Positions 1 to 64,000 of a DNA stretch of 64,000 nt are shown here, one piece after another. Below the pieces are notes generated by a model. That model saw nothing but the letters and a program-made list of their open reading frames with translations, searched no databases and had not been told where the DNA came from. Every line of letters begins with the position of its first letter. The stretch's first letter is position 1. The stretch is from the NCBI GenBank assembly GCA_019186965.1, contig JABARV010000018.1, positions 62,001-126,000 of the forward strand, written 5' to 3'. Source of the stretch: Turneriella sp. Its GTDB lineage: Bacteria > Spirochaetota > Leptospiria > Turneriellales > Turneriellaceae. The position numbers and the translations under genes are program-made.

Positions 1-543
1 AGGTGCCGCAACCTTTTGTGTCATTTCGACTAAGTAGTATACTTCCGCATGTGGGGTTAAATCTAATAGAGACTTCTCCGACACGGCAGCAATAAATTGG
101 AGCAATTGTTCGCTTGTGTTTGTGTGCAATTGTATAAGTTTCTGCTTGTCGACAGTTATCGGTTGGCTAAGGAGATACTCCACCTTCGCCTTAGAATCTG
201 CAAACACAGCTTCAACGTTAAAGCGCCGCGATAAGGCACTGTTCACCGCGATAATTTCAGCGAGGGCTTTTTTGGCTTCTTCGGTCTCCGTCTTATACTC
301 GTTTGTAAACGCCTCTCCTCCGACATAAAGAGCGCCGAAGGCACGCCTTTTTTGTACGTGGTAAAGCAACTGTTGCAATGGCGACAGGTATTGCATCCCT
401 CCCATCTCCAAGCGCGACATGTGCAAGCCATCTGCCGTTTCTATATAAAACTGGGTTGTCAAATACCCCAACGGCAAAAGGATTGTTACCACTGCAATTA
501 GCATTTTGGTGCTTATTTTTAGGTTGCTTAGAAAGGCTCTCAT
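1..543 (-). CDS. Sensory receptor N-terminus, probably methyl-accepting chemotaxis protein (partial)
   Basis: An open frame runs from an ATG at 543 to the window edge with no stop, giving 181 residues. It begins with a short basic segment (MRAFLSNLKISTKM), then one hydrophobic transmembrane segment at about residues 13-30, then a helical, charged extracytoplasmic region. That is the usual start of a receptor with a four-helix-bundle sensor. HAMP and signalling domains would lie beyond position 1 and are not visible, so a histidine kinase or diguanylate cyclase is equally compatible. It is divergent from ridA; the 95-bp gap should carry both promoters, but I see no convincing -35/-10 pair. Confidence 0.6.
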   Translation of the reverse strand, partial: MRAFLSNLKISTKMLIAVVTILLPLGYLTTQFYIETADGLHMSRLEMGGMQYLSPLQQLLYHVQKRRAFGALYVGGEAFTNEYKTETEEAKKALAEIIAVNSALSRRFNVEAVFADSKAKVEYLLSQPITVDKQKLIQLHTNTSEQLLQFIAAVSEKSLLDLTPHAEVYYLVEMTQKVAAP

Positions 544-638
544 TGTATTATTTTCGGCTATACTGGCTCTTCAATTGAGATATACTGTAACTCTTTAATT
601 CGTTGACGACGTTTTTTCACACCGCACCTTATCCACGC

Positions 639-1013
639 ATGCAAATTATTTCAACCAATAACGCCCCCGCCGCAGTAGGTCCCTATTCGCAGGCAATCCG
701 TACAGCGAATATAGTTTTTCTCTCTGGCCAAATTCCGCTCGACCCGCAATCGGGTGGACTTGTAGAAGGCGACATAACGAAACAAACCGAACGGGTACTC
801 GAAAACCTAAAAGCCGTGTGCGAGGCTGCGGGAGGTAGTCTTGAAAAAGTTACCAAGTGTACTGTTTTTTTAACAGACCTCAAAAACTTCCAAGCAATGA
901 ATGGGGTGTACTCTCGGTATTTTAGCACCCATAAACCTGCGCGTTCGACAATTGGGGTTGCTGCACTACCCAAAGACGCACAGGTTGAAATTGAAGCTAT
1001 TATGGTGGTATAG
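639..1013 (+). CDS. ridA: RidA/YjgF/YER057c/UK114 family imine deaminase
   Basis: A 124-residue protein of normal length for the family. RidA hydrolyses reactive enamine/imine intermediates released by PLP enzymes such as threonine dehydratase; the protein is cytosolic and trimeric in characterised members. Visible signatures are the N-terminal NAPAAVGPYSQA segment, the SGQIPLDP strand, and the C-terminal ARSTIGVAALPKDAQVEIEA block, which contains the conserved arginine and the glutamate of the active site. I chose the ATG at 639; a TTG at 603 would add 12 residues that the family does not have. It heads a plus-strand run and lies 14 bp before an unrelated exported protein. Confidence 0.93.
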   Translation: MQIISTNNAPAAVGPYSQAIRTANIVFLSGQIPLDPQSGGLVEGDITKQTERVLENLKAVCEAAGGSLEKVTKCTVFLTDLKNFQAMNGVYSRYFSTHKPARSTIGVAALPKDAQVEIEAIMVV

Positions 1014-1027
1014 TTTTTAAAAGCCTA

Positions 1028-2467
1028 ATGCCTCGATTCGCCTGTTTTTGTTTCTTTGCATTTAGTTTTAACGCCCTTTATCCCGTTACTACTTTTAAAG
1101 ATGCAATACGCAATTTTGCAAGTCCACAAAATGGCGTTACCCTACTAAAAGAAAGCGCAAATTTACTCTACCTCGCTAGCGAGAAGATTACGTACGACGA
1201 CAAAAGTAAAAATTTTTTCCATTTCATGAATAATGCACTGGAAGATTTCGACTTTGCACGTATCTACAACAGTCCATTTTTAAATTTAGATTCTACCGGA
1301 TTTAAAACAATAGCGCTTACAGGAAAACACTACAAAGATAAGTATGTAGTCTCTTTTGGAAAAACGCAGGCATTAGATACCTTTGGCGATACATCTGCCG
1401 AATACCGGATGCGCCAAAATATACAACCTACGCAAACAGCATACACTACACAGATCGAGTTAACGACGAATCTTGCGAAATTTGACGCACGTAGTTTTGT
1501 GCGCCTTATAGAATCCCTTCTTTCAATTTACGATGCGGAAAACTCCATAGCGATAAAGACTCCACGCACGGGATTTTTTCCGCAAATTGGCGCTCCCGAA
1601 CGGCACGTTCTTGATTTAGCTGCACACGATTTTCCGCAAACGACACAGCTTTTTGCAGATGTCCTTGAGCTAAAGAGTTTTGTATCCCTAAAAGAATTTA
1701 ATAAAAAGCGCTATACCGAAATTGCTATCCGTGGGCATTTTCGTATGGACTCAATAAAAAAACAATTCCCCCATTTCTACGAGTACTTGCGTAGTATAAA
1801 AAATTTATTTACATTAGAGCTTTATATAAATGACAAAAAAGGACAAAACCTTTTTACAGCAATCCTTAACACGCAACAGGAAGAGTTCTTTTTGGGTTTT
1901 TCAACCGCAAACGGAAAAATTCTTCCCAAAAATTCCAAAGGCGAAGTCGCGTTTAAAGATGCGTTTTCTTTAACAGAAAAAGGCAGCCAAAAACTCTACG
2001 TAGCCGCACGTGCGTTTATCCGAGTGTATGGGCTTAAAATCGATACAGGGTACATCTCGCTTTTTTCACGCTACCAAACTTACGGAAAAAATTTATTTAT
2101 TTCAGGAAAAATAACGCATATTCCCGAAGGTAAAATTTCAGGAGCGCTCTTTGGCGTAGTACCCACTTGGGTTATCGATTTATCTATACCTTCAAATTTA
2201 CAAACCTTGATGAACCAATTTTCGCAAACACTACTTAAAGCCAATAACGGCTCAGGAACGAGCGCAACCCTAAAATGGGTAAGCCGAAATACCAAAGCAA
2301 ACTTGCACGCTTCGCTCACGACAGAATTTTTAGAAAATAGATTTATCCGCATTGGAATGAAAATTTGGGTGCGCAGGTTTAGGCCCAATCCAAACGTCCA
2401 AGAAGACATTAGCCGTTTTTTTTCAAAGTTAAGCCAGGCGTTTTTACGTGATTTAAACAGCTTTTAA
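1028..2467 (+). CDS. Exported protein of unknown function
   Basis: A 479-residue protein I do not recognise. The first ~20 residues (basic start, then FACFCFFAFSFNALYP) look like a signal peptide, so it is probably periplasmic or outer-membrane associated. The rest alternates polar and hydrophobic residues, is rich in Lys and Phe, and has no transmembrane segment or cysteine motif. Terms such as ARSFVRLIESLL and SGTSATLKWVSRN suggest a mixed alpha/beta fold, possibly a lipid- or polymer-binding scaffold, but nothing identifies a family. It sits between ridA (14 bp) and a methyltransferase (46 bp), apparently in the same transcription unit. Confidence 0.7.
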   Translation: MPRFACFCFFAFSFNALYPVTTFKDAIRNFASPQNGVTLLKESANLLYLASEKITYDDKSKNFFHFMNNALEDFDFARIYNSPFLNLDSTGFKTIALTGKHYKDKYVVSFGKTQALDTFGDTSAEYRMRQNIQPTQTAYTTQIELTTNLAKFDARSFVRLIESLLSIYDAENSIAIKTPRTGFFPQIGAPERHVLDLAAHDFPQTTQLFADVLELKSFVSLKEFNKKRYTEIAIRGHFRMDSIKKQFPHFYEYLRSIKNLFTLELYINDKKGQNLFTAILNTQQEEFFLGFSTANGKILPKNSKGEVAFKDAFSLTEKGSQKLYVAARAFIRVYGLKIDTGYISLFSRYQTYGKNLFISGKITHIPEGKISGALFGVVPTWVIDLSIPSNLQTLMNQFSQTLLKANNGSGTSATLKWVSRNTKANLHASLTTEFLENRFIRIGMKIWVRRFRPNPNVQEDISRFFSKLSQAFLRDLNSF

Positions 2468-2513
2468 AAGAACATTTTTATTTTCACGGTGTTTAAAATC
2501 TGTTTTTGAACCT

Positions 2514-3332
2514 GTGGTAAACTCCTGCCCCATTTGCGATGGTACGCTTCGGGCGTTGGATAATACCAATTTTGCACTATGCCCTAAGGATGCGCTTATT
2601 GTAAACCTTAAACACAAACCTTTTGAATACGAAAAAAATTATTTCGATAACGGCTTTGAAACGCAGTATGGAAAATCGTACCTTAACGACAAAGAAACAA
2701 TTTTAGCTAAGGCACGTTTTCGCATAAAAAAGGCTGAACGCTACTTTACCGCAAAGACGCATCCTTACGTTCTTGAAGTAGGTTCTGCTGCGGGTTTTTT
2801 CCTCGAAGAATTGCGCACAAAAGGCTTTCGTACCGAAGGCTGGGAAATTTCAAAAACAATGGCTAACTACGCAAATGCACAGCGCATCCACACGGTTAGG
2901 CAAGATTTTTTTGTAGGCGCTAAAATGCACAAAAATAAAAATGCAAAGCCTTACGATGTTCTTGCGCTATTTTTTGTCTTGGAACATTTCGCCGAGCAGC
3001 GAAAAGCTTGGGAAAGTCTTTCGCACCTTATACGCAAAGGAGGCTACCTTCTCCTATCTATTCCCTCGTACCAAGGGCCTACCTTCCGCTTTGCGCGTAA
3101 AAAGTGGTATAAAACCCATCCCGAAGACCATGCGGTCGATTACTCTCCAAAGGCGATTAAATGCGTGGGGGCACGTTTTGGTTTTTCGCTCTGTGCTGTT
3201 TTTTCCGAAGGAATACATCCCCAACGCTTTCCTTTAGGTAATTTTTTTCCACTATCTTGCATGTATCGCAAGCTTATCGAAAACTTCCCTATTAGCGATA
3301 CGCTCTTTGCGATACTCGAACGTACACACTAA
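2514..3332 (+). CDS. Class I SAM-dependent methyltransferase with N-terminal zinc-ribbon-like motif
   Basis: A 272-residue protein starting at GTG. An N-terminal cysteine cluster (SCPICDG, then LCPKD about 18 residues later) resembles a small zinc ribbon. The Rossmann core follows: motif I is VLEVGSAAGFFLEEL (about residue 84), then EGWEIS as the acidic loop, DVLALFFVLEHF as motif IV, and GGYLLLSIPSY as the post-IV strand. This arrangement is common in methyltransferases that act on sugars or small molecules in surface polysaccharide or lipid pathways, which would fit its place upstream of murG, but the substrate cannot be told. The HD-domain gene starts 2 bp after its stop. Confidence 0.85.
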   Translation: MVNSCPICDGTLRALDNTNFALCPKDALIVNLKHKPFEYEKNYFDNGFETQYGKSYLNDKETILAKARFRIKKAERYFTAKTHPYVLEVGSAAGFFLEELRTKGFRTEGWEISKTMANYANAQRIHTVRQDFFVGAKMHKNKNAKPYDVLALFFVLEHFAEQRKAWESLSHLIRKGGYLLLSIPSYQGPTFRFARKKWYKTHPEDHAVDYSPKAIKCVGARFGFSLCAVFSEGIHPQRFPLGNFFPLSCMYRKLIENFPISDTLFAILERTH

Positions 3333-3334
3333 AT

Positions 3335-4582
3335 ATGGAACCTGTAAAATTATTCCACTTTCTTGAAACGTGCGTCACAACAGACGAGAATAAAATTTTT
3401 CTACAACTTGAAAAATTTTGGTACAATGAAGTAGCGGCAAAAGACACGCACTTTAGCGAAGATATTAAACGCGAAACGATGCCTTTAACGCTTTCGGTTA
3501 AAGAAGACGAGAAAAATGCGATAAAAAAATTTTTGCAAAAGTATGATTTACACTTCCACGACGCGCACGACACCCTTGCGGTAGAAATCAGCACGCACCA
3601 CCGCCAACCCACTAAAGTCTTTTTTTCATTAAAAAGTTTTTCGCACTTAACCGAGCATATTTTTTTGCAAGATGGATGTATAGAAGTTAAAGAAAATGCA
3701 ACCGTAAAAGATTACCTCCAAGCCTCGGGAATAGTAGCGCGGTATCCACAGCTTTCCTTTAAGCTTCCGCACAAAAAAAATACTACAGGAGCGCTTGGCA
3801 TCCAACCATCTACCAGACGCCGTGCTTTTAAAAATATTATCCAAGGAAGAAGGCCTTCCAAAGCGCTATATTTTTTAGACGACTGTGGCCTTCTCGAAAT
3901 TTACTTGCCCGAAGTAACGGCGGGGCGCAACCTCTCGCAAAACCGGTTTCATGCACACGATATTTTTGTACACCTTCTCAACTCGTTAGACGGCGCAATG
4001 GATTTAAACGAACCTGTGCGGTGGGCAGCGCTTTTGCACGACGTTGGCAAAGTTCCCACGCGCGTCGTTACCCAAACCGGTGAAGCAAGCTTCCATAGCC
4101 ACGAAATTTTTTCTGCGCGGATGGTTGTTCCCATTATGAAGCGCCTTGCCGTACCAATCCAAATTGGGCAAAAAGTAAAATTTCTTGTGCGCAACCACAT
4201 GTTCCACTACACGGACGAATGGACAGATAAAGCCGTGCGCAGGTTCGTAAAAAAAGTTCCTCTCGAAGAACTCCAAAACTTGATTTCGCTACGCCTTGCC
4301 GATAGAAAAGGTTCTGGAAAAAAAAGTGCGTTCCCGCGTGCGTTACAAAATCTTATCCTACATATCGATGAAATTATTGCGAAGGAAAAAGAATTTAAAA
4401 TTAAAGACCTCGCCATCGACGGCCACACCCTTATGGAATTAGGAATTAAACCCTCACGGGCGATGGGAGACATGCTCAAATACCTTTTTGGTGAAGTTAA
4501 GGCAGAACGCCTTCCCAACGAAAAAGAGGCTCTACGCGAAGCTGTAAAACTACAATTGGAAAAAAAGACACATGACGCCTAA
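3335..4582 (+). CDS. HD-domain protein resembling the C-terminal half of CCA-adding/poly(A) polymerases
   Basis: A 415-residue cytosolic protein. From about residue 150 it follows the RNA-binding and HD region of bacterial tRNA nucleotidyltransferases: RRRAFKNIIQG, then LDDCGLLEIYLPEV, then an HDIG-type metal site (FHAHDIF, LLHDVGK near residue 234, FHSHE, VRNHMFHY). The C-terminus has the family's DGHTLMELGIKPSRAMGDML and NEKEAL motifs. The first ~130 residues contain no GGxVRD or DxD nucleotidyltransferase motif, so polymerase activity is unlikely; phosphohydrolase activity remains possible. Its last 11 bp overlap murG, implying coupled translation. Confidence 0.8.
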   Translation: MEPVKLFHFLETCVTTDENKIFLQLEKFWYNEVAAKDTHFSEDIKRETMPLTLSVKEDEKNAIKKFLQKYDLHFHDAHDTLAVEISTHHRQPTKVFFSLKSFSHLTEHIFLQDGCIEVKENATVKDYLQASGIVARYPQLSFKLPHKKNTTGALGIQPSTRRRAFKNIIQGRRPSKALYFLDDCGLLEIYLPEVTAGRNLSQNRFHAHDIFVHLLNSLDGAMDLNEPVRWAALLHDVGKVPTRVVTQTGEASFHSHEIFSARMVVPIMKRLAVPIQIGQKVKFLVRNHMFHYTDEWTDKAVRRFVKKVPLEELQNLISLRLADRKGSGKKSAFPRALQNLILHIDEIIAKEKEFKIKDLAIDGHTLMELGIKPSRAMGDMLKYLFGEVKAERLPNEKEALREAVKLQLEKKTHDA

Positions 4583-5669
4583 AAAAATTAATAACTCTAC
4601 ACAAACCACAAAGCCAAACTTCCCAAAAACACTTCTTATCGCAGCAGGCGGTACTGGAGGACACATTAGTCCTGGAATTAGTATCGCCGAAGCATGGCTA
4701 AAAAGTGGAGGTAAAGTACTTCTCGCAACACTCCAAAAAAATATTGACTATCCAGACATAAAGCGTATCGCGCAGCATAGAGACGTTTCCATTGTCGCTT
4801 ACGACGCACCCCGCCTACCTAAAAACCCGCTCAAAATAGTTGATTTTATACGCCGCTTTTATTCATCGTACAAAATACTTTCTTTTGCTGCAAAAGAAGA
4901 ACACGCCAACGCTGTATTAGGTATGGGTGGATATAGTACGTTCCCAACCATCGTGTACGCCTTTTTCCACCGCAAACCTGTTTTCCTCTGTGAACAAAAT
5001 GCACGTTGGGGAATTGTAACACGCTTTGGAAAATTTTTTGCAAAAAAGGTCTTTCTTTCTTTTGGTACCTCGAAAAAACTTTCCTCTAAATTTATTGTCA
5101 CCGGTAATCCGTTACGCGCAATGTTTTCTCAAGTACAGCCAACAAAAAAGCAGAGGAAATCCGCGAAAAAACCCCTGCTCTTTTTTTTAGGGGGTAGCCA
5201 AGGAGCAACTGATATCAACGCTCTTTACCTGCGCTTTCTCGAAAGCCCTTTTGCTTCCAAATACCGCGCTCTTGTCGCAGCCGGAAAAAACTCTGCTGAT
5301 GGAATTAAGGCAAAAAGCCGCAAAGAAGATACTGTTGTACCTTTTATAGAAGATATGCCAAGCGCGTATAAAGGAGCCGATGTCGTTATTGCCCGCTGTG
5401 GAAGTGGAACGCTTTTTGAAATTTTGTGGGCGCAAAAGCCAGCATTCCTTTTACCATACCCTTTTGCAGCAGCCAACCACCAACGTGCAAATGCCGATGC
5501 AATTGTTGGAATGCTTTCTGCAATAGTTTTTGACCAAAGGCCATTTAACGTGGAGAATGCCTTTACCGCCTTTTCGCATTTTCTTAAAAATATTCCAGCA
5601 CAAAAGACACCCCGAATATCTCCTCGTGCCGAAGACGAAATTATCCGATACATTAAAGAAGGTTTCTAA
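4572..5669 (+). CDS. murG: UDP-GlcNAc:undecaprenyl-PP-MurNAc-pentapeptide GlcNAc transferase MurG
   Basis: A 365-residue GT-B glycosyltransferase that converts lipid I to lipid II on the cytoplasmic face of the inner membrane. The glycine-rich loop GGTGGH lies at residues 26-31, followed by the membrane-associated region with GMGGYSTFP and the acceptor-site CEQNA. The C-terminal donor domain has the second glycine loop GGSQGA, then ARCGSGTLFEIL and the UDP-binding stretch ending LLPYPFAAANHQ with the HQ typical of the family. Length is normal. The start lies inside the preceding HD gene, and the stop is 1 bp before the next ATG, so it is inside a tight operon. Confidence 0.95.
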   Translation: MTPKKINNSTQTTKPNFPKTLLIAAGGTGGHISPGISIAEAWLKSGGKVLLATLQKNIDYPDIKRIAQHRDVSIVAYDAPRLPKNPLKIVDFIRRFYSSYKILSFAAKEEHANAVLGMGGYSTFPTIVYAFFHRKPVFLCEQNARWGIVTRFGKFFAKKVFLSFGTSKKLSSKFIVTGNPLRAMFSQVQPTKKQRKSAKKPLLFFLGGSQGATDINALYLRFLESPFASKYRALVAAGKNSADGIKAKSRKEDTVVPFIEDMPSAYKGADVVIARCGSGTLFEILWAQKPAFLLPYPFAAANHQRANADAIVGMLSAIVFDQRPFNVENAFTAFSHFLKNIPAQKTPRISPRAEDEIIRYIKEGF

Positions 5670-5670
5670 T

Positions 5671-7257
5671 ATGCAACCATCCTTTACTCTACTTACAAAG
5701 TCGAGACTCTTTTTTTTGTACACCCTCCTCTTCTTTGTAACAACTACCCCCCTTTTTGCAGACCGTTGGCTTGTTTTGCCTCCACGTATCGAAGGGCAAA
5801 ACACACAAAGCTTTCCTTCCGCAAGCGATGTTGCACGCGCAGTTGCTCTTTACTTAAAAATTAGCCGTGTTGAAAAAATTGTACAGGTTGCCGAAGCCGA
5901 AGCATGCCTCAAAAATGCGCATATTCGCATGGATCAAAAAATATCTGCGAGTGCACTAAAAGACATCGCTAAAAATTGTATGGCTGAGCGTATGCTCCTA
6001 ATGCGGATACGCCCCAAAAAAGAAAGTGTCGAAGTTTTAAGCAAGGTATACTTTGCTGAAAGCGACCAACTTACCGACACTATTGTGTCAAATTCGCGTA
6101 CACTCAATACTGCCCTCGGAAAAAATTTAGTAGAACGTTTTGGAAAATCCCCTGCAGCGCCTAAAGAATCCATGGCGGATCTTATTGTTGTAGGCGATAC
6201 ATTTGGAAATTCATACTTCGACTGGCCGCAGCTTAAAAATTTATTTTTAAGCGTCGATTCACAAAAATCAGCATTCTGCTATACCGATAGCCGTGGACAA
6301 ATACAAACCCTGCAAAATACAAGCGATAAAGACAGGCAAAAGCAATTTTTAGACAAGCTTACCTTTTTAGGGGGCGGTGAATACCCAAGCGCACTTATAG
6401 ACTGCGCTCTTAAAAAAAGTACTGTGTCTCGTGAAGAGGGACGCGCCGCAGAAATTATTTTTACTGTTTCTGATTTTCCCCGCACTCCAAACGCACAATT
6501 AAACTTGCGCTCACAAGTGCGTCGCCTTGCCGGACACGGAAATCTGGTATTTGCTCTTGCAAGTAATGCAACCCGACAAACACAACTTTTTTGGCAACGC
6601 CTTGCGCGTGAAATTAATGGAACAACTTTTATTCCTCTTGTGCAACGGGTACGCGTAGGTTTGCAAAACGGTACGGAATGGTTTGTCTTCCGTAGGGGCT
6701 CACGCCTTTATGAATCGCGCACTGCTGAAAAAGACCGTTTCGAAGGCGGCATAGTTATCCCCGACAAAGAATTGTCTTCACTTACAAACGAAAATCTTGT
6801 TGAAGTGTACGAAAAACTTTCGAAGAATAAAGTAATCTCCAAACAAATCGTAAGCACATACTCCGAAAGCCTAAATAATCTACTCTCGCACAAATTTAAA
6901 AGCACAGCAAAAGGTAGTAACTACTGGCGTGTTCTTCTCGAAAAAAACACACAAAAATACTATGTTTCACTTACGGCAAATACAGCACGCCAGCTTAAAG
7001 AAAATGAATTTGTGCGGATTTATGTTGAACTACTCCCTCCCACTGAAAAAGAAATCATTGTAAACCGCGCAAGCCCTGCCCTTGTCGTCGATGCAGTCGA
7101 TTCTGCACCTTCTGTTGAGTTAGATATTACCGACTATATCCGCACTCCACGAAAGTATCTACGCAAAGGAATTGGCGCACGTTCGTTTTATATACTTACG
7201 GGAAAAGTTTTACAAATTATCCCTCCCGATGCCGATGTTCTCGAGAGTGAATTCTGA
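5671..7257 (+). CDS. Exported protein with von Willebrand A-like region
   Basis: A 528-residue protein. I start it at the ATG immediately after the murG stop; the frame is open further upstream inside murG, but only this start gives a clean signal peptide (SRLFFLYTLLFFVTTTPLFA, cut before DRW). The middle region, about residues 160-310, has strand-helix alternation like a vWA domain: DTFGNSYFDWPQL, then FLGGGEYPSALIDCAL, then IIFTVSDFPRTP and GNLVFALAS. The canonical DxSxS metal site is not intact (DTFGNS occupies that place). The C-terminal third is beta-rich. It is likely periplasmic; its partner is unknown. Confidence 0.65.
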   Translation: MQPSFTLLTKSRLFFLYTLLFFVTTTPLFADRWLVLPPRIEGQNTQSFPSASDVARAVALYLKISRVEKIVQVAEAEACLKNAHIRMDQKISASALKDIAKNCMAERMLLMRIRPKKESVEVLSKVYFAESDQLTDTIVSNSRTLNTALGKNLVERFGKSPAAPKESMADLIVVGDTFGNSYFDWPQLKNLFLSVDSQKSAFCYTDSRGQIQTLQNTSDKDRQKQFLDKLTFLGGGEYPSALIDCALKKSTVSREEGRAAEIIFTVSDFPRTPNAQLNLRSQVRRLAGHGNLVFALASNATRQTQLFWQRLAREINGTTFIPLVQRVRVGLQNGTEWFVFRRGSRLYESRTAEKDRFEGGIVIPDKELSSLTNENLVEVYEKLSKNKVISKQIVSTYSESLNNLLSHKFKSTAKGSNYWRVLLEKNTQKYYVSLTANTARQLKENEFVRIYVELLPPTEKEIIVNRASPALVVDAVDSAPSVELDITDYIRTPRKYLRKGIGARSFYILTGKVLQIIPPDADVLESEF

Positions 7258-7269
7258 CGATCCATTTTA

Positions 7270-8493
7270 ATGGACGCAAATGCAACCCTCCTTAGGAATA
7301 AAAATTTTACCCGATTCATTGGAGCGCGTGCTTCAATGGTGCTCACGTTCCAAATTGTGGGGACAATCGCGCAATGGCAGGTGTACGCTGCCACACACGA
7401 TTCGCTCTACATCGGTTTTCTTGCGCTTACAGAAGTAATCCCCGCTATTTTGATGAACCTCGTGGGAGGTTACGCTGCAGATTCTTTTAACCGCCGCAGC
7501 ATGGCGCTTATTGGTTCCTTTTTTGCATCCGCAAGTGTCATTATTTTAGTTTCAACATCCGGATCACATACCTTAACTTCTATTGTTCCCCTTTTTATCG
7601 CGACGGCAATCAACGGGATTGGGCGCGGAATTATGGCTCCGGCGAGTACAGCGCTTTTAGGAGAAATTGTCAACGAAAGATACTATGCACGTGCGGCAGT
7701 TTTCAATTCTATCGCATGGCAAACTTCAGTTATTGCTGGGCCTGCACTTGCAGGAATTATTTACGAAAAGATTTCTCCACTTTTGTGCTACCAAATTGCG
7801 TTGGGACTTTCCACCGTGTCTACGCTATTTTATTTCAGTATCCATCCGCCTAAAAAACCACGCGTTGTACGCGAGCCTTTCTCTGTAGCAATGCGCGAAG
7901 GATTTCATTTCCTTTGGAACACCAAAATTATTTTAGGCTCAATTAGCCTCGATATGTTCGCTGTGCTCTTTGGTGGCGCAGTCGCACTTCTACCTGCGTT
8001 TAGCGACCAAATTTATTTAATGGGTGCATCTGGCTTAGGCCTTTTACGTTCTTCGCCAGCAATTGGTGCGGCAATTATGGGAATACTTCTAATCTTTTTA
8101 CCCATCCGGCGCGGCGCAGGAAAGATTCTTCTACTGTCTGTAACACTTTTCGGAATCTCAATGATTGCTTTTGGGCTTAATACTAGTTTTTATGCTGCAC
8201 TCGGTATTTTAGTGTTTTCTGGAGCAGTTGATAATGTAAGCGTCGTTATGCGCTCAACTATCCTACAGACGCACACCACCGATAAAATTCGAGGCCGTAT
8301 CGCTGCGATTAATTCCATCTTCATTGCCTCGTCAAATGAAATCGGCGCGTTTGAAAGCGGACTTACCGCACGCTATATGGGCCTTGTACCTTCGGTCGTC
8401 TTTGGCGGATGCATGACGGTATTGGTGGTTTTATTTATTGCGTGGCGAATACCAAGTTTGCGGCGCTTGAGTTTTGCAGGTGTACAGAAATAG
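7270..8493 (+). CDS. MFS transporter of the EntS/MFS_3-like type
   Basis: A 407-residue integral membrane protein with about 12 hydrophobic segments. The first loop carries the MFS signature between TM2 and TM3 (VGGYAADSFNRRSMALIGS). The arrangement (LRNKNFTRFIGAR start, PALAGIIYE, SSPAIGAAIMGILL, later RGRIAAINSIFI) matches the family that includes the enterobactin exporter EntS and related efflux proteins. The substrate cannot be inferred. It is the last gene of the plus-strand run, 12 bp after the vWA-like gene. I see no clear intrinsic terminator after it, although a hairpin-forming repeat begins about 20 bp past the stop. Confidence 0.88.
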   Translation: MDANATLLRNKNFTRFIGARASMVLTFQIVGTIAQWQVYAATHDSLYIGFLALTEVIPAILMNLVGGYAADSFNRRSMALIGSFFASASVIILVSTSGSHTLTSIVPLFIATAINGIGRGIMAPASTALLGEIVNERYYARAAVFNSIAWQTSVIAGPALAGIIYEKISPLLCYQIALGLSTVSTLFYFSIHPPKKPRVVREPFSVAMREGFHFLWNTKIILGSISLDMFAVLFGGAVALLPAFSDQIYLMGASGLGLLRSSPAIGAAIMGILLIFLPIRRGAGKILLLSVTLFGISMIAFGLNTSFYAALGILVFSGAVDNVSVVMRSTILQTHTTDKIRGRIAAINSIFIASSNEIGAFESGLTARYMGLVPSVVFGGCMTVLVVLFIAWRIPSLRRLSFAGVQK

Positions 8494-8508
8494 GATTACG
8501 TTAGCCCT

Positions 8509-8612
8509 GTTTTTCCATAGCTATATACAGAGTTCACAATAGCTATGGATTTTCATAGCTAAATTCAAAAATAACTTCTTTTTATAAAAAATATACTTTT
8601 TTTATAAAAAGT
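8509..8612. promoter_or_regulatory. Cluster of inverted repeats, possible operators
   Basis: CCATAGCTAT at 8515-8524 pairs with ATAGCTATGG at 8539-8548 across a 14-nt loop, and a third partial copy (TTTTCATAGCTA) follows at about 8551-8562. Next come two perfect 12-bp palindromes TTTTTATAAAAA at 8579-8590 and 8599-8610, exactly 20 bp apart, about two helical turns. They lie just upstream of a likely -35 for the DUF1564-like gene, so binding of a dimeric repressor, perhaps that gene's own product, is plausible. There is no run of T after the first hairpin, so it is a poor terminator for the MFS gene. Confidence 0.45.
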
Positions 8613-8620
8613 GATAAAAT

Positions 8621-8650
8621 TTGAGAGTTTTTTGGTATTTAATATATATA
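8621..8650 (+). promoter_or_regulatory. Candidate sigma-70-type promoter for the DUF1564-like gene
   Basis: TTGAGA at 8621-8626 is followed after 18 nt by TATATA at 8645-8650 (other registers of this AT-rich stretch are possible). The start site would be near 8657, giving a 5' leader of about 45 nt ending in GGGAGAGATAT before the ATG at 8701. Confidence 0.4.
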
Positions 8651-8700
8651 GGGTGGAGTACGACGTGCGTAAAAGTTAATCCGCCTAATGGGAGAGATAT

Positions 8701-9237
8701 ATGAAATGCAGGAAGCAACCAAAATTTTTGGAAAAACGGCCGGTTAAAATTGCTAGTATAATTGAAGTACACCTGACAGTGCGGCAATGGGGGCATATTC
8801 TTAAGTTGGCGAGGGCTCGAAAAAAGACGTTCTCGACAATTACGCGCTATTGCGTATTGCGTTTGTCTCGGAAGATAAATTTACGGTGGACGTCGGTATT
8901 GTTAGAAACATATAAAAACGTTAAAGAAGAAATACAACTAGCGGAAAAAGAGCATCGCCACGTGGTGTGCCTCTATGGAGAAGATGAGATGCTTATACGA
9001 CTAGCTGCGATGCAGCTTAGGATTACGATGTCGGCATTTATACGGCTTGCGCTAGAGTTATTCTTAAAACGCTTAGCTATGGAAAAACACAGCTACCGAC
9101 TTATCTCCGATGAAAATCTCAAATGGCAAGCCATTCGCTTCACCGAAAAATACACACCATACGTACAAAATCTCTTCTCACGCCCGCACAGCCATCGCTT
9201 CAAATGGCTTACTTTTGCTGTACATACGTACTGGTAA
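8701..9237 (+). CDS. DUF1564-like protein, possibly DNA-binding
   Basis: A 178-residue, strongly basic protein. The pattern of a helical N-terminal part (ILKLARARKKTF...ITRYCVLRLSRK), a linker (LLETYKNVKEE), then one strand plus two helices (VVCLYGEDEMLIRLAA, MSAFIRLALELFLKRL) resembles Leptospira DUF1564 proteins as I remember them. The latter part could be a ribbon-helix-helix-like DNA-binding unit; this is inference. No signal peptide or membrane segment. It stands alone, with repeat-rich DNA upstream, and converges on the endonuclease I gene with 6 bp between stops. Confidence 0.5.
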   Translation: MKCRKQPKFLEKRPVKIASIIEVHLTVRQWGHILKLARARKKTFSTITRYCVLRLSRKINLRWTSVLLETYKNVKEEIQLAEKEHRHVVCLYGEDEMLIRLAAMQLRITMSAFIRLALELFLKRLAMEKHSYRLISDENLKWQAIRFTEKYTPYVQNLFSRPHSHRFKWLTFAVHTYW

Positions 9238-9243
9238 AAAGAA

Positions 9244-10317
9244 CTAATAATCGCTAATTTTGTCCACCCACTCAGGATGATCGATGAACGGATTACGGTT
9301 TCCTTGAATGCGTTCAATCCAATCGTTGCGGTCGCGTTCGCCTTGCGAGACGGGATCTGCCGTGTGCCAAGTGCGCAGTAAATTTTCAAGCCAAGTATTG
9401 ATATTGGCACGGGTCACCGCTTCGTTGGAGTTCCAACAGCCATCTTCGGTATAATACCGCGTTGCTATATAGAAATAATTACGCGCAATGTCACCCTTAA
9501 GGTTTGCTGGTGGCTCAAAAACTTTTGCCGTAGTAGATCCCGCAATGAAGCCAGGCATTGCACCCGTATCCGGTGTGCCAAACTTGGCACCATTATTCGA
9601 CGGGAAGCCAGCATCATTTGCAAGAACAACACCGTATGAATAATTACTCCGTGACGTGTTCACAGAATCTCGGCTGGGAATTAAATGGTGCAAATCGGTA
9701 AACGCCCGAAAATCCCAATTTTTTGCGCTATCCCACGAAGAACCTTCAGAATTACCATTGTAACAATACTTGCCCTGTGCCGGGTCGTTCACTGGTGTCG
9801 CACCTGCCGCAAACCAACTCTTGGGCCACGAATGCTCGCGGTTATACGTATTTTGATCGCCACCGGATGACACCGACATAATTTGTGAGGGCGTTGTATA
9901 ACACTGGCCATCGTAGTAATCATAAAGCTTTCCCGCAGCACAGCCGGTGACGGGATTAGCTGCTTTTTCGGCAAAGACGACATACGCATCCCATACATCG
10001 AATCTTTTTTCGACGGGATACCCTGCGTTAGAAAGCGTCATAAATTCTTTCGTATAGTAAGCCGAAAAAGGTTCGGCACTTTCTGTGTACCGCAACACCC
10101 GCTGGCCGCGGATACGTTTTTGTAGTTCGCTCTTGAACGCATTGTTCGTGAGGCATGTATCGATGCCTTGGTAGTACGCTTCGTTGACAGAACACGAAGA
10201 AGAGAGCGCAGCGTTTAAATTTTCTGTTCCCTGATAGCCATCGGTGATATTAACACAGTACATAAAAACGAAGGTGCTCACTAAAAAAGAAAGAAGATGT
10301 TTTAACGGCCGCATCAT
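9244..10317 (-). CDS. Secreted endonuclease I family lipoprotein
   Basis: A 357-residue member of the endonuclease I (EndA/Bsn, Pfam Endonuclease_1) beta-beta-alpha-metal nucleases. Active-site motifs are visible: NREHSWPKSWF with the catalytic His near residue 160, and DLHHLIPSRDSVNTSRSN near residue 205 with the conserved Asn. The N-terminus MMRPLKHLL followed by a hydrophobic stretch ending FVFMYC is a plausible spirochaete lipoprotein signal, so it probably acts outside the inner membrane, degrading DNA. A GTG at 10347 overlaps the upstream stop as GTGA and would add 10 residues; I prefer the ATG at 10317, which has a purine-rich AGGTG before it. Last gene of the operon. Confidence 0.87.
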   Translation of the reverse strand: MMRPLKHLLSFLVSTFVFMYCVNITDGYQGTENLNAALSSSCSVNEAYYQGIDTCLTNNAFKSELQKRIRGQRVLRYTESAEPFSAYYTKEFMTLSNAGYPVEKRFDVWDAYVVFAEKAANPVTGCAAGKLYDYYDGQCYTTPSQIMSVSSGGDQNTYNREHSWPKSWFAAGATPVNDPAQGKYCYNGNSEGSSWDSAKNWDFRAFTDLHHLIPSRDSVNTSRSNYSYGVVLANDAGFPSNNGAKFGTPDTGAMPGFIAGSTTAKVFEPPANLKGDIARNYFYIATRYYTEDGCWNSNEAVTRANINTWLENLLRTWHTADPVSQGERDRNDWIERIQGNRNPFIDHPEWVDKISDY

Positions 10318-10343
10318 ACACCTACCATTGTTTTTTCGGTCTC

Positions 10344-11357
10344 TCACTTCAACGTCTCCACCTGAGAACGCAGTCCCAACATCAAACTGAGGTTAGTATC
10401 TGCGCTGTTGTACTCGGGCGCAAACACCGGCCCTGTCATGCGCACCTTTGCGCCCTCGGCGATATTGTAGCTATACATATCGCCCACATCAAAGCCCGAG
10501 AGCGTGCCCGCACCCAAATACAAACTCATCTGAAAATTAAATTTGGTACCACCGGTGCAGTTGTTCATTGCATCGGTCTTGTTTGCCGCGCCAACGCATA
10601 GAATACCCATATAACCCTGTTGGTAATTAAACTGGAACGAGCGTCCCGACGAACATTCTACATACGCGGGCGACTGGAGCACGTATCCTTCTAATTGTCG
10701 TGTTTGGTATAAATCCACCCCCCTTGCAAATGCGGCGCTTTGGACGGCATAAGGTATGCCGTTCCCCGATGACACCACTTCACGGCTAGTCACGTCAAAA
10801 TCGGTGACAATCGGTATCACGTTCGCGCCACTGCCGTATTTTTGTGCTTTAGACACCGTGATTTTAAGGCGACTACCCAAAGGCGCCATGCCGTCGTTCT
10901 TCGCGTTCAAAATATATTTTGCGCTCGCTGTGTCGGCCGTGTTTTGGCTGGGAGGATTAAGTCCGTACACGACAAGGATTGCAGCGTCTTTATCTTGCAA
11001 AATAAAAGAGCGTGAATAAATAACATCGCTGGTCGCACACCCCGTCGCCGTTGCCCCTACTGCGACCGCATAATTCGAAGGCATCGTGACAATACCTTCG
11101 ATGGTGGCCGATGTTGCGGTTTCAGCGTTTGAACCAAATGCGTTGATTGTCGTCACCAATGCCTGAATGCCACCGGAAAAAGTTGGAGCATCGGTGGTAT
11201 AATTTATTTTCTCCGCTGTCTTGGCGTCGTTAAAAAAATCTTGATTGCGCTCGTCAAATTGGCTGCCCGATGTACACGACAGAAGAAAAAACAATGCATA
11301 CCGGAGGGACGCGCTATAGCGCGTCCCTACACGATTACGGAAAAATTTTAATATCAT
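10344..11357 (-). CDS. Lipoprotein with OB-fold-like (YhcR/DUF5689-type) domain
   Basis: A 337-residue lipoprotein: after a basic N-terminus comes LRYALFFLLSC, a lipobox with Cys at residue 28. The mature part is beta-rich. ATIEGIVTMPSNY, then SRSFILQDKDAAILVVYG, then LGSRLKITVSKAQKYG has the look of the OB-fold domain that accompanies secreted nucleases such as YhcR and ExeM; this is pattern-based. Start and stop overlap neighbours by 4 bp (ATGA with the upstream gene, GTGA with the GTG of endonuclease I). Codons 10-17 of the signal peptide are made of a 24-bp perfect palindrome, which is odd. Confidence 0.62.
   Translation of the reverse strand: MILKFFRNRVGTRYSASLRYALFFLLSCTSGSQFDERNQDFFNDAKTAEKINYTTDAPTFSGGIQALVTTINAFGSNAETATSATIEGIVTMPSNYAVAVGATATGCATSDVIYSRSFILQDKDAAILVVYGLNPPSQNTADTASAKYILNAKNDGMAPLGSRLKITVSKAQKYGSGANVIPIVTDFDVTSREVVSSGNGIPYAVQSAAFARGVDLYQTRQLEGYVLQSPAYVECSSGRSFQFNYQQGYMGILCVGAANKTDAMNNCTGGTKFNFQMSLYLGAGTLSGFDVGDMYSYNIAEGAKVRMTGPVFAPEYNSADTNLSLMLGLRSQVETLK
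11305..11328. repeat. 24-bp perfect palindrome inside a signal-peptide coding region
   Basis: AGGGACGCGCTA is followed directly by its reverse complement TAGCGCGTCCCT. It is GC-rich compared with its surroundings and is read in frame as about eight residues (GTRYSASLR region) of the n-region of the lipoprotein at 10344-11357. I see no second copy in the window. Short GTAGGGACGCG-type palindromes recur as dispersed repeats in some other bacteria (recalled, not searched). Confidence 0.8.
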
Positions 11358-11776
11358 TTTGCATCCCCCACGCTTGCCGCCAAAGACCGTGCTTCTTTAA
11401 TGTAATCACGTACCGCTTCACTTGCGCGGTTCAAATTATCGTAATCAATAATTTCTTCGTAGTACGCATCTTGGTGTAAAATGCCTTTAGCGATGGTATA
11501 TAAATCCTTCAAATTGCGGTTGCCGTATTTTGAATGAAAAAACACCCGCCCCCGCTCTGAACGGGGAAAATCGTTTCTCGCAATGCCCTTTGCCGCCAAA
11601 AGGCCACGGAACGCTTCACCCACCGCAAGCCAGCCCTTACCCGCTGCTTGCCGTGCTTTGATTTTATCATCGAGCCGTGTAGCAATACCAAGTTCTGTAT
11701 CTGCAATCGACGCCAAAGCCTGTGCCTTGCCAAAATAGCTGCCATAGGTAAGAGTTTGTTCTTCACCTTTCGTCAT
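11354..11776 (-). CDS. Small helical cytosolic protein, HEPN/PaREP1/DUF5618-like
   Basis: A 140-residue protein without a signal peptide, although every neighbour in the operon appears exported. It is predicted all-helical: YFGKAQALASIADTE, KIKARQAAGKGWLAVGEAFRGLLAAKG, then DLYTIAKGILHQDAYYEE and a last helix with VRDYIKEARSL. The spacing (Lys/Ala-Gly helix, PRSERGR turn, LHqDaYY) reminds me of DUF5618/PaREP1 proteins, which belong to the HEPN-like helical group, but the RxxxxH nuclease motif is absent. The ATG at 11776 is 16 bp after the PLD gene stop; longer in-frame starts would lie inside that gene. It overlaps the next gene by ATGA. Confidence 0.6.
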   Translation of the reverse strand: MTKGEEQTLTYGSYFGKAQALASIADTELGIATRLDDKIKARQAAGKGWLAVGEAFRGLLAAKGIARNDFPRSERGRVFFHSKYGNRNLKDLYTIAKGILHQDAYYEEIIDYDNLNRASEAVRDYIKEARSLAASVGDAK

Positions 11777-11792
11777 AGTTCCCCTGCATCTC

Positions 11793-14231
11793 CTACGGCA
11801 ACGCGCTCCACCTTGAGTTGATTTCACCCGGTGTGGCGACGGTATAATCTTTGTAATCGGCTTTGATGTATGTGCCGGTGCCGCCGTTGCCACCACTACC
11901 GCCGCCTGCAATATCTTTGGTGGCGTGATCCCAGCTATTGGGGTCGGCACCATTGCCCCACACTCCCAGTGTTGGCATGTTGCGCTCCATCGACGCCATG
12001 TAGAGACGGTCGCCTGCTTGAATGTCGCAAATTTTATCGGATGCCGCAGTGCCGGTGCCTAAAGGGAGTCCATTATCGGGAAAGCTAATACTCCCCGATG
12101 CCACAAGGCGATTGCCATCGGTTGTATTGCCAGCCGAGGCGGAGGTAAAATATCCCCCTTTCAAATATCCTACGTCGGCATTGGTTGTCGGCGCACTCGA
12201 TGCACCGCCTGTGTATGCGACACCATTGTCAGTACGCGCATGGCCTGCGACATCTACTAAGTTACCTCGGTTGTCGCGCAGCTCAATCCAAAGCGAAGTG
12301 AAATGCGGATAGTCTGTCGTGCTTCCTGCGTGCATCACATACGGATTAAAATATCCCGAACCGGTAAAGCGGTCGATGTCGCTGTTGTACGCCGGTCGGC
12401 ATCTTCCACTTGTGGCATCAAACGGAGGAAAATCAAACGTGAGAGGGCCACCTCCCCCCACTGTTGTACGCCCCGTGCTGCTGGTACGTCTATCAAAAAG
12501 GGTGAAAAAATTCGAGAGGCCGTTGGCGGGGTTATAGTATGTAATCTTGTTGCTAAAAGACGCCGCATTGGCCGGATCGTAAAGTACGCTTGCGGGAAAG
12601 CTATACCCGTCGGCGGTTAAATCTTTCGGTTGGTCGGGTTTGGTAACCACGACAAAACCTTTTGCGGGAATCACCGTGCCCCCCGGAAAACCCACAAGGC
12701 CACGTTTGGCGAGTGCTTCGTAACCGGGCCAGCCACTCGAATACACACCCGGGTCGGTGTAGTTGTCAATGACCGGAAAGTAAAGGCTCCAGAACGAAAT
12801 ATCGATCGCGCGGTCGTTAGGGTTGTAAAGCTCTATAAATTGGTTACTATCGTATGCGTAGTATTTGCCGCCAATATTGCGCGTCGTGCCAGCGTAGTTC
12901 ACCTCGGAAATTACAATCTTTTGGTAGTCGCCCACTTCGCGCTGTTGGTAGTTCGTCACCCCCTGCGCCATCTCGGCGTTGGTGGGATAACGCTGGTCCA
13001 TCGGCACGCCATCGTCGTAAATCTGTTGCCAAAACTTTAAGTAACGATCGACAATCGCCGGTGAATGGATGATGATGAGGTTTTCATCGTTGTTGTTGTT
13101 GGCATTCGGCGACCAGTTAAAAGAGCCGAGCATCAGCTTTGCGTTAGGAGTGCCTGCGTCGACGGCGATTGTTTTTGCGTGGAGGCGTCCCCCACCCGCC
13201 TGCCAATCGCCTAAATTATTATTGTTTTCATTCCCGTCGATGCGTAAATCAAACGGCGCATAACAACGCGTGTTCGCCTGCGTGGGAGTATCCCACGTTG
13301 CGGTAAAAGGGTTTGTCGTACCACCGTTGGTTACTCCCACACCCGCTTCAAAACCGTACGTGTGGCCACACGATGTGCCGACGCGGTACACCTCGACGTA
13401 TTGGTTGTGCGTGAGCTGCGATCTATCCATCACGCCGTGTACCGCGTTCTTGTCGCCCGCTGCGGTGAACTCTTTGTGCTTTTGGATAAACATGCGCCCC
13501 AGTTGGTCGTGCGTAAAAGCAAAAATACCAAAGTGGATATTTTTTTGCGCTTGGGCAACCCCTTGCAAAAATTGGCTCATCGCGTCTTCGTGCGGTGAAA
13601 AATACACTTCAATTTTAACACCGCCCACATCGAACACGTTGTTGTTGTCGGGACGGTCCTTCGCGTGGCCAAAGCGACCTGCCATCATTTGCTGGTGCTC
13701 GTTGATAAAATCTTCTGCAAGTTCTTTCGATTCAATAATCGTCCACACGTTGTAGTTGCGGTCGATTTCAGAGTCGGTGATATTGCCCGTGCCGGTCATC
13801 ACATAGCGGCGGTCGATAACGCAAAACTTGTTGTGTTGGATAGATTGGGAATTACCCGCCACCAGTTTTGCATTGGGATAGCGGCGCAATAAATCCTCAA
13901 ACTGTACATAGCCAATTTCACCATACGAGTACGTCCCCGCGTCGCCCGCTAATTGCACGTCGAGTCCACGACGCACTGCACGCAACACCGAGTCTTTAAT
14001 CGACGCACGATAAAAACCGTACATCGCCCAATACACTTCTTTTTTGGCATTATCGATGAGGTTCGCCAAGCGGATGTCAAACTCGGGGGGGCGGTGGCTG
14101 TTGGGTGCTTTTCCCGGGTAGTTGGTGTACATTTCCAGCAAGCGGTTATTGGGATCGTCTTGGCTCACCTTCACCCGCGAACAAAAAACGAGGGGGATTG
14201 TTAGCGCTGCGTAAAAAATAAACCGTATCAT
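11793..14231 (-). CDS. Phospholipase D-fold lipoprotein with C-terminal lamin-tail domain
   Basis: An 812-residue lipoprotein (signal ending LTIPLVFC). Two complete HKD motifs are present: HNKFCVID with TGTGNITDSE (His near residue 132) and HAKTIAVD with MLGSFNWSPNANNNNDEN (His near residue 348). The PLD-fold catalytic pair is therefore intact; the family includes nucleases (Nuc, Zucchini) as well as phospholipases. A lamin-tail-like beta-sandwich begins near residue 435 (KIVISEVNYAG...NQFIELYNPNDRAIDISFWSLYF). The remaining C-terminus is Gly/Asn-rich with a further LTD-like stretch (SLWIELRDNRGNLVDVAGH). Its start overlaps the upstream stop as ATGA. Substrate is not known; nuclease is favoured by context. 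Confidence 0.85.
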   Translation of the reverse strand: MIRFIFYAALTIPLVFCSRVKVSQDDPNNRLLEMYTNYPGKAPNSHRPPEFDIRLANLIDNAKKEVYWAMYGFYRASIKDSVLRAVRRGLDVQLAGDAGTYSYGEIGYVQFEDLLRRYPNAKLVAGNSQSIQHNKFCVIDRRYVMTGTGNITDSEIDRNYNVWTIIESKELAEDFINEHQQMMAGRFGHAKDRPDNNNVFDVGGVKIEVYFSPHEDAMSQFLQGVAQAQKNIHFGIFAFTHDQLGRMFIQKHKEFTAAGDKNAVHGVMDRSQLTHNQYVEVYRVGTSCGHTYGFEAGVGVTNGGTTNPFTATWDTPTQANTRCYAPFDLRIDGNENNNNLGDWQAGGGRLHAKTIAVDAGTPNAKLMLGSFNWSPNANNNNDENLIIIHSPAIVDRYLKFWQQIYDDGVPMDQRYPTNAEMAQGVTNYQQREVGDYQKIVISEVNYAGTTRNIGGKYYAYDSNQFIELYNPNDRAIDISFWSLYFPVIDNYTDPGVYSSGWPGYEALAKRGLVGFPGGTVIPAKGFVVVTKPDQPKDLTADGYSFPASVLYDPANAASFSNKITYYNPANGLSNFFTLFDRRTSSTGRTTVGGGGPLTFDFPPFDATSGRCRPAYNSDIDRFTGSGYFNPYVMHAGSTTDYPHFTSLWIELRDNRGNLVDVAGHARTDNGVAYTGGASSAPTTNADVGYLKGGYFTSASAGNTTDGNRLVASGSISFPDNGLPLGTGTAASDKICDIQAGDRLYMASMERNMPTLGVWGNGADPNSWDHATKDIAGGGSGGNGGTGTYIKADYKDYTVATPGEINSRWSALP

Positions 14232-15793
14232 AATGCTCCCCCCACCTGAATGAGTTTATCGATGAGCGCCTTAAAGTCGTCAAAGATTTTTGTGTTCGTC
14301 TGTGATCCCGCTGGTTCGATGACCATCACCACTGCGTCGGTAATTAGAAAGAAATCGTCGCGCGTACGCTTAGGCTCCACGTCTTGTGAACCGCCTTTGT
14401 CGTAATAATATCTTTTGCGCAAATCGGAAGACATCACAATCAGGCGTGGGCGGCGTGCGCCGTAATCGGTCAAAAAGACATTGTAAGGAATAGGCGATGC
14501 AAGTTTTTTCACCGACACCACCGACGCATCGCCAACGGTGGTCATAAGACTCGCCATGTCGCAGTGGATTGACGTTACATTCATAAGTGCCGTCGCGCTT
14601 GCGCAGCCAGGGCCTGTCAAATTAGAAGTGCCCCCTGCATGGCAATAAGTTGACCCGGGGCTTGAAATTGAACTACCGTCATAAAAAGGTAATTTGAGTC
14701 CCGCCGCCGCTGCGGTGTTAGTAGTGGGGCAATTATCCGACACCAATGCATTGTAAGGTTGCGCCGCCGCCGTCCATGGCGTGGTAAGTGGCGTGGGGGC
14801 AGCGTCCACTTCAGTACCGAAAACACCATCGATGCTAAAATTATTTCCATAGAGTTTTGGGATTGTCGATTTATATTGAAACGCGTTCAGAAGATGGCTA
14901 CGGTTGGCGGTGTGATCGCTGACGTCGAAAATAATATCTTGAGTCATCGCGCGTACCGCAAACTGGATTGATTTTTCCGCACGCAAGAGCTCGGTGACGA
15001 CGGCAGTTTGCGGGTACTCTTGCGGAGCAAAGTAAATGTTAAAAATCAAATCGCCCAACCGAAAACGGGTGTTAGGGTCGGTGATTGTTTTATTAAAACG
15101 GAATTTACCGAAAGACGGCTCTCCCTCGTCGCCGAAAAGACCGCCGTACGCGCCTTGCTGCGCTTCGTTATAAAAATCGTTACAGATGTCGAATGAATGA
15201 AAAACAAAAACTACCGAAAGGCCGGTCGAAAATGTTGCCGCATTTGCCCCGCCCGTCGACACCCAACAGGTGGTTTTATCGGCGACGACAAAATTATATT
15301 CCACACGCCCATCGTACGAACTCGCGGCGTAGCGTAATTTTGTCGGGTGCGTGTTACGGTTGAAATTAAGCCGCGTGCGCAGGATATTTTTTTTCAGATT
15401 CACATTCGGTTCATTCGCCGCAGCGGCGGTGGCGTCAAAGTAGGTTTGAAACATCTGCGGGCGTTTTGCGGCAAGCTGCGCAAAGCCTGCGCTTGCCTCA
15501 TTGCGCCTATCACCGCCGATCGCGACTTTCAAGCCCGCGTTGGCCTTTTGGATCAGCGCGGATGCAATATCGGTGTCCGCTAAGTCATTGAACATCCCCA
15601 CAATTTCCGTTTGCGCAGAATCGATCACATTCAATAGTTTGGCTTTCGCACTGGGATTTCCCCCGATGCCGATATAGTATTCTACAGCCTGAGTTCGCTG
15701 TGCGGCGTCGTTCGTCGTCGAATAGCATCCGCTGCGCATAAATGCGATGGGGATAGTAAGTACAAGTAAAAGGCGTAAAGTGTATGTATTCAT
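14228..15793 (-). CDS. Lipoprotein with degenerate phospholipase D-like fold
   Basis: A 521-residue lipoprotein (lipobox FMRSGC). The N-terminal half aligns by eye with the PLD-fold half of the next gene: LLNVIDSAQTEIVGMFNDL, then LKVAIGGDRRNE, then EYNFVVADKTTCWVSTGGAN where the neighbour has HNKFCVIDRRYVMTGTGN. The catalytic His and Lys are replaced by Glu and Asn, so this half looks inactive. A second repeat starts near residue 245 (FNIYFAPQEYPQTAVVTELLRAEKSIQFAVRAMTQD), again without HxK. The C-terminus has a CHAGGTSNLTGPGC pair of cysteines. It starts by TAATG overlap with the preceding gene and ends by ATGA overlap with the intact PLD gene. Confidence 0.72.
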   Translation of the reverse strand: MNTYTLRLLLVLTIPIAFMRSGCYSTTNDAAQRTQAVEYYIGIGGNPSAKAKLLNVIDSAQTEIVGMFNDLADTDIASALIQKANAGLKVAIGGDRRNEASAGFAQLAAKRPQMFQTYFDATAAAANEPNVNLKKNILRTRLNFNRNTHPTKLRYAASSYDGRVEYNFVVADKTTCWVSTGGANAATFSTGLSVVFVFHSFDICNDFYNEAQQGAYGGLFGDEGEPSFGKFRFNKTITDPNTRFRLGDLIFNIYFAPQEYPQTAVVTELLRAEKSIQFAVRAMTQDIIFDVSDHTANRSHLLNAFQYKSTIPKLYGNNFSIDGVFGTEVDAAPTPLTTPWTAAAQPYNALVSDNCPTTNTAAAAGLKLPFYDGSSISSPGSTYCHAGGTSNLTGPGCASATALMNVTSIHCDMASLMTTVGDASVVSVKKLASPIPYNVFLTDYGARRPRLIVMSSDLRKRYYYDKGGSQDVEPKRTRDDFFLITDAVVMVIEPAGSQTNTKIFDDFKALIDKLIQVGGAL

Positions 15794-16584
15794 TATTTGT
15801 AGTCCGGTGTATTTTTTTCGCCAGGAGTTGCAAACGTGCGTAGGTGGTAATCTGCATGTACATTTTTTCCCGACGCGCCAATAGATGTTGTAGAACAGGC
15901 AGTTCCCATAAGCGGCGTACCTTGTCCTGAAGGAGAAGTTTCATTGCACGGTGTCGATGCGTGCCATGTGGAAACCGAACCGCCCTCCTCTTCAAATGTA
16001 TCTTCGGTGCGCTCCATCGAACGCACGGTGTAACCGTCGAACGCCCCCGAAAGTGGAAAATTGCGGCTAGTTGCATCATCTGATTCTGTGGTGTTGATAC
16101 CACTTTCCATCAAAAAATTTTCGGCGGTACGCGTGGTAATTGACCAGTTGCGTTCGGGAATTGCAAGTCCCGTAAGCACAATCGGTTTGTAATCGGCGCT
16201 GCCTTGGTCGCGGAAAGCACCGCTTGCTTTTGCTATAATTACTTTAAAAGCGCCCGGCGAAACAGTGTTGTTAGGTCCTGCGGGAATGTAATAAATTTTT
16301 TTCACATCTCCTGAAAGCTCAATACGCCAATCGGTCAAATCAATGGGTTTGTTACAATCCGAATTTTGGATTTCAATAAAATCGTCATCGGCGTCGTATG
16401 TACCGTTGTTTTTCATTGAGCCACCCCAGTTGACTTCACGGATTTCTGCACAGCCCCGCTTCCGGTCGACGTTAATCGCGGTTGGCCATGGTTCTCCCAC
16501 CGATGACGTACAATGCATGAGAGCTGGGCTTATTATGAAGCCCGCAACCATGAAAAACCAAGAAATATATTTCCGCTGTCCCAT
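15793..16584 (-). CDS. Lamin-tail domain lipoprotein
   Basis: A 263-residue lipoprotein (signal ending SPALMHC). After the anchor the sequence GCAEIREVNWGGSM...DDDFIEIQNSDCNKPIDLTDWRIE and later PGAFKVIIAK is the immunoglobulin-like lamin-tail (LTD) pattern, covering roughly residues 43-125. In bacteria LTDs occur on secreted and surface proteins next to nuclease or hydrolase domains and probably serve in binding. The rest (TWHASTPCNETSPSGQGTPL, then a final TPGEKN) resembles the tail of the LTD part in the 812-residue neighbour, which also ends with a TPGEIN motif. No catalytic motif. Both ends overlap adjacent genes by one base (TAATG). Confidence 0.78.
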   Translation of the reverse strand: MGQRKYISWFFMVAGFIISPALMHCTSSVGEPWPTAINVDRKRGCAEIREVNWGGSMKNNGTYDADDDFIEIQNSDCNKPIDLTDWRIELSGDVKKIYYIPAGPNNTVSPGAFKVIIAKASGAFRDQGSADYKPIVLTGLAIPERNWSITTRTAENFLMESGINTTESDDATSRNFPLSGAFDGYTVRSMERTEDTFEEEGGSVSTWHASTPCNETSPSGQGTPLMGTACSTTSIGASGKNVHADYHLRTFATPGEKNTPDYK

Positions 16585-18455
16585 TAGAAACTAATTGTAC
16601 TCCTTAAGAAGACTCCCATAAAATCGGCATCCGCCGGGCCGCCTTTGGGTACGCCGTTCTTACTTACAATGTCCTCGATGGGCGTATCAAAGAAAGAGCC
16701 TGGAACAAAAAGCGAAGCGGTAAGTTGGAACATAAGGAGCGAATTCGGGAAGTATTGGATGGTGAGATTAATCTCTTGCCCTAAAGTTTGCCCCAACCGC
16801 TTTTGCGCTTCGAGTTCTGCACGCGAAACGTACGGGTTGTTGATGAGGTCTAAATTCGTGGGTGAAAAATTGACATCGGTTGAACCAGTATCTTGGAGGT
16901 GCCAAATATCGGCACGTACAACAAACTGGCGCCACATTTCAGTTCCAACACCCGCATGCAGGAGCAGCGACCCTGCCTTGCGGTTTGAATCAAACGGCGT
17001 ATCATCGATGCCGCCGTAGTTGACGTAACCTGAAGGGCGCACTCCCCAATAACGGCGCATGAGTGTACCGCCAATCCGGTCCCCTCGCATACCGATAAAT
17101 CCGTGCGAGGTCATATTACCGTTTTTATCGTATTTCGCTCCTTGTGCAAAGAAAAAGTCAAGCTCGGCCAAAGGAGATAAAAACCCTAAAATATTTTTTG
17201 TTTGTACTGAAACCCCTGCACCACCGCCAAAAGACGCGTAGTCTACCTGTGGTTGGCCTTGCCGTTTTAAATCAGAACCGGTGGAAAGAGCACCGTCGAC
17301 GTACACTTGAAGTTGTCTAAAAAACGGGAATTGTTCCTGTGCATTCCACGCAACACGAGCGCCTGTAAGCGCCGACCAATCGTTGTCGGAAAAATTGCCG
17401 ATGCGCCCGTTTTCAGAATAATCAGAACCGCCGTTGTTACCGCGCACGCGTGCGTAATACGCGTACACACGGGGGTCGATACGCATCTTAGTTAATTTTT
17501 TGACAAATGGCTCTCCACTTACTACAAACCCCGTACGGTATGTAGACACATCGCCGTTAAGCCCAGGAAGCTTTCCGCTATCGTTGCGCGAAAAATACTG
17601 GAACTCATCGTTCCACCTATCGTTTTCACCCGCGCCGTAACTATTCGCGCCTGAATAGACATCGAGTCCCAAAATTTTGACATCCAACACATCTTTCCAA
17701 TGGACATTAAACACAATCGCGTCTAAAATATCGCGCAACATATAATCGTTTTGGATACCACCAACGCTATAAAACTGGCGTCCAATAACGGTATCGATGG
17801 AAAGTCCACTTAAATTGAAAAATTCCCAAAAAATATTGGCGCGGGCAATACGCGTACCAGGATTGCCATTACCCTGCAACTGGAAACTTCCCCACACGCC
17901 GTCAAAACCGAATGACATTTCAAGCCCCACGCGCTGCTTGGGGAACATAAACGAAGTGTCGAATTTGGCGCGGGTGAGCGCAAGCCCCTGCGCGTCGTCG
18001 GTAGTGCGGATTTGGTAATCGTTCGTGCTGTTGAGCTGGCGCAAATCGGCATTGTTGTAGCCGTGGAATTCTTGCAGCATATTAAAGCCCCACAAAAATT
18101 CAAACTCAGGTTTGTCTTTTCTAATGGCAAATTGCCGTTCAAACTCGGGCACCCATTCACCGGTACGGTCAAGGCCGCCTGCAGAAAGTGGATTTTCTGT
18201 CGATTGGTCATCCTCCTTTGCGGTAGGCGCATTTTTATTCGTACCCTTTTCGTTTACATTAGGCCCATCTACTTTGAGTTTTGTTTTATCTTTTTTATTA
18301 TCTTTCGTGTTATCTGCATCGTCGTCTAAGCGTGGAATTTTAGGAAACTCCACTTGAGCACTCAGGCTAACCGTAGATATTAAAAAAACTCCGATACATA
18401 AACAAAAGACGATTTGTATTAGGTAATTTTTTTGTGTAGGTTGTATATTTTTCAT
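16584..18455 (-). CDS. Outer-membrane beta-barrel (porin-like) heading the operon
   Basis: A 623-residue protein. The ATG at 18455 is preceded by AAGGAA at good spacing and gives a signal peptide ending STVSLSAQ; the frame is open to 18518 but without a better start. A charged, Lys/Asp/Asn-rich linker of about 60 residues follows, then alternating aromatic strands (FEFLWGFNMLQEF, GFDGVWGSFQLQG, RVYAYYARV, FGGGAGVSVQ) and a C-terminal ...FLRSTISF, matching the terminal Phe of BAM substrates. It resembles alginate-export/porin-type barrels but I cannot name a family. As first gene it could give a route through the outer membrane for products made by the lipoproteins downstream. Confidence 0.75.
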   Translation of the reverse strand: MKNIQPTQKNYLIQIVFCLCIGVFLISTVSLSAQVEFPKIPRLDDDADNTKDNKKDKTKLKVDGPNVNEKGTNKNAPTAKEDDQSTENPLSAGGLDRTGEWVPEFERQFAIRKDKPEFEFLWGFNMLQEFHGYNNADLRQLNSTNDYQIRTTDDAQGLALTRAKFDTSFMFPKQRVGLEMSFGFDGVWGSFQLQGNGNPGTRIARANIFWEFFNLSGLSIDTVIGRQFYSVGGIQNDYMLRDILDAIVFNVHWKDVLDVKILGLDVYSGANSYGAGENDRWNDEFQYFSRNDSGKLPGLNGDVSTYRTGFVVSGEPFVKKLTKMRIDPRVYAYYARVRGNNGGSDYSENGRIGNFSDNDWSALTGARVAWNAQEQFPFFRQLQVYVDGALSTGSDLKRQGQPQVDYASFGGGAGVSVQTKNILGFLSPLAELDFFFAQGAKYDKNGNMTSHGFIGMRGDRIGGTLMRRYWGVRPSGYVNYGGIDDTPFDSNRKAGSLLLHAGVGTEMWRQFVVRADIWHLQDTGSTDVNFSPTNLDLINNPYVSRAELEAQKRLGQTLGQEINLTIQYFPNSLLMFQLTASLFVPGSFFDTPIEDIVSKNGVPKGGPADADFMGVFLRSTISF

Positions 18456-18502
18456 GAAATTCCTTATGTAAAACCAGTTGGGCAAAAATCCAATTGATTG
18501 GT

Positions 18503-18532
18503 ATAGTAGAATGAACACCTACCTTGCGTCAA
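18503..18532 (-). promoter_or_regulatory. Candidate promoter of the surface nuclease/PLD operon
   Basis: On the minus strand TTGACG (18532-18527) is followed after 18 nt by TACTAT (18508-18503); the start site would be near 18496, about 40 nt before the ATG. The -35 sits within a small palindrome, CCTTG-CGT-CAAGG at 18522-18534, which could be an operator. Confidence 0.45.
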
Positions 18533-18611
18533 GGCCAAAAAAAGCCTGCGGATTATCTTGAAACAACCCTTTTGTGGGTTCTCACCCCAGCTCTTGGGTT
18601 CAATTTGCCGC

Positions 18612-19772
18612 ATGGAAAAAAGTACTCCTAACTACTTGCGCGAAAAAGCCGAAGGGTATGTCCAGCAAATGTGTTCCATCTTTGAAAATGGGAAATACCC
18701 ACTTGTCGAAGTAACACGCCCTTGGTCAAAATATAATCCCACCATTTCGGGAGAATTCTCCCGCCCGCGTGCGCTTTACGCGTACCTCAACAGGGAGTTT
18801 GCAGCGCTACTCAATTTGGATGCAGAAATTAAAATATCGCCCTCGCGCACCAAAAGGGATTTGTACGACCCCCAACTTTTTAGCCAACTTTCCGAAGACG
18901 ATTGGGATTTACGCAAAAAGAAACTTTTTCTTTTTACTCCCGAACGCATCGACATTTCGCTAAACCGTCTCGAACACTACACAGGTACGCACGCGGAGGA
19001 TTTTCAAAAATACATCCTCTTTACTAACTACCGTATGCACATTGAGGCATTCCTAAAATTTTATCCCAATTGCGTAAAACCACAACGCGACGGCGTACAA
19101 ATGCCAGCATACCACCACAAAGAAGAAAACCAAAATGGAATTACCCTCGTCAATATTGGTGTAGGCCCTGCGAACGCAAAAACCATCACCGACCACATTG
19201 CAGTGCTGCGCCCCGATTTTATGCTTATGGTTGGCCATTGCGGCGGTTTAAGAAACCACCAAAATATTGGTGACTACGTTTTAGCATCTGCGTATATGCG
19301 CGCCGACGGGGTGATGCACGATGTATTACCTGCGCATGTGCCGGTGATTCCCAACTTTCTTATTAACTTAGCGCTAAGGCATGAACTCGAGAATGAAAAT
19401 ATTCCCTACCGCATGGGTACTGTTTTTACCACAAATAACCGCAACTGGGAATTCAACCAAAAGACGACTGTTGACGCTATGAAAATTTCGCGTTCTATAG
19501 CAGTCGATATGGAATCGGCGACGATTGCCGCCAACGGGTACCGTTACCGCATTCCCCACGCAACGCTTCTTTGCGTAAGCGACAAACCGCTCCATGGACG
19601 CCCTAAACTTTCGGGTGAAGCGCAATCTTTCTACCAAGACAGCAAAGAAAAACACTTGGAGATAGCTATACACACCGTCGAAAAAATACGCAGCCAGTTT
19701 CCCGACGGTTTACCCAGCGACGATGTACGTTCTTTCGACGAACCTCTTTTTGGAAGCGCGGGAAAAGACTAA
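18612..19772 (+). CDS. amn: AMP nucleosidase
   Basis: A 386-residue enzyme of the Amn type, which splits AMP into adenine and ribose 5-phosphate in the cytosol. The N-terminal regulatory part carries RPWSKYNPTISGEFSRPRALYAYL, characteristic of AMP nucleosidases; the C-terminal part is a nucleoside-phosphorylase fold with NIGVGPANAKTITDH, LMVGHCGGLR, VDMESATIAANG and CVSDKPLHG. The E. coli enzyme is about 100 residues longer, so this is the shorter form. I use the ATG at 18612; 18 extra upstream residues would look unstructured. Its TAA shares bases with the TAG of the convergent diguanylate cyclase. Confidence 0.9.
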   Translation: MEKSTPNYLREKAEGYVQQMCSIFENGKYPLVEVTRPWSKYNPTISGEFSRPRALYAYLNREFAALLNLDAEIKISPSRTKRDLYDPQLFSQLSEDDWDLRKKKLFLFTPERIDISLNRLEHYTGTHAEDFQKYILFTNYRMHIEAFLKFYPNCVKPQRDGVQMPAYHHKEENQNGITLVNIGVGPANAKTITDHIAVLRPDFMLMVGHCGGLRNHQNIGDYVLASAYMRADGVMHDVLPAHVPVIPNFLINLALRHELENENIPYRMGTVFTTNNRNWEFNQKTTVDAMKISRSIAVDMESATIAANGYRYRIPHATLLCVSDKPLHGRPKLSGEAQSFYQDSKEKHLEIAIHTVEKIRSQFPDGLPSDDVRSFDEPLFGSAGKD

Positions 19773-21217
19773 ATCGACACGCGATTGCGTCCTTGGTTTT
19801 TGCTTCGGTAGAGCGCTTTATCTGCGCGTTCAAGAAATTTTTCGAGGCTAAGCCTGCCCGTAGCGTGGCAAATTCCAACGCTTAATGTAACACCCAAGTC
19901 GCCCACCTTTGTTTTATACGGATGGCTTGCTGCTGCAAGGCGTACACGCTCTGCAAGAAGAAATGCATTCTCGCGTGTCACATTTGGAATAAATATGGCA
20001 AACTCCTCCCCACCAATCCTACTAAAAATTTCACTTTCGCGCAGTACACCACGGATTCTTTCTACAGTCTCTTTAAGTACCATATCTCCTATTTGGTGCC
20101 CATGCGTATCGTTGACTTTTTTGAAGTGGTCTATATCTAAAAGGAGTAATGCGTGCGAGTGGTTTAGCGGCACTGTGTATAATGCCTCCTCAACTATGCG
20201 AGTAAAGCCTCCTCGGTTTAATATTCCAGTGAGTATATCTTTTTCGGCGGCATCACTGAGTTTTTCAATTTCTTCTTCAACGGGTCGCAAGAAAAGATAA
20301 TTTCCCGCGACGTATGCGACAAGAAAGGTGGCAATTAGCGATAGCGCTAAACCCAAAAGCAACGCCATTGCATCCCTTGTTGCTTCACGGTAAATTTCAC
20401 TTTCTTCAAAACGCAAAGCGATAACCATCGCTACGCGCTCTTCTGCTTCGATACGCTGGAATGTATAAACGTACCTACCGCCGTCTTCGTAGACACGCGC
20501 AGGAACAATTGTACTACCAGAGCGTTCTATGTGGTTCCAGACTTTCTTATTCGGAAACTCTTTGCCTACAAGCGAAGGTTCTCCCTCTACTTTTTGCGGA
20601 TGTTGGAAAAGGACAATCCCATGCGCGTCGAGCGCGGTGATAAGAGATTTTCCGGGGAGTGAATAGCCTGCGAAAATATCTTCAAGCCACCCCACGCTAA
20701 GGGAGAGGTAAAGTACGCTTATTACTTTATCGTCTTCTAAAACGGGAATCGCGGCTACAATACTTGGCTTTCCAGTGATAAACCCAATTTGCAAACCGTC
20801 AATTTGGCCTACCTTAGTTTTAATAGCAAGGCTAAACCATTCGCGGTCGGATACATTAGCTTTACCCGTAAGTTTATGCGCATTACAGACGACACCACCT
20901 TTTGCGTCTACGACACCTGCGTTTGTATAATAGGGGTTCTTCTCAATAAATTTTTTAAAGAATTCTGAGCATGACTTCCCGCCTTCTACGACTTCGGGCA
21001 ATTGGGCAAGAATACGCAGGGACTGCAAAGTCTGTGCAACAAGTTCCTCTTGTTTTTCCGTGGCGTGCGCAAGAAGAGCTTTTGCGCGTACAATCGCATT
21101 CAACTTTGCTTGCTGAAAAGTGCGGTACGTAATAAAAGACGCCGATGCGAGAACCGGCAAGATGGCTATAAAAATTACAGAGGCGAGTAAAAACTTTCGC
21201 CGTAGGAGAGTACGCAT
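19769..21217 (-). CDS. Membrane diguanylate cyclase with periplasmic Cache-type sensor
   Basis: A 482-residue protein. A transmembrane helix near residues 10-30 is followed by a periplasmic sensor to about residue 270 (double-Cache-like, with YYTNAGVVDAKGGVVCN, DREWFSLA, GKPSIVAAIPV and GKSLITALDAHG). A second helix follows (ALLLGLALSLIATFLVAYVAG), then a GGDEF domain with DILTGILNRGGF, LLLDIDHFKKVND and the active-site motif RIGGEEFAIFIP, so it should make c-di-GMP. The inhibitory RxxD position upstream of the motif reads RESE, so feedback inhibition may be weak. It is the last gene of the operon; its ATG directly abuts the upstream stop. Confidence 0.9.
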   Translation of the reverse strand: MRTLLRRKFLLASVIFIAILPVLASASFITYRTFQQAKLNAIVRAKALLAHATEKQEELVAQTLQSLRILAQLPEVVEGGKSCSEFFKKFIEKNPYYTNAGVVDAKGGVVCNAHKLTGKANVSDREWFSLAIKTKVGQIDGLQIGFITGKPSIVAAIPVLEDDKVISVLYLSLSVGWLEDIFAGYSLPGKSLITALDAHGIVLFQHPQKVEGEPSLVGKEFPNKKVWNHIERSGSTIVPARVYEDGGRYVYTFQRIEAEERVAMVIALRFEESEIYREATRDAMALLLGLALSLIATFLVAYVAGNYLFLRPVEEEIEKLSDAAEKDILTGILNRGGFTRIVEEALYTVPLNHSHALLLLDIDHFKKVNDTHGHQIGDMVLKETVERIRGVLRESEIFSRIGGEEFAIFIPNVTRENAFLLAERVRLAAASHPYKTKVGDLGVTLSVGICHATGRLSLEKFLERADKALYRSKNQGRNRVSI

Positions 21218-22408
21218 TTATCGTTTTCTCCGTGGAGAAAAACGGACTCGGCGTAAAGAATTACGCGTAGCCTCGAGAACCTTAAACTTGCCAATAGGTA
21301 ATTCCAACTCTTCTTCGGTTAAAGGGATACGCAACAGGTTTGTTATAAGGTACCCGCCAAGCGTTTCAAAATTATCTTTAGGAATACTCAACGAGAACTC
21401 TCTGGCAAAATCATCGATATCCATAACGCAATCGATATCAAACGCATTCCCTTCTGCTTTCCTGAGGTATTGTGTTTCTAATTTTTGGTCGTGGCTAAAA
21501 ATATCGCCCACCAACTCTTCTGCAAGGTTTTCTTCGGTTACCATGCCCAGTATAACACCGTATTCGCTCACCACAAAAACCATTGGTGCGGCGATGCGTC
21601 GCATTTCTGCATGCAACGCGTCGAGCTTCATTGAGTATGGATAAAAAACGGCGGGTTTCATCATTTGTCGAATGCGTGTACTGGCAGGCATCGAAAGCGC
21701 GTCGCGTAAATCCAGATAGCCGATAATCTCGGCGGGGATATTTTCGTACACAGGATAGCGCGAGTACGAACTCTTTTCGATAATTTCCGCACACTCCCCC
21801 AGCGTCGCCCCCGCTGGGAGCGAAGAGATTTCATTCATGGGGGTCATGATTTCACTAATCATCGTGCTGGAATACGCCGCCAACGATTCGGTTAAAGGCA
21901 ATCGGCTTTCACCAGTGTGTTCTGAAATAAACCTAAACACTTCAAGCCGCGCATCTTCGCCCCGTACAGCCCCTACTTTGCCGATTAAGCGTGAAATTTT
22001 TAAGAAAATATAACTCATCGGTAACAGTAAGTAATAGAACATCCAAATGAGGGAGTAGCTTTTTTCTAATAAGCGCAAGTTCTTGCGACGCCCAATCGCC
22101 TTTGGCAACACTTCGCCGATGAGCAAAAACAACATGAGTTCAACCAAAAACTGCACCACTTTTACGTAGAATTCTTTATTCGCAGGCATAAATGAATCAA
22201 ACGCCAAGGTGCCGCAAACAATCGCTAAGTTGTTCCCTGTAAGGAGCATTGCGATGATGTCGTTTTTGCTGTGAAAAAGTTTTTCGAGCTTGTGTCGATT
22301 ACCGTTGGTCACCGAAAGCGGATTTAGCGAAAAGAAAGCAACCTCCGTTGCCGAAAAAAAAGCACTCCCCGCCAAACAAAAAATAAAAATGACAATGCTA
22401 AGCAGCAT
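21218..22408 (-). CDS. CNNM/CorC (HlyC-like) transmembrane protein, second copy
   Basis: A 396-residue member of the CNNM-CBS-CorC family (magnesium/cobalt efflux-associated, formerly called hemolysins). The N-terminal membrane domain shows FFSATEVAFFSLNP and GNNLAIVCGTLAF, then LLIGEVLPKAIGR. A CBS pair follows (ISEIMTPMNEISSLPAGATLGECAEIIEKSSYSRYPVYE and VFVVSEYGVILGMVTEENLAEELVGDI), then the CorC_HlyC domain to the C-terminus (GGYLITNLLRIPLTEEELELPIGKFKVLEA). Its ATG overlaps the end of the first CNNM gene by 11 bp. Only about 30-35 per cent identity to that copy by eye, so the pair is old. Confidence 0.88.
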   Translation of the reverse strand: MLLSIVIFIFCLAGSAFFSATEVAFFSLNPLSVTNGNRHKLEKLFHSKNDIIAMLLTGNNLAIVCGTLAFDSFMPANKEFYVKVVQFLVELMLFLLIGEVLPKAIGRRKNLRLLEKSYSLIWMFYYLLLPMSYIFLKISRLIGKVGAVRGEDARLEVFRFISEHTGESRLPLTESLAAYSSTMISEIMTPMNEISSLPAGATLGECAEIIEKSSYSRYPVYENIPAEIIGYLDLRDALSMPASTRIRQMMKPAVFYPYSMKLDALHAEMRRIAAPMVFVVSEYGVILGMVTEENLAEELVGDIFSHDQKLETQYLRKAEGNAFDIDCVMDIDDFAREFSLSIPKDNFETLGGYLITNLLRIPLTEEELELPIGKFKVLEATRNSLRRVRFSPRRKR

Positions 22409-23633
22409 TCTTCCTCACCCATAACACAAACGAAGCAATTTTATGATCGACAACTAAAAAATCTTTGAAAACCAAATGTCCAATTTCCAGTTCTGCATCG
22501 CCGTGCGGAAAACCGTCAAATTTTTCTAAAAGAAATCCACCGATGGTTTCTGAAAGCGCGGCATCGAAAGTCGTTCTAAAAATTTCATTGAACCGATCGA
22601 GTGGCATTTGTGCCGCCACACGGTAACGACGAGCATCGATGGGGGTTAAGTATTCGTCGACGGGTGCCGTCTTGAAACTTGAGCCTAAAATGTGATTCAA
22701 AACACCGCGCAGCGTCACCATGCCCATAAAGGCTCCCGATTCATCGACAACTCCCGCAAGGTCGCGCCGTGCATCGATGAGAAATGAAAGCGCACGCGAA
22801 AGCGACATGCTGGCGGGTAGAAAATCCAACGAATACATTTTCTCTTCGATATTTTTCTTTTTAAGAAGCGCTAACTGCACCATACCGCGCAGGTACACCA
22901 CACCTTGAATATCGCGCGGATTCTTTTCGTAAATTGTCGCAAAGCTGTGTGTGCTTTGGCTAAATGCTTTTTTACACTGGGCGAGTGTCGAGTGTGTGGG
23001 CAACATCAAAAGTTGCGAGCGTGGTATCATTGCGGCGTAAATGGTGTTATGGTGGAAAGCGATGGAGCGAGAGAGCATGTGCATCTCTTCACCTTTGAGC
23101 AAACCGTGACGTTCGGCGAAGCGAACCGCCTCTAAGAGTTCACTTTCGGTAAGATCGCTCTTAACACCTTTAAGAGGTTTTACTGCGGCGTTGGCAATTT
23201 TGTCGAACGGTATTGTGAAACGGCTCGACAAACGAAACCAGCCACGCAAAGGGAGCTGCAACGCCCGAATCCACAAATCTTTGAACACAAGCGCGATGAT
23301 TTTGGGAATAACCTCGCCAAAAGTGAGTACATAGAGAGTGATGATAATCGGCAGCACTACATGTCGGTGGCTAAAATCGCCGAAGAGTTCGAGCAACCAC
23401 GCTTCGCCCGCGTCGGTGATGCCGATGTTGACAACAAGATTCCCTAGAAGCACCCCTGTGATAACCCGCTCCGGTTTTTTTAACCAACCGATAATCGTCT
23501 TTCTTAGCTTAGGTGAAAAAACATCGGTTGTGCCGCGCTTTAAGCGTTGGATATCTTGAGAAAAAATGGCGGCTTCGCTTCCCGAAAAAAAAGCGGAAAA
23601 CGCGGTGAGGATAAAGATAAGAAAAAGTATCAT
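22398..23633 (-). CDS. CNNM/CorC (HlyC-like) transmembrane protein, first copy
   Basis: A 411-residue protein of the same family as the following gene. Membrane domain with FFSGSEAAIFSQD and LLGNLVVNIGITDAGEAWLLELF, then TFGEVIPKIIAL; a CBS pair with AAMIPRSQLLMLPTHSTLAQC and DLAGVVDESGAFMGMVTLRGVLNHILG; C-terminal CorC_HlyC domain with IGGFLLEKFDGFPHGDAELEIGHLVF. Such proteins sit in the inner membrane and bind nucleotide at the CBS pair; the transported ion is not certain from sequence. Two non-identical CNNM proteins in tandem may form a heterodimer. The stop of the preceding unknown gene touches this start. Confidence 0.88.
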   Translation of the reverse strand: MILFLIFILTAFSAFFSGSEAAIFSQDIQRLKRGTTDVFSPKLRKTIIGWLKKPERVITGVLLGNLVVNIGITDAGEAWLLELFGDFSHRHVVLPIIITLYVLTFGEVIPKIIALVFKDLWIRALQLPLRGWFRLSSRFTIPFDKIANAAVKPLKGVKSDLTESELLEAVRFAERHGLLKGEEMHMLSRSIAFHHNTIYAAMIPRSQLLMLPTHSTLAQCKKAFSQSTHSFATIYEKNPRDIQGVVYLRGMVQLALLKKKNIEEKMYSLDFLPASMSLSRALSFLIDARRDLAGVVDESGAFMGMVTLRGVLNHILGSSFKTAPVDEYLTPIDARRYRVAAQMPLDRFNEIFRTTFDAALSETIGGFLLEKFDGFPHGDAELEIGHLVFKDFLVVDHKIASFVLWVRKNAA

Positions 23634-24104
23634 CTAATAACGTAAATCGCGTAAGGCCGACGCAGCAACGTGGACAAGTGTTCCCGTATACACTTGACGA
23701 ATGCTCCGAATTTTGCGCTTTGTAGTTGCCGGCGGAAGTCCATAGCCTTCAATGCTTGGCGGTAATTCATTTGCTGCAAGCCGTGTAAACTCTTTGAATT
23801 CCACACGGTACGTTACTCCACGCCGTAAAAAATCGCGTAGCTTATTATTTGTATAATCCCACTTGTCGATGCGGTAGCGTAGAAGAAAAATTGAACCATC
23901 CAAATCATAAAAGAGAAGATAGTTTCCATCCGCACTTTGGTATTTTAAAAACACCTCACCTTCTATCTTTTTTGTTTCAAAAAATTTTTCTAAAGTTAAA
24001 TCGTCGCTTGCTAAAAATGCAAATACGCTTTTTAAAAGGAAAAAGAAAATTACGATAAAACTTAGAACGTATTTTAAAGCTCCCGCCCCGTTTCGTATTT
24101 TCAC
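23634..24104 (-). CDS. Small exported protein of unknown function
   Basis: A 156-residue protein starting at GTG, placed directly after the HEAT-repeat gene stop and directly before the first CNNM gene. A hydrophobic segment (YVLSFIVIFFFLLKSVFAFLA) near the N-terminus is a signal peptide or anchor. The mature part is beta-rich (GEVFLKYQSADGNYLLFYDLDGSIFLLRYRIDKW, GVTYRVEFKEF), suggesting a small barrel or OB-like fold, and the C-terminus is basic. No family recognised. Its place between an exported HEAT protein and ion-transport proteins suggests an envelope role only in general terms. Confidence 0.65.
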   Translation of the reverse strand: MKIRNGAGALKYVLSFIVIFFFLLKSVFAFLASDDLTLEKFFETKKIEGEVFLKYQSADGNYLLFYDLDGSIFLLRYRIDKWDYTNNKLRDFLRRGVTYRVEFKEFTRLAANELPPSIEGYGLPPATTKRKIRSIRQVYTGTLVHVAASALRDLRY

Positions 24105-25283
24105 TTATTCCTCATTGGTGCGTTCACTTTCTGTATTTTTATCAAGCATGTTTAACGCCTTTTTGGCTTCACGCTGGATTTTTATCGAGGGGTCATATTT
24201 AGATTTATACTCTAAAAGTGGGCGTGCATCGGGAATTTTAAGTATTCCAATTTGTCGCACTGCACGCAAACGCACCATCTCATCATCATCACGCGCCATA
24301 GCAAATAAAATATCTTTTACTTCGTCGTCTTTAAGAAGAATAAGACCAGAGATAATTTGCATACGAAAGCGCGTATAGCGCTTTTTCTCGTCATTACTTT
24401 CCATAGCTTCAATTTTGGTTAGCACTTTTTTTAACTTTGCCTTGGCTTCATGGATTTGTGCCTTCCCTAAAGCGTATGCAGCAGAACCACGCACGGTTAA
24501 AGATTCCGCTTCGTCTTCAAAAATTTTCATTACGTGGTCTTTGAGAGTTGCAGACCACGCGGAAGACTCAGCGAGGTATTTAAGAATACCGCTGCGGTAA
24601 TCGGAATATGTATCGGCTGTTTGCAATTTTTCGAGTAAAAAAGGTTCTAACGAATAATCTTTATAAACGCTCAAAAGGTGGATTAAATCTGCAACGCGAT
24701 TTCCCGCCTTTGTAAAATCTTGTTCCTTTACTTCACGTAGAATAGCGCCCCTTGCAGATTCCGGCTTCTTTTTTGCAAGAGCCCCCACTGTTGAAAAAAA
24801 CAACTGGTCGTTATTTTTATCGTCTAAAAAAACAGCTAATGTATCGTCTAAATCGTGAAAAGAAGCAGAACCTATGAACTCCGCCATTTTTCTCAGTACA
24901 AGAGGGTCTTTACTCTTGCAGGTCTTCTTAAGCTCGGGAAGTAATTGCTTTTGCTCATCTGCACTCAACCGCGAAAGCGTATTTAACGTATCGCGCACTT
25001 GTAGTGAGTTGCCATATTTTAATACTTCACGTATACGTTCTATAAGCGCTGTATGGTCTTTTTTTTTCTCTTCTTTAATACTATCTTTTTTTTCTACACT
25101 TTTTTCATGTGTGTCGTTTTTCTTTTCAATTTGGTTTTTAGGTTCCGGCGGAGCGCTTTTGTGCGGCGCTTGGGGAGACGCATAAAGCGAGAAAGCAGCT
25201 ACAAAAAATACTGCAAACCTTAAATAGCGCCTATAGCTATATTTTTTTGCCTTAAAAGCTGTCCCCAAAGCACAAAGGAGCAT
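24105..25283 (-). CDS. Exported HEAT-repeat protein
   Basis: A 392-residue protein. The ATG at 25283 lies directly after the hisE stop; longer starts would run inside hisE. A signal peptide (RFAVFFVAAFSLYAS) is followed by a Lys/Glu-rich low-complexity linker of about 45 residues, then a helical solenoid to the C-terminus with HEAT/armadillo-like units, for example VRGSAAYALGKAQIHEAKAKL, MVRLRAVRQIGILKIPDARPLL and SIKIQREAKKALNML. Such proteins serve as periplasmic scaffolds. Leptospirales have many exported HEAT or TPR proteins, but I cannot assign a partner. Confidence 0.8.
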   Translation of the reverse strand: MLLCALGTAFKAKKYSYRRYLRFAVFFVAAFSLYASPQAPHKSAPPEPKNQIEKKNDTHEKSVEKKDSIKEEKKKDHTALIERIREVLKYGNSLQVRDTLNTLSRLSADEQKQLLPELKKTCKSKDPLVLRKMAEFIGSASFHDLDDTLAVFLDDKNNDQLFFSTVGALAKKKPESARGAILREVKEQDFTKAGNRVADLIHLLSVYKDYSLEPFLLEKLQTADTYSDYRSGILKYLAESSAWSATLKDHVMKIFEDEAESLTVRGSAAYALGKAQIHEAKAKLKKVLTKIEAMESNDEKKRYTRFRMQIISGLILLKDDEVKDILFAMARDDDEMVRLRAVRQIGILKIPDARPLLEYKSKYDPSIKIQREAKKALNMLDKNTESERTNEE

Positions 25284-25284
25284 T

Positions 25285-25572
25285 TTAACTGCGGTGGCGT
25301 TTTTTGAGTTCTTGGATAATATCTCCGAGCGACCAGCCTTGCGCCACGAGTGAAACCATGAAATGATAAAGTAAATCCGCACCTTCATAGACCGCTTTTT
25401 CTTTATCGGCATTTTGGGCGTCTAATATATACTCAATCGACTCTTCGCCGACCTTTTGGAGTATTTTTTGTGGCCCCGCCTCAAAAAGTTTGGTCGAGTA
25501 AGAGCCCTCGGGGCGCTCTTTATACCTTTCTTTAAGTAAAGCTTCTAAACTTGCAAGGAAGTCTAAATCCAT
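25285..25572 (-). CDS. hisE: Phosphoribosyl-ATP pyrophosphatase
   Basis: A 95-residue protein of full family length; it hydrolyses phosphoribosyl-ATP to phosphoribosyl-AMP, step two of histidine synthesis, in the cytosol. The all-alpha NTP-pyrophosphohydrolase signature is clear: SYSTKLFEAGPQKILQKVGEESIEYILDA with the E-EE-E metal ligands, then EGADLLYHFMVSLVAQG with the second acidic pair. It is separate from hisI here and embedded after mlaD: its ATG overlaps the mlaD stop by one base. No other his gene is in the window. Confidence 0.94.
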   Translation of the reverse strand: MDLDFLASLEALLKERYKERPEGSYSTKLFEAGPQKILQKVGEESIEYILDAQNADKEKAVYEGADLLYHFMVSLVAQGWSLGDIIQELKKRHRS

Positions 25573-26066
25573 TATTTTGTCTTATTTCCTTGCTTGTTTT
25601 TTTTGGGCGCTTTTACAACAGAATCGTCTTCTTTATCGCCGTCAAAAATAAATTTTCCGATGAGCTCTTCTAAATCCACAACCGATTCGGTTTCATCTAT
25701 TTCTTCGCCAGCTTTAAGCATTAGATCATCTGCTCCCGGAGTTATCTTAACAAATTTTTCTCCAATTAGCCCCCGCGTACGTATAGAGGCTATAGAGTCG
25801 GCGGGAATTAAAACATTGGGTTTTAAGCGTAGCGTCAGTCGTGCTTTATTGTTCTTAAGTTCAATTGTTGTGGCGTTGCCTACTTCGACTCCCGCTATTT
25901 CGACAACGGCCCCTGCTTTAAGCCCCGATGTAGAAACAAAATTTGCGTAAAGCGTATAACGCCTATCTCCAAAAATGCTCAGTCCCCCTAAAGAAAGGGC
26001 AATGTACGCAAAACAAAAAAGGCCAAACAAAATAAAAACGCCTGTATAAAATTCAATTTTCCTCAT
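25572..26066 (-). CDS. mlaD: MlaD family outer-membrane lipid transport substrate-binding protein
   Basis: A 164-residue protein with one N-terminal membrane anchor (FYTGVFILFGLFCFAYIALSLGGL) and a single MCE domain (YTLYANFVSTSGLKAGAVVEIAGVEVGNATTIEL, then IPADSIASIRTRGLIGEKFVKITPG). In E. coli MlaD forms a periplasmic hexameric ring on the MlaFE transporter and passes phospholipids between membranes. The ATG at 26066 is used; upstream in-frame codons fall inside mlaF. The C-terminal tail is charged and Lys-rich. It follows mlaF with one base between stop and start. Confidence 0.92.
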   Translation of the reverse strand: MRKIEFYTGVFILFGLFCFAYIALSLGGLSIFGDRRYTLYANFVSTSGLKAGAVVEIAGVEVGNATTIELKNNKARLTLRLKPNVLIPADSIASIRTRGLIGEKFVKITPGADDLMLKAGEEIDETESVVDLEELIGKFIFDGDKEDDSVVKAPKKNKQGNKTK

Positions 26067-26067
26067 A

Positions 26068-26811
26068 TTACCTCTTCTTTGTATTTTTGGTCTTGAGCAT
26101 ACGCTCAAGCCATCCGCGTGCTTTTTTTACGTCTTTGGGATTTACTACGGTTTCTATTTTTCCTTCGTTGAGAACGGCAATCCGATCACCTACCCGAAAA
26201 ATACGCGGGATGTCGTGGCTTACAATAAGCGCGGTATAGTTGAGCCGGTGTTGCGTATCGATAAATAGGTCGTATATATTTTCGCTTGTTTCGGGATCAA
26301 GCCCTGTTGTCGGTTCGTCGAAAAGCACAATTTGTGGGTTAAGCTGCAACGCCCGTGCCAAAGCCACGCGCCGCTGCATTCCGCCAGAAAGCTCCGAAGG
26401 CATTTTATACCTATCCTCTGCTAAATTCATTTCGCCTAAATAGTGCATTACCTGCTCTTCAATTTCGGCGGCGGATTTATTTGTTTTCTCAACCAAAGGC
26501 AAAGCGACGTTTTCAAAAACGGTCATCGAGTCGAAAAGAGCAGCGCCTTGAAACACGACCCCATAGTGCGAACGTACGGCACGCATTTCCCTTTCGCGCA
26601 AATTGAGGATACTTTTACCCTCGACAAGCACATCGCCTTTGTCGGGTTTAAGGAAGCCTAAAATATATTTAAGCATCACGCTTTTACCCGCGCCGCTGGA
26701 ACCTACAACAATGGTAGTTTTACCCCGCTCTATAGCAAGCGAAAGGTTTTCGTGCACGGTATTTCCGCCTAAAGTTTTAGATATATTTTTAAGTTCGATA
26801 ACGTTTTTCAT
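26068..26811 (-). CDS. mlaF: MlaF family ABC transporter ATP-binding protein
   Basis: A 247-residue ABC ATPase energising the MlaFEDB-type phospholipid transporter. Walker A is VGSSGAGKSVMLKYILG, the Q-loop is YGVVFQGAALFDSMTVFENV, the signature is LSGGMQRRVALARAL, and Walker B is IVLFDEPTTGLDPETS, with the H-loop VSHD. It lies between mlaE and mlaD with no gap larger than one base, so the three genes form one unit. mlaC and mlaB homologues are not next to it; the STAS gene at 33542 is a distant candidate for an MlaB-like role, but not a strong one. Confidence 0.94.
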   Translation of the reverse strand: MKNVIELKNISKTLGGNTVHENLSLAIERGKTTIVVGSSGAGKSVMLKYILGFLKPDKGDVLVEGKSILNLREREMRAVRSHYGVVFQGAALFDSMTVFENVALPLVEKTNKSAAEIEEQVMHYLGEMNLAEDRYKMPSELSGGMQRRVALARALQLNPQIVLFDEPTTGLDPETSENIYDLFIDTQHRLNYTALIVSHDIPRIFRVGDRIAVLNEGKIETVVNPKDVKKARGWLERMLKTKNTKKR

Positions 26812-27573
26812 TTAAATAAGGACAGCCGTTAAAAGATAATCGAGGATTAAAACCCCCACCGATGCGATTACAACCGCTTGCGTCGTTGCATTAGAGAGCG
26901 CTAAGGCTCCCCTTCCTTTGGCGCTTGCATTTTGGTGTACGTAAAGCCCTTTGTACGCACACACGGTAACAATATAAACTGCAAAAACAAGCCCTTTAAT
27001 GAGAGCCATCCGTATTGTCGCCACATCGGTAACATCACGCATACTGTGGTAGTAATCGCCCACGGAAACACCAAGGATAAGCGAACCCGATACATACCCA
27101 CCTAAAATTCCGCTCACTGTAAAAACAGCAATCAAAAGCGGAATTGCAATGAGCGCAGCGACAAGCTTAGGAGAGACTAAAAAATTATAAACATCAATCG
27201 CAAGGCATTCTAAAGCTTCAATCTGTTCAGAAATTCGCATCACGCCAAGCTCTGCGCAAAGAGCACTTCCCGCCCGCCCAATAATGAGAAGCGCTGTAAG
27301 CACGGGGGCAAGTTCGGCCAAAAGGCTTTTTTGGATAAGCGAACCCAAAAAACCATCGGCACCAAAACGTTTTAGTGTATAGTACCCTTGGAGCCCCAAC
27401 ACCATGCCTGTAAAAAAACCCGTAAAAAGAATAATCGCAACCGACTGCCAGCCAATCGAGTAGATTTCAAGTGTTATTTTACGGGCACGTAACGGCTTTT
27501 GTACAACACCCCGTAGGGTACGTACCAAAAAAACGCCTGACGCGCCAAAATCTTCAATCGCTCTACGTAACAA
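26812..27573 (-). CDS. mlaE: MlaE family ABC transporter permease
   Basis: A 253-residue inner-membrane permease. Characteristic segments are GWQSVAIILFTGFFTGMVLGLQGYYTLKRFGA, then LLAELAPVLTALLIIGRAGSALCAELGVMRISEQIEALE, the coupling helix that touches the ATPase, then several transmembrane helices and AVYIVTVCAYKGLYV. Translation appears to begin at TTG (27573); an in-frame stop lies a few codons upstream and no ATG follows for a long way. There is no good Shine-Dalgarno before it. It is the first gene of the 27573-19769 operon and is divergent from the gene at 27658. Confidence 0.92.
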   Translation of the reverse strand: MLRRAIEDFGASGVFLVRTLRGVVQKPLRARKITLEIYSIGWQSVAIILFTGFFTGMVLGLQGYYTLKRFGADGFLGSLIQKSLLAELAPVLTALLIIGRAGSALCAELGVMRISEQIEALECLAIDVYNFLVSPKLVAALIAIPLLIAVFTVSGILGGYVSGSLILGVSVGDYYHSMRDVTDVATIRMALIKGLVFAVYIVTVCAYKGLYVHQNASAKGRGALALSNATTQAVVIASVGVLILDYLLTAVLI

Positions 27574-27657
27574 GTGGGGTATTGGCTTATTTTAAAGAGG
27601 CGGCGAAAAGCCTAAATTTAATTGTCACTGCCATAACAGCATGGGGAATAGCCTTAC

Positions 27658-28341
27658 ATGTCGACCGGCGAAATTCGTGCGTCTAATATTTTGCGCATTG
27701 GTACAAGTTATTTGGGAGAACTCGAAGAAAAAGTTAAAGCGTTACGTACAATTAACCTTAACGTAAAAAAACGCCGTTTCCTTATAAGCCGCGAAGATAT
27801 CACTCTCCCCAACGGCGAAGTATTACTTGCAAAAGGAAGCGATATCGATATCTCCAAAGTAATGCTTTTAAGAAGGCACTTTAAAGCAGACCACCTCGTC
27901 AAAACCTTCCAACCCGACGAGGGAATTGTCCTTGTTTCCGACATGAGTACGCCGGTTGGAATCCAATTTTCGATGGATTTGGTCACCCAAGTAATGAACA
28001 TTGGCGGCGGGGCGTACGAAGCGTTTATCGACCGTGTCGACTCGTTCAAAGAATTTGCCGCCCTTTATAACAAAGCGCTATTTCCCAAATTAGCAATTAT
28101 TGGGTATATTCCCATGCAAGTCGAGCGCGTTAAAGAAGAGCTTGCTTTTTACCAACTTATTGCGCGTACCGACCCCTACATCCGCATGCTCGAAATTTTG
28201 CATACAGCAATTAAACCGCAACCGATTATCCCCCGTATACGTAACCTCACAATTAGCCCCGAAGACAAAGACTCGTGGAAACGGTTTATCCTCGAAATTA
28301 TTGCCGAATACACAAAAGGGTATTCCATCGAGCAGCGATAA
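27658..28341 (+). CDS. Conserved-looking cytosolic protein of unknown function
   Basis: A 227-residue protein I do not recognise. It has no signal peptide or membrane segment. The N-terminal part holds a short beta-type unit (RRFLISREDITLPNGEVLLAKGSDIDISKVMLLRRH) of the kind placed before HD-GYP domains and in PilZ-adjacent proteins, and the C-terminal part is helical (EAFIDRVDSFKEFAALYNK, EELAFYQLIARTDPYIRMLEIL). No catalytic motif can be pointed to. It is divergent from mlaE across 84 bp and is followed after 58 bp by an exported TPR protein. Confidence 0.7.
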   Translation: MSTGEIRASNILRIGTSYLGELEEKVKALRTINLNVKKRRFLISREDITLPNGEVLLAKGSDIDISKVMLLRRHFKADHLVKTFQPDEGIVLVSDMSTPVGIQFSMDLVTQVMNIGGGAYEAFIDRVDSFKEFAALYNKALFPKLAIIGYIPMQVERVKEELAFYQLIARTDPYIRMLEILHTAIKPQPIIPRIRNLTISPEDKDSWKRFILEIIAEYTKGYSIEQR

Positions 28342-28399
28342 ACTTGGGATTGTAAAAAAGACGCAAATTCTCCTTACTTTTGCCGACGCATAAAGTAGG

Positions 28400-29071
28400 A
28401 TGTTTCGTGTAGCCTCCTTAATTTTCTGTACTCTAAGTCTTTTTGCTCCACTTAACGCAGCAAAAAACAATGGAGGCGAAGCCCTACTGGCGTTTAAAAA
28501 AGGGTTGGAATACCACAACCAAAAAAACTATCCCGTCGCCGCCCAATTTTACCGCAAGGCGCTACTTTTAGACGGCGCTTTAGTTTCTGCTGCAATCAAT
28601 TTAGCGATTACGTACGAAAAGCTCAACGAAACAAATGCTGCACGGCAGATGTACAACGAGGCTGTACGCATTGCCCCTAAATCTTTTTATGCACTCTACA
28701 ACCGCGCACAGTTTTTTCAAAAACAGGGTGAATTGGATAAAGCGCAGAGTGATTACGCATCTGCAATTGGCCTTAGGCCTGAAGACGCTTCGCTCTACAT
28801 AAACCTTGCCGCGCTTGAGATAAAACTTTTTGAAAACACGCACAAAATTTCTTTTTTAAACGCGGCAGAAAACAACCTAAAAATCGCTGCGAAACTTAAA
28901 ACAGAAAGCGCTGCATTTTATTTTAACAAAGCGCGTCTCTTGGAATTAAAAAACTCCCGCGCCCTCGCACGCAGCTACTACGAAGAAGCAATGCGCCGCT
29001 ATACAATTGGTAGCCTCGAATACAAAATTTGTGCCAGCCAAAGTATACGTTTAGGAAAACAGCTAGAATAA
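28400..29071 (+). CDS. Exported tetratricopeptide-repeat protein
   Basis: A 223-residue protein with a signal peptide (FRVASLIFCTLSLFAPLNAA). Three or more TPR units follow: ALLAFKKGLEYHNQKNYPVAAQFYRKAL, VSAAINLAITYEKLNETNAARQMYNEAVRIAP, YALYNRAQFFQKQGELDKAQSDYASAIGLRPED, then a degenerate pair. TPR solenoids mediate protein contacts; this one would work in the periplasm. The PASTA-domain gene begins 45 bp downstream, so the two are probably expressed together. Confidence 0.85.
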   Translation: MFRVASLIFCTLSLFAPLNAAKNNGGEALLAFKKGLEYHNQKNYPVAAQFYRKALLLDGALVSAAINLAITYEKLNETNAARQMYNEAVRIAPKSFYALYNRAQFFQKQGELDKAQSDYASAIGLRPEDASLYINLAALEIKLFENTHKISFLNAAENNLKIAAKLKTESAAFYFNKARLLELKNSRALARSYYEEAMRRYTIGSLEYKICASQSIRLGKQLE

Positions 29072-29116
29072 CCAAAAATCTTTACACGCTGATTTAAACG
29101 CCCGAACAAACCGTAA

Positions 29117-30265
29117 ATGGTTGAAAATGAAGCGCCGGCAAATGCTGCGGTACCAAAATTACTTTTTGTAAAGCATTTGTCGAAAATCGCCCTTTTTTAT
29201 TTTATTGGCCTTTCTATCTTTTTTATTTCTGGATTTTTAGTTTTTAAAATACTTTTTGCCGATACCGAAAAAGCAATTGTTCCCGATGTTGTTGGTCGTC
29301 TTTTTCTAGGCGAACACAACAAACTGCGCGACGATTTCAAGGTGGAGCTAAAAGCGGCATACCTTTTAGAATACCCTTACGGCTATATTCTTGCACAAGA
29401 TTTATCCCCCGGAAAAACGGTAGATAAAAATACAAAATTGGAATTGCTTGTAAATTTATCCGACGCTGTTGTACAAGTTCCCAAGCTTGTTGGCCTTTCC
29501 GAAGCGCTCGTCGACGGCTCCATACAAAGTTTACCCGTCGGAGGAAGGGTCTTTTCTTTGCGTAAAGGCATTGCCACCTACGTACCATCGGCGCAACCTA
29601 AACGCGAAGTGTTGTCGCAGTTTCCCCCCGCAGGAACACCTGTTTTGCCTAACACTCCTATTTCTCTTCTTATTTCCGACGGCCCTCAAATACCTCCACA
29701 GGCTTCGTTGCAGCAAAAAATTGAAAAAGGAACTCCCGTTGCAATTGCTCTTGGCGCGGCATACTACCTTAAAATTCCCGCTACAATTAAGCTTACAAAA
29801 ACAGAAAAAGCCGACGAAAACGCTAAATTGCTTGCCGACGCAAAGTTTTCTAAAGATACTGTCGAGTTAGAAATTGGAGAATTTACCGAAGTTTTACAAA
29901 AAGGGAAATCACCTCTTGGATTAAAAGAGCTACCCTATACGCAACTTTTTGTTCCAGCAAAAAAATGGGGAGATGAAGGCGCAACCCTTACAATTGCGCG
30001 TAAGGAAAAAATACTTGGTGACGATGGTTCCCCGTACAGTGAATATTACTTTGTTAAAAATACATCCGCACTACCTATATTTAGGCAGCGCGACGATACG
30101 TTCGATGTATTCCACGACCACTACGTTTTTAATTCCGTAAAACCCGTTGCTAAAGAACAAGAGCAGGTAAAAACAATTGTCGGTGCAACTTCTTCCCAAG
30201 CGCCAATTGCCGAAAAGCCACGCACACCCGATAAATCTGTGCGCCTTACCGCTCGGACACTATAG
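29117..30265 (+). CDS. Single-pass membrane protein with two PASTA domains, no kinase domain
   Basis: A 382-residue protein. One transmembrane segment (IALFYFIGLSIFFISGFLVFKILF) is preceded by a short cytosolic N-terminus. PASTA-like units follow: VPDVVGRLFLGEHNKLRDDFKVELKAA...DLSPGKTVDKNTKLELLVNLS and VPKLVGLSEALVDGSIQSL...SQFPPAGTPVLPNTPISLLISDGP. The rest is extended and beta-rich (to YYFVKNTSALPIFRQRDDTFDVFHDHYVF). PASTA domains bind peptidoglycan or muropeptides in Ser/Thr kinases and PBPs; here the sensor half occurs alone, so it may recruit another protein to the wall. The rpe ATG directly follows its stop. Confidence 0.85.
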   Translation: MVENEAPANAAVPKLLFVKHLSKIALFYFIGLSIFFISGFLVFKILFADTEKAIVPDVVGRLFLGEHNKLRDDFKVELKAAYLLEYPYGYILAQDLSPGKTVDKNTKLELLVNLSDAVVQVPKLVGLSEALVDGSIQSLPVGGRVFSLRKGIATYVPSAQPKREVLSQFPPAGTPVLPNTPISLLISDGPQIPPQASLQQKIEKGTPVAIALGAAYYLKIPATIKLTKTEKADENAKLLADAKFSKDTVELEIGEFTEVLQKGKSPLGLKELPYTQLFVPAKKWGDEGATLTIARKEKILGDDGSPYSEYYFVKNTSALPIFRQRDDTFDVFHDHYVFNSVKPVAKEQEQVKTIVGATSSQAPIAEKPRTPDKSVRLTARTL

Positions 30266-30921
<656 letters not shown>

Positions 30922-30925
<4 letters not shown>

Positions 30926-31389
30926 AAAAAATTTATCTAACTATTTTCGTAATCGCCTTTTTAGTGTCTTGCAAAAAATCAAGTGTCTTCACCGAAATTA
31001 ACGCCAGCTTTAAAAGTTTAGACGACGTATTTGTCGAAGAATTTAAAAATGAAAAACGGAATGTTGAAAAAAATACCGAAGCAAATTTCGGCGCACACGA
31101 AGCAAAGACAGGCCGCTATGGTACTTTAGTCGTTTTAGACGTCTGGGAATTTGCAAGCGAGAGTGAAAGCAAACAACACTACGAAGCTTTAACTAATGAA
31201 GAAAAAAATAATACTCCCCGCGAGTACGACCAAACTAAGTCGAATGAATACCGCTACCAATTTATCCGTGGAAGCGGTGTCGCGGGAGAAATTTTTACAA
31301 TAAAAAAATTACTGTTCCGTATCTTAGGCGAAAACAAAGACACTATCCGCGAATACTTGATTGCATCTAAACTTGCCAATATACGTTAA
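30922..31389 (+). CDS. Small lipoprotein of unknown function
   Basis: A 155-residue lipoprotein: MKKIYLTIFVIAFLVSC is a typical signal with Cys at residue 17. The mature protein is polar, Lys/Glu/Asn-rich, with a short alpha/beta pattern (RYGTLVVLDVWEFASESESKQHYEAL, YRYQFIRGSGVAGEIFTIKKLLFRILGE) that recalls small ferredoxin-like domains but matches no family I know. It overlaps rpe by ATGA, and mqnD begins with the base after its stop. Confidence 0.78.
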
Positions 31390-32193
31390 GTGCGCCAAAC
31401 CAACGGGATAAATTTAATTGCCATTTCCCCCTGCCCCAACGACACCTTTGCTTTCTATAATATTATCCATAAAGGAAACTACACCGTCGATTTTCTCGAT
31501 ATAGAAGAACTTAACCAAGCGCTGCTAAACGAAAAATATAGCATCGCAAAAGGTTCTTTTGCAATTATGGAAAAAATTAAGCAGAACTACCGAGTTTTAT
31601 CCGCAGGCTCTGCAATAGGTAAAGGAGTTGGCCCCGTTCTCGTGGGAAAAATTGCACACGGCGCACGCATTGCCCTTCCCGGAATAAACACGACTGCACA
31701 CAAACTTTTCCAATTTTGGGAAAAAAGGCAGCGCTTTAAAAATTTAAACCTTACCCAAATGCCTTTTTATGAAATGCTTCCTGCCCTTAAAAAAAATACA
31801 GCCGACGCTGCAGTACTTATACACGAAGGGCGTTTTGTATACAAAAACGCAGGACTTACACTTATAGAAGACTTGGGCGCGTTTTGGGAAAAAGAAACCC
31901 GGCAAATGATACCACTGGGTTGTATTTACGTACACAAAACTATAGACCAAGGCGCGGAAAATAATTTTCTAAAAGCGCTACAAGAAAGCATCCAAAAAAG
32001 CCAAGAGGCGTACAAAAATCAATCCGCCTTGTTTAAAAATTCTATTTTACCCTACATGCAAAAAATGGCGCAAGAAAAGGACGATAAAGTTGTCGTAGCG
32101 CACGTCGACACGTACGTAACCGAAGATACGTATTTTCTTTCACAAAATGCTCGCCAGTCAATCGAAACTTTTCGCGCTGTGTGCTTAAATTAA
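31390..32193 (+). CDS. mqnD: 1,4-dihydroxy-6-naphthoate synthase (futalosine pathway)
   Basis: A 267-residue protein starting at GTG directly after the preceding stop. The N-terminal ISPCPNDTFAFYNI motif is diagnostic for MqnD, and IEELNQALLNEKYSIAKGSFAIM, LSAGSAIGKGVGPVLVGK and ADAAVLIHEGRFVYK with the catalytic His agree. The enzyme converts cyclic dehypoxanthinylfutalosine to 1,4-dihydroxy-6-naphthoate in menaquinone synthesis by the futalosine route. Fold is a periplasmic-binding-protein type, cytosolic here. No other mqn gene lies in the window; the nuoH at 36841 would use the menaquinone. Confidence 0.92.
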   Translation: MRQTNGINLIAISPCPNDTFAFYNIIHKGNYTVDFLDIEELNQALLNEKYSIAKGSFAIMEKIKQNYRVLSAGSAIGKGVGPVLVGKIAHGARIALPGINTTAHKLFQFWEKRQRFKNLNLTQMPFYEMLPALKKNTADAAVLIHEGRFVYKNAGLTLIEDLGAFWEKETRQMIPLGCIYVHKTIDQGAENNFLKALQESIQKSQEAYKNQSALFKNSILPYMQKMAQEKDDKVVVAHVDTYVTEDTYFLSQNARQSIETFRAVCLN

Positions 32194-32247
32194 AAAACAA
32201 TAAAAAATGCAACCTTAACAGGAAATAAGCATCTAAGGAGAAAGGAT

Positions 32248-32667
32248 ATGGAGACGGAGCAACTCAAAAATATTACGCAACTGCTCGCAGAAATTAAATC
32301 GGCGGTACTTAAAAACGGCCAGTTTCCCTCTAGTACAGCGGATATTATTCTTGCGATTGTGCCTATGGTCGCCGTTGTTTTTGGATCGGTTTTACTTTTT
32401 TTTCTCATTCTTTACAACTACCGTATACGCCGCGAAAAAATTCGGCAGCAGCTTCCCACCGAAAGTGCGCTCGACCACTTACGTTTTATTAGCCTTTTAG
32501 CGGGTTGCCTTAGCTTCTTTGCTGGAATTCCACTAACGCTCTTTTTTGTTTTTACAAACCCCGCTAACCCAGGAATTTTAGGCGGCCTCATTCCTTTTTC
32601 GGCAGGCTTGGGGCTTATCGTCTTTTTTTACCTTTCACAACCAAAGATAGGGGCGCATGTACGGTGA
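32248..32667 (+). CDS. Small membrane protein upstream of ECF sigma factor
   Basis: A 139-residue protein with an amphipathic N-terminus and three likely transmembrane segments (IILAIVPMVAVVFGSVLLFFLILYN, ISLLAGCLSFFAGIPLTLFFVF, LIPFSAGLGLIVFFYLS). Between the first two there is a basic stretch (NYRIRREKIRQQL). It has a good ribosome site (AAGGAGAAAGG). Its last 11 bp contain the start of the ECF sigma gene, so the two are translationally coupled. I do not recognise the family; context suggests a role linked to sigma-factor control or to the envelope condition it senses. Confidence 0.72.
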   Translation: METEQLKNITQLLAEIKSAVLKNGQFPSSTADIILAIVPMVAVVFGSVLLFFLILYNYRIRREKIRQQLPTESALDHLRFISLLAGCLSFFAGIPLTLFFVFTNPANPGILGGLIPFSAGLGLIVFFYLSQPKIGAHVR

Positions 32668-33196
32668 TGGTAACGCTTTGTCGGACAACCATTTCACACC
32701 GCATAACTTCTCCAAAGAAGATTTTGACCGTGAATTTGAAAAGGCCCTCGGCATGATATACTCGATTGGGCTTAAACTCTACCGCGGTAACGAAGAAGAC
32801 GCCGCCGATTTTTCACAATCGCTATACCTTTTCGCGTTAAAAAAAATACAGAAATTTGAAGGCCGCTCTACTTTTTCGACATGGCTTTACCGACTCGCTT
32901 GGAATTTTGGCTTAGAGGATTTACGCCGCAAAAAACGCCTGGTAACAGAAGACATCGCCGATTTCGATATCGCCACAAACGATGCGCACGAACCCGAATT
33001 TTCCGAAACAGAAATCGACGCCTTGCGCCAACAAATTGCAGAGCTTCCCGACATGTATAGGCTGCCCATAATTATGTTTTTTTTCGAGAACATGAGTTAT
33101 TCTGAAATTTCTGCAATTACGCAAATTAAAGAAGGTACGCTCAAGGCAAATGTGCACCGTGCAAAAAATATTTTACGGCAAAACTTGGGGAAATAG
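32657..33196 (+). CDS. ECF-type RNA polymerase sigma factor
   Basis: A 179-residue group-4 sigma factor. Region 2 is visible as NEEDAADFSQSLYLFALKKIQKFEGRSTFSTWLYRLAWNFGLEDLRRKKR, with core-binding and -10 recognition elements, and region 4 as LRQQIAELPDMYRLPIIMFFFENMSYSEISAITQIKEGTLKANVHRAKNILRQNL, a helix-turn-helix for the -35. Regions 1 and 3 are absent as expected. Its flanking small membrane proteins (32248-32667 overlapping, and 33205-33555 after 8 bp) are the natural candidates for its regulator, although neither has a recognised anti-sigma domain. Confidence 0.93.
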   Translation: MYGDGNALSDNHFTPHNFSKEDFDREFEKALGMIYSIGLKLYRGNEEDAADFSQSLYLFALKKIQKFEGRSTFSTWLYRLAWNFGLEDLRRKKRLVTEDIADFDIATNDAHEPEFSETEIDALRQQIAELPDMYRLPIIMFFFENMSYSEISAITQIKEGTLKANVHRAKNILRQNLGK

Positions 33197-33204
33197 GGGG
33201 GAGT

Positions 33205-33555
33205 ATGGAAAAGTACACGTACAACGCAGCGATTACAAAAGCAGTGCAATTAGAATACACCCGTAGCGCTCCCGAAGCGTTACGCCTTAAAATTCGAGCG
33301 CTTATGCACCTACCTTTGGTAAAACCATGGCAGTTTGCCGGAAGTATATTTTTACTATTGGCATCTCCCCTCAGCTTATATTTTTTTGGCCCAAAACTTA
33401 TTTATTCGTCTGGGATGCTACTTATCGTCAATATCGCCGCAGGTAGTATAGCGTTCTTAATTATTTTTGCAGGCGTCGCACACCGTTACTCTGACCCCAA
33501 AAATAAAGCTGATTTTCTAAACAAGTTTGAATCTTTTCGCGCTAAGATTTCTTAA
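33205..33555 (+). CDS. Small two-helix membrane protein, candidate anti-sigma factor
   Basis: A 116-residue protein with a cytosolic N-terminus of about 40 residues (EALRLKIRALMHL) and two membrane helices (WQFAGSIFLLLASPLSLYFFG and MLLIVNIAAGSIAFLIIFAGVA), ending with a short polar tail. A short cytosolic segment followed by membrane helices downstream of an ECF sigma gene is the layout of many membrane anti-sigma factors, but no zinc (HxxxCxxC) motif is present. Function is therefore inferred from position only. GGGGAG precedes the ATG. Its end overlaps the convergent STAS gene by 14 bp. Confidence 0.68.
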   Translation: MEKYTYNAAITKAVQLEYTRSAPEALRLKIRALMHLPLVKPWQFAGSIFLLLASPLSLYFFGPKLIYSSGMLLIVNIAAGSIAFLIIFAGVAHRYSDPKNKADFLNKFESFRAKIS

Positions 33556-33883
33556 TTGTTTTTATCGCCGTTTCGACATCGGTAAAAATTGTAAAATACT
33601 GGTCTGATTTAGTAAGGCGGAACACCATTTCTACAGTAGGTTTAATGCCCGCCAAATACGGATGCCCACCGTAGACCTGCATTTTTTTTTGTACCTGAAA
33701 CAAAACCCCCATTGCAGAAGAATCTAAGTATTCCACCAACGACAAATCGATAATTAAAAAATTTGGCTCGTCGCTCAGCGTTTTAAGGAGTTTTTCCTTA
33801 AGGTCTGGAATAAAGTACATGTGCAGCTGGGCTGCTGTAATGCGCACGCAACGGATACCGTCGGTGTCGACAATCTCCACCAT
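33542..33883 (-). CDS. STAS-domain protein, anti-sigma-factor-antagonist type
   Basis: A 113-residue single-domain STAS protein. The pattern of strand (RCVRITAAQLHMY), helix (IPDLKEKLLKTL), strand (FLIIDLSLVEYLDSSAMGVLFQVQKKM) and final helix is that of SpoIIAA/RsbV-like proteins. The DSS at about residues 53-55 is the usual phosphorylation site, so partner-switching with an anti-sigma kinase is likely. No such kinase is in the window. It is monocistronic; a TATAAT at 33937-33932 on the minus strand is a good -10 without an obvious -35. An MlaB-type role in lipid transport is a less likely alternative. Confidence 0.85.
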   Translation of the reverse strand: MVEIVDTDGIRCVRITAAQLHMYFIPDLKEKLLKTLSDEPNFLIIDLSLVEYLDSSAMGVLFQVQKKMQVYGGHPYLAGIKPTVEMVFRLTKSDQYFTIFTDVETAIKTIKKS

Positions 33884-33982
33884 AAAGGAATCTTTTGACT
33901 CGTGCGCACGGCGTCAATACTTTGAGGCTATATTATAAATCAAAATTGTCCGCGTGAGTCGATTTAGATTATCTTCTTTACT

Positions 33983-34927
33983 ATGAAAGAAAACCACTAC
34001 GACACCATCATCATTGGTTCAGGCCCAGCGGGCTACACCGCCGCCATTTACACAGGGCGTGCAAATTTAAAAACCCTCGTTCTCGAAGGGATTGAACGCG
34101 GCGGGCAACTTATGATAACAAGCGAAGTTGAAAACTATCCAGGTTTTCCCGAAGGAATACAAGGGCCTGAGCTTATGGATAATTTTCGCAACCAAGCGCT
34201 CCGTTTTGGCGCAACGCTTAAATCGGTGCTTGCCGATAAAGCAGAGCTAAAAGGCGCTTCGCCTTTTAAGGTAACAGCAGAAGGTACAACGTACACAGCC
34301 GACAGCGTTATTATCGCAACGGGCGCAACAGCACGCTTTTTAGGAATTCCTTCGGAAGCCACCTACAAAGGGAAAGGGGTCTCTGCATGTGCAACGTGCG
34401 ACGGTTTTTTCTTCCGTGGAAAAGAAGTGGCAGTCGTTGGGGGCGGCGACTCTGCGTTTGAAGAAGCGACGTTTTTAACTAAATTTGCGAGTAAGGTAAC
34501 GTTGCTCCACCGCCGCGATACATTCCGTGCAAGTAAAATTATGGTCGAGCGCGCAGAAAAAAATCCAAAAATCCAAATTAAACCTTTCGTAGAGGTTGCG
34601 GAAATTTACGGGGAAGAAAAAACCGGCACAGTCACAGGGGTTAAGCTTAAAAATACGCAAACAGGCGCCATTGAGGATTTCCCTATACAGGGGCTTTTTA
34701 TTGCAATTGGCCACGAGCCAAATACCAAACTCTTTACAGGCCAGCTTGACCTCGACAAAACAGGATATATAAAGACAACTCCTGGACGCACAGCGACAAA
34801 CATCCCCGGTGTTTTTGCCGCAGGCGATGTGCAAGACGCTACCTACCGCCAAGCAATTACTGCAGCAGGCTCGGGCTGCCAAGCGGCAATTGAAGCAGAA
34901 CGCTACCTCGAATCTAAAGAGCACTAA
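33983..34927 (+). CDS. trxB: Thioredoxin reductase
   Basis: A 314-residue low-molecular-weight thioredoxin-disulfide reductase. FAD-binding GSGPAGYTAAIYTGRA is at the N-terminus, the redox-active ACATCDG at about residues 135-141, NADPH-binding GGGDSAFEEA with LLHRRD, and the C-terminal FAD segment GVFAAGDVQDATYRQAITAAGSGCQAAIEAERYL. It reduces thioredoxin with NADPH in the cytosol. The branched-chain aminotransferase begins one base after its stop. Confidence 0.97.
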   Translation: MKENHYDTIIIGSGPAGYTAAIYTGRANLKTLVLEGIERGGQLMITSEVENYPGFPEGIQGPELMDNFRNQALRFGATLKSVLADKAELKGASPFKVTAEGTTYTADSVIIATGATARFLGIPSEATYKGKGVSACATCDGFFFRGKEVAVVGGGDSAFEEATFLTKFASKVTLLHRRDTFRASKIMVERAEKNPKIQIKPFVEVAEIYGEEKTGTVTGVKLKNTQTGAIEDFPIQGLFIAIGHEPNTKLFTGQLDLDKTGYIKTTPGRTATNIPGVFAAGDVQDATYRQAITAAGSGCQAAIEAERYLESKEH

Positions 34928-34928
34928 T

Positions 34929-35852
34929 ATGGAAGATTTTGAAACACGCCCTGCATATTTTGAAGGGAAATTTATTCCTCTTAAAGACGCCAACCTCAAT
35001 ATACGCACGCATGCTTTACAGTATGCGACCGCATTTTTTGGCGGCATGCGGGGATATTTCAACGCGTCCAAAAACAACCTGTACGTGTTTCACCTCGAAG
35101 ACCACCACCGCCGCCTTCGCCAAAGCGCAAAAATTTTGCAATTCCACTGGAAAATGCCGTTTGAGGAATTTCGTGAAATTACGCTAAAAATTTTGCGCGA
35201 GGGAAATTGGCGCGAAAATTGTTACATGCGCCCTTTTGTGTATAAATCAGATTTATCGATGTCGCCGCGCCTGCATAACGTCGAAGACAAATTTGCCCTT
35301 TACGCAATTCCCCTAAACGACTACCTCGACACCAAGCGCGGTTTAAAAGCGCAGGTCTCGTCGTGGGTGCGCCTTTCGGATAACCAAATTCCTGCGCGTG
35401 CAAAAGCAACAGGTGGCTACATAAATTCAGCTCTCGCCAAAAGCGAAGCTTTGGAAAATGGATTCGACGAAGCTATTTTTCTAAACCAACATGGTTTTGT
35501 GTGCGAAGGCTCGGCAGAAAATCTTTTTCTTGTGCGCGACGGCGTGCTAGTTACCCCCGGCTACAATGCATCGATTCTTGAAGGAATAATCCGGCGGACA
35601 GTTATCGAGATTGCACAAAGTATGGGCATAAAAACTGTGGAGAGGGACATCAGCCGTACAGAGCTTTACGTCGCCGACGAAGTATTTTTTAGCGGTACGG
35701 GCGCACAAATTGCATGGATTGAATCTATTGACAGGCGTATAATCGGGGATGGGAAAATGGGTAGTGTTACATCAAAGATACGCGAAAAATTTTTCCAAAT
35801 CGCCAATGCAGAAGCTCCTGAGTTTAACCACTACTTAACCCCTGTTTATTAG
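34929..35852 (+). CDS. ilvE: Branched-chain amino acid aminotransferase
   Basis: A 307-residue class IV PLP aminotransferase interconverting branched-chain 2-oxo acids and Leu/Ile/Val. The lysine that should bind PLP is in RAKATGGYINSALAKSEA (about residue 159), followed by GFDEAIFLNQHGFVCEGSAENLFLV and LEGIIRRTVIEIA and the FFSGTGAQIAWI motif. I start at the ATG 1 bp after trxB; the frame stays open 40 codons upstream but only inside trxB. Next gene (holB) starts with no gap. Confidence 0.94.
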   Translation: MEDFETRPAYFEGKFIPLKDANLNIRTHALQYATAFFGGMRGYFNASKNNLYVFHLEDHHRRLRQSAKILQFHWKMPFEEFREITLKILREGNWRENCYMRPFVYKSDLSMSPRLHNVEDKFALYAIPLNDYLDTKRGLKAQVSSWVRLSDNQIPARAKATGGYINSALAKSEALENGFDEAIFLNQHGFVCEGSAENLFLVRDGVLVTPGYNASILEGIIRRTVIEIAQSMGIKTVERDISRTELYVADEVFFSGTGAQIAWIESIDRRIIGDGKMGSVTSKIREKFFQIANAEAPEFNHYLTPVY

Positions 35853-36788
35853 ATGCTTAAACTTAACGCAGAAAACGCTCCGCAGACAGTCATTTTTGAA
35901 GGTGACATGACGGATGCAAAAGCTCAACACCTGCGGCATTTAGCACGCGATATTTTATTCCAAAACCGGCGTGACGCATCTGACACCCTTGCGCTTACGT
36001 CGATTCTTGTCAACGAAGGAAGGCACCCAGACCTTGTGGAGTTTTTAGGGGAAAGCATACTTATTGGGCCTGAACGCGATGCGCCACCGGGCACTGTAAG
36101 GCATCTTTTGCGAAAAATTTTACCCTACGCACCTTGGAAATCCAACGCACGCGTTATACTTTTCCAAGACGCCGCTGGAATAAAAAATGAAGCGGAAACT
36201 GCGCTCCTTAAAACGCTCGAAGAACCTAAACCAAAACACTATTTTTTTTTAAACGCCCAAACTGCTGATTTATTAAAAGAGACAATACGCTCACGTGCAG
36301 TAATTACGCGTTTTGTCGAACCCTCTACAGGAGAAGGCCTTCCTGCAGATCCATGGAAAAGATTTTATTACCTTATAGGAAAAAGAACTCTCCAAGAGCA
36401 TGAATTAGCAATTATCGACGTTTTACGCAATGCATTCGACCAACTTACCTATAGCGTAGACGATTTTTCTCTTTTAGAAAACGCATTTTTCTTTACCCCA
36501 AAAAAACTTTTAGAAAAAGAGACTCTTCTCAAACAAAACCGAGCGCTTAATTTTGCAATAAATCCAGTTTACGCCGCGCTGCGCGATAGTCTCACAGAAG
36601 GCAAAGTTTCTCCGCTTGCGCCTTTTGCCCTTACGCGAATACCTACTGCAAATGCATTGGAGGCGGCAAAGCTCATCCAGGAATATATGCGCCTTCTAGA
36701 CGAACGCGTTTTTGGCAACAGGCCACTTAACCAAAGCGCCATTTTTTATAGCTTCTTTTTTAGGTTTATGCCTTTGTGGGCTCCTTAA
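35853..36788 (+). CDS. holB: DNA polymerase III delta-prime-like clamp-loader subunit
   Basis: A 311-residue protein of the AAA+ clamp-loader family. The part from NARVILFQDAAGIKNEAETALLKTLEEPKPKHYFFL to LLKETIRSRAVI is the diagnostic delta-prime stretch, with the SRC-like motif written as SRA. The N-terminal ATP-binding loop is absent, which is normal for delta-prime but here goes with an unusual, short first domain (HLARDILFQNRR...DLVEFL). The C-terminal domain is poorly conserved. It follows ilvE without a gap and is followed by nuoH after 52 bp. Confidence 0.85.
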   Translation: MLKLNAENAPQTVIFEGDMTDAKAQHLRHLARDILFQNRRDASDTLALTSILVNEGRHPDLVEFLGESILIGPERDAPPGTVRHLLRKILPYAPWKSNARVILFQDAAGIKNEAETALLKTLEEPKPKHYFFLNAQTADLLKETIRSRAVITRFVEPSTGEGLPADPWKRFYYLIGKRTLQEHELAIIDVLRNAFDQLTYSVDDFSLLENAFFFTPKKLLEKETLLKQNRALNFAINPVYAALRDSLTEGKVSPLAPFALTRIPTANALEAAKLIQEYMRLLDERVFGNRPLNQSAIFYSFFFRFMPLWAP

Positions 36789-36840
36789 AATTTCCGAATC
36801 TGCTCGACGCGCTCTACACGTGGAGTGGGTTGTCCCATCG

Positions 36841-37902
36841 ATGTGGTACCAAAGCGAAATCTTCTGGACGCTTATTAAAATTATTATCCTCTTCGGAGCG
36901 ATGATTACAGGCGCAGCTTACTATACGCTCCTTGAACGCAAATGGGCAGGGTATATACAAGACAGGTATGGGCCAAACCGCGCAGGCCTGTGGGGTATTT
37001 TGCAGCCCTTAGCCGACGGTATTAAGTTTATCACCAAACAAGAAACGATTCCCCGCCACGCGGATAAATGGATATTTATTCTTGCTCCCGCTATTTCAAT
37101 GACGGCGGCAATTATGCTTTGGGCAGCAATTCCTTTTTCTCCTGTCGTTAAAGACATCCCCGAATTTTTAAAAACTGCAACCGGAAACCGAGACTTTGTT
37201 TTTCAAGTCATGAATCCACCCAGCGGGCTTCTTTACATGTCGGCAATTGCGTCGCTTTCCGTATATGGAATTATGCTCGCAGGTTGGTCTTCCAACAACA
37301 AGTATTCGCTTCTAGGCGCGGTGCGCTCGACGGCACAAATGATTTCGTACGAACTTGCGCTTATGCTTTCTCTTGCAGCGGTTGTTATTCTGGCGGGAAG
37401 CCTTGACCTTTCACAAATTGTCGCGGCACAAAAGTCGCGCTGGTTTATCGCCACACTGCCGGGCGCGATTGCATTTTTGGTATTCCTTATCGCAATGTTC
37501 GCCGAAACGAACCGCTTGCCGTTTGACCTGGCCGAAGCCGAAAGCGAGCTTGTAACGGGTTTCCACACCGAATACGGCGCGTTTAAGTTTGCTCTCTTTT
37601 TTATCGCCGAATATATGAACATGATTACGCTTTCGCTACTGGCGGCGCTTTTATTTTTCGGAGGCTACAATATTCCTGCTTTTTTTCCTGAGGTAGTAAA
37701 AACAGCATGGTACTCCCCCATCGTGGGTTCACTCCTCTTTTTTCTTAAAGCGTTTCTTTTTGTGTTTCTTTTCGTATGGGTGCGTTGGTCGCTGCCACGT
37801 TTTCGTTACGACCAACTCATGAATTTGGGCTGGCGACGGCTCGTGCCTTTAGCGATGGTGAACTTACTTATTGCGGGGTTTTGGGTATATTTTTTCCCGT
37901 GA
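36841..37902 (+). CDS. nuoH: NADH-quinone oxidoreductase subunit H
   Basis: A 353-residue membrane subunit of complex I forming much of the quinone-binding cavity. It has about eight transmembrane helices. Hallmark motifs are LERKWAGYIQDRYGPNRAG, ILQPLADGIKFITKQ, AQMISYELALMLSL, FAETNRLPFDLAEAESELVTGFHTEYG and the final WVRWSLPRFRYDQLMNLGWRRLVPL. The start is uncertain: I use the ATG at 36841; an in-frame GTG at 36820 is possible. No other nuo gene is nearby, which is unusual since nuoH normally sits between nuoG and nuoI. Confidence 0.95.
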   Translation: MWYQSEIFWTLIKIIILFGAMITGAAYYTLLERKWAGYIQDRYGPNRAGLWGILQPLADGIKFITKQETIPRHADKWIFILAPAISMTAAIMLWAAIPFSPVVKDIPEFLKTATGNRDFVFQVMNPPSGLLYMSAIASLSVYGIMLAGWSSNNKYSLLGAVRSTAQMISYELALMLSLAAVVILAGSLDLSQIVAAQKSRWFIATLPGAIAFLVFLIAMFAETNRLPFDLAEAESELVTGFHTEYGAFKFALFFIAEYMNMITLSLLAALLFFGGYNIPAFFPEVVKTAWYSPIVGSLLFFLKAFLFVFLFVWVRWSLPRFRYDQLMNLGWRRLVPLAMVNLLIAGFWVYFFP

Positions 37903-37909
37903 GAGAGCA

Positions 37910-39496
37910 ATGCGTGGCGCACAAAACATACTTTTGCTTACGCTACCATGGCTACTTTCGTGTGGGCAAAAACTCGAACTTTTTTTAGGTGAAGATACTT
38001 CTATAAAGTTCACCCTCGAAAAAGAAACACAACCACAGGTAACATACAGCTTACGTAACCGCACTATCTCATTCGATTACCAATTCCATATCGATCGTAA
38101 TGGTAGCTATCGAACACTGCATACAAACGATACTTCTTGTAGTACAACAAATGCAAAACAAATTTCTTCGGGTACATTTGTAAAAAATGTGTCTATAACA
38201 ACTTCATTAACAATCCATCTGGACGATTTATCAACGTATGGCAACAATTTCTTGTTTTGCCTTGAAGATACGGCGGCGTACCAAAAAAAAGTAATCCAAT
38301 ACAGTTTTACCACTGCGCTACAAAATTTTCTTGAAAGTACCAACGAGAGCGGCTCTATCGATGTCGATTCGGGAGTATCTGCCGAATACTTTCTCTTCCA
38401 AAATGACTGGGTAAGTACTTTAGCCAACCGTGGCACAGGTTCTATCCTCGCTACCGGAGTGAGTAATCCGCGCTACCACACGGTGTTTATCGACCCCAAC
38501 GATAACTACCGCCTAAAATACGCTGTCGTCGATAGCGGCAACAACCGCGTACTCATTTTCAACCAAATACCAACGAGTAATTTAACGGCAGCTGATGTTG
38601 TCGTTGGGCAAGACAATTTCGCTAATGGTGGCCCCAACGCGGATCTAGGTATAGGGGGGCCTGTATCTTGCAAGGGATTTTATTTTCCTAACCATGTTTC
38701 TGTCTCTGCAACGGGAATTCTTTTTGTTGCAGACACATATAACAACCGCGTGTTGGGCTTTAATCAAGTACCTACGGCAAACGGCACTGTAGCGGATTTT
38801 GTTTTGGGGCAAGTAGACTGTACAAGTAACTCTTCAGGAGTAACGCCAACGGCTTTAAGTGCCCCTCAAATTGCGCGCCCAATGCAAGGAAAGCTCTATT
38901 TGGTTGATACAGGAAATAATCGGGTACTGGTATATAATTCGGTACCCAATAGCTCCGCCGCCGCTGATTTTGCCATCGGCCAAGCAAACTTAACAACAGG
39001 CACGGCGACGGGAGCGAATTTTACGACCCAATCCGATTACCTCAAAACACCCACCGACGTTCTTGTGCACGATAACCATCTGTATATTTCGGACGCCGAT
39101 TACCACCGCGTTTTGGTTTTTGATGCTGTGCCGAGTGTTGCCGACACACGCCCCGATTACGTACTTGGACATACAAGTGCCAGTCTTGTGCTGCCTAACC
39201 AAGGCTTTCCTTTTGCAACGGCGACGGGTCTCAACTATCCCACCAACCTTGCCGCGCAAGACAACACGCTTGCCGTCGCCGACCGCGACAACCACCGTGT
39301 ACTTCTGTACGACTTGCCTATTACTGGCAATGCACAAGCAGCGCAAAAAGTGTTGGGTCAAAGTGGCATGACGACCAATTCTCCCGGTGTTGGGCAAGGA
39401 CAGTTTAACAAAGCCAACGGGCTCATTTTTGACGGCGGCTTTATGTGGGTCGCGGATACGGAAAATAACCGTGTGCAAGTGCTGGCGATTCCGTAA
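37910..39496 (+). CDS. NHL-repeat beta-propeller lipoprotein
   Basis: A 528-residue lipoprotein (MRGAQNILLLTLPWLLSC). After a beta-rich N-terminal domain of about 160 residues come NHL-type propeller blades that repeat a D-GNNRVL core: AVVDSGNNRVLIFNQIPTS, VADTYNNRVLGFNQVPTA, LVDTGNNRVLVYNSVPNS, ISDADYHRVLVFDAVPSV, VADRDNHRVLLYDLP and VADTENNRVQVLAIP. Each blade pair is separated by a VxGQxx segment. Such propellers bind proteins or carbohydrates at the cell surface. It follows nuoH by 7 bp but is unlikely to be functionally related. The ATG at 37910 is preferred over one at 37871 because it begins the signal peptide. Confidence 0.88.
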   Translation: MRGAQNILLLTLPWLLSCGQKLELFLGEDTSIKFTLEKETQPQVTYSLRNRTISFDYQFHIDRNGSYRTLHTNDTSCSTTNAKQISSGTFVKNVSITTSLTIHLDDLSTYGNNFLFCLEDTAAYQKKVIQYSFTTALQNFLESTNESGSIDVDSGVSAEYFLFQNDWVSTLANRGTGSILATGVSNPRYHTVFIDPNDNYRLKYAVVDSGNNRVLIFNQIPTSNLTAADVVVGQDNFANGGPNADLGIGGPVSCKGFYFPNHVSVSATGILFVADTYNNRVLGFNQVPTANGTVADFVLGQVDCTSNSSGVTPTALSAPQIARPMQGKLYLVDTGNNRVLVYNSVPNSSAAADFAIGQANLTTGTATGANFTTQSDYLKTPTDVLVHDNHLYISDADYHRVLVFDAVPSVADTRPDYVLGHTSASLVLPNQGFPFATATGLNYPTNLAAQDNTLAVADRDNHRVLLYDLPITGNAQAAQKVLGQSGMTTNSPGVGQGQFNKANGLIFDGGFMWVADTENNRVQVLAIP

Positions 39497-39557
39497 GCAT
39501 AAAGGTATACTATTCCAGGTCTCCACCGACACCTTTAAATTTTTTACCTCGCCCAAC

Positions 39558-39583
39558 GGCCGCCACTCGGCCTCAGCTTTTTT
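39558..39583 (+). terminator. Weak hairpin-plus-T candidate terminator
   Basis: GGCCG (39558-39562) pairs with CGGCC (39568-39572) across five bases, and a run of six T follows after TCAGC. The stem is only five pairs and the T run is displaced, so termination after the NHL gene is possible but weak. Confidence 0.25.
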
Positions 39584-39596
39584 AACTCGCTGTAAA

Positions 39597-40235
39597 ATGG
39601 ATTGTCCCGAGCCTCTTGCGCTAATTCGCGTACCAAGTTCTTCTTCCCACTACCCACGAAAAACCGACTTTACAGTCGGCTCTAACTATGGCCCTGCAAC
39701 CAGAGTGCCCAGCGACAGTCCGATTGGTTTTTTAGGGCTTAGCTTAGGAATTTGGTTTCTTATTTTAGGTTGGGCTTTTCAAAGCCAAAGTAGTGTATCG
39801 GCAATTACCCGTATTTTGATAGCTCTCCTTTCAGCCGCGCTACCTACTTTGACATTGTTCTATTTTATGAATAAGCCGAATCCATATAAAGAAGGTATAA
39901 AAGCACTCTACGAGAAAAATGAAGCTTATTTTCAAAATTGGGACACAAAAAATTTATCTAAAAAAGAACTCTCTTCTTTGTTTGCAGAGAGCATCCGCCA
40001 CCGTGAGCCCAAACTAGGGAGACACATTGCCCAACACATCAAACCTTTTACTTTTGAAGATGCAATCGATAACTTTGTGGAGTTATCGGCCTCAACGTGC
40101 CAGAAAGAGTTTTTTGAAATTATTAAAGAAAATAATCCGACTCTTTTGGAGGGACAAAAAAATACGGTTGAAGAAATCTTAAAAACAAATTGTAAAGATT
40201 CAAACGTAGCTAAAGAAATTCAAAATTTATTTTAA
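39597..40235 (+). CDS. Membrane protein of unknown function
   Basis: A 212-residue protein. I begin at the ATG at 39597; the open frame extends upstream into the NHL gene, but that part reads as noncoding. Two membrane helices (PIGFLGLSLGIWFLILGWAF and ITRILIALLSAALPTLTLFYFM) lie at about residues 40-95, followed by a cytosolic-looking helical domain rich in Lys/Glu (YEKNEAYFQNWDTKNLSKKELSSLF, DAIDNFVELSASTCQKEFFEIIKENNP). No family recognised. It ends 7 bp before the dispersed palindromic repeat. Confidence 0.6.
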   Translation: MDCPEPLALIRVPSSSSHYPRKTDFTVGSNYGPATRVPSDSPIGFLGLSLGIWFLILGWAFQSQSSVSAITRILIALLSAALPTLTLFYFMNKPNPYKEGIKALYEKNEAYFQNWDTKNLSKKELSSLFAESIRHREPKLGRHIAQHIKPFTFEDAIDNFVELSASTCQKEFFEIIKENNPTLLEGQKNTVEEILKTNCKDSNVAKEIQNLF

Positions 40236-40242
40236 CCGCCAA

Positions 40243-40495
40243 GGTGGGTAGGCCGGAACTCGCGAAGCCAAGATAGAGAGCAAATTTTTCGCACATTTTG
40301 AAGCGCGGTTCGTTCAAAAATACGAAATTTTGCACAAATTCCAATAGCGTGCAGAGCAAATCGGCAACGATTTGCCGTCGGCCAAAGCGCCGCCGCCCTC
40401 ACGGCGTTGCACGCCGCTTTGGCGGAGGAATTTGTGCAAAATAGCGATTCAAAATGTGCGAAAAATTTGCCTCAGCGAGTTCCGGCCTACCCACC
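40243..40495 (+). repeat. Dispersed imperfect palindromic repeat, copy 1 (253 bp)
   Basis: The ends are perfect inverted repeats GGTGGGTAGGCCGGAACTCG and its complement. Longer imperfect arms follow: each contains GCAAATTTTTCGCACATTTT or its complement and TTTGCACAAATTCC. The two arms differ in a fixed way, so the element has a direction. The centre holds a nested hairpin around GCAAATCGGCAACGATTTGC (40357-40376) and an extra GC-rich module with GCCAAAGCG (40381-40389) facing CGCTTTGGC (40415-40423). No open reading frame. It fills most of the 318-bp gap before argG. No clear target duplication is seen. Confidence 0.88.
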
Positions 40496-40553
40496 AAGAT
40501 AACCACCGATACACATTCATTTACGCGCTATCTTAAATCTCTTTTGAGGTACC

Positions 40554-41771
40554 ATGCAAACTCCTGCGATTAAGAAAATCGTTCTCGCGTACTCGGGCGG
40601 ACTCGACACCTCTGTCATTCTCCACTGGCTCAAAAAAACATATAACTGCGAAGTGGTCGCGTACTGTGCCGACATCGGCCAAGAAGAAGAACTCTCCGGT
40701 TTAGACGAAAAAGCCAAAAACACCGGCGCATCGAAGTGCTATATCGAAGACTTGCGCAGCGAGTTTGTGAAGGACTATGTTTTCCCAATGCTGCGCTCGT
40801 CGGCACTCTACGAAATGCGCTATCTTTTGGGCACGTCGATTGCGCGTCCGCTCATTGCCAAGCGGCAAGTGGAAATCGCCGAAAAAGAAGGCGCCGACGC
40901 GGTGGCGCACGGAGCCACCGGCAAGGGCAACGACCAAGTGCGTTTTGAGATGGCATTCATGGCGCTTGCGCCTAAACTTAAAATTGTGGCGCCGTGGCGC
41001 ACATGGAACTTCAAAGGCCGCGAAGATTTAATCCGCTATGCTAAAGAAGAAAAAATTCCAGTGGTGGCCTCTGCTGCCAAGCCCTATTCGATGGATAGAA
41101 ACGCGCTCCATATTAGCTACGAAGGCGGAGTGCTCGAAGATCCATGGCATGAATATAAAGAAGAAATGTTTATCCTCACCCAAAGCGCCGAGAAAGCACC
41201 CGACAGTGCCGAGGTGGTCACCATTGATTTTGTGCACGGCAACGCCACTGCGGTCAACGGCCAAAAAATGGAACCGTTCGAACTGCTCATGCACTTAAAC
41301 AAACTCGGTGGCAAGCACGGCGTGGGTAGGATTGACATCGTGGAAAACCGCCTCGTCGGTATCAAGTCGCGCGGCGTGTACGAAACGCCGGGCGGTACGA
41401 TTTTACATCTGGCGCACCGCGACCTGGAGTCCATCACACTCGAACGCAATTTGCAGCACACCAAAGACGAGCTGTCGATGAAGTATGCACGCTTAGTCTA
41501 CAACGGCCAATGGTTTACCCCCGAGCGCGAGGCGTTGCAAGCGTTTGTCGATCAAACGCAGCGGGTGGTCACCGGCCAAGTGAAAGTTAAACTCTACAAA
41601 GGCAGCGCGGTCGTTTTGGGAAGACAATCCCCCCATTCGCTTTATAGCTCTGCGTTGGCGTCCTTTGAAAAAGAAGATGTGTACAACCAATTCGACGCCG
41701 AAGGGTTCATCCGCCTTTTTGGACTCACTGCTCGTAATTCGTATTCTGAGTACAAAAAAGAAATCGGATAA
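40554..41771 (+). CDS. argG: Argininosuccinate synthase
   Basis: A 405-residue enzyme joining citrulline and aspartate with ATP to form argininosuccinate, the penultimate step of arginine synthesis. The PP-loop AYSGGLDTS is at residues 12-20; further family blocks are [51 protein letters not shown] and [28 protein letters not shown]. Full length. Its codons look visibly more G/C-rich at third positions than those of most neighbours, as do those of the following gene. A GAGG ribosome site precedes the ATG. It lies just inside one copy of the dispersed repeat. Confidence 0.97.
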
Positions 41772-41777
41772 GAGAGC

Positions 41778-42233
41778 GTGGCGAAAACCCAAACTTTTGT
41801 TTCTCCCGAAAATTGGTATTCGCTCGAATACCCGCGCACATGGGAAATGGAAGTGGTCGAAGGCATCCCCAGCTTTTTTGACGGCATAAGCCCCTACGGC
41901 GGAGTGCTGCAACTTTTGGCGGCGAACCTTGTGGGCGCAGTGAATCAAGAGTTGCTCGCGCATTCGCCCTTTCTTGCGGGAAAAGATTTGGGTGAAAAGC
42001 TATCCCTTTTTTTGGCGAAGCAAGGGGTGAGCGACGAAGCAGCGCGTTTTTTTATACGCGACAACACCGAAATGGGCGTGTGCGAATACAGGGCGGATGG
42101 CCACTTCTATCTCGCGCTCATGGCAGAACGAAACAAGATTTTCGTACTCGCACTCTATAACTGCAAAGGCGAACCCGACAATGAAGAAGCGAAACTCGTG
42201 GGCGAGATTTTGCAATCGCTAGTGCTGTTATAG
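41778..42233 (+). CDS. DUF3805-like cytosolic protein
   Basis: A 151-residue protein starting at GTG, 6 bp after argG. The N-terminal FVSPENWYSLEYPRTWEMEVVEG resembles the start of DUF3805-type proteins (tentative, from memory), with the rest a small alpha/beta fold (VLQLLAANL, ARFFIRDNTEMGVCEY, HFYLALMAERNKIFVLALYNC). It has no signal peptide. Similar short proteins are often annotated as immunity- or stress-related but without a known function. Codon use matches argG, so the two probably moved or evolved together. Confidence 0.65.
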   Translation: MAKTQTFVSPENWYSLEYPRTWEMEVVEGIPSFFDGISPYGGVLQLLAANLVGAVNQELLAHSPFLAGKDLGEKLSLFLAKQGVSDEAARFFIRDNTEMGVCEYRADGHFYLALMAERNKIFVLALYNCKGEPDNEEAKLVGEILQSLVLL

Positions 42234-42341
42234 TAATTGAATAATAGGTCGTGGTGCGGCTATCTAAAAAGTCGAAAATTTTAGCTTTTTGGGTTGCCTA
42301 ATGCCAGCGCAAGTGGAACGCTCGGCATTTTTTCAACACCC

Positions 42342-42521
42342 TTTAGCGATAACTATGCCTATTTTGGGGATTATGTCACATTAGGGGGTAACTATACCGA
42401 TTTTCCGGATTATGTCACATTAGGGGATAACTATACCGATTTTCGGTATTATGTCACATTAGGGGATAACTATACCGATTTTTTTGGATTATGTCACATC
42501 AGGGGTAACTACGCCTATTTT
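42342..42521. repeat. 39-bp tandem direct repeat array, about 4.6 units
   Basis: Units begin with GGATTATGTCACATTAGGGG and continue with ATAACTATACCGATTTT. Full units start at 42368, 42407, 42446 and 42486, spaced 39, 39 and 40 bp, after a partial unit from 42342. Outer units are degenerate (TATGCCTATTTT, CATCAGGGGTAACTACGCC), inner ones nearly identical. The last unit runs into the 3' end of murD and supplies its stop and final codons. The rest of the gap between the convergent gene 41778-42233 and murD has no gene. The unit resembles the multiple transposase-binding sites at ends of some IS21-like elements; this is a guess. Confidence 0.88.
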
Positions 42522-43900
42522 AACGCTCCGACTAATTCTCTAAAGTAATTACCACGCTCCTCAAAGCTTGCAAATTGATCCCACGAAGTGACGGCAGGAG
42601 ACAAAAGCAATGTTGAACGCGGTAACTGCTGTTGAACGACCATACGTTTAGCCGCGTGGAACGCCTTGAATAAATTTTCGTGCAATGTGAATGTGGTAAA
42701 GCCCACGCTTTCAAAATCGGTGGCCATTTCTTTTTGGCATGCGCCGTAAATGCACGCGTGTGCATCGAGTTCTTTCAAGCGTTCGCCCAATTTATGGTAA
42801 CGCTCGCCTTTTTCTTGGCCACCTAAAAAAATAAACAAAGGGGATTTCACATTTTGGAGCGCTGTGAGCACCGCTTGGGTGGTCGTCGCTTTGCTGTCGT
42901 TGATAAAAGTTATTTGAGGGAAAACGGCTTGTGGAATAATTTCAAACCGGTGGGGCAACGGGGTGAGCGTTTGGATTGCAGGGGATAGTTGTAGCGAAGG
43001 ATTTCCCAAAACGCTCTGCGCTGCTTCGAGTGCAAAAAGGAGGTTTGCCCAATTATGCTTACCGTGAATTTTCAGCGTGTCGAGAAGAAGTGCTTTTTCA
43101 CCACTACCAAAAACAAGCATATCTTTTTCGATATGAAAATGCGGCGCGTGTAAGCGTTCGGTGTCGATAACAAAAAGCGGCTGTGTAAAATTTTTAAGTG
43201 GATGTGCGTTCTTCCAGTACGGAGTAAATCCGTCCGTTAAATTTTTGGCAATAATAAGCGGCGCATCTTTTTTGAGGCATTTAGCAATATTCCATTTTGC
43301 AAGGCCATATTCCTCGATACTTTTATAGCGGTTCAAGTGGTCGGGCGCGAGGTTCAAAAAAATGGCGGCATCGAGTTTCAAGTTTCCCGGTTCTTCTAAC
43401 TGGTAGCTCGAAAGCTCGCACACCAAGATGGTATTTTTATATTTTTCATTTTCTAAAATAATTTGCGAGAGGGGAATACCAAAATTGCCGCATTCGATAG
43501 CGTCGTGCCCCAAAGCACGCAAAAGTTGCGCCGTTAAAGTGGTCGTAGTGCTTTTGCCGTCGGTGCCGGTTACGCCGAGTATGGTATAATTAACCAAGTA
43601 CGGTGCTGCATACGCCACTTCGCTGATAATTTTTTTTCCAGCGTTGCGTGCTTCTTGGATGAAGGGATGGCTCAAGGGCACACCGGGAGTTAGTGTGAGT
43701 ACAGAAAAATTATTTTGTAGTCCTGCAAAATCCAATGCATCGTGCGGAATGTGTGTCGTTAAATGGGGCGCTAAACCTTGTGGTGCGGCGTTACTGTTTT
43801 TGTCGTACCACAGCACATGGTGCCCATGCTTTTGCAAAAGCCGTGCATACGATTCACCTGTTTTGCCACCGGCTCCCAGAAGTAAAACGCGGTTTGGCAT
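42515..43900 (-). CDS. murD: UDP-N-acetylmuramoylalanine--D-glutamate ligase
   Basis: A 461-residue Mur ligase adding D-Glu to UDP-MurNAc-L-Ala. N-terminal domain: MPNRVLLLGAGGKTGESYARLL; ATP loop TGTDGKSTTT near residue 109; central ELSSYQLE and LNLAPDHLNRYKSIEEY; hinge GKHNWANLLFALEAA; C-terminal FINDSKATTTQAVLTAL and FIFLGGQEKG with the family's DSKATN variant. The start at 43900 is set by the MPNRV sequence; the open frame extends to 43924, and the gene overlaps the 5' end region of the pyrG stop only slightly beyond that. The last codons lie within the 39-bp repeat array. Confidence 0.95.
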   Translation of the reverse strand: MPNRVLLLGAGGKTGESYARLLQKHGHHVLWYDKNSNAAPQGLAPHLTTHIPHDALDFAGLQNNFSVLTLTPGVPLSHPFIQEARNAGKKIISEVAYAAPYLVNYTILGVTGTDGKSTTTTLTAQLLRALGHDAIECGNFGIPLSQIILENEKYKNTILVCELSSYQLEEPGNLKLDAAIFLNLAPDHLNRYKSIEEYGLAKWNIAKCLKKDAPLIIAKNLTDGFTPYWKNAHPLKNFTQPLFVIDTERLHAPHFHIEKDMLVFGSGEKALLLDTLKIHGKHNWANLLFALEAAQSVLGNPSLQLSPAIQTLTPLPHRFEIIPQAVFPQITFINDSKATTTQAVLTALQNVKSPLFIFLGGQEKGERYHKLGERLKELDAHACIYGACQKEMATDFESVGFTTFTLHENLFKAFHAAKRMVVQQQLPRSTLLLSPAVTSWDQFASFEERGNYFRELVGALK

Positions 43901-43910
43901 TTTTAGAGGA

Positions 43911-45548
<1,638 letters not shown>

Positions 45549-45577
45549 TGGGTAATACCTGTGCATTTAAAAGTACG

Positions 45578-45607
45578 GCGGAGTTCTATATTTTTTAGAA
45601 ACTCCGC
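45578..45607. other. Stem-loop in the pyrG 5' region
   Basis: GCGGAGTT (45578-45585) pairs perfectly with AACTCCGC (45600-45607); a short CTA/TAG extension with one bulge continues toward the loop. It lies about 30 bp upstream of the pyrG ATG. No T run follows on the minus strand, so it is not a typical terminator there. It could be a leader hairpin for pyrG or a remnant of an element. Confidence 0.4.
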
Positions 45608-45631
45608 TTTAGCTTTTAATTTGCCGTATTT

Positions 45632-45652
45632 GGATTATGTCGCATGACTATA
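45632..45652 (+). repeat. Degenerate single copy of the 39-bp repeat unit
   Basis: GGATTATGTCGCATGACTAT followed by ACGC resembles the first half of the array unit at 42342-42521 (GGATTATGTCACATTAGGGG) with a small deletion, in the same orientation. It sits in the 355-bp gap upstream of pyrG, next to copy 2 of the dispersed palindrome. Confidence 0.4.
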
Positions 45653-45683
45653 CGCGGCGTCAAGTGAGAGCTACACCACCGTA

Positions 45684-45896
45684 GTGGGTAGGCCGGAACT
45701 CGCTGAGGCAAATTTTTCGCACATTTTGAATCGCTATTTTTGCACAAATTCCCCCCGCAAATCGTTGCCGATTTGCTCTGCACGGGGCGAAGATGCCTGA
45801 ATTTGTGCAAAATTTCGTATTTTTGAACGAACCACGCTTCAAAATGTGCGAAAAATTTGCTCTCTGTCTTGGCTTCGCGAGTTCCGGCCTACCCAC
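45684..45896 (-). repeat. Dispersed imperfect palindromic repeat, copy 2 (213 bp)
   Basis: Same element as at 40243-40495, in the opposite orientation. Its right arm, reverse-complemented, matches the left arm of copy 1 over about 100 bp with two visible differences, and its left arm matches the right arm of copy 1 with one extra A. The central GTGCAGAGCAAATCGGCAAC stretch is shared, but the GC-rich second hairpin of copy 1 is missing, and a different short segment (AGGCATCTTCGCCCC, reverse strand) lies on the other side. No reading frame. The FadL-type gene ends 8 bp beyond it. Confidence 0.88.
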
Positions 45897-45903
45897 CTAC
45901 TCT

Positions 45904-47436
45904 CTAAAACTTAACCAAAGCCCCCAGCGAAACCACAATAACATGCACACTGTATTTATAATCGGGTTGGTTTACTGGGTCAGAAACAGGCAGGGTTGTC
46001 GTTAACACGGGGCCCGATTTAACAGTCGAACGCGAGAGCCAAATTTGGTGTTGAAAACCAAAGATGATCTCCACCGGCGCCTTAACAACCGAATTAGAAT
46101 TTAAGAAATACGACGCTCCTAAAGAATAGGCAATTTTGTCGTTATCCAAGAAGTTGGAGTATCCTGTTTGGTCGGGAGTAAACGCTGGAGTATACGAAAA
46201 CCCAACGCGTGCCAAAAGCGGTAAATCCTGAATTTTTTGGATATACTTTCCCGGCTTAGCTTCTGCGCCAAGCCTCACTAAAAATATATTATTAAACTTT
46301 TGGAAAGACATCCCCACAGTACTCATATATATTTTTCGCGCACCATTTACCTCAAAACGGTTCCACCACTGGAACTCGGTATCGAGCGATATTTTAAGAG
46401 AGTCGTCGTGGATATACGTTGCACCCAATGTAAAGGTATGCGGCGAGAAAAAATCTAAAATAGAAAGGCGCAGCGGCATATCGACCTGCAAAAGCTGCGT
46501 TGTCGCACCTGCGTCTAAAGGATCCATAAGCATGTAAGTTTCACCGCGCCAGCTTAACCCCGCTAAAAGAATACGATTCTTAATATTGTGGCGGTATTGG
46601 ATACCCGCTGTGGGAGCACCCGCCGGAGTTAAATCCATTTGCGTTTGTGCGTTAGGAGTTTGGAATTTTCCCGTTGGGTCAATTTGCACATCGCTCATGT
46701 TAAAGCTACCTTTACCGCCAGTAAAGGTGTTAAACCCAAGGCCAACGCTTAGCCGGTCTTTCCAAACCTGAGCGCCAATGCCTGTCATAATCAAAATACG
46801 CTGTGCCTCACGCCCCAAGCGTAAAAAGTTATACGTTTCTGCACCGGTATCATTTACCGTTGCCACAGTTCCGTTGTCACGCAACGAAATTGCAAGCCCC
46901 ATGCGAATGGGCATGTTTTTGGGGGTATTGAAGAGCGTACGGGTATCAAAGATTAGCCCCAACTGCACCGCACCATAAACCATATTCTTTGTCGCAAGGT
47001 CCATATTCTTTGCAATTTTTGCGTTAGTGCGGCTAGGGGCAAGCGTTGGTAGCGACGCTTGAAAAAGATAGTTCATACCCAGTTCGTGCGTAGGTTTATT
47101 CGTCTCTGCCAAAAGCTCCGCTTCAAGTTTTTTATCTACCGCGTCTGTTGAACCTTTTTCATTTGATTGCAAAGAACCATCGTCGCGCAAAAGCTTAATT
47201 TTACCGGCAGCCGTTTGCGAAGAGCCTTGGTTACCGAAAAACCCCCTGTCGGTATAAGGGGAGGTAACACCGGCAATGTTGTAAAAGGTCGCCGTCCAGT
47301 CGCTTACACTTGCGACCCCAGCGCCCGAAAACCCAACCATCCTTGGACCCAACCCAAAACTTTCTGCAATTTCCGCCGAAACCGGCGATACCGCGACCGC
47401 TACAACAAGTATACCATACTTTAAAATACTCTTCAA
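45904..47436 (-). CDS. FadL/OmpP1/TodX family outer-membrane protein
   Basis: A 510-residue barrel protein. Translation begins at TTG (47436) with AAGGAG at good distance. Signal peptide GILVVAVAVSPVSAE is followed by the family's N-terminal hatch ESFGLGPRMVGFSGAGVASVSDWTATFYNIAGV, which matches the conserved GARAxGMGGAfvAxADDasAxyyNPAG pattern, and then regular beta strands to ...VSLGALVKF. FadL-type channels take long-chain fatty acids or other hydrophobic molecules across the outer membrane. Located 27 bp after the giant lipoprotein gene on the same strand, so co-transcribed. Confidence 0.9.
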   Translation of the reverse strand: MKSILKYGILVVAVAVSPVSAEIAESFGLGPRMVGFSGAGVASVSDWTATFYNIAGVTSPYTDRGFFGNQGSSQTAAGKIKLLRDDGSLQSNEKGSTDAVDKKLEAELLAETNKPTHELGMNYLFQASLPTLAPSRTNAKIAKNMDLATKNMVYGAVQLGLIFDTRTLFNTPKNMPIRMGLAISLRDNGTVATVNDTGAETYNFLRLGREAQRILIMTGIGAQVWKDRLSVGLGFNTFTGGKGSFNMSDVQIDPTGKFQTPNAQTQMDLTPAGAPTAGIQYRHNIKNRILLAGLSWRGETYMLMDPLDAGATTQLLQVDMPLRLSILDFFSPHTFTLGATYIHDDSLKISLDTEFQWWNRFEVNGARKIYMSTVGMSFQKFNNIFLVRLGAEAKPGKYIQKIQDLPLLARVGFSYTPAFTPDQTGYSNFLDNDKIAYSLGASYFLNSNSVVKAPVEIIFGFQHQIWLSRSTVKSGPVLTTTLPVSDPVNQPDYKYSVHVIVVSLGALVKF

Positions 47437-47463
47437 CCTAACTCCTTAAGGACGAAATCCATT

Positions 47464-50400
47464 TCACTCAAAAATTGCTGCCAGCTTTTCAAAGTGATCT
47501 GCTGGAATTTGCGACTGCCACGTACTCTTGTGTTTGTAATACGCTGCACTCGAGAAGCTCTGCATCAAGCGCCCAAACTGTCCCCAGAAAGTTTCGCCCG
47601 CCCTATACTTTTTACAATACGAATCTGCGGAATAGTATTCTGCTGTGTTAGGTGGATAGCACCGCATTGTTCGTGTATTAAAGAGCGTACGTAAATCTGA
47701 CAATATATCCAAAGATGTATAAGGCGCCTTATTCGTAAGGCTTGTCGAGAAGTACGTCATAAAACCATCGGGTTTAAACCCAACAAGGCCGCTTTCAAGA
47801 AGCGCATCGTAATCACCTTGGAATTCGGTTAAGACGTCAACCAAGGGTGGCGCGATCCTTTCAAAAAGCCTTTCATATTCGCCTGTATCAACATTGTACA
47901 GCAAATTCCCAACGACGTTTTTAACAGATTTTAGCTGTGCACCAGTAAAATTGGTACTGTCGTAAAGTAGTTTTCGCGCACGCACCAAACCTGCCGTAAT
48001 GTAATCGCTATTACCCGCGCACGTAACGCCATCGGCGCCACACCGCGTGGGAGCAAGTAAATCTGGAATTGCTTTTGCAAGGAAATGTAGGTTATTTTTA
48101 TCAGGGTTCAACAATGGTTCGGGCTGTAAGCTATCTGCGTAAAATCCACGATAGCCACCAAAATAGTTGGGGTTACTTTTAGGAAGCCCGTTTCCTTCCA
48201 TGTAGTAATGGATCATTTGGCGCACATTTACAGCGCTAGCGCTACTTTTGTCCTGGTAATTACCGTCGCCGCTAACATCTGTATATTCTCCGGCTTCAAT
48301 AATGTTATTGCCGTTTCTATCGTAATGCGGCTCGTCGACGCGTTTTTCGTAAAGCTGGCAAAGCATTAAATTCTTTGCTGCATCCATTTCTTTGTCAAAG
48401 TCGATTCCACCGCCCGCGGGAATAAAACTTTGTTCTTTAATAAAGCACTCAACTTTACCGCCGTTTTTGGGGTTCGCCATATATTTAACGTCCCCGGGAC
48501 CGCCGGTTAATAGCCTACCGTATAACCAATCGATCTTGTCGCTAATATCGGTGTAGGTAACTTCGTCGACGCCGCGCTTCATGTTGCGTGCAACGCCACC
48601 CATGTCGAGCATGTAGTAACCCGCGTGGTAAATATTAGGAACCTTTGTTGAAATTGTACACGTACCGCCCACGTTTGCAACGTCGGTAAACGTTTTTAAA
48701 GGCACGTACGCTTGTGAAATAAACGTGAACGTACCTGGATCCCATTTGCCATCTTCATTATGGTCGTAGAACCCATTTTGTGAGCCCCCTGGACAGGTGG
48801 GTTCACCCAACATAAAAGGACTGTAGAGAAGGTCCTTTTTGATATTTATCTCAAAATACGAATTTACCTTTTCGTTGATATCTTCAAACACACTTTCGTA
48901 CGAACCCAATTCTTTAAATTGCTCAAAATTGAAACTACGCAAGGTGTTTAAATCGTCCATTTTGGTCGACACAAGCATCTCCAAGAAGGTATCGACAGAA
49001 TAGTCACCTGCACTGTTTTTGCTATTTATAAAATCGACAATGTGGTCAATGTCTTGGTCAGAAAGCGTAATTTGGCTAGTCGAACCTTGTACCTCACGCA
49101 TATAGTTATTGAGCATTGGGATTGCCGCTTTAATCGCTGCAACAATTTCCGCATCGCTTGTAAGTAGCCTTAAGTAACCAATAAACTCACGCATCATGTG
49201 TAAAGGCACACCGTTTAACGGCACACCGTTAACGCTTGAATTGAACCGGTTTGTCCTAAAAAGCCATGGGTGTACTTTAAAAGAAGAAGCTAAACCAAAC
49301 GGTATTGCAGCCCCGCCGCTTGTTAGGCTTAGTTTAAAGGTATCGGGAGTTACATCGCGTACGTAGTACACCTTCAAAGGATCTAAACTGCTGGGGTTAT
49401 TGACAACCAACCCCGGTGGAACCGACCCTGTTAAATATATTCGGTCTTTATCTTCAAGCCCATGGTATTTTGCATACATTACATTTGCCGTAGTTACCTT
49501 CGTTTGGATTTCTGGGTTAACCACATTTTTAGTAGCAAAATAACGGAGCCTGTCTTTATTTTTATAATCCCCGTTTATAATAGTACCGCTCGTTAGTTCA
49601 AAATTGTCTTCTAACTTACGCGTATTATCTGCAATAAAGCTTTCCAAATCGCGTATCAATGGGTCGATATACGACATATTCGCGTATTTGTTGGTGGTAA
49701 AGCGCGGCATAAAACCATTACGCGCCCCTGGAGCCGTTTCGGTAAGTACGTTACTCAACGCAACATTTCCCGAACTCGTATCGTAAAAAGGTAGGTTTTT
49801 ATCGGCACCTGCGCCACCAATCATCTTCGCATCGTTAAGCGATGCAAGTCCTGTGAAGAGGGTATCTAACTCTTCACGGTATCCCAAGTCTGCTGTATTA
49901 CACCCCACATAACCTTTCGAGCAAAAATTACGTATTTCAACAACATCCCTATTGTCTCCAGGACCCATCGCTACGGCGTTGGGATACGAAGTTACTTTCA
50001 TCACCTGCCCGTCTTCGTGCATGGTTCCAAAAAGCATAACAAGAGGCGTAAGCATTCCACCCAACTTGCTATCGGATGGACCTGTGTACAAGTACCATGT
50101 CGCAACGCTACCGTCGGCATTGTATGTTTTAGGATATTTTATACACTGCGACTGGTCAAATTCGCTACAAAACCCATTCATGCTCCTATTTACCTTAGGT
50201 AAAGGAGGTAAATCCCGTGCTGTTACGCCACAACCCTGTTGGAAGTTCTCGAAAAGGTCTGGCGCACCATTACCACCAGAAAACGGTGTTAAATTTCCTC
50301 CACTACACTCTGTTTCGTCGGTGGGGAAATAATCGTCGTAGAATTTCTTAAAGTTATTCATCGAAGGGGAAGTATTGTGCGTTGTATACGCCACAGAGAG

Positions 50401-53400
50401 AATATCCCCTTCTTTATAGATTGCATCTGCAAGCGCTAAAACCGAATCGAAATTGTCGCTAATCATTTGGGGCGTTACGGGACCATTTCCCAAACTATCC
50501 CAAATTTGGTCGTTTAAATCGACAAGAAGGCTTGCTCCATCCCACGAAATTGCCGTCATCTCCAAAAGGACCATCGAGTCGCCTGCGGTATACGACTGCA
50601 CACCTTGCCGTACCGTTCTGGCGATGCTCACCCCGTGTTTTCCGCCTGCGGGGGTTTCGCTCACAAACCCTGTGCCGCCGTTTCCTACATAGTGCGCCCC
50701 TGCAAGACCCATGCTCACACCGCTTTTATTCCAAATACCGTTATCCGAAGCGCGGTGGCCGGTTGTAACCCCCCAAAGCCCATTGCCGTGGATGGTCGAA
50801 AAAACCGAAAACGATGCACCGGGATGTACTAACAAATAATTTTGTGCGGTATATCCGTACATGGGAATTACAAAAATATATTTTTTATACTTAAGATTCC
50901 ATTCGATGTTAGCGCGAATAGCCTCGTCGCGGGTATCAAAATCGATACGGATTTTCGACCAACCAGTACAGTTATTATTATTTGAGTACGCAGTATTATT
51001 TTGGGGGCGGATATAGCCATAGCGCGGATAGCCATAAACATCCCCTTGCGAATCCACCCAGCACGGATCGCCCGAATTTTGCGGGCGGTAGATCATTTCG
51101 TACATGTGGTAGTTTCCATTCCCGTTTATTAAACTGCCCCCACTTGCACTTGTACCTGCGTTGGTCCCCATCGCAGTCCGTGTAAAGTCGTTATAACCTT
51201 TTGCTATACGCGTCGTATAGCCGTCGGTATAAAAGTCGTTTTCGTATTTTACTTTGCTGCCGTTAGCGGCTTTTCCTTTAACCGAATATGGGCCATACCC
51301 TTCCCACGCGCTTAGAGCAAATTCGGAAACCATCCAGTTTGCCGTCTTTTGCTTTGTCGACTCGATATCGCCCTGGTGTGGAGAAAAAGTGCCACGGAAC
51401 TTTCCATTGGTGGTGTCGCTTGCATACGTCACAGTATCCGTACGGGGGATAAAGCGGCCGGGAGATAAGAGCTCAAAGTCGAACATGTTTAACGTGGGAC
51501 TATAAGGTTCGTTGTTGCGCGTCGCCGCGTGTATACCGTCCCCAGGCGTTGCCACGTTTGTCACCTGTGCATTCATTGTGATTGTAAAAAGAACCAAATC
51601 AATAGTAATTGTTCTTACTCCATCGGCGCCGATGTCAGTTGCACCCATCGAATTTAGGCTGGTTTGTAGCGTTAGCTCCGCCGGTGCATTTGTGGGGTCT
51701 ATGACACCGCTTGATGCAGCGATTGTGTATAAAAATGACGTTAAGTATGGTACGTTATCGAAGCCTGGCTCGCCGGGCTTACGCCCTGCTTTATCTAGAA
51801 TGGCCATGTTCCGCATCGAATACTGCATTTGGCCAATATAGCCCTGCAGGTTACGCTCCACCCCATTGGGGTCGCTTGCAAAAATAGTTTGCGCGTCTTC
51901 GGGAGAAAACGCCCATTGTTTTCCCGTTTGGTCGTAAAAACGCTCTAAAAGGTGGTAGTAAAAATTTTTGAGCGCCGATTCTAAATAAAGCTCGCCATTA
52001 TAATTGGGTGGCACAGTAACCAAAGAACTTACCTTTGTCGCCATATACTGCCTAAAGGGGTTTATATATTTTTGCGTCGAACCAACATTAACAAGTTTAG
52101 TAAGGTATCCATCACTAGGCGCTAAAAGCCCTTTAAAAATCGTCGATGCTCCCCCACCCCCTGGGTTAAAGGTAAACCCTGTATGGAGGTGGTCTTTCAA
52201 TTTTTGGATTGGATAGCGTTGTGTCACAGAATTTACGCCATACGTGGGATTATGTACCACGTCTTTAAGCCACTTATAAAGAGGCGTGTTTGTATCGAGC
52301 GCGACGAAACCTTCCATGGCATCAAGACGCGGTGCATCGGCATTGAGCGATTTAAAAAGCCACTCGGTTAAGTATTCATCGTCCGTTGCTGTGTTCCCGC
52401 CGGGGTTGAGCATCGACAAGTGCTCTGCTTCGCGGTCTAACACTTCTTTACCTTGAGTGAAGACAAAGTCTTTTCTTGTTACAGGGTATACGTGATCAAT
52501 AAGATAGTCGACGACTGCTACCTGTGCAGCATTTGCGGGGGTAGAGGTATTTACTGTCCAATCGACAATTTTTTTCTCGGATTCTGTATATTCATCTAAC
52601 TTACCCCCCTGCCACGTGGGTTTTAAATCACTTATCAGGTTTTGGACGCGCAACTCAATGTTACCGCTGTTTTTCATCGAAAGCGTTGCATTATACATGT
52701 ACGCCCCAGGAGTGCTGTCGTTTTTCACAACATACTTCGAGCCTTGGTCTACAACAGCCGCCGCGACAATGCCCTTTTGAGAGGCATCTGTTGTTGCTGT
52801 CGCGGTTGCGGTTGTTCCAGATACAGGCGGCGCAATTGTTATTACAGGGTTTGGGTTTGTACACCCGAAAGTAACATTTTCTGGAACAATGCCTGTGACA
52901 CTTCCCGAGGCCACTGTTGCGGTTAACCGCATTTTGGTGTCAGGGCAATCCGTTTGGCTAAACGTTACATCGGGAACGGTAGAATACCCTGTTCCTCCCG
53001 ACGTAACTGTAATAACGGGAACCAAAATGGGCGCTGTAGTAGCGACTGCCGTCGCGCCAAGGCCTGGCCCTGGGGAAGCATCGATATTCAAAATAGGTGT
53101 CATCGTGTTGTAACCCAACCCTGGGTCTACAACAGTGAGCGCAGTTACTTTACCATCTACAACGACGGGCTCAATGATTGCAGGCCTAACTCCAGTGTCG
53201 GAGGTAACTACCTCAATACGGGGACCTGACCTATTTGCATAAATACAGTAGCCTGTACGCAATGTATCGTAAAGAGACCATAAAGCGTCACGGCCTTCCA
53301 TCTCGACCGTAGCCGATCTGGGTTTGCCGTTTAAAAAGACAGAACCGGGGTCGTCGCAAGTTTTCCATGTCGTGAGCGCAGGAAAATAGTATTCATTTGA

Positions 53401-53937
53401 AAAAGCCGCATTTTCGGGGATAGTAGGGTCGCTTTTGGGAAAAAGCGAGGTGCTTTCACCCACATACTTAACGACACGTGCGCCAAAGCTTGTTCCGTCG
53501 GTAATCGCTTGTGCATCGATATCTAAAAGGTCGCTTATGACATCCACACCTTGGTTATACTCTGCACGCCTTGCGGGGGTCGACATATAAAAACGGGCAA
53601 AACGGTCGACTGTTGCGGAAATATTGTCCGCAAGTTGCGGTATCGCGGGTTTATTGTAGGTAAGGTTGCCCAGCGAATGCATGAGCTTTACCCCCATCAC
53701 AGGATCGGCACGGATGAGCTTGTCCATACGGTTATTAAACTCTGTGGGATTTACTGTTGTAAACGCAGCACGGATTGCAGGGGTTTCGTTAAAAAGGTCG
53801 GCAAGCGCAGTTTCTGATTTAGGCTCAAGCGTTTGGAACTCCATCTCGCCCGGAGCACATGCTGCCCATACAAACGCTAACATTGTTAAAATAGGGATCC
53901 GTACCCATATTCTGCTGTTATAAAGGCTTTTCTTCAT
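47464..53937 (-). CDS. Giant lipoprotein (about 2,157 residues)
   Basis: ATG at 53937 gives MKKSLYNSRIWVRIPILTMLAFVWAAC, a lipoprotein signal; starts at 53949 and beyond are in frame but no ribosome site distinguishes them. The mature protein begins with a helical domain, then at about residues 245-390 a beta segment of repeats (VDPGLGYNTMTPILNI, VTSGGTGYSTVPDVTFS, VVDQGSKYVV). Around residues 1490-1550 is DRIYLTGSVPPGLVV...VYYVRDVTPDTFKLSLTSGGAAI, a pattern I associate with phage tail proteins. Calcium-type loops appear near residue 1722 (DHNEDGKWDPG) and residue 1872 (DRNGNNIIEAGE and DVSGDGNYQD). No catalytic motif seen. Probably surface-exposed, working with the FadL barrel. Confidence 0.8.
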   Translation of the reverse strand: MKKSLYNSRIWVRIPILTMLAFVWAACAPGEMEFQTLEPKSETALADLFNETPAIRAAFTTVNPTEFNNRMDKLIRADPVMGVKLMHSLGNLTYNKPAIPQLADNISATVDRFARFYMSTPARRAEYNQGVDVISDLLDIDAQAITDGTSFGARVVKYVGESTSLFPKSDPTIPENAAFSNEYYFPALTTWKTCDDPGSVFLNGKPRSATVEMEGRDALWSLYDTLRTGYCIYANRSGPRIEVVTSDTGVRPAIIEPVVVDGKVTALTVVDPGLGYNTMTPILNIDASPGPGLGATAVATTAPILVPVITVTSGGTGYSTVPDVTFSQTDCPDTKMRLTATVASGSVTGIVPENVTFGCTNPNPVITIAPPVSGTTATATATTDASQKGIVAAAVVDQGSKYVVKNDSTPGAYMYNATLSMKNSGNIELRVQNLISDLKPTWQGGKLDEYTESEKKIVDWTVNTSTPANAAQVAVVDYLIDHVYPVTRKDFVFTQGKEVLDREAEHLSMLNPGGNTATDDEYLTEWLFKSLNADAPRLDAMEGFVALDTNTPLYKWLKDVVHNPTYGVNSVTQRYPIQKLKDHLHTGFTFNPGGGGASTIFKGLLAPSDGYLTKLVNVGSTQKYINPFRQYMATKVSSLVTVPPNYNGELYLESALKNFYYHLLERFYDQTGKQWAFSPEDAQTIFASDPNGVERNLQGYIGQMQYSMRNMAILDKAGRKPGEPGFDNVPYLTSFLYTIAASSGVIDPTNAPAELTLQTSLNSMGATDIGADGVRTITIDLVLFTITMNAQVTNVATPGDGIHAATRNNEPYSPTLNMFDFELLSPGRFIPRTDTVTYASDTTNGKFRGTFSPHQGDIESTKQKTANWMVSEFALSAWEGYGPYSVKGKAANGSKVKYENDFYTDGYTTRIAKGYNDFTRTAMGTNAGTSASGGSLINGNGNYHMYEMIYRPQNSGDPCWVDSQGDVYGYPRYGYIRPQNNTAYSNNNNCTGWSKIRIDFDTRDEAIRANIEWNLKYKKYIFVIPMYGYTAQNYLLVHPGASFSVFSTIHGNGLWGVTTGHRASDNGIWNKSGVSMGLAGAHYVGNGGTGFVSETPAGGKHGVSIARTVRQGVQSYTAGDSMVLLEMTAISWDGASLLVDLNDQIWDSLGNGPVTPQMISDNFDSVLALADAIYKEGDILSVAYTTHNTSPSMNNFKKFYDDYFPTDETECSGGNLTPFSGGNGAPDLFENFQQGCGVTARDLPPLPKVNRSMNGFCSEFDQSQCIKYPKTYNADGSVATWYLYTGPSDSKLGGMLTPLVMLFGTMHEDGQVMKVTSYPNAVAMGPGDNRDVVEIRNFCSKGYVGCNTADLGYREELDTLFTGLASLNDAKMIGGAGADKNLPFYDTSSGNVALSNVLTETAPGARNGFMPRFTTNKYANMSYIDPLIRDLESFIADNTRKLEDNFELTSGTIINGDYKNKDRLRYFATKNVVNPEIQTKVTTANVMYAKYHGLEDKDRIYLTGSVPPGLVVNNPSSLDPLKVYYVRDVTPDTFKLSLTSGGAAIPFGLASSFKVHPWLFRTNRFNSSVNGVPLNGVPLHMMREFIGYLRLLTSDAEIVAAIKAAIPMLNNYMREVQGSTSQITLSDQDIDHIVDFINSKNSAGDYSVDTFLEMLVSTKMDDLNTLRSFNFEQFKELGSYESVFEDINEKVNSYFEINIKKDLLYSPFMLGEPTCPGGSQNGFYDHNEDGKWDPGTFTFISQAYVPLKTFTDVANVGGTCTISTKVPNIYHAGYYMLDMGGVARNMKRGVDEVTYTDISDKIDWLYGRLLTGGPGDVKYMANPKNGGKVECFIKEQSFIPAGGGIDFDKEMDAAKNLMLCQLYEKRVDEPHYDRNGNNIIEAGEYTDVSGDGNYQDKSSASAVNVRQMIHYYMEGNGLPKSNPNYFGGYRGFYADSLQPEPLLNPDKNNLHFLAKAIPDLLAPTRCGADGVTCAGNSDYITAGLVRARKLLYDSTNFTGAQLKSVKNVVGNLLYNVDTGEYERLFERIAPPLVDVLTEFQGDYDALLESGLVGFKPDGFMTYFSTSLTNKAPYTSLDILSDLRTLFNTRTMRCYPPNTAEYYSADSYCKKYRAGETFWGQFGRLMQSFSSAAYYKHKSTWQSQIPADHFEKLAAIFE

Positions 53938-54073
53938 TGTTTTACCCATATTTATAAAGTATATATTAACCCGCACTAAAAGATGGCGTTCGAACTGTAT
54001 GGTGTGCCAAAAAAACATAAGGACTACCTAATTTTAAGTTGCCACACGCGCTCAACATTATTATTCCCCATAA

Positions 54074-54631
54074 ATGGCCTCTAAAAACCAACAGTTTGAC
54101 GTACGTCGTGACGGGACCTTTGTGCTGCACGACAATCTCTATATAGATTATAGGCAACAACAGGTAAGTATTTTGGTGCGGCGCCTCATCAAACTAAAAG
54201 GCCGCCTTACAAGGGTAATCGGACGCTCCCTTGCGAACGACAACCGCCTCATTGGCCAAGAAAAAGCAACCATTGCCACCATCCTTTTATCGCTCATACG
54301 TACAATGGCATCCCTCCATTTAAAACTCCTCGACCCCCGTTACGCGGCAGAATACTCTGAAAATCCGCGGGTCTATTTCGGTAGCGACGGATTCGCCATC
54401 GAAGGCAAAATAAACCCTGCGGCGTTCACCACGCACTTCTCAATCGAGGCTTGGAACAAGAATTATCTGGAAGGCGCTATAACTGTTTTTCTTAAACAAT
54501 TTGAGGCGGTTTTGGCAGATAAAGAGCTTAAAGCCAAAGAAAAAATACAACTTGCCTATACTTTAAACCCCGTCTTAATAGAAACAATCCAAGCGTTTTA
54601 TTTAGTGCGTTCTTTTGGAATTTTTACGTAA
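54074..54631 (+). CDS. Cytosolic helical protein of unknown function
   Basis: A 185-residue protein with no signal peptide. The start MASKNQQFDVRRDGTFVLHDNLYIDYRQQQVSILVRRLIKLKGRLTRVIGRSLANDNRLIG is basic and has a beta hairpin then a helix; later helices are TIATILLSLIRTMASLHLKLLD, FLKQFEAVLADKELKAKEKIQLAYTLNPVLIETIQAFYLV. It resembles no family I know. It is divergent from the giant lipoprotein gene and is followed by a promoter-like element and terminator-like hairpin before greA. Confidence 0.65.
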   Translation: MASKNQQFDVRRDGTFVLHDNLYIDYRQQQVSILVRRLIKLKGRLTRVIGRSLANDNRLIGQEKATIATILLSLIRTMASLHLKLLDPRYAAEYSENPRVYFGSDGFAIEGKINPAAFTTHFSIEAWNKNYLEGAITVFLKQFEAVLADKELKAKEKIQLAYTLNPVLIETIQAFYLVRSFGIFT

Positions 54632-54637
54632 TTGTCC

Positions 54638-54666
54638 TTGACGCCGTAACTTTTTCTTCATTTATT
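54638..54666 (+). promoter_or_regulatory. Candidate promoter upstream of greA
   Basis: TTGACG at 54638-54643, a 17-nt spacer, and TTTATT at 54661-54666. The -35 equals that proposed for the operon at 18503-18532. The start site would be near 54673, just before the hairpin at 54677. Confidence 0.4.
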
Positions 54667-54676
54667 GTGTAAAAGA

Positions 54677-54705
54677 AGCAGTGGCTGTTGCTACTGCTTT
54701 TTTTT
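54677..54705 (+). terminator. Intrinsic terminator between the unknown gene and greA
   Basis: AGCAGTGGC (54677-54685), loop TGTT, then GCTACTGCT (54690-54698), a nine-pair stem with one G-U, followed at once by eight T. It lies 46 bp after the stop of the upstream gene and 43 bp before the greA ATG. It can end the upstream transcript, or, if the promoter at 54638 is real, act as an attenuator in the greA leader. Confidence 0.75.
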
Positions 54706-54747
54706 GGATACGTCCACTTTAGGACATCCACCTAAAGGAGTTTATTG

Positions 54748-57516
54748 ATGAGCGAAACAACAACCGCGAGCACACCTACTTCCGTAAGCGAAGGCGATAC
54801 GCTCGAAGCGCGTATACAAAGCCAATTTAATGAAGAAAAGTGGACGCGGCTTTCGGCAAAAGACGTTAGTATCTCTCGCTTCAAAATACTCGAACAATTG
54901 CTCGATGAAGTTAAAAAACAAAACAAACACGATTTTTTACGTAAAGAAGCGCTCGCACACCTAGCCGAATACGAACCTTCTATTGCAGCACACTACTTTT
55001 TGGGTATGCTTGCACTTGAAAGGAATATCCCCGACGAAATTATCCACCTTAAAACCCTACTCGACCAATTTCAAGAAGCTTCCAAATGGGCGGTTGTAGA
55101 CTACCTTTCCGAAAAAATGCTCGCGGTAACAAGGACACGCACCATTTTACGTGCGCGCGCAAATGCATTAGAAAAACTGGGCAAGCATAAGGAAGCAATT
55201 CCTGTTTTAGAACAGCTTGCGCTTTTAGACAGAAAAAACCCCGATATCGCGCTTAAATATGCTGATGCTATACTGGCGGATGACCTTGAAAAAGGTATCC
55301 AATTTTATAAGCAAGCAGCGGAAGCTTTTGCACGAAACCTACAATTCGAGAAGTTAAAGACAACATGGACCCGCCTCATAGAACTTTTACCGGACGATTT
55401 CAATTTTTACAAAAAGATTGAACGCATCCTTGCAGGGCACCGCCAAAAAGATATTATCGCAGAGCTTTACGTACTTCTTGCAAATTATTTTATAAAAAAA
55501 GAAGACCACGATAAGGTTATGCTCCTAAGTAAAAAAATTCTGGAGTACAACCCCAATTACGCACGGTTTAAAAATGAATTGCTACGCACGTATAGAGAAA
55601 AATACAAATCACATTCACTGCTCGAAGACTTTATCCGCTACTCTGGCCTTCTTGATACGCGAAAAAATTTAAGTTCGTCCATCCTCAATTTTGAAACTAA
55701 CATTGTTTTCGATAAAGGAAATTATGTTTTCCACCGCAGTTGGGGGGTGGGTAAAATTGTCGACTTAACCACGAAAGAAATGGTTATTGATTTTAAAGAT
55801 AAAAAAGCGCATAAAATGGATATCCAAATGGCGCTTAAATCATTAAAACCGCTGCGCGAAGAGCACTTTTGGGTAATGCAATTTGAAAAACCCGAAGAAA
55901 CAAAAAAACTCTTCCAAAGCGATATTACGCAGTTCTTTAAAATTTTACTCCACTCGTTTGGTGGCAAACTTTCCTTAGCAGATATAAAAACAGAACTGAC
56001 TGATAAATACGTTCCGCTTACACAGTGGTCAAAATGGTGGAGTAAAGTGCGTCCCGAACTTATGAAAGACGACCTTATCGACATTTCACCGCAACGCAAA
56101 GACACAATCGAATTGCACGATACGCCTGTTTCAAAAGCCGAAGTTGTGATGGAAAAATTCCAAGCGGCGCACGGGTTTGAAGATCGCGTACAGGCATTTG
56201 TCGATGCGTTAAAGCTACCTTCGGAAAACTTTGAAGCGATTGAATTTATTGCACCACACTTTAGGGAAACTCTAAAAAGCTTGGATGCCAACACGCGCCT
56301 CAAAAGCCTTTTTCTTCTTGAGCTTGCAGCAGAAGCTTTAGCCGACGACGAACCGCTTTTTTCAAAAGAGCAACAGGCCGAAGTGATTGCTGCGTTCCAA
56401 AAAATGAATGCACACGAAGTTACCGAATTTATTTCAGAGATGAAACAATCCGAGTTAAAACGCCATGCGCTTAAATTTACAAAACGCCACCATGACAATT
56501 GGCGCAAAATTTATAGCGAACTCCTTTTTGAAACTCCTGTAAAGCTACACAAAGCAATTTTGTCAGAACTTACCGCAGCAGGCGCCACCGCAGAAATTGC
56601 AGACTTTGTAAGCCGCATTAGAAAAGACGCTAAGGATAACGCTGAAGTATTTTTGTGGATGGTTAAATCTATCCTATCGGGAAGCGTTGAACTTCCTTCC
56701 GAACAAACACAGGAAAGCCTTTTAAGCCTTTTCCGTATTCTTAAATCGCTTCCAAAAATTGAACAAAAAGGTTCTAAGCTTAAAAATACCGCTCGCGATA
56801 TTTTCTTTGGAAACGCTAAACAAGAATTTTTTGATACAATAGAAAAACAGGCAAAAGAAAACGTCCGCCGTTTTGCCGCGCTTCTTAAAGATGTTCCCTT
56901 TTTTAACGACGCCGAAAAAACACAGATTATCTCCCAATTAAGAGAAATCAACCCTACTGTATTTGAAGCGCAAGGCGAAGAATTTGAAGCAGCGCTCGAA
57001 AGCGAATCTCTCGCAAGCCGTTTAGAAAAATCGGGGGCAACGGTCGCGAGCGCTACGGCAATTGAAACAATGAAAGCGCGTCTCGATCAGCTCATTAACG
57101 TCGATATTCCAAAAAACTCCGAAGAAATCGGCGTAGCGCAAGAAAAGGGTGACTTACGCGAAAACGCGGAATACAAAGCCGCGCTCGAAAACCAAAGTAT
57201 TTTGCAAGCAGAAGCAAAACAGCTTGAAGCCGACATTAAAACAGTACAAATTTTGGCTATCGACGATATTGATACAAAAACTGTCGCCATTGGAACACGC
57301 GTAAAACTACGCGATAGCACAAGCGGCGACATCTTTATCTATTCGATACTCGACCAGTGGGATGCTGACGTCGACAAGGGGATTATCTCGTACAAATCTC
57401 CTTTGGGACAGGCCTTGATGGGTGCACGTAAAGGGGCGCAAACCTCGTTTAACAACCAAAAGCTCGAAATCATTGGTATCGAAAAAGCAATTGACACAAC
57501 AGGCCATTTGATTTAG
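54748..57516 (+). CDS. greA: Long-form transcription elongation factor GreA
   Basis: A 922-residue protein; the ordinary GreA unit (about 158 residues) occupies only the C-terminus from about residue 765 (KARLDQLINVDIPKNSEEIGVAQEKGDLRENAEYKAALENQ, with acidic-tip residues, then the FKBP-like SGDIFIYSILDQWDADVDKGIISYKSPLGQALMG). GreA reactivates backtracked RNA polymerase by stimulating transcript cleavage. The first ~760 residues are helical, with TPR-like early repeats (AIPVLEQLALLDRKNPDIALKYADAIL) and a CarD-like strand segment (KGNYVFHRSWGVGKIVDLTTKEMVIDFKDKKAHKM). This long form is known in spirochaetes. The ATG at 54748 has AAAGGAG 7 nt upstream. Confidence 0.95.
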   Translation: MSETTTASTPTSVSEGDTLEARIQSQFNEEKWTRLSAKDVSISRFKILEQLLDEVKKQNKHDFLRKEALAHLAEYEPSIAAHYFLGMLALERNIPDEIIHLKTLLDQFQEASKWAVVDYLSEKMLAVTRTRTILRARANALEKLGKHKEAIPVLEQLALLDRKNPDIALKYADAILADDLEKGIQFYKQAAEAFARNLQFEKLKTTWTRLIELLPDDFNFYKKIERILAGHRQKDIIAELYVLLANYFIKKEDHDKVMLLSKKILEYNPNYARFKNELLRTYREKYKSHSLLEDFIRYSGLLDTRKNLSSSILNFETNIVFDKGNYVFHRSWGVGKIVDLTTKEMVIDFKDKKAHKMDIQMALKSLKPLREEHFWVMQFEKPEETKKLFQSDITQFFKILLHSFGGKLSLADIKTELTDKYVPLTQWSKWWSKVRPELMKDDLIDISPQRKDTIELHDTPVSKAEVVMEKFQAAHGFEDRVQAFVDALKLPSENFEAIEFIAPHFRETLKSLDANTRLKSLFLLELAAEALADDEPLFSKEQQAEVIAAFQKMNAHEVTEFISEMKQSELKRHALKFTKRHHDNWRKIYSELLFETPVKLHKAILSELTAAGATAEIADFVSRIRKDAKDNAEVFLWMVKSILSGSVELPSEQTQESLLSLFRILKSLPKIEQKGSKLKNTARDIFFGNAKQEFFDTIEKQAKENVRRFAALLKDVPFFNDAEKTQIISQLREINPTVFEAQGEEFEAALESESLASRLEKSGATVASATAIETMKARLDQLINVDIPKNSEEIGVAQEKGDLRENAEYKAALENQSILQAEAKQLEADIKTVQILAIDDIDTKTVAIGTRVKLRDSTSGDIFIYSILDQWDADVDKGIISYKSPLGQALMGARKGAQTSFNNQKLEIIGIEKAIDTTGHLI

Positions 57517-57524
57517 AAAACGCT

Positions 57525-58319
57525 ATGGTTTCTACGCGGCGCACCTTTTTATTTTTTATAGTCGCGTTTGCTTCGTTTAGTGTAGATACCTTTGCGCAAG
57601 GGAAAGCAGGGGTTGGCGGCACCGCTTTTGAGATCATGGATAATGTATCGCAACAGCTACAGTACCTCGACGGGCACTACCGCCTACAAATGACCATTAC
57701 AACTAAAGAAGGCAAGTCGGTCGTTTACAAAACTAATTTGTACCAAAAGCAAAACGCCAGTTATTTTGTGTTCAATTCCATGACACGCGGAACAGAGCTT
57801 AAACTACTTTATAACGACCAAGGGCAAAATATTTATGCGTATACTGTGCACGACAAACGGCTCTACCACAAAAAATACTTAGACCGCTTCGAGAATATTT
57901 TAGGTTCTGGTTTCGCGTATGTCGACATTGGTAATGCTTCTTTTATCGATAACTACCAGCAAAAAATTACTGGAAAAGAAAAAAATACGGAAGGCGAATT
58001 TACTGTTGTCGAAAACCTACCTTTAGATAAAGGAAACTATGGCAAGCTTTTCGTTTTAGTCGATCCTAAAAAACAAAACCGCCCCGTACGCATCGATTAC
58101 TACGACCCTGCGATGGTACTTATGAAAACCCTAACGTTTAAGTACGGTACCCTACCCGTTCGTGAAACTAAAACAGGAATAAACCAAGTTGAATACCCCA
58201 TCCGTTGGGACATGGCCGACATGAGCCGAGGTACTGTAAGTACACTCGAATTTTTTTCGGTAGATAGAACTGTACGGCTTGATGCATCGCTCTTTAAAAG
58301 AGAAAACATTGAGAAATAA
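57525..58319 (+). CDS. LolA-like outer-membrane lipoprotein-sorting family protein
   Basis: A 264-residue exported protein (signal TFLFFIVAFASFSVDTFAQ). The half-barrel pattern is clear: GHYRLQMTITTKEGKSVVYKTNLYQKQNASYFVF, then GTELKLLYNDQGQNIYAYTVHDKRLYHKK, then YGKLFVLVDPKKQNRPVRIDYYD and TLTFKYGT. This matches the LolA/LppX-fold group of periplasmic carriers for lipids and lipoproteins (the DUF4292/LolA-like branch). It may carry lipoproteins, of which this region encodes many. It lies 8 bp after greA and 7 bp before rsmE. Confidence 0.82.
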   Translation: MVSTRRTFLFFIVAFASFSVDTFAQGKAGVGGTAFEIMDNVSQQLQYLDGHYRLQMTITTKEGKSVVYKTNLYQKQNASYFVFNSMTRGTELKLLYNDQGQNIYAYTVHDKRLYHKKYLDRFENILGSGFAYVDIGNASFIDNYQQKITGKEKNTEGEFTVVENLPLDKGNYGKLFVLVDPKKQNRPVRIDYYDPAMVLMKTLTFKYGTLPVRETKTGINQVEYPIRWDMADMSRGTVSTLEFFSVDRTVRLDASLFKRENIEK

Positions 58320-58326
58320 TTAACGC

Positions 58327-59055
58327 GTGGATAACCCAAAGTCTTCTTTACGCACGCTACAAAAAAAGCATAACTTTGTTTTACTCACCCAACACGAGTT
58401 CGATAGATTCATTTTAAAAAAAAACATCCGCATACCCCAAAGGCACCACGAGCACTTCCAAAAAATACTTAGGCGTAGTAGTCCATGGAGCGCACTTATA
58501 GGAGATGGCAAAGGCTCCCTCATTGAAGCGGATGCAAAAGAGGGATTCTTCTCTACACATGAAATTTCTATTATAAAAATGAATCCTCCCGCTTTTGCAG
58601 TAGACCTTGTACAAGCATGGGTTAAACCCAAAGCGCTTGCATTTATTGTGCAAAAGGCCGCAGAGCTTGGCGTACGGTCTATAACTCTTTTTCCTTCGGC
58701 GCTTTCGATGCGCGAAAAAGAAAATACAAGGCGTTTAGACGCCATTATCGAAAACGCGTGTATGCAATCGTACAATCTTTTTAAGCCGCAACTATCTTTT
58801 TTAGAAGACATTTCCCAAATAAAAGGTAGTCCCCACGATACTTTTTTTGGCGACCTTTCAGCAAATTTATTTTTTTCTCAAATAAAAAAGAACGAGAGTA
58901 AATCCGCCGTGTTTATAAATGGCCCCGAAGGTGGCTTCACCGACGAAGAAATCCAAATTTTGCGCACGAAGGCAACGGGAGTTCTATTATCCGAAAATGT
59001 TTTGCGTAGCGACTCGGCCGCAATTATTGCCTTAGGGTATCTAAAGACGCTATGA
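58327..59055 (+). CDS. rsmE: 16S rRNA (uracil(1498)-N3)-methyltransferase
   Basis: A 242-residue SPOUT-class (trefoil-knot) methyltransferase, starting at GTG. Family motifs: N-terminal PUA-like QHEFDRFILKK and RIPQRHHEHFQKILRR with GDGKGSLIEA; the conserved KPKALAFIVQKAAELGVRSITLFPSALSMRE, with ENACMQSYNLFKPQLSFL; then the SAM knot INGPEGGFTDEEIQ and LSENVLRSDSAAIIALGYL. It methylates U1498 in the 30S decoding site. Its TGA overlaps the thiS ATG by ATGA. Confidence 0.94.
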   Translation: MDNPKSSLRTLQKKHNFVLLTQHEFDRFILKKNIRIPQRHHEHFQKILRRSSPWSALIGDGKGSLIEADAKEGFFSTHEISIIKMNPPAFAVDLVQAWVKPKALAFIVQKAAELGVRSITLFPSALSMREKENTRRLDAIIENACMQSYNLFKPQLSFLEDISQIKGSPHDTFFGDLSANLFFSQIKKNESKSAVFINGPEGGFTDEEIQILRTKATGVLLSENVLRSDSAAIIALGYLKTL

Positions 59056-59255
59056 TTGTAAACGGAGAAAAATTTAATTTATCGTCTATCGAACAGCCTT
59101 ATGTGCTCGATAAGCTCATTCTCCATTTTGCGCTTTCGCCACAACGTGTCGCGATTGAACTTAACGGCGAACTTATCCAAAGAAGCGCGTACAGCAAAAC
59201 TTCTATTGGCGAGAACGACACTGTTGAAATAATCCATTACGTGGGGGGCGGATGA
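59052..59255 (+). CDS. thiS: Ubiquitin-like sulfur carrier protein ThiS
   Basis: A 67-residue beta-grasp protein ending in VGGG; the terminal Gly-Gly is the adenylation/thiocarboxylate site. MIVNGEKFNLS and VAIELNGELIQRSAYSKTSIGENDTVEIIHYVGGG match ThiS (MoaD is an alternative, but the NGE start and length fit ThiS better). It supplies sulfur for the thiazole of thiamine. No other thi gene lies in this window. Both ends overlap neighbours (ATGA). Confidence 0.85.
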   Translation: MIVNGEKFNLSSIEQPYVLDKLILHFALSPQRVAIELNGELIQRSAYSKTSIGENDTVEIIHYVGGG

Positions 59256-59803
59256 ACTTCTTTAACGCGCTCTTCGAGCAATCGGGATTACTTCTTGTAA
59301 CCATTCCAAGTGCACTTGTTATTTTGGTAAGCCGCACTTGGTTTGCCGCAAAAATGGCGGGCGACAAAGAAGTACGGCCTTTCACAGAGTTTTCATTGCC
59401 GTCTTTTATTTGCCTTACTTTAACAGGTGCCGCGCCTGGGGGAGTTATCCGAGACAAACCCCTTCCCTTGCTACGCTTTGCGTATGCACAGCTTTGGTTA
59501 ATTATACTTCTTGCGGTAGGAATCATCTACACTCTACTTAAAGCGCCCGCTCCCGATACATATTCTGCGCGTTTTGTAACCGTTTTTATCTCTGAGTCGT
59601 GGGCCATGTTCGTGCTTAACTTTATTCCGTTTCCTCCTTTTGACGCCGCTGCGGGGTATTTTTCTCAATACACCCAATGGAAAATGTTTTCGGTGCTAAA
59701 CTCCACGCTTACGTTTGTAGTCCTTTTTATTTTAACCTTTAATTTTTGGCGGCTCGATTTTTTCACAGGAGGATTTTTACTCAAATGGCTGAATCTCGCG
59801 TAG
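59252..59803 (+). CDS. Membrane protein, probable degenerate M50 (site-2-protease-like) homologue
   Basis: A 183-residue protein with about four or five membrane segments (LLLVTIPSALVILVSRTWFAA; LWLIILLAVGIIYTLL; SWAMFVLNFIPFPPFDAAAGYF; TLTFVVLFILTFNFW). LNFIPFPPFDAA near residues 121-132 copies the NxxPxPPxDG helix of M50 metalloproteases, but there is no HExxH, and the final Gly is Ala, so catalysis is unlikely. The sequence GAAPGGVIRDKPLP may be a loop. It overlaps thiS at its start and the trpS gene at its end. Confidence 0.6.
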   Translation: MNFFNALFEQSGLLLVTIPSALVILVSRTWFAAKMAGDKEVRPFTEFSLPSFICLTLTGAAPGGVIRDKPLPLLRFAYAQLWLIILLAVGIIYTLLKAPAPDTYSARFVTVFISESWAMFVLNFIPFPPFDAAAGYFSQYTQWKMFSVLNSTLTFVVLFILTFNFWRLDFFTGGFLLKWLNLA

Positions 59804-60837
59804 CAGGTAGTGTCCAAACAGAAGACGAAAAAAAAATTCGTCGCATCCTTAGCGGAATGCAAGCCACGGGAGAACTCCACATTGGGCATTATTTGGGAGT
59901 GCTTACCAATTTTGCGAAACTCCAAAACGAGGCTGAGTGTTTTTTTATGGTCGCAAACCTACACTCGCTTACGACATTTTATCCAAACTACCACGACGCA
60001 CACCGTTTTATTGCGCCGATGATTTCCGATTGGCTCGCTGCGGGAATATCTCCCGAGAAGGCGACAATTTTTGTCCAGTCGGATGTCTCAGAACACGCGG
60101 AGCTCTCTCAGCTATTTGCTATGTTCACTCCGCTTTCATGGCTCGAGAGAAATCCAACGTATAAAGACAAGCAAGCAAATACCGACAAAGATATCGAAAC
60201 ACTCGGATTTTTGGGATACCCCGTTTTGCAAGCAGCGGACATTACCCTCTACGACGCAACGCACGTTCCCATCGGCGAAGACCAATTGCCCCACTTAGAG
60301 CTAACCCGCGAAATCGCACGGCGTTTCAACCACTACTATCCCTTGGATGGAAAAAATGTCCTAACAATTCCACAGGCAATTCTGTCGTCGTACCCAAAAG
60401 TCGTAGGGCTCGATGGGCGTAAGATGAGTAAAAGCTACAACAACTCTATTTTACTTAACGACGATACCCCCACGCTTACCAAAAAAATGATGAGTATGAA
60501 AACCGACACTGCGCGTGTACACCGCACCGATCCGGGAAATCCAGACAACTGCCCTGTCTTCAGCTACTACGATTTTTTTGCTCCTGACTTAAAAGCAGAG
60601 GTCGATGTGGGATGTAGAAACGCTACGCTGGGTTGCGTCGATTGTAAAAAACAAATTATTACGCGCATGGATAAAACCCTTGTGCCTTTTCGCGAAAAAC
60701 GTAAAGAATTAGCAAACGACAAAAACAAAATTAACGAAATTTTATCTAGTGGCGCAAAAAAGGCGCAGAAAGTCGCACAAACTACAATACAGCGCGTCAA
60801 AGATGCGCTCGGTATGTTTTCTGATTACAAACTTTAA
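59785..60837 (+). CDS. trpS: Tryptophanyl-tRNA synthetase
   Basis: A 350-residue class I synthetase charging tRNA-Trp. GMQATGELHIGHYLG (HIGH at residues 32-35), GYPVLQAADITLYDATHVPIGEDQLPHLELTREIARRFN, and GLDGRKMSKSYNN (KMSKS at residues 213-217) are all present, with C-terminal GCVDCKK. The ATG at 59785 has AGGAGGA 11-12 nt upstream inside the previous gene, and a longer ORF start at 59746 would read that gene out of frame. TAATGG couples it to scpA. Confidence 0.96.
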   Translation: MAESRVAGSVQTEDEKKIRRILSGMQATGELHIGHYLGVLTNFAKLQNEAECFFMVANLHSLTTFYPNYHDAHRFIAPMISDWLAAGISPEKATIFVQSDVSEHAELSQLFAMFTPLSWLERNPTYKDKQANTDKDIETLGFLGYPVLQAADITLYDATHVPIGEDQLPHLELTREIARRFNHYYPLDGKNVLTIPQAILSSYPKVVGLDGRKMSKSYNNSILLNDDTPTLTKKMMSMKTDTARVHRTDPGNPDNCPVFSYYDFFAPDLKAEVDVGCRNATLGCVDCKKQIITRMDKTLVPFREKRKELANDKNKINEILSSGAKKAQKVAQTTIQRVKDALGMFSDYKL

Positions 60838-61691
60838 TGGCAAGCCACGTTTCTACAGAAAATTTATCTTTGGCTCAAGGCGATTTATTTGCCTTTGAAG
60901 TAGCGTTTGAAACGCGCACAGGCGCAAGCGAAAAAGGTCCGCTTGCCGCACTTTGGCGGCTTATAGAAAGTTACGAAGTCGATATTTTTAGCGTCTCTCT
61001 TTCGCGTATCACAGCAGATTTTTTATCGTACATGAATAGCTCAGACATCTCTCTAGATGAACAAGCAGAATTTACGCAAATGGCCGCACGGCTTATATAC
61101 TACAAATCGCGGCAACTGCTTCCCAACGCAGCGGTGAGCGAGGACACCACGCCAGATACACTCCCCTACGAACTCGTAGAAATTCTTTTAGAGTATAAAA
61201 AAATGCAACAAGCCGCTCAACAAATGCGTATTCTCGAAGAAAAAAGCCAGCTACGCTTTACCCGCGACGCACAGTGGAAGCATTTTGAAAAAGATTTAGA
61301 CTTTCTGCAAGTAGATCTTTTATCTTTTTTAAAATCGTTTCGCGACTTTTTAGACCGTGAAGAAAAATCACGGCCGATGCAAATCGCCGATGAACATATT
61401 AGCGTTGAAGAAATGATTCCATATATGGCGTCGCGCATGATGGGCGAAAACGAAGCGTCGTTTTTTCGCTCTGTTACCGGTTTTAGTATTCCACGGATTG
61501 TCGCTTGCTTCTTGGCGCTTCTCGAAATGGCGAAACAGCGCATTGTAACGCTGCGCCAAGATACATGGTTGGGGGACATCCACTTTGCTCCTTTATCCGA
61601 TGGCGCACAACTCCATCTCGAGTTTGACGCCGCGTTGAAATATGGCGAAGCGAGCGTATCGCAAGATACGCAAACTGAAGATAAAAAATAA
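60837..61691 (+). CDS. scpA: Segregation and condensation protein A (kleisin)
   Basis: A 284-residue kleisin bridging the two SMC heads with ScpB in chromosome condensation. N-terminal GPLAALWRLIESYEVDIFSVSLSRITADFLSYM with EFTQMAARLIYYKSRQLLP and the central YELVEILLEYKKMQQAAQQMRILEE match the family, and the C-terminal winged helix (ACFLALLEMAKQRIVTLRQD) is intact. Its start overlaps the trpS stop. ScpB begins one base after its stop. Confidence 0.93.
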   Translation: MASHVSTENLSLAQGDLFAFEVAFETRTGASEKGPLAALWRLIESYEVDIFSVSLSRITADFLSYMNSSDISLDEQAEFTQMAARLIYYKSRQLLPNAAVSEDTTPDTLPYELVEILLEYKKMQQAAQQMRILEEKSQLRFTRDAQWKHFEKDLDFLQVDLLSFLKSFRDFLDREEKSRPMQIADEHISVEEMIPYMASRMMGENEASFFRSVTGFSIPRIVACFLALLEMAKQRIVTLRQDTWLGDIHFAPLSDGAQLHLEFDAALKYGEASVSQDTQTEDKK

Positions 61692-61692
61692 A

Positions 61693-62232
61693 ATGAGCGA
61701 CACACAATACTTAAAAGCAGCTATCGAAGGCCTTATTTTTTTATCGGGGCATGGGCTTACCTTGGCCGAAATTAGCTCTGGACTCTCGGAAAATACAGAA
61801 CAGGTAAAAATCGCTTTGGATTCGCTCATCGACGAATACGCGGAACGCGAATCGGGAATTGCAATCCAAGAAATTTCTGGCAAATACCAATTTACAACAG
61901 AACCTCACATTTACCCAGCAATCCAAAATTTTTTACGGCAAAAGAAAAAAGAGACTTTGAGTAAATCCGCCTTGGAAACTCTCGCGATTATTACGTATAA
62001 GCAACCAATAACACTTCCCGAAATTGAAGAAATCCGTAGTGTCGCTTCACGCACGCAGCTCTTGACGCTACAACAAAAAAAATTGGTTAAGGCGGTCGGC
62101 CAAAAAGAGACTGTCGGTAAACCTACAATGTACGGTACGACAAAAGATTTTTTACGCTACTTTGGGTTAAATACTCTCGACGAATTACCCGCCCCACAGG
62201 ACGTAAAAGAACTTAATTTTGACGACTTGTAA
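61693..62232 (+). CDS. scpB: Segregation and condensation protein B
   Basis: A 179-residue two-winged-helix protein forming the other non-SMC condensin subunit. QYLKAAIEGLIFLSGHGLTLAEISSGL, GIAIQEISGKYQFTTEPHIYPAIQNFL and LSKSALETLAIITYKQPITLPEIEEIRSVAS, with GKPTMYGTTKDFLRYFGLNTLDELP, are typical. ATG at 61693 is right after the scpA stop; upstream in-frame codons lie inside scpA in another reading frame. pheA follows after 18 bp. Confidence 0.94.
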   Translation: MSDTQYLKAAIEGLIFLSGHGLTLAEISSGLSENTEQVKIALDSLIDEYAERESGIAIQEISGKYQFTTEPHIYPAIQNFLRQKKKETLSKSALETLAIITYKQPITLPEIEEIRSVASRTQLLTLQQKKLVKAVGQKETVGKPTMYGTTKDFLRYFGLNTLDELPAPQDVKELNFDDL

Positions 62233-62250
62233 AAACAAGGAATATGCGAA

Positions 62251-63336
62251 ATGAAAAAATGGCGTGACCAAATTGATAACATCGACGCCGAAATTATCCG
62301 CCTAATTGGCGAGAGAGCAAATTGCGCGATTGAAATCGCGAAAGCAAAAGCGCAAGAGGGCGCTCCTCTTTTCCAACCCGATCGTGAACAAGAAGTGTAC
62401 GCAAAAATTGCGCGGTTAAACGCAGGGGTTTTAAGCGACGAATCGATCAAAAATATTTACCGCGAAATTATGGGCGCGACGTTGAAGCTCGAAGGCTCTA
62501 TTGACGTAGGTTATTTTGGCGCAGAAGGTTCCTTTACACACCAAGCGGCCATCTATAAGTTTGGGCATAGCCTTCCCCTTTATGCATTCCGTACAATCGA
62601 CGAAGTGTTCCAAAATGTCCAAACACAAAAAATAAAATATGGTATCGTTCCTATAGAAAACTCTACAGAGGGCATGGTTAAAGCAACCCTCGATGCGTTA
62701 AGAAAATACGACTTACACATCTACTCCGATAGTGTTATGCAAATAAAACAGAGTCTTTTAAGTACAGCGAAAGATGTATCGCAAATAAAAAAAATTTTTA
62801 CACACCCACAAGCATACGCCCAAGCGCAAAATTATATAAGCAAAAATTTACACCATGCAGAATGGGTAGAAACTGCGTCGACATCGGAAGCTGCAAAACG
62901 CGTCTCTAAAGAAAAAAATCCCGAACATGCAGCAATTGCGTCTAAAACAGCAGGAGAAATTTATGCGCTTCCCATACTCGTTCAAGACATAACTGACTAC
63001 GAACGTAATTTTACTCGCTTCGTCGTCGTTGGGCACGACAAAGCGAAACGGGGAAAAGAAAACCGCACGATGGTTTCATTCAATTTACCACACAGCACGG
63101 GGTCTCTCTATAACGCGCTGCGCCCACTTTACGAAGAAAAAATCAACATGCGGGCAATTGAATCACGCCCCGACAAACTGCAAGCATGGAACTATACTTT
63201 TTTTCTCGATATCGAAGGGCATATAGAAGACGAACCGATTAAACGCGCATTTGAAAAAATGCAACCACTTACAGCAGGGTTCCGTATTTTGGGTTCATAC
63301 CCTGTCGAAGAAACAAACCGCCCGTATTTTTCGTAA
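62251..63336 (+). CDS. pheA: Bifunctional chorismate mutase/prephenate dehydratase (P-protein)
   Basis: A 361-residue enzyme making phenylpyruvate from chorismate. The N-terminal AroQ-type mutase domain (residues 1-88: MKKWRDQIDNIDAEIIRLIGERANCAIEIAKAK...FQPDREQEV) is followed by prephenate dehydratase (VGYFGAEGSFTHQAA; YGIVPIENSTEGMVKATLDAL; THPQAYAQAQNYI; DITDYERNFTRFVVVG). The C-terminal ACT domain (GSLYNALRPLYEEKINMRAIESRPDKLQAWNYTFFLDIEGH) should bind Phe for feedback inhibition, and the ESRP motif is present. AAGGAA precedes the ATG. Confidence 0.96.
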   Translation: MKKWRDQIDNIDAEIIRLIGERANCAIEIAKAKAQEGAPLFQPDREQEVYAKIARLNAGVLSDESIKNIYREIMGATLKLEGSIDVGYFGAEGSFTHQAAIYKFGHSLPLYAFRTIDEVFQNVQTQKIKYGIVPIENSTEGMVKATLDALRKYDLHIYSDSVMQIKQSLLSTAKDVSQIKKIFTHPQAYAQAQNYISKNLHHAEWVETASTSEAAKRVSKEKNPEHAAIASKTAGEIYALPILVQDITDYERNFTRFVVVGHDKAKRGKENRTMVSFNLPHSTGSLYNALRPLYEEKINMRAIESRPDKLQAWNYTFFLDIEGHIEDEPIKRAFEKMQPLTAGFRILGSYPVEETNRPYFS

Positions 63337-63350
63337 AGCGTATATCGGGA

Positions 63351-64000
63351 CTAATAGACTGCACGTAGAAAATTGGGATGGGCATCAATCCGAATATGTT
63401 CACCCAAATTTAACTGGATTTTTTGGTGTGCACCGTCTAAATATAAAACGCCGTGCATCATTGTATTGACAATTTCTAACCTATCGTTCTTTTTTATTCT
63501 GCCGCTGCGTAGCTTTAAGCGCGAAGCATCCGAATAAAGTTCACGTACAATAAAACGGATTTCTTTTTGGCGAAAAGCTGTTCCCCCCGCAGAAGAATAT
63601 GCAGCGGTGGAACCTGTTGGGGTTGAAATCCATATTCCAGAACTTTTTTGGTAGTGGTCGCGCCCTTTAAAACGTAGCGTATAACGCGTTGTTGCGCCGG
63701 CCTCTTTTTCGCAAAAAAGAATATCGTTTAAAATTGGGTACGCAACCTCGTTTCCTTGTACTTCGACGCGCATACGCAAAAGCGAAGAGACTTTCCAAGG
63801 CCATTTTTTTGTTGTAAAAATTTTCTCTAACCCCAACGTGAAAGATGCTACGTTTTTTTTGTTCTGCAAAGCAAAACGGCAGTAGTGTCCCACGCTATGT
63901 TCGGGTGCAGAATTTATTCCCAAAAGGAGCGTATCTTTAATAAAGTGCGACGCGTGGATAAAAGTGCCGTCTCCTCCTAACGAAATAACCAAGCGGTAAT
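63351..64000 (-). CDS. nadK: NAD kinase, N-terminus beyond the window (partial)
   Basis: At least 216 residues are visible. The frame stays open to the window edge, with LVISLGGDGTF only a few residues in; the family places GGDGT near residue 60, so about 55-70 residues are missing. Later motifs: LGINSAPEHSVGHYCRF, PILNDILF (the NE position is ND), ISTPTGSTAAYSSAGG, and the C-terminal beta region with DRLEIVNTMMHGVLYLDG. It phosphorylates NAD to NADP in the cytosol. It converges on pheA with 14 bp between stops. Confidence 0.9.
   Translation of the reverse strand, partial: YRLVISLGGDGTFIHASHFIKDTLLLGINSAPEHSVGHYCRFALQNKKNVASFTLGLEKIFTTKKWPWKVSSLLRMRVEVQGNEVAYPILNDILFCEKEAGATTRYTLRFKGRDHYQKSSGIWISTPTGSTAAYSSAGGTAFRQKEIRFIVRELYSDASRLKLRSGRIKKNDRLEIVNTMMHGVLYLDGAHQKIQLNLGEHIRIDAHPNFLRAVY

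Follow-up and report, generated by a model that had tools for sequence, protein, structure and literature searches.

A conserved gene set of Turneriella and other bacteria that resembles a surface apparatus which cuts, and may import, DNA or a different phosphate polymer

How nucleic-acid fragments pass the outer membrane of Gram-negative bacteria is, to our knowledge, poorly known. Several described systems deal with nucleic acid at or beyond the cell envelope. Ca. Izemoplasmatales are a wall-less former Tenericutes lineage devoid of an outer membrane. Their DNA-degradation loci, in the part of the description relied on here, bring together co-localised extracellular nucleases and a lamin-tail protein and are thought to serve feeding on extracellular DNA (PMC8289736). 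The nuclease ExeM requires its OB region and carries a lamin-tail domain (LTD); the role of such domains in bacteria has not been elucidated (PMC6085458). The five-gene set presented below looks like an undescribed surface machine that cuts, and perhaps imports, DNA or another phosphate polymer; a preliminary description of the locus knew of no system with this set, and our literature search likewise found none.

The locus lies in a window of 64,000 nucleotides from a Turneriella sp. genome (GCA_019186965.1, contig JABARV010000018.1, positions 62,001 to 126,000), to which all coordinates refer. Seven minus-strand genes occupy the positions originally assigned to them, and their six junctions, rechecked here, are all tight. 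The features are as follows, starting upstream of the operon:

18558..19772 (+): AMP nucleosidase (amn), divergent neighbour; NF006142, 384 bits against a cut-off of 307
18532-18503 (-): promoter-like hexamers TTGACG-18-TACTAT, upstream of the OMP gene
16584..18455 (-): outer-membrane barrel (OMP), 623 aa, ATG start at 18455; signal peptide, charged low-complexity linker of about 75 residues, then an 18-strand barrel by model; shares 1 bp with the LTD gene at 16584
15793..16584 (-): lamin-tail-domain lipoprotein, 263 aa; Pfam LTD E 2.3e-6, below the curated cut-off; shares 1 bp with the dead PLD gene at 15793
14228..15793 (-): dead PLD-fold lipoprotein, 521 aa; E165-x-N167-x4-D172 in place of the first HKD, second lost; 4-bp overlap (14228-14231) with the live PLD gene
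11793..14231 (-): live PLD lipoprotein with C-terminal LTD, 812 aa; H133/K135/D140 and H351/K353/D358; 16-bp gap (11792-11777) before the PaREP1-like gene
11354..11776 (-): small PaREP1-like protein lacking a signal peptide; PaREP1 E 3.6e-5, just under the cut-off; 4-bp overlap (11354-11357) with the OB gene
10344..11357 (-): OB-fold lipoprotein of 337 aa, modelled with two OB-like domains; 4-bp overlap (10344-10347) with the endonuclease gene
9244..10347 (-): Endonuclease I (EndoI) lipoprotein, 367 aa; PF04231 E 7.6e-44; REH motif (E171, H172) and N230

While the gene positions were right, the initial list of proteins has to be amended: the live PLD is a fusion of PLD and LTD, and the seventh, unexported gene is PaREP1-like. 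Several of the lipoboxes reported in the exported proteins are atypical (LMHC, LVFC, FMYC), but the Cys behind the N-terminal hydrophobic stretch is kept in orthologues with better lipoboxes. The promoter-like element that had been placed before the operon gives no evidence of a promoter, since 15 elements of this kind were seen against 15.1 expected by chance from shuffles; the notion of one promoter thus falls back solely on the gene overlaps. A comparison by eye of the upstream regions of eight orthologous operons revealed no common Pho-box-like element. AMP nucleosidase adjoins the operon in the same genus only: it is found there in relatives G005 and G004 and not in other genera.

The order OMP–LTD–dead PLD–live PLD–(PaREP1)–OB–EndoI is repeated across the family to which the window belongs, a related order is found in other Leptospiria, and OB–OMP–LTD–dead PLD–live PLD occurs in all 20 loci fetched from a second, distant phylum, the one containing the Myxococcota matches and identified as Myxococcota by its named members. 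Among 284 genomes of this phylum, OMP and live PLD are both present in 50, each without the other in one, and both absent from 232 (Fisher p about 2e-53, phylogeny ignored); they lie at most 2.7 kb apart on one contig in 43 of the 50 co-occurring genomes. The corresponding counts in two Leptospiria families are 11/0/0/19, phylogeny again being ignored. The proposal that these genes form a single system is therefore strongly borne out, homologues co-occurring in order in the family, the class and a second phylum, but its membership as first named does not hold: EndoI is absent from all clusters outside the Turneriella family, and the PaREP1-like gene is limited to two congeners, with a 71% identical copy in G004 only. 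The core consists of OMP, LTD, dead PLD and live PLD, joined by OB in two of three lineages, the OB gene being absent from Leptospiria families f5 and f6; EndoI is a one-family addition and the PaREP1 gene a one-genus addition. Conserved flanking ORFs are mostly reverse-frame ORFs of core genes. One genuine extra is a same-strand upstream gene, present in part of the second-phylum loci and without a confident Pfam match.

The two PLD proteins have kept and lost their catalytic residues in a consistent manner. With HxK(x4)D present twice, along with GxxN, the live PLD qualifies for the PLD superfamily, and it matches Pfam PLDc_2 (E 1.3e-29) as well as LTD at residues 437-542 (E 4e-8). Its nearest NCBIfam model is NucT, at 59 bits and below the PRK13912 equivalog cut-off of 297, and its relatives in the PDB are Nuc (1byr) and NucT (6ehi). 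The partner reaches only E 0.044 against PLDc_2, while its homology to the live PLD is clear by tblastn and HMM. His and Lys are gone from both of its halves in every orthologue examined (eight in one alignment), and judged by these residues it is catalytically dead. At the second-phylum loci both HKD motifs are present in 20/20 live PLDs and none in 20/20 partners; the same retention and loss hold in all lineages, and the two proteins part on a single branch. A defence role was considered and rejected: PADLOC yielded just a remote resemblance of the PLD to DrmC and to a second model, and for DISARM the DrmC score is 43 bits against a cut-off of 133, with no further component of that system among the seven genes.

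The LTD lipoprotein has orthologues in all clusters. LTD (PF00932) matches in the window score 28.4 and 34.0 bits against a curated cut-off of 34.3, which homologues elsewhere exceed, the Myxococcota orthologue among them. The OB protein has no Pfam family, and its profile found nothing significant among the sequences of solved structures; its model matches the single-strand DNA binders POT1, RADX, LEF-3 and SSB, and Myxococcota homologues weakly match DUF5689 and the OB family BOF. EndoI scores 150.6 bits against PF04231 (curated cut-off 25), has Vvn (1oup) as its PDB relative and shows NREH and VN..R invariant in seven orthologues. Its E-H pair and Asn are presumably the His-Me-finger catalytic residues, with the role that they have in Vvn, and by its sequence the protein is a true member of the Endonuclease I family. 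The OMP model has 18 strands at a mean pLDDT of 69.7 and finds AlgE as its best Foldseek match (E 7e-14, TMt about 0.6); no significant relative of the OMP profile appeared among PDB sequences.

We give an even chance to the reading that the operon's products form a conserved complex of the outer membrane which captures and cuts nucleic acid at the cell surface, the barrel passing fragments inward. The OB and lamin-tail lipoproteins would grip the strand, and active and dead PLDs, both lipid-anchored, would pair as a heteromer to hydrolyse phosphodiester bonds. In the Turneriella family a lipid-anchored EndoI would cut first; fragments would then enter the periplasm through the 18-strand AlgE-like barrel and supply phosphorus or nucleotides. 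The preliminary description also raised biofilm DNA removal and defence against host DNA traps as candidate roles. The analysis shows the gene set with its order and co-occurrence, the fate of the catalytic residues and the predicted folds; surface exposure, complex formation, a DNA or RNA substrate and import rather than export are what we infer. DNA is supported indirectly by the nearness of the live PLD to Nuc and NucT, the resemblance of the OB model to single-strand DNA binders, the intact EndoI motif within the operon and the LTD known from ExeM. These points favour the nucleic-acid reading, as do gene order, co-occurrence, HKD retention and loss, the reliance of ExeM on its OB region and the AMP nucleosidase divergent in the genus. 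It is weakened by the confinement of EndoI, the sole unambiguous DNase, to one family, by the OB gene missing in f5/f6, by the lipids that PLD enzymes also cut and the sugars that OB folds also bind, by the alginate exporter as best structural relative of the barrel and by the upstream regions showing no common motif to the eye. A UshA-type 5'-nucleotidase is encoded in 8 of 48 class genomes and not in that of the window, so periplasmic nucleotide feeding by that route gains no support. More tentatively, and as less likely than not, we propose an ancient, dedicated outer-membrane oligonucleotide importer of Leptospiria and the second phylum, composed of a new barrel family as channel, an active/dead PLD hydrolase at the surface and OB/LTD strand holders.

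The same proteins could instead export and tailor an anionic polymer of the cell's own (capsule, teichoic-like or another phosphodiester), with the barrel as exit, the PLD pair trimming and OB and LTD holding. AlgE accounts for all 16 best structural matches of the barrel, any phosphodiester polymer would be a fitting target for PLD chemistry and the core has no dedicated DNase beyond one family; yet the 18-strand importers chitoporin and OccD/OccK score as well, the OB model is closest to nucleic-acid binders, EndoI belongs to the operon in one family, and the surroundings of the cluster show no conserved polymer synthase, glycosyltransferase or periplasmic chaperone. We consider such export unlikely. 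It is less probable that the PLD pair acts on phospholipids in a membrane-remodelling or prey-lysing surface device: OB, LTD and EndoI are ill-suited partners for a lipase, and the closest characterised relatives are the nucleases Nuc and NucT, with cardiolipin synthase scoring far lower, even if phospholipases occur among HKD enzymes and some second-phylum hosts are Bradymonadales, reported as predators (PMC7460792).

A barrel serving as DNA entry in natural transformation would accord with the NucT-like relation of the live PLD, NucT being linked to transformation. However, ComEC is found in 44 of 48 class genomes with or without the cluster and so shows no association, for duplex DNA the pore of a monomeric 18-strand barrel is tight, and multiple nucleases would destroy what came in; this role is very improbable. 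Still less probable is a Slam-like translocator flipping the lipoproteins of the cluster to the surface. The barrel has no TPR domain, unlike Slam, it is closest in structure to channels for solutes or polymers, and the same genomes have a second barrel paralogue that stands by itself, although the barrel gene always adjoins lipoprotein genes in the clusters and the N-terminal linker is long and unusual. As for a chance neighbourhood without joint function, to which only the varying flanks and accessory genes lend anything, its probability is negligible: order and co-occurrence held in two phyla while the flanks change have already refuted it.

Membership and neighbourhood kept across two phyla make the set a defined, testable system for nucleic-acid passage and for the role of lamin-tail domains, and its outer-membrane protein family is nameless in Pfam and NCBIfam. 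Like Sus-like polysaccharide utilisation loci, it combines surface lipoproteins, a hydrolase and an outer-membrane channel in one operon, but the seven genes have no Pfam match to SusC (TonB-dependent; Plug/TonB_dep_Rec) or SusD. OMP shares a predicted 18-strand barrel with AlgE and the OprD/Occ porins, its top Foldseek matches, without detectable sequence relation and without alginate genes seen adjoining it. ExeM of Shewanella, Xds and YhcR likewise associate lamin-tail and OB-type domains with nuclease activity at the envelope (PMC6085458), whereas each is one polypeptide with an EEP nuclease and no PLD, dead partner or barrel; no ExeM/NucH (NF033681) match exceeds the cut-off in the class, and the operon has no EEP domain. 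The Ca. Izemoplasmatales loci also bring genes for extracellular nucleases together with one for a lamin-tail protein but encode additional nucleases as well as ABC and phosphate transporters, and the part of their description relied on here reports no PLD pair or barrel (PMC8289736). EndoI shares its family with Vvn, Dns and EndA and differs by its predicted lipid anchor and operon setting. Finally, for Nuc and NucT, to which the live PLD comes closest among solved structures, the active form is a homodimer with a single HKD in each chain, whereas here a chain with two HKDs and an LTD fusion is accompanied by a separate dead paralogue, forming a conserved active/inactive pair.

The seven minus-strand genes lie at 9244-18455, as the preliminary description had placed them, and are joined by 1- or 4-bp overlaps and one 16-bp gap; the promoter-like element proposed upstream proved no better than chance expectation. 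In Pfam, the endonuclease I lipoprotein (EndoI) matches endonuclease I (E 8e-44), and the PLD-fold lipoprotein carrying HKD catalytic motifs (live PLD) matches PLDc_2 plus a lamin-tail domain (LTD). The latter scores slightly below the curated cut-off, as does the domain of the LTD lipoprotein. The paralogue lacking HKD motifs (dead PLD) reaches an E of only 0.044 in Pfam; it is clearly homologous to live PLD by tblastn (1e-11) and HMM searches. Neither the outer-membrane barrel (OMP) nor the OB-fold lipoprotein (OB) matched any Pfam family, and the small seventh gene is PaREP1-like.

Live PLD was searched for across 81 relatives, and 20 regions were retrieved. Within the Turneriella family, the block OMP-LTD-dead PLD-live PLD-OB-EndoI is common to five genomes (G005, G009, G010, G011 and G012) and is divided between two contigs in the congener G004; in G008, OMP to live PLD are visible before the contig ends. 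Flanks vary around this constant block, with a divergent AMP nucleosidase in three congeners only and unrelated neighbours in other genera. Among the family regions compared, the cytosolic PaREP1-like gene, inserted between live PLD and OB (window 11354-11776), is confined to two congeners, the window and G004. The latter also carries, between OB and EndoI, an opposite-strand gene resembling PIN-type toxins by eye (L036:3078-3464). In the congener G005, the C-terminal tail region of live PLD occurs in a second copy (L031:8528-8959), and the gene after EndoI on the same strand encodes a protein of 1339 aa that contains several Big_5 Ig-like domains (L031:2309-6328).

The cluster extends beyond this family. 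A barrel-alignment scan of GTDB genomes gave 30 loci. Other Leptospiria families show the order dead PLD with LTDs, LTD lipoprotein, OMP and live PLD with LTD, on a single strand throughout; in two of them (30 genomes), strong barrel and strong live PLD occur in the same 11 genomes and neither in 19 (Fisher 1.8e-8). The order OB-OMP-LTD-dead PLD-live PLD appears in loci titled Lujinxingiaceae, Myxococcales and 'proteobacterium'. Within a 284-genome sample of the phylum to which the Myxococcales-titled locus belongs (L066, genome G082), taken as Myxococcota and here called the second phylum, the barrel and the operon-type live PLD (E below 1e-90) are each found in 51 genomes and together in 50 (Fisher about 2e-53). 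In 43 of these 50, a distance of 1.8-2.7 kb separates the two on a single contig; the remaining seven have them on different contigs. All 20 fetched regions hold the five genes in identical order and strand, and OB directly precedes the barrel in 31/32 short barrel loci, the exception being a barrel fragment cut at that side. Since Fisher values ignore shared ancestry, they are descriptive, and gene-order conservation is the stronger evidence. Some of these clusters carry an extra same-strand gene immediately upstream of OB (L151:6550-7617, L160:5528-7210, L153:6209-7342), some copies of which weakly match the OB profile.

In the second phylum, both HKD motifs are present in live PLD and none in its dead partner at 20/20 loci each. 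The same holds in Leptospiria; dead PLDs there contain two H-x-K strings, both away from the motif positions. The first motif of dead PLD is an invariant E-x-N-x4-D in eight Turneriella-family orthologues and mostly S/T-H-N-x4-D in the second phylum, and our reading of the two alignments suggests a common Lys-to-Asn change with Asp kept. In an unrooted tree of 67 PLD sequences, some on long branches, a single branch (100/99) parts live from dead, and Turneriella-family proteins are closest to the second phylum in both paralogues (dead 99/96; live 90/79). This topology fits one ancient duplication, after which the unit would have been inherited jointly or transferred. The window's genome (G000) also encodes a second, stand-alone PLD+LTD lipoprotein of about 990 aa (G000:C13:15468-16754; L039:6882-9857). 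Most of the family carries an orthologue, which in G011 (L045) comes after a 5'-nucleotidase C-terminal-domain gene.

Sequence-family and PDB-sequence comparisons placed the barrel in no named family. Its model, from a 24-sequence alignment (mean pLDDT 69.7, pTM 0.73), has 18 long strands preceded by a disordered linker (22-112). The best sixteen Foldseek matches in the PDB are all AlgE (E 7e-14 to 2e-11, TMt about 0.6); chitoporin, Occ and general porins come next. Matches to the OB model (mean pLDDT 74.6) include POT1, RADX, LEF-3 and bacterial SSBs, with low whole-chain TM-scores and better ones for single OB domains (SSBs, TMt about 0.6). Further OB classes, LysRS among them, give hits as well. 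A second barrel paralogue, about 30% identical (G000:C2:144457-146259; L059-L064), is present across the family, where neither PLD nor LTD genes adjoin it.

As the function of the system, capture and cleavage of nucleic acid with uptake of the products has, in our estimate, an even chance of being correct. EndoI had been the strongest argument for DNA in the preliminary description; since it is an addition in one family, that argument is inapplicable to the conserved core. In favour of nucleic acid there remain Nuc and NucT as the nearest relatives of live PLD, the predicted fold of OB, the use of LTD and OB by ExeM (PMC6085458), and the fact that EndoI was recruited. The barrel's AlgE resemblance and the wide reach of PLD chemistry speak against nucleic acid, and an anionic surface polymer as the object of the system is conceivable, if rather unlikely. 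Lipid, transformation and lipoprotein export are each less probable still. The least secure part of the capture, cleavage and uptake reading is passage inward through the barrel.

In the literature searched, most subscription papers and preprints aside, we found no description of this gene cluster and nothing similar in gene content. By function, it would be a variant of known gene sets for extracellular DNA degradation, such as those described in PMC8289736.
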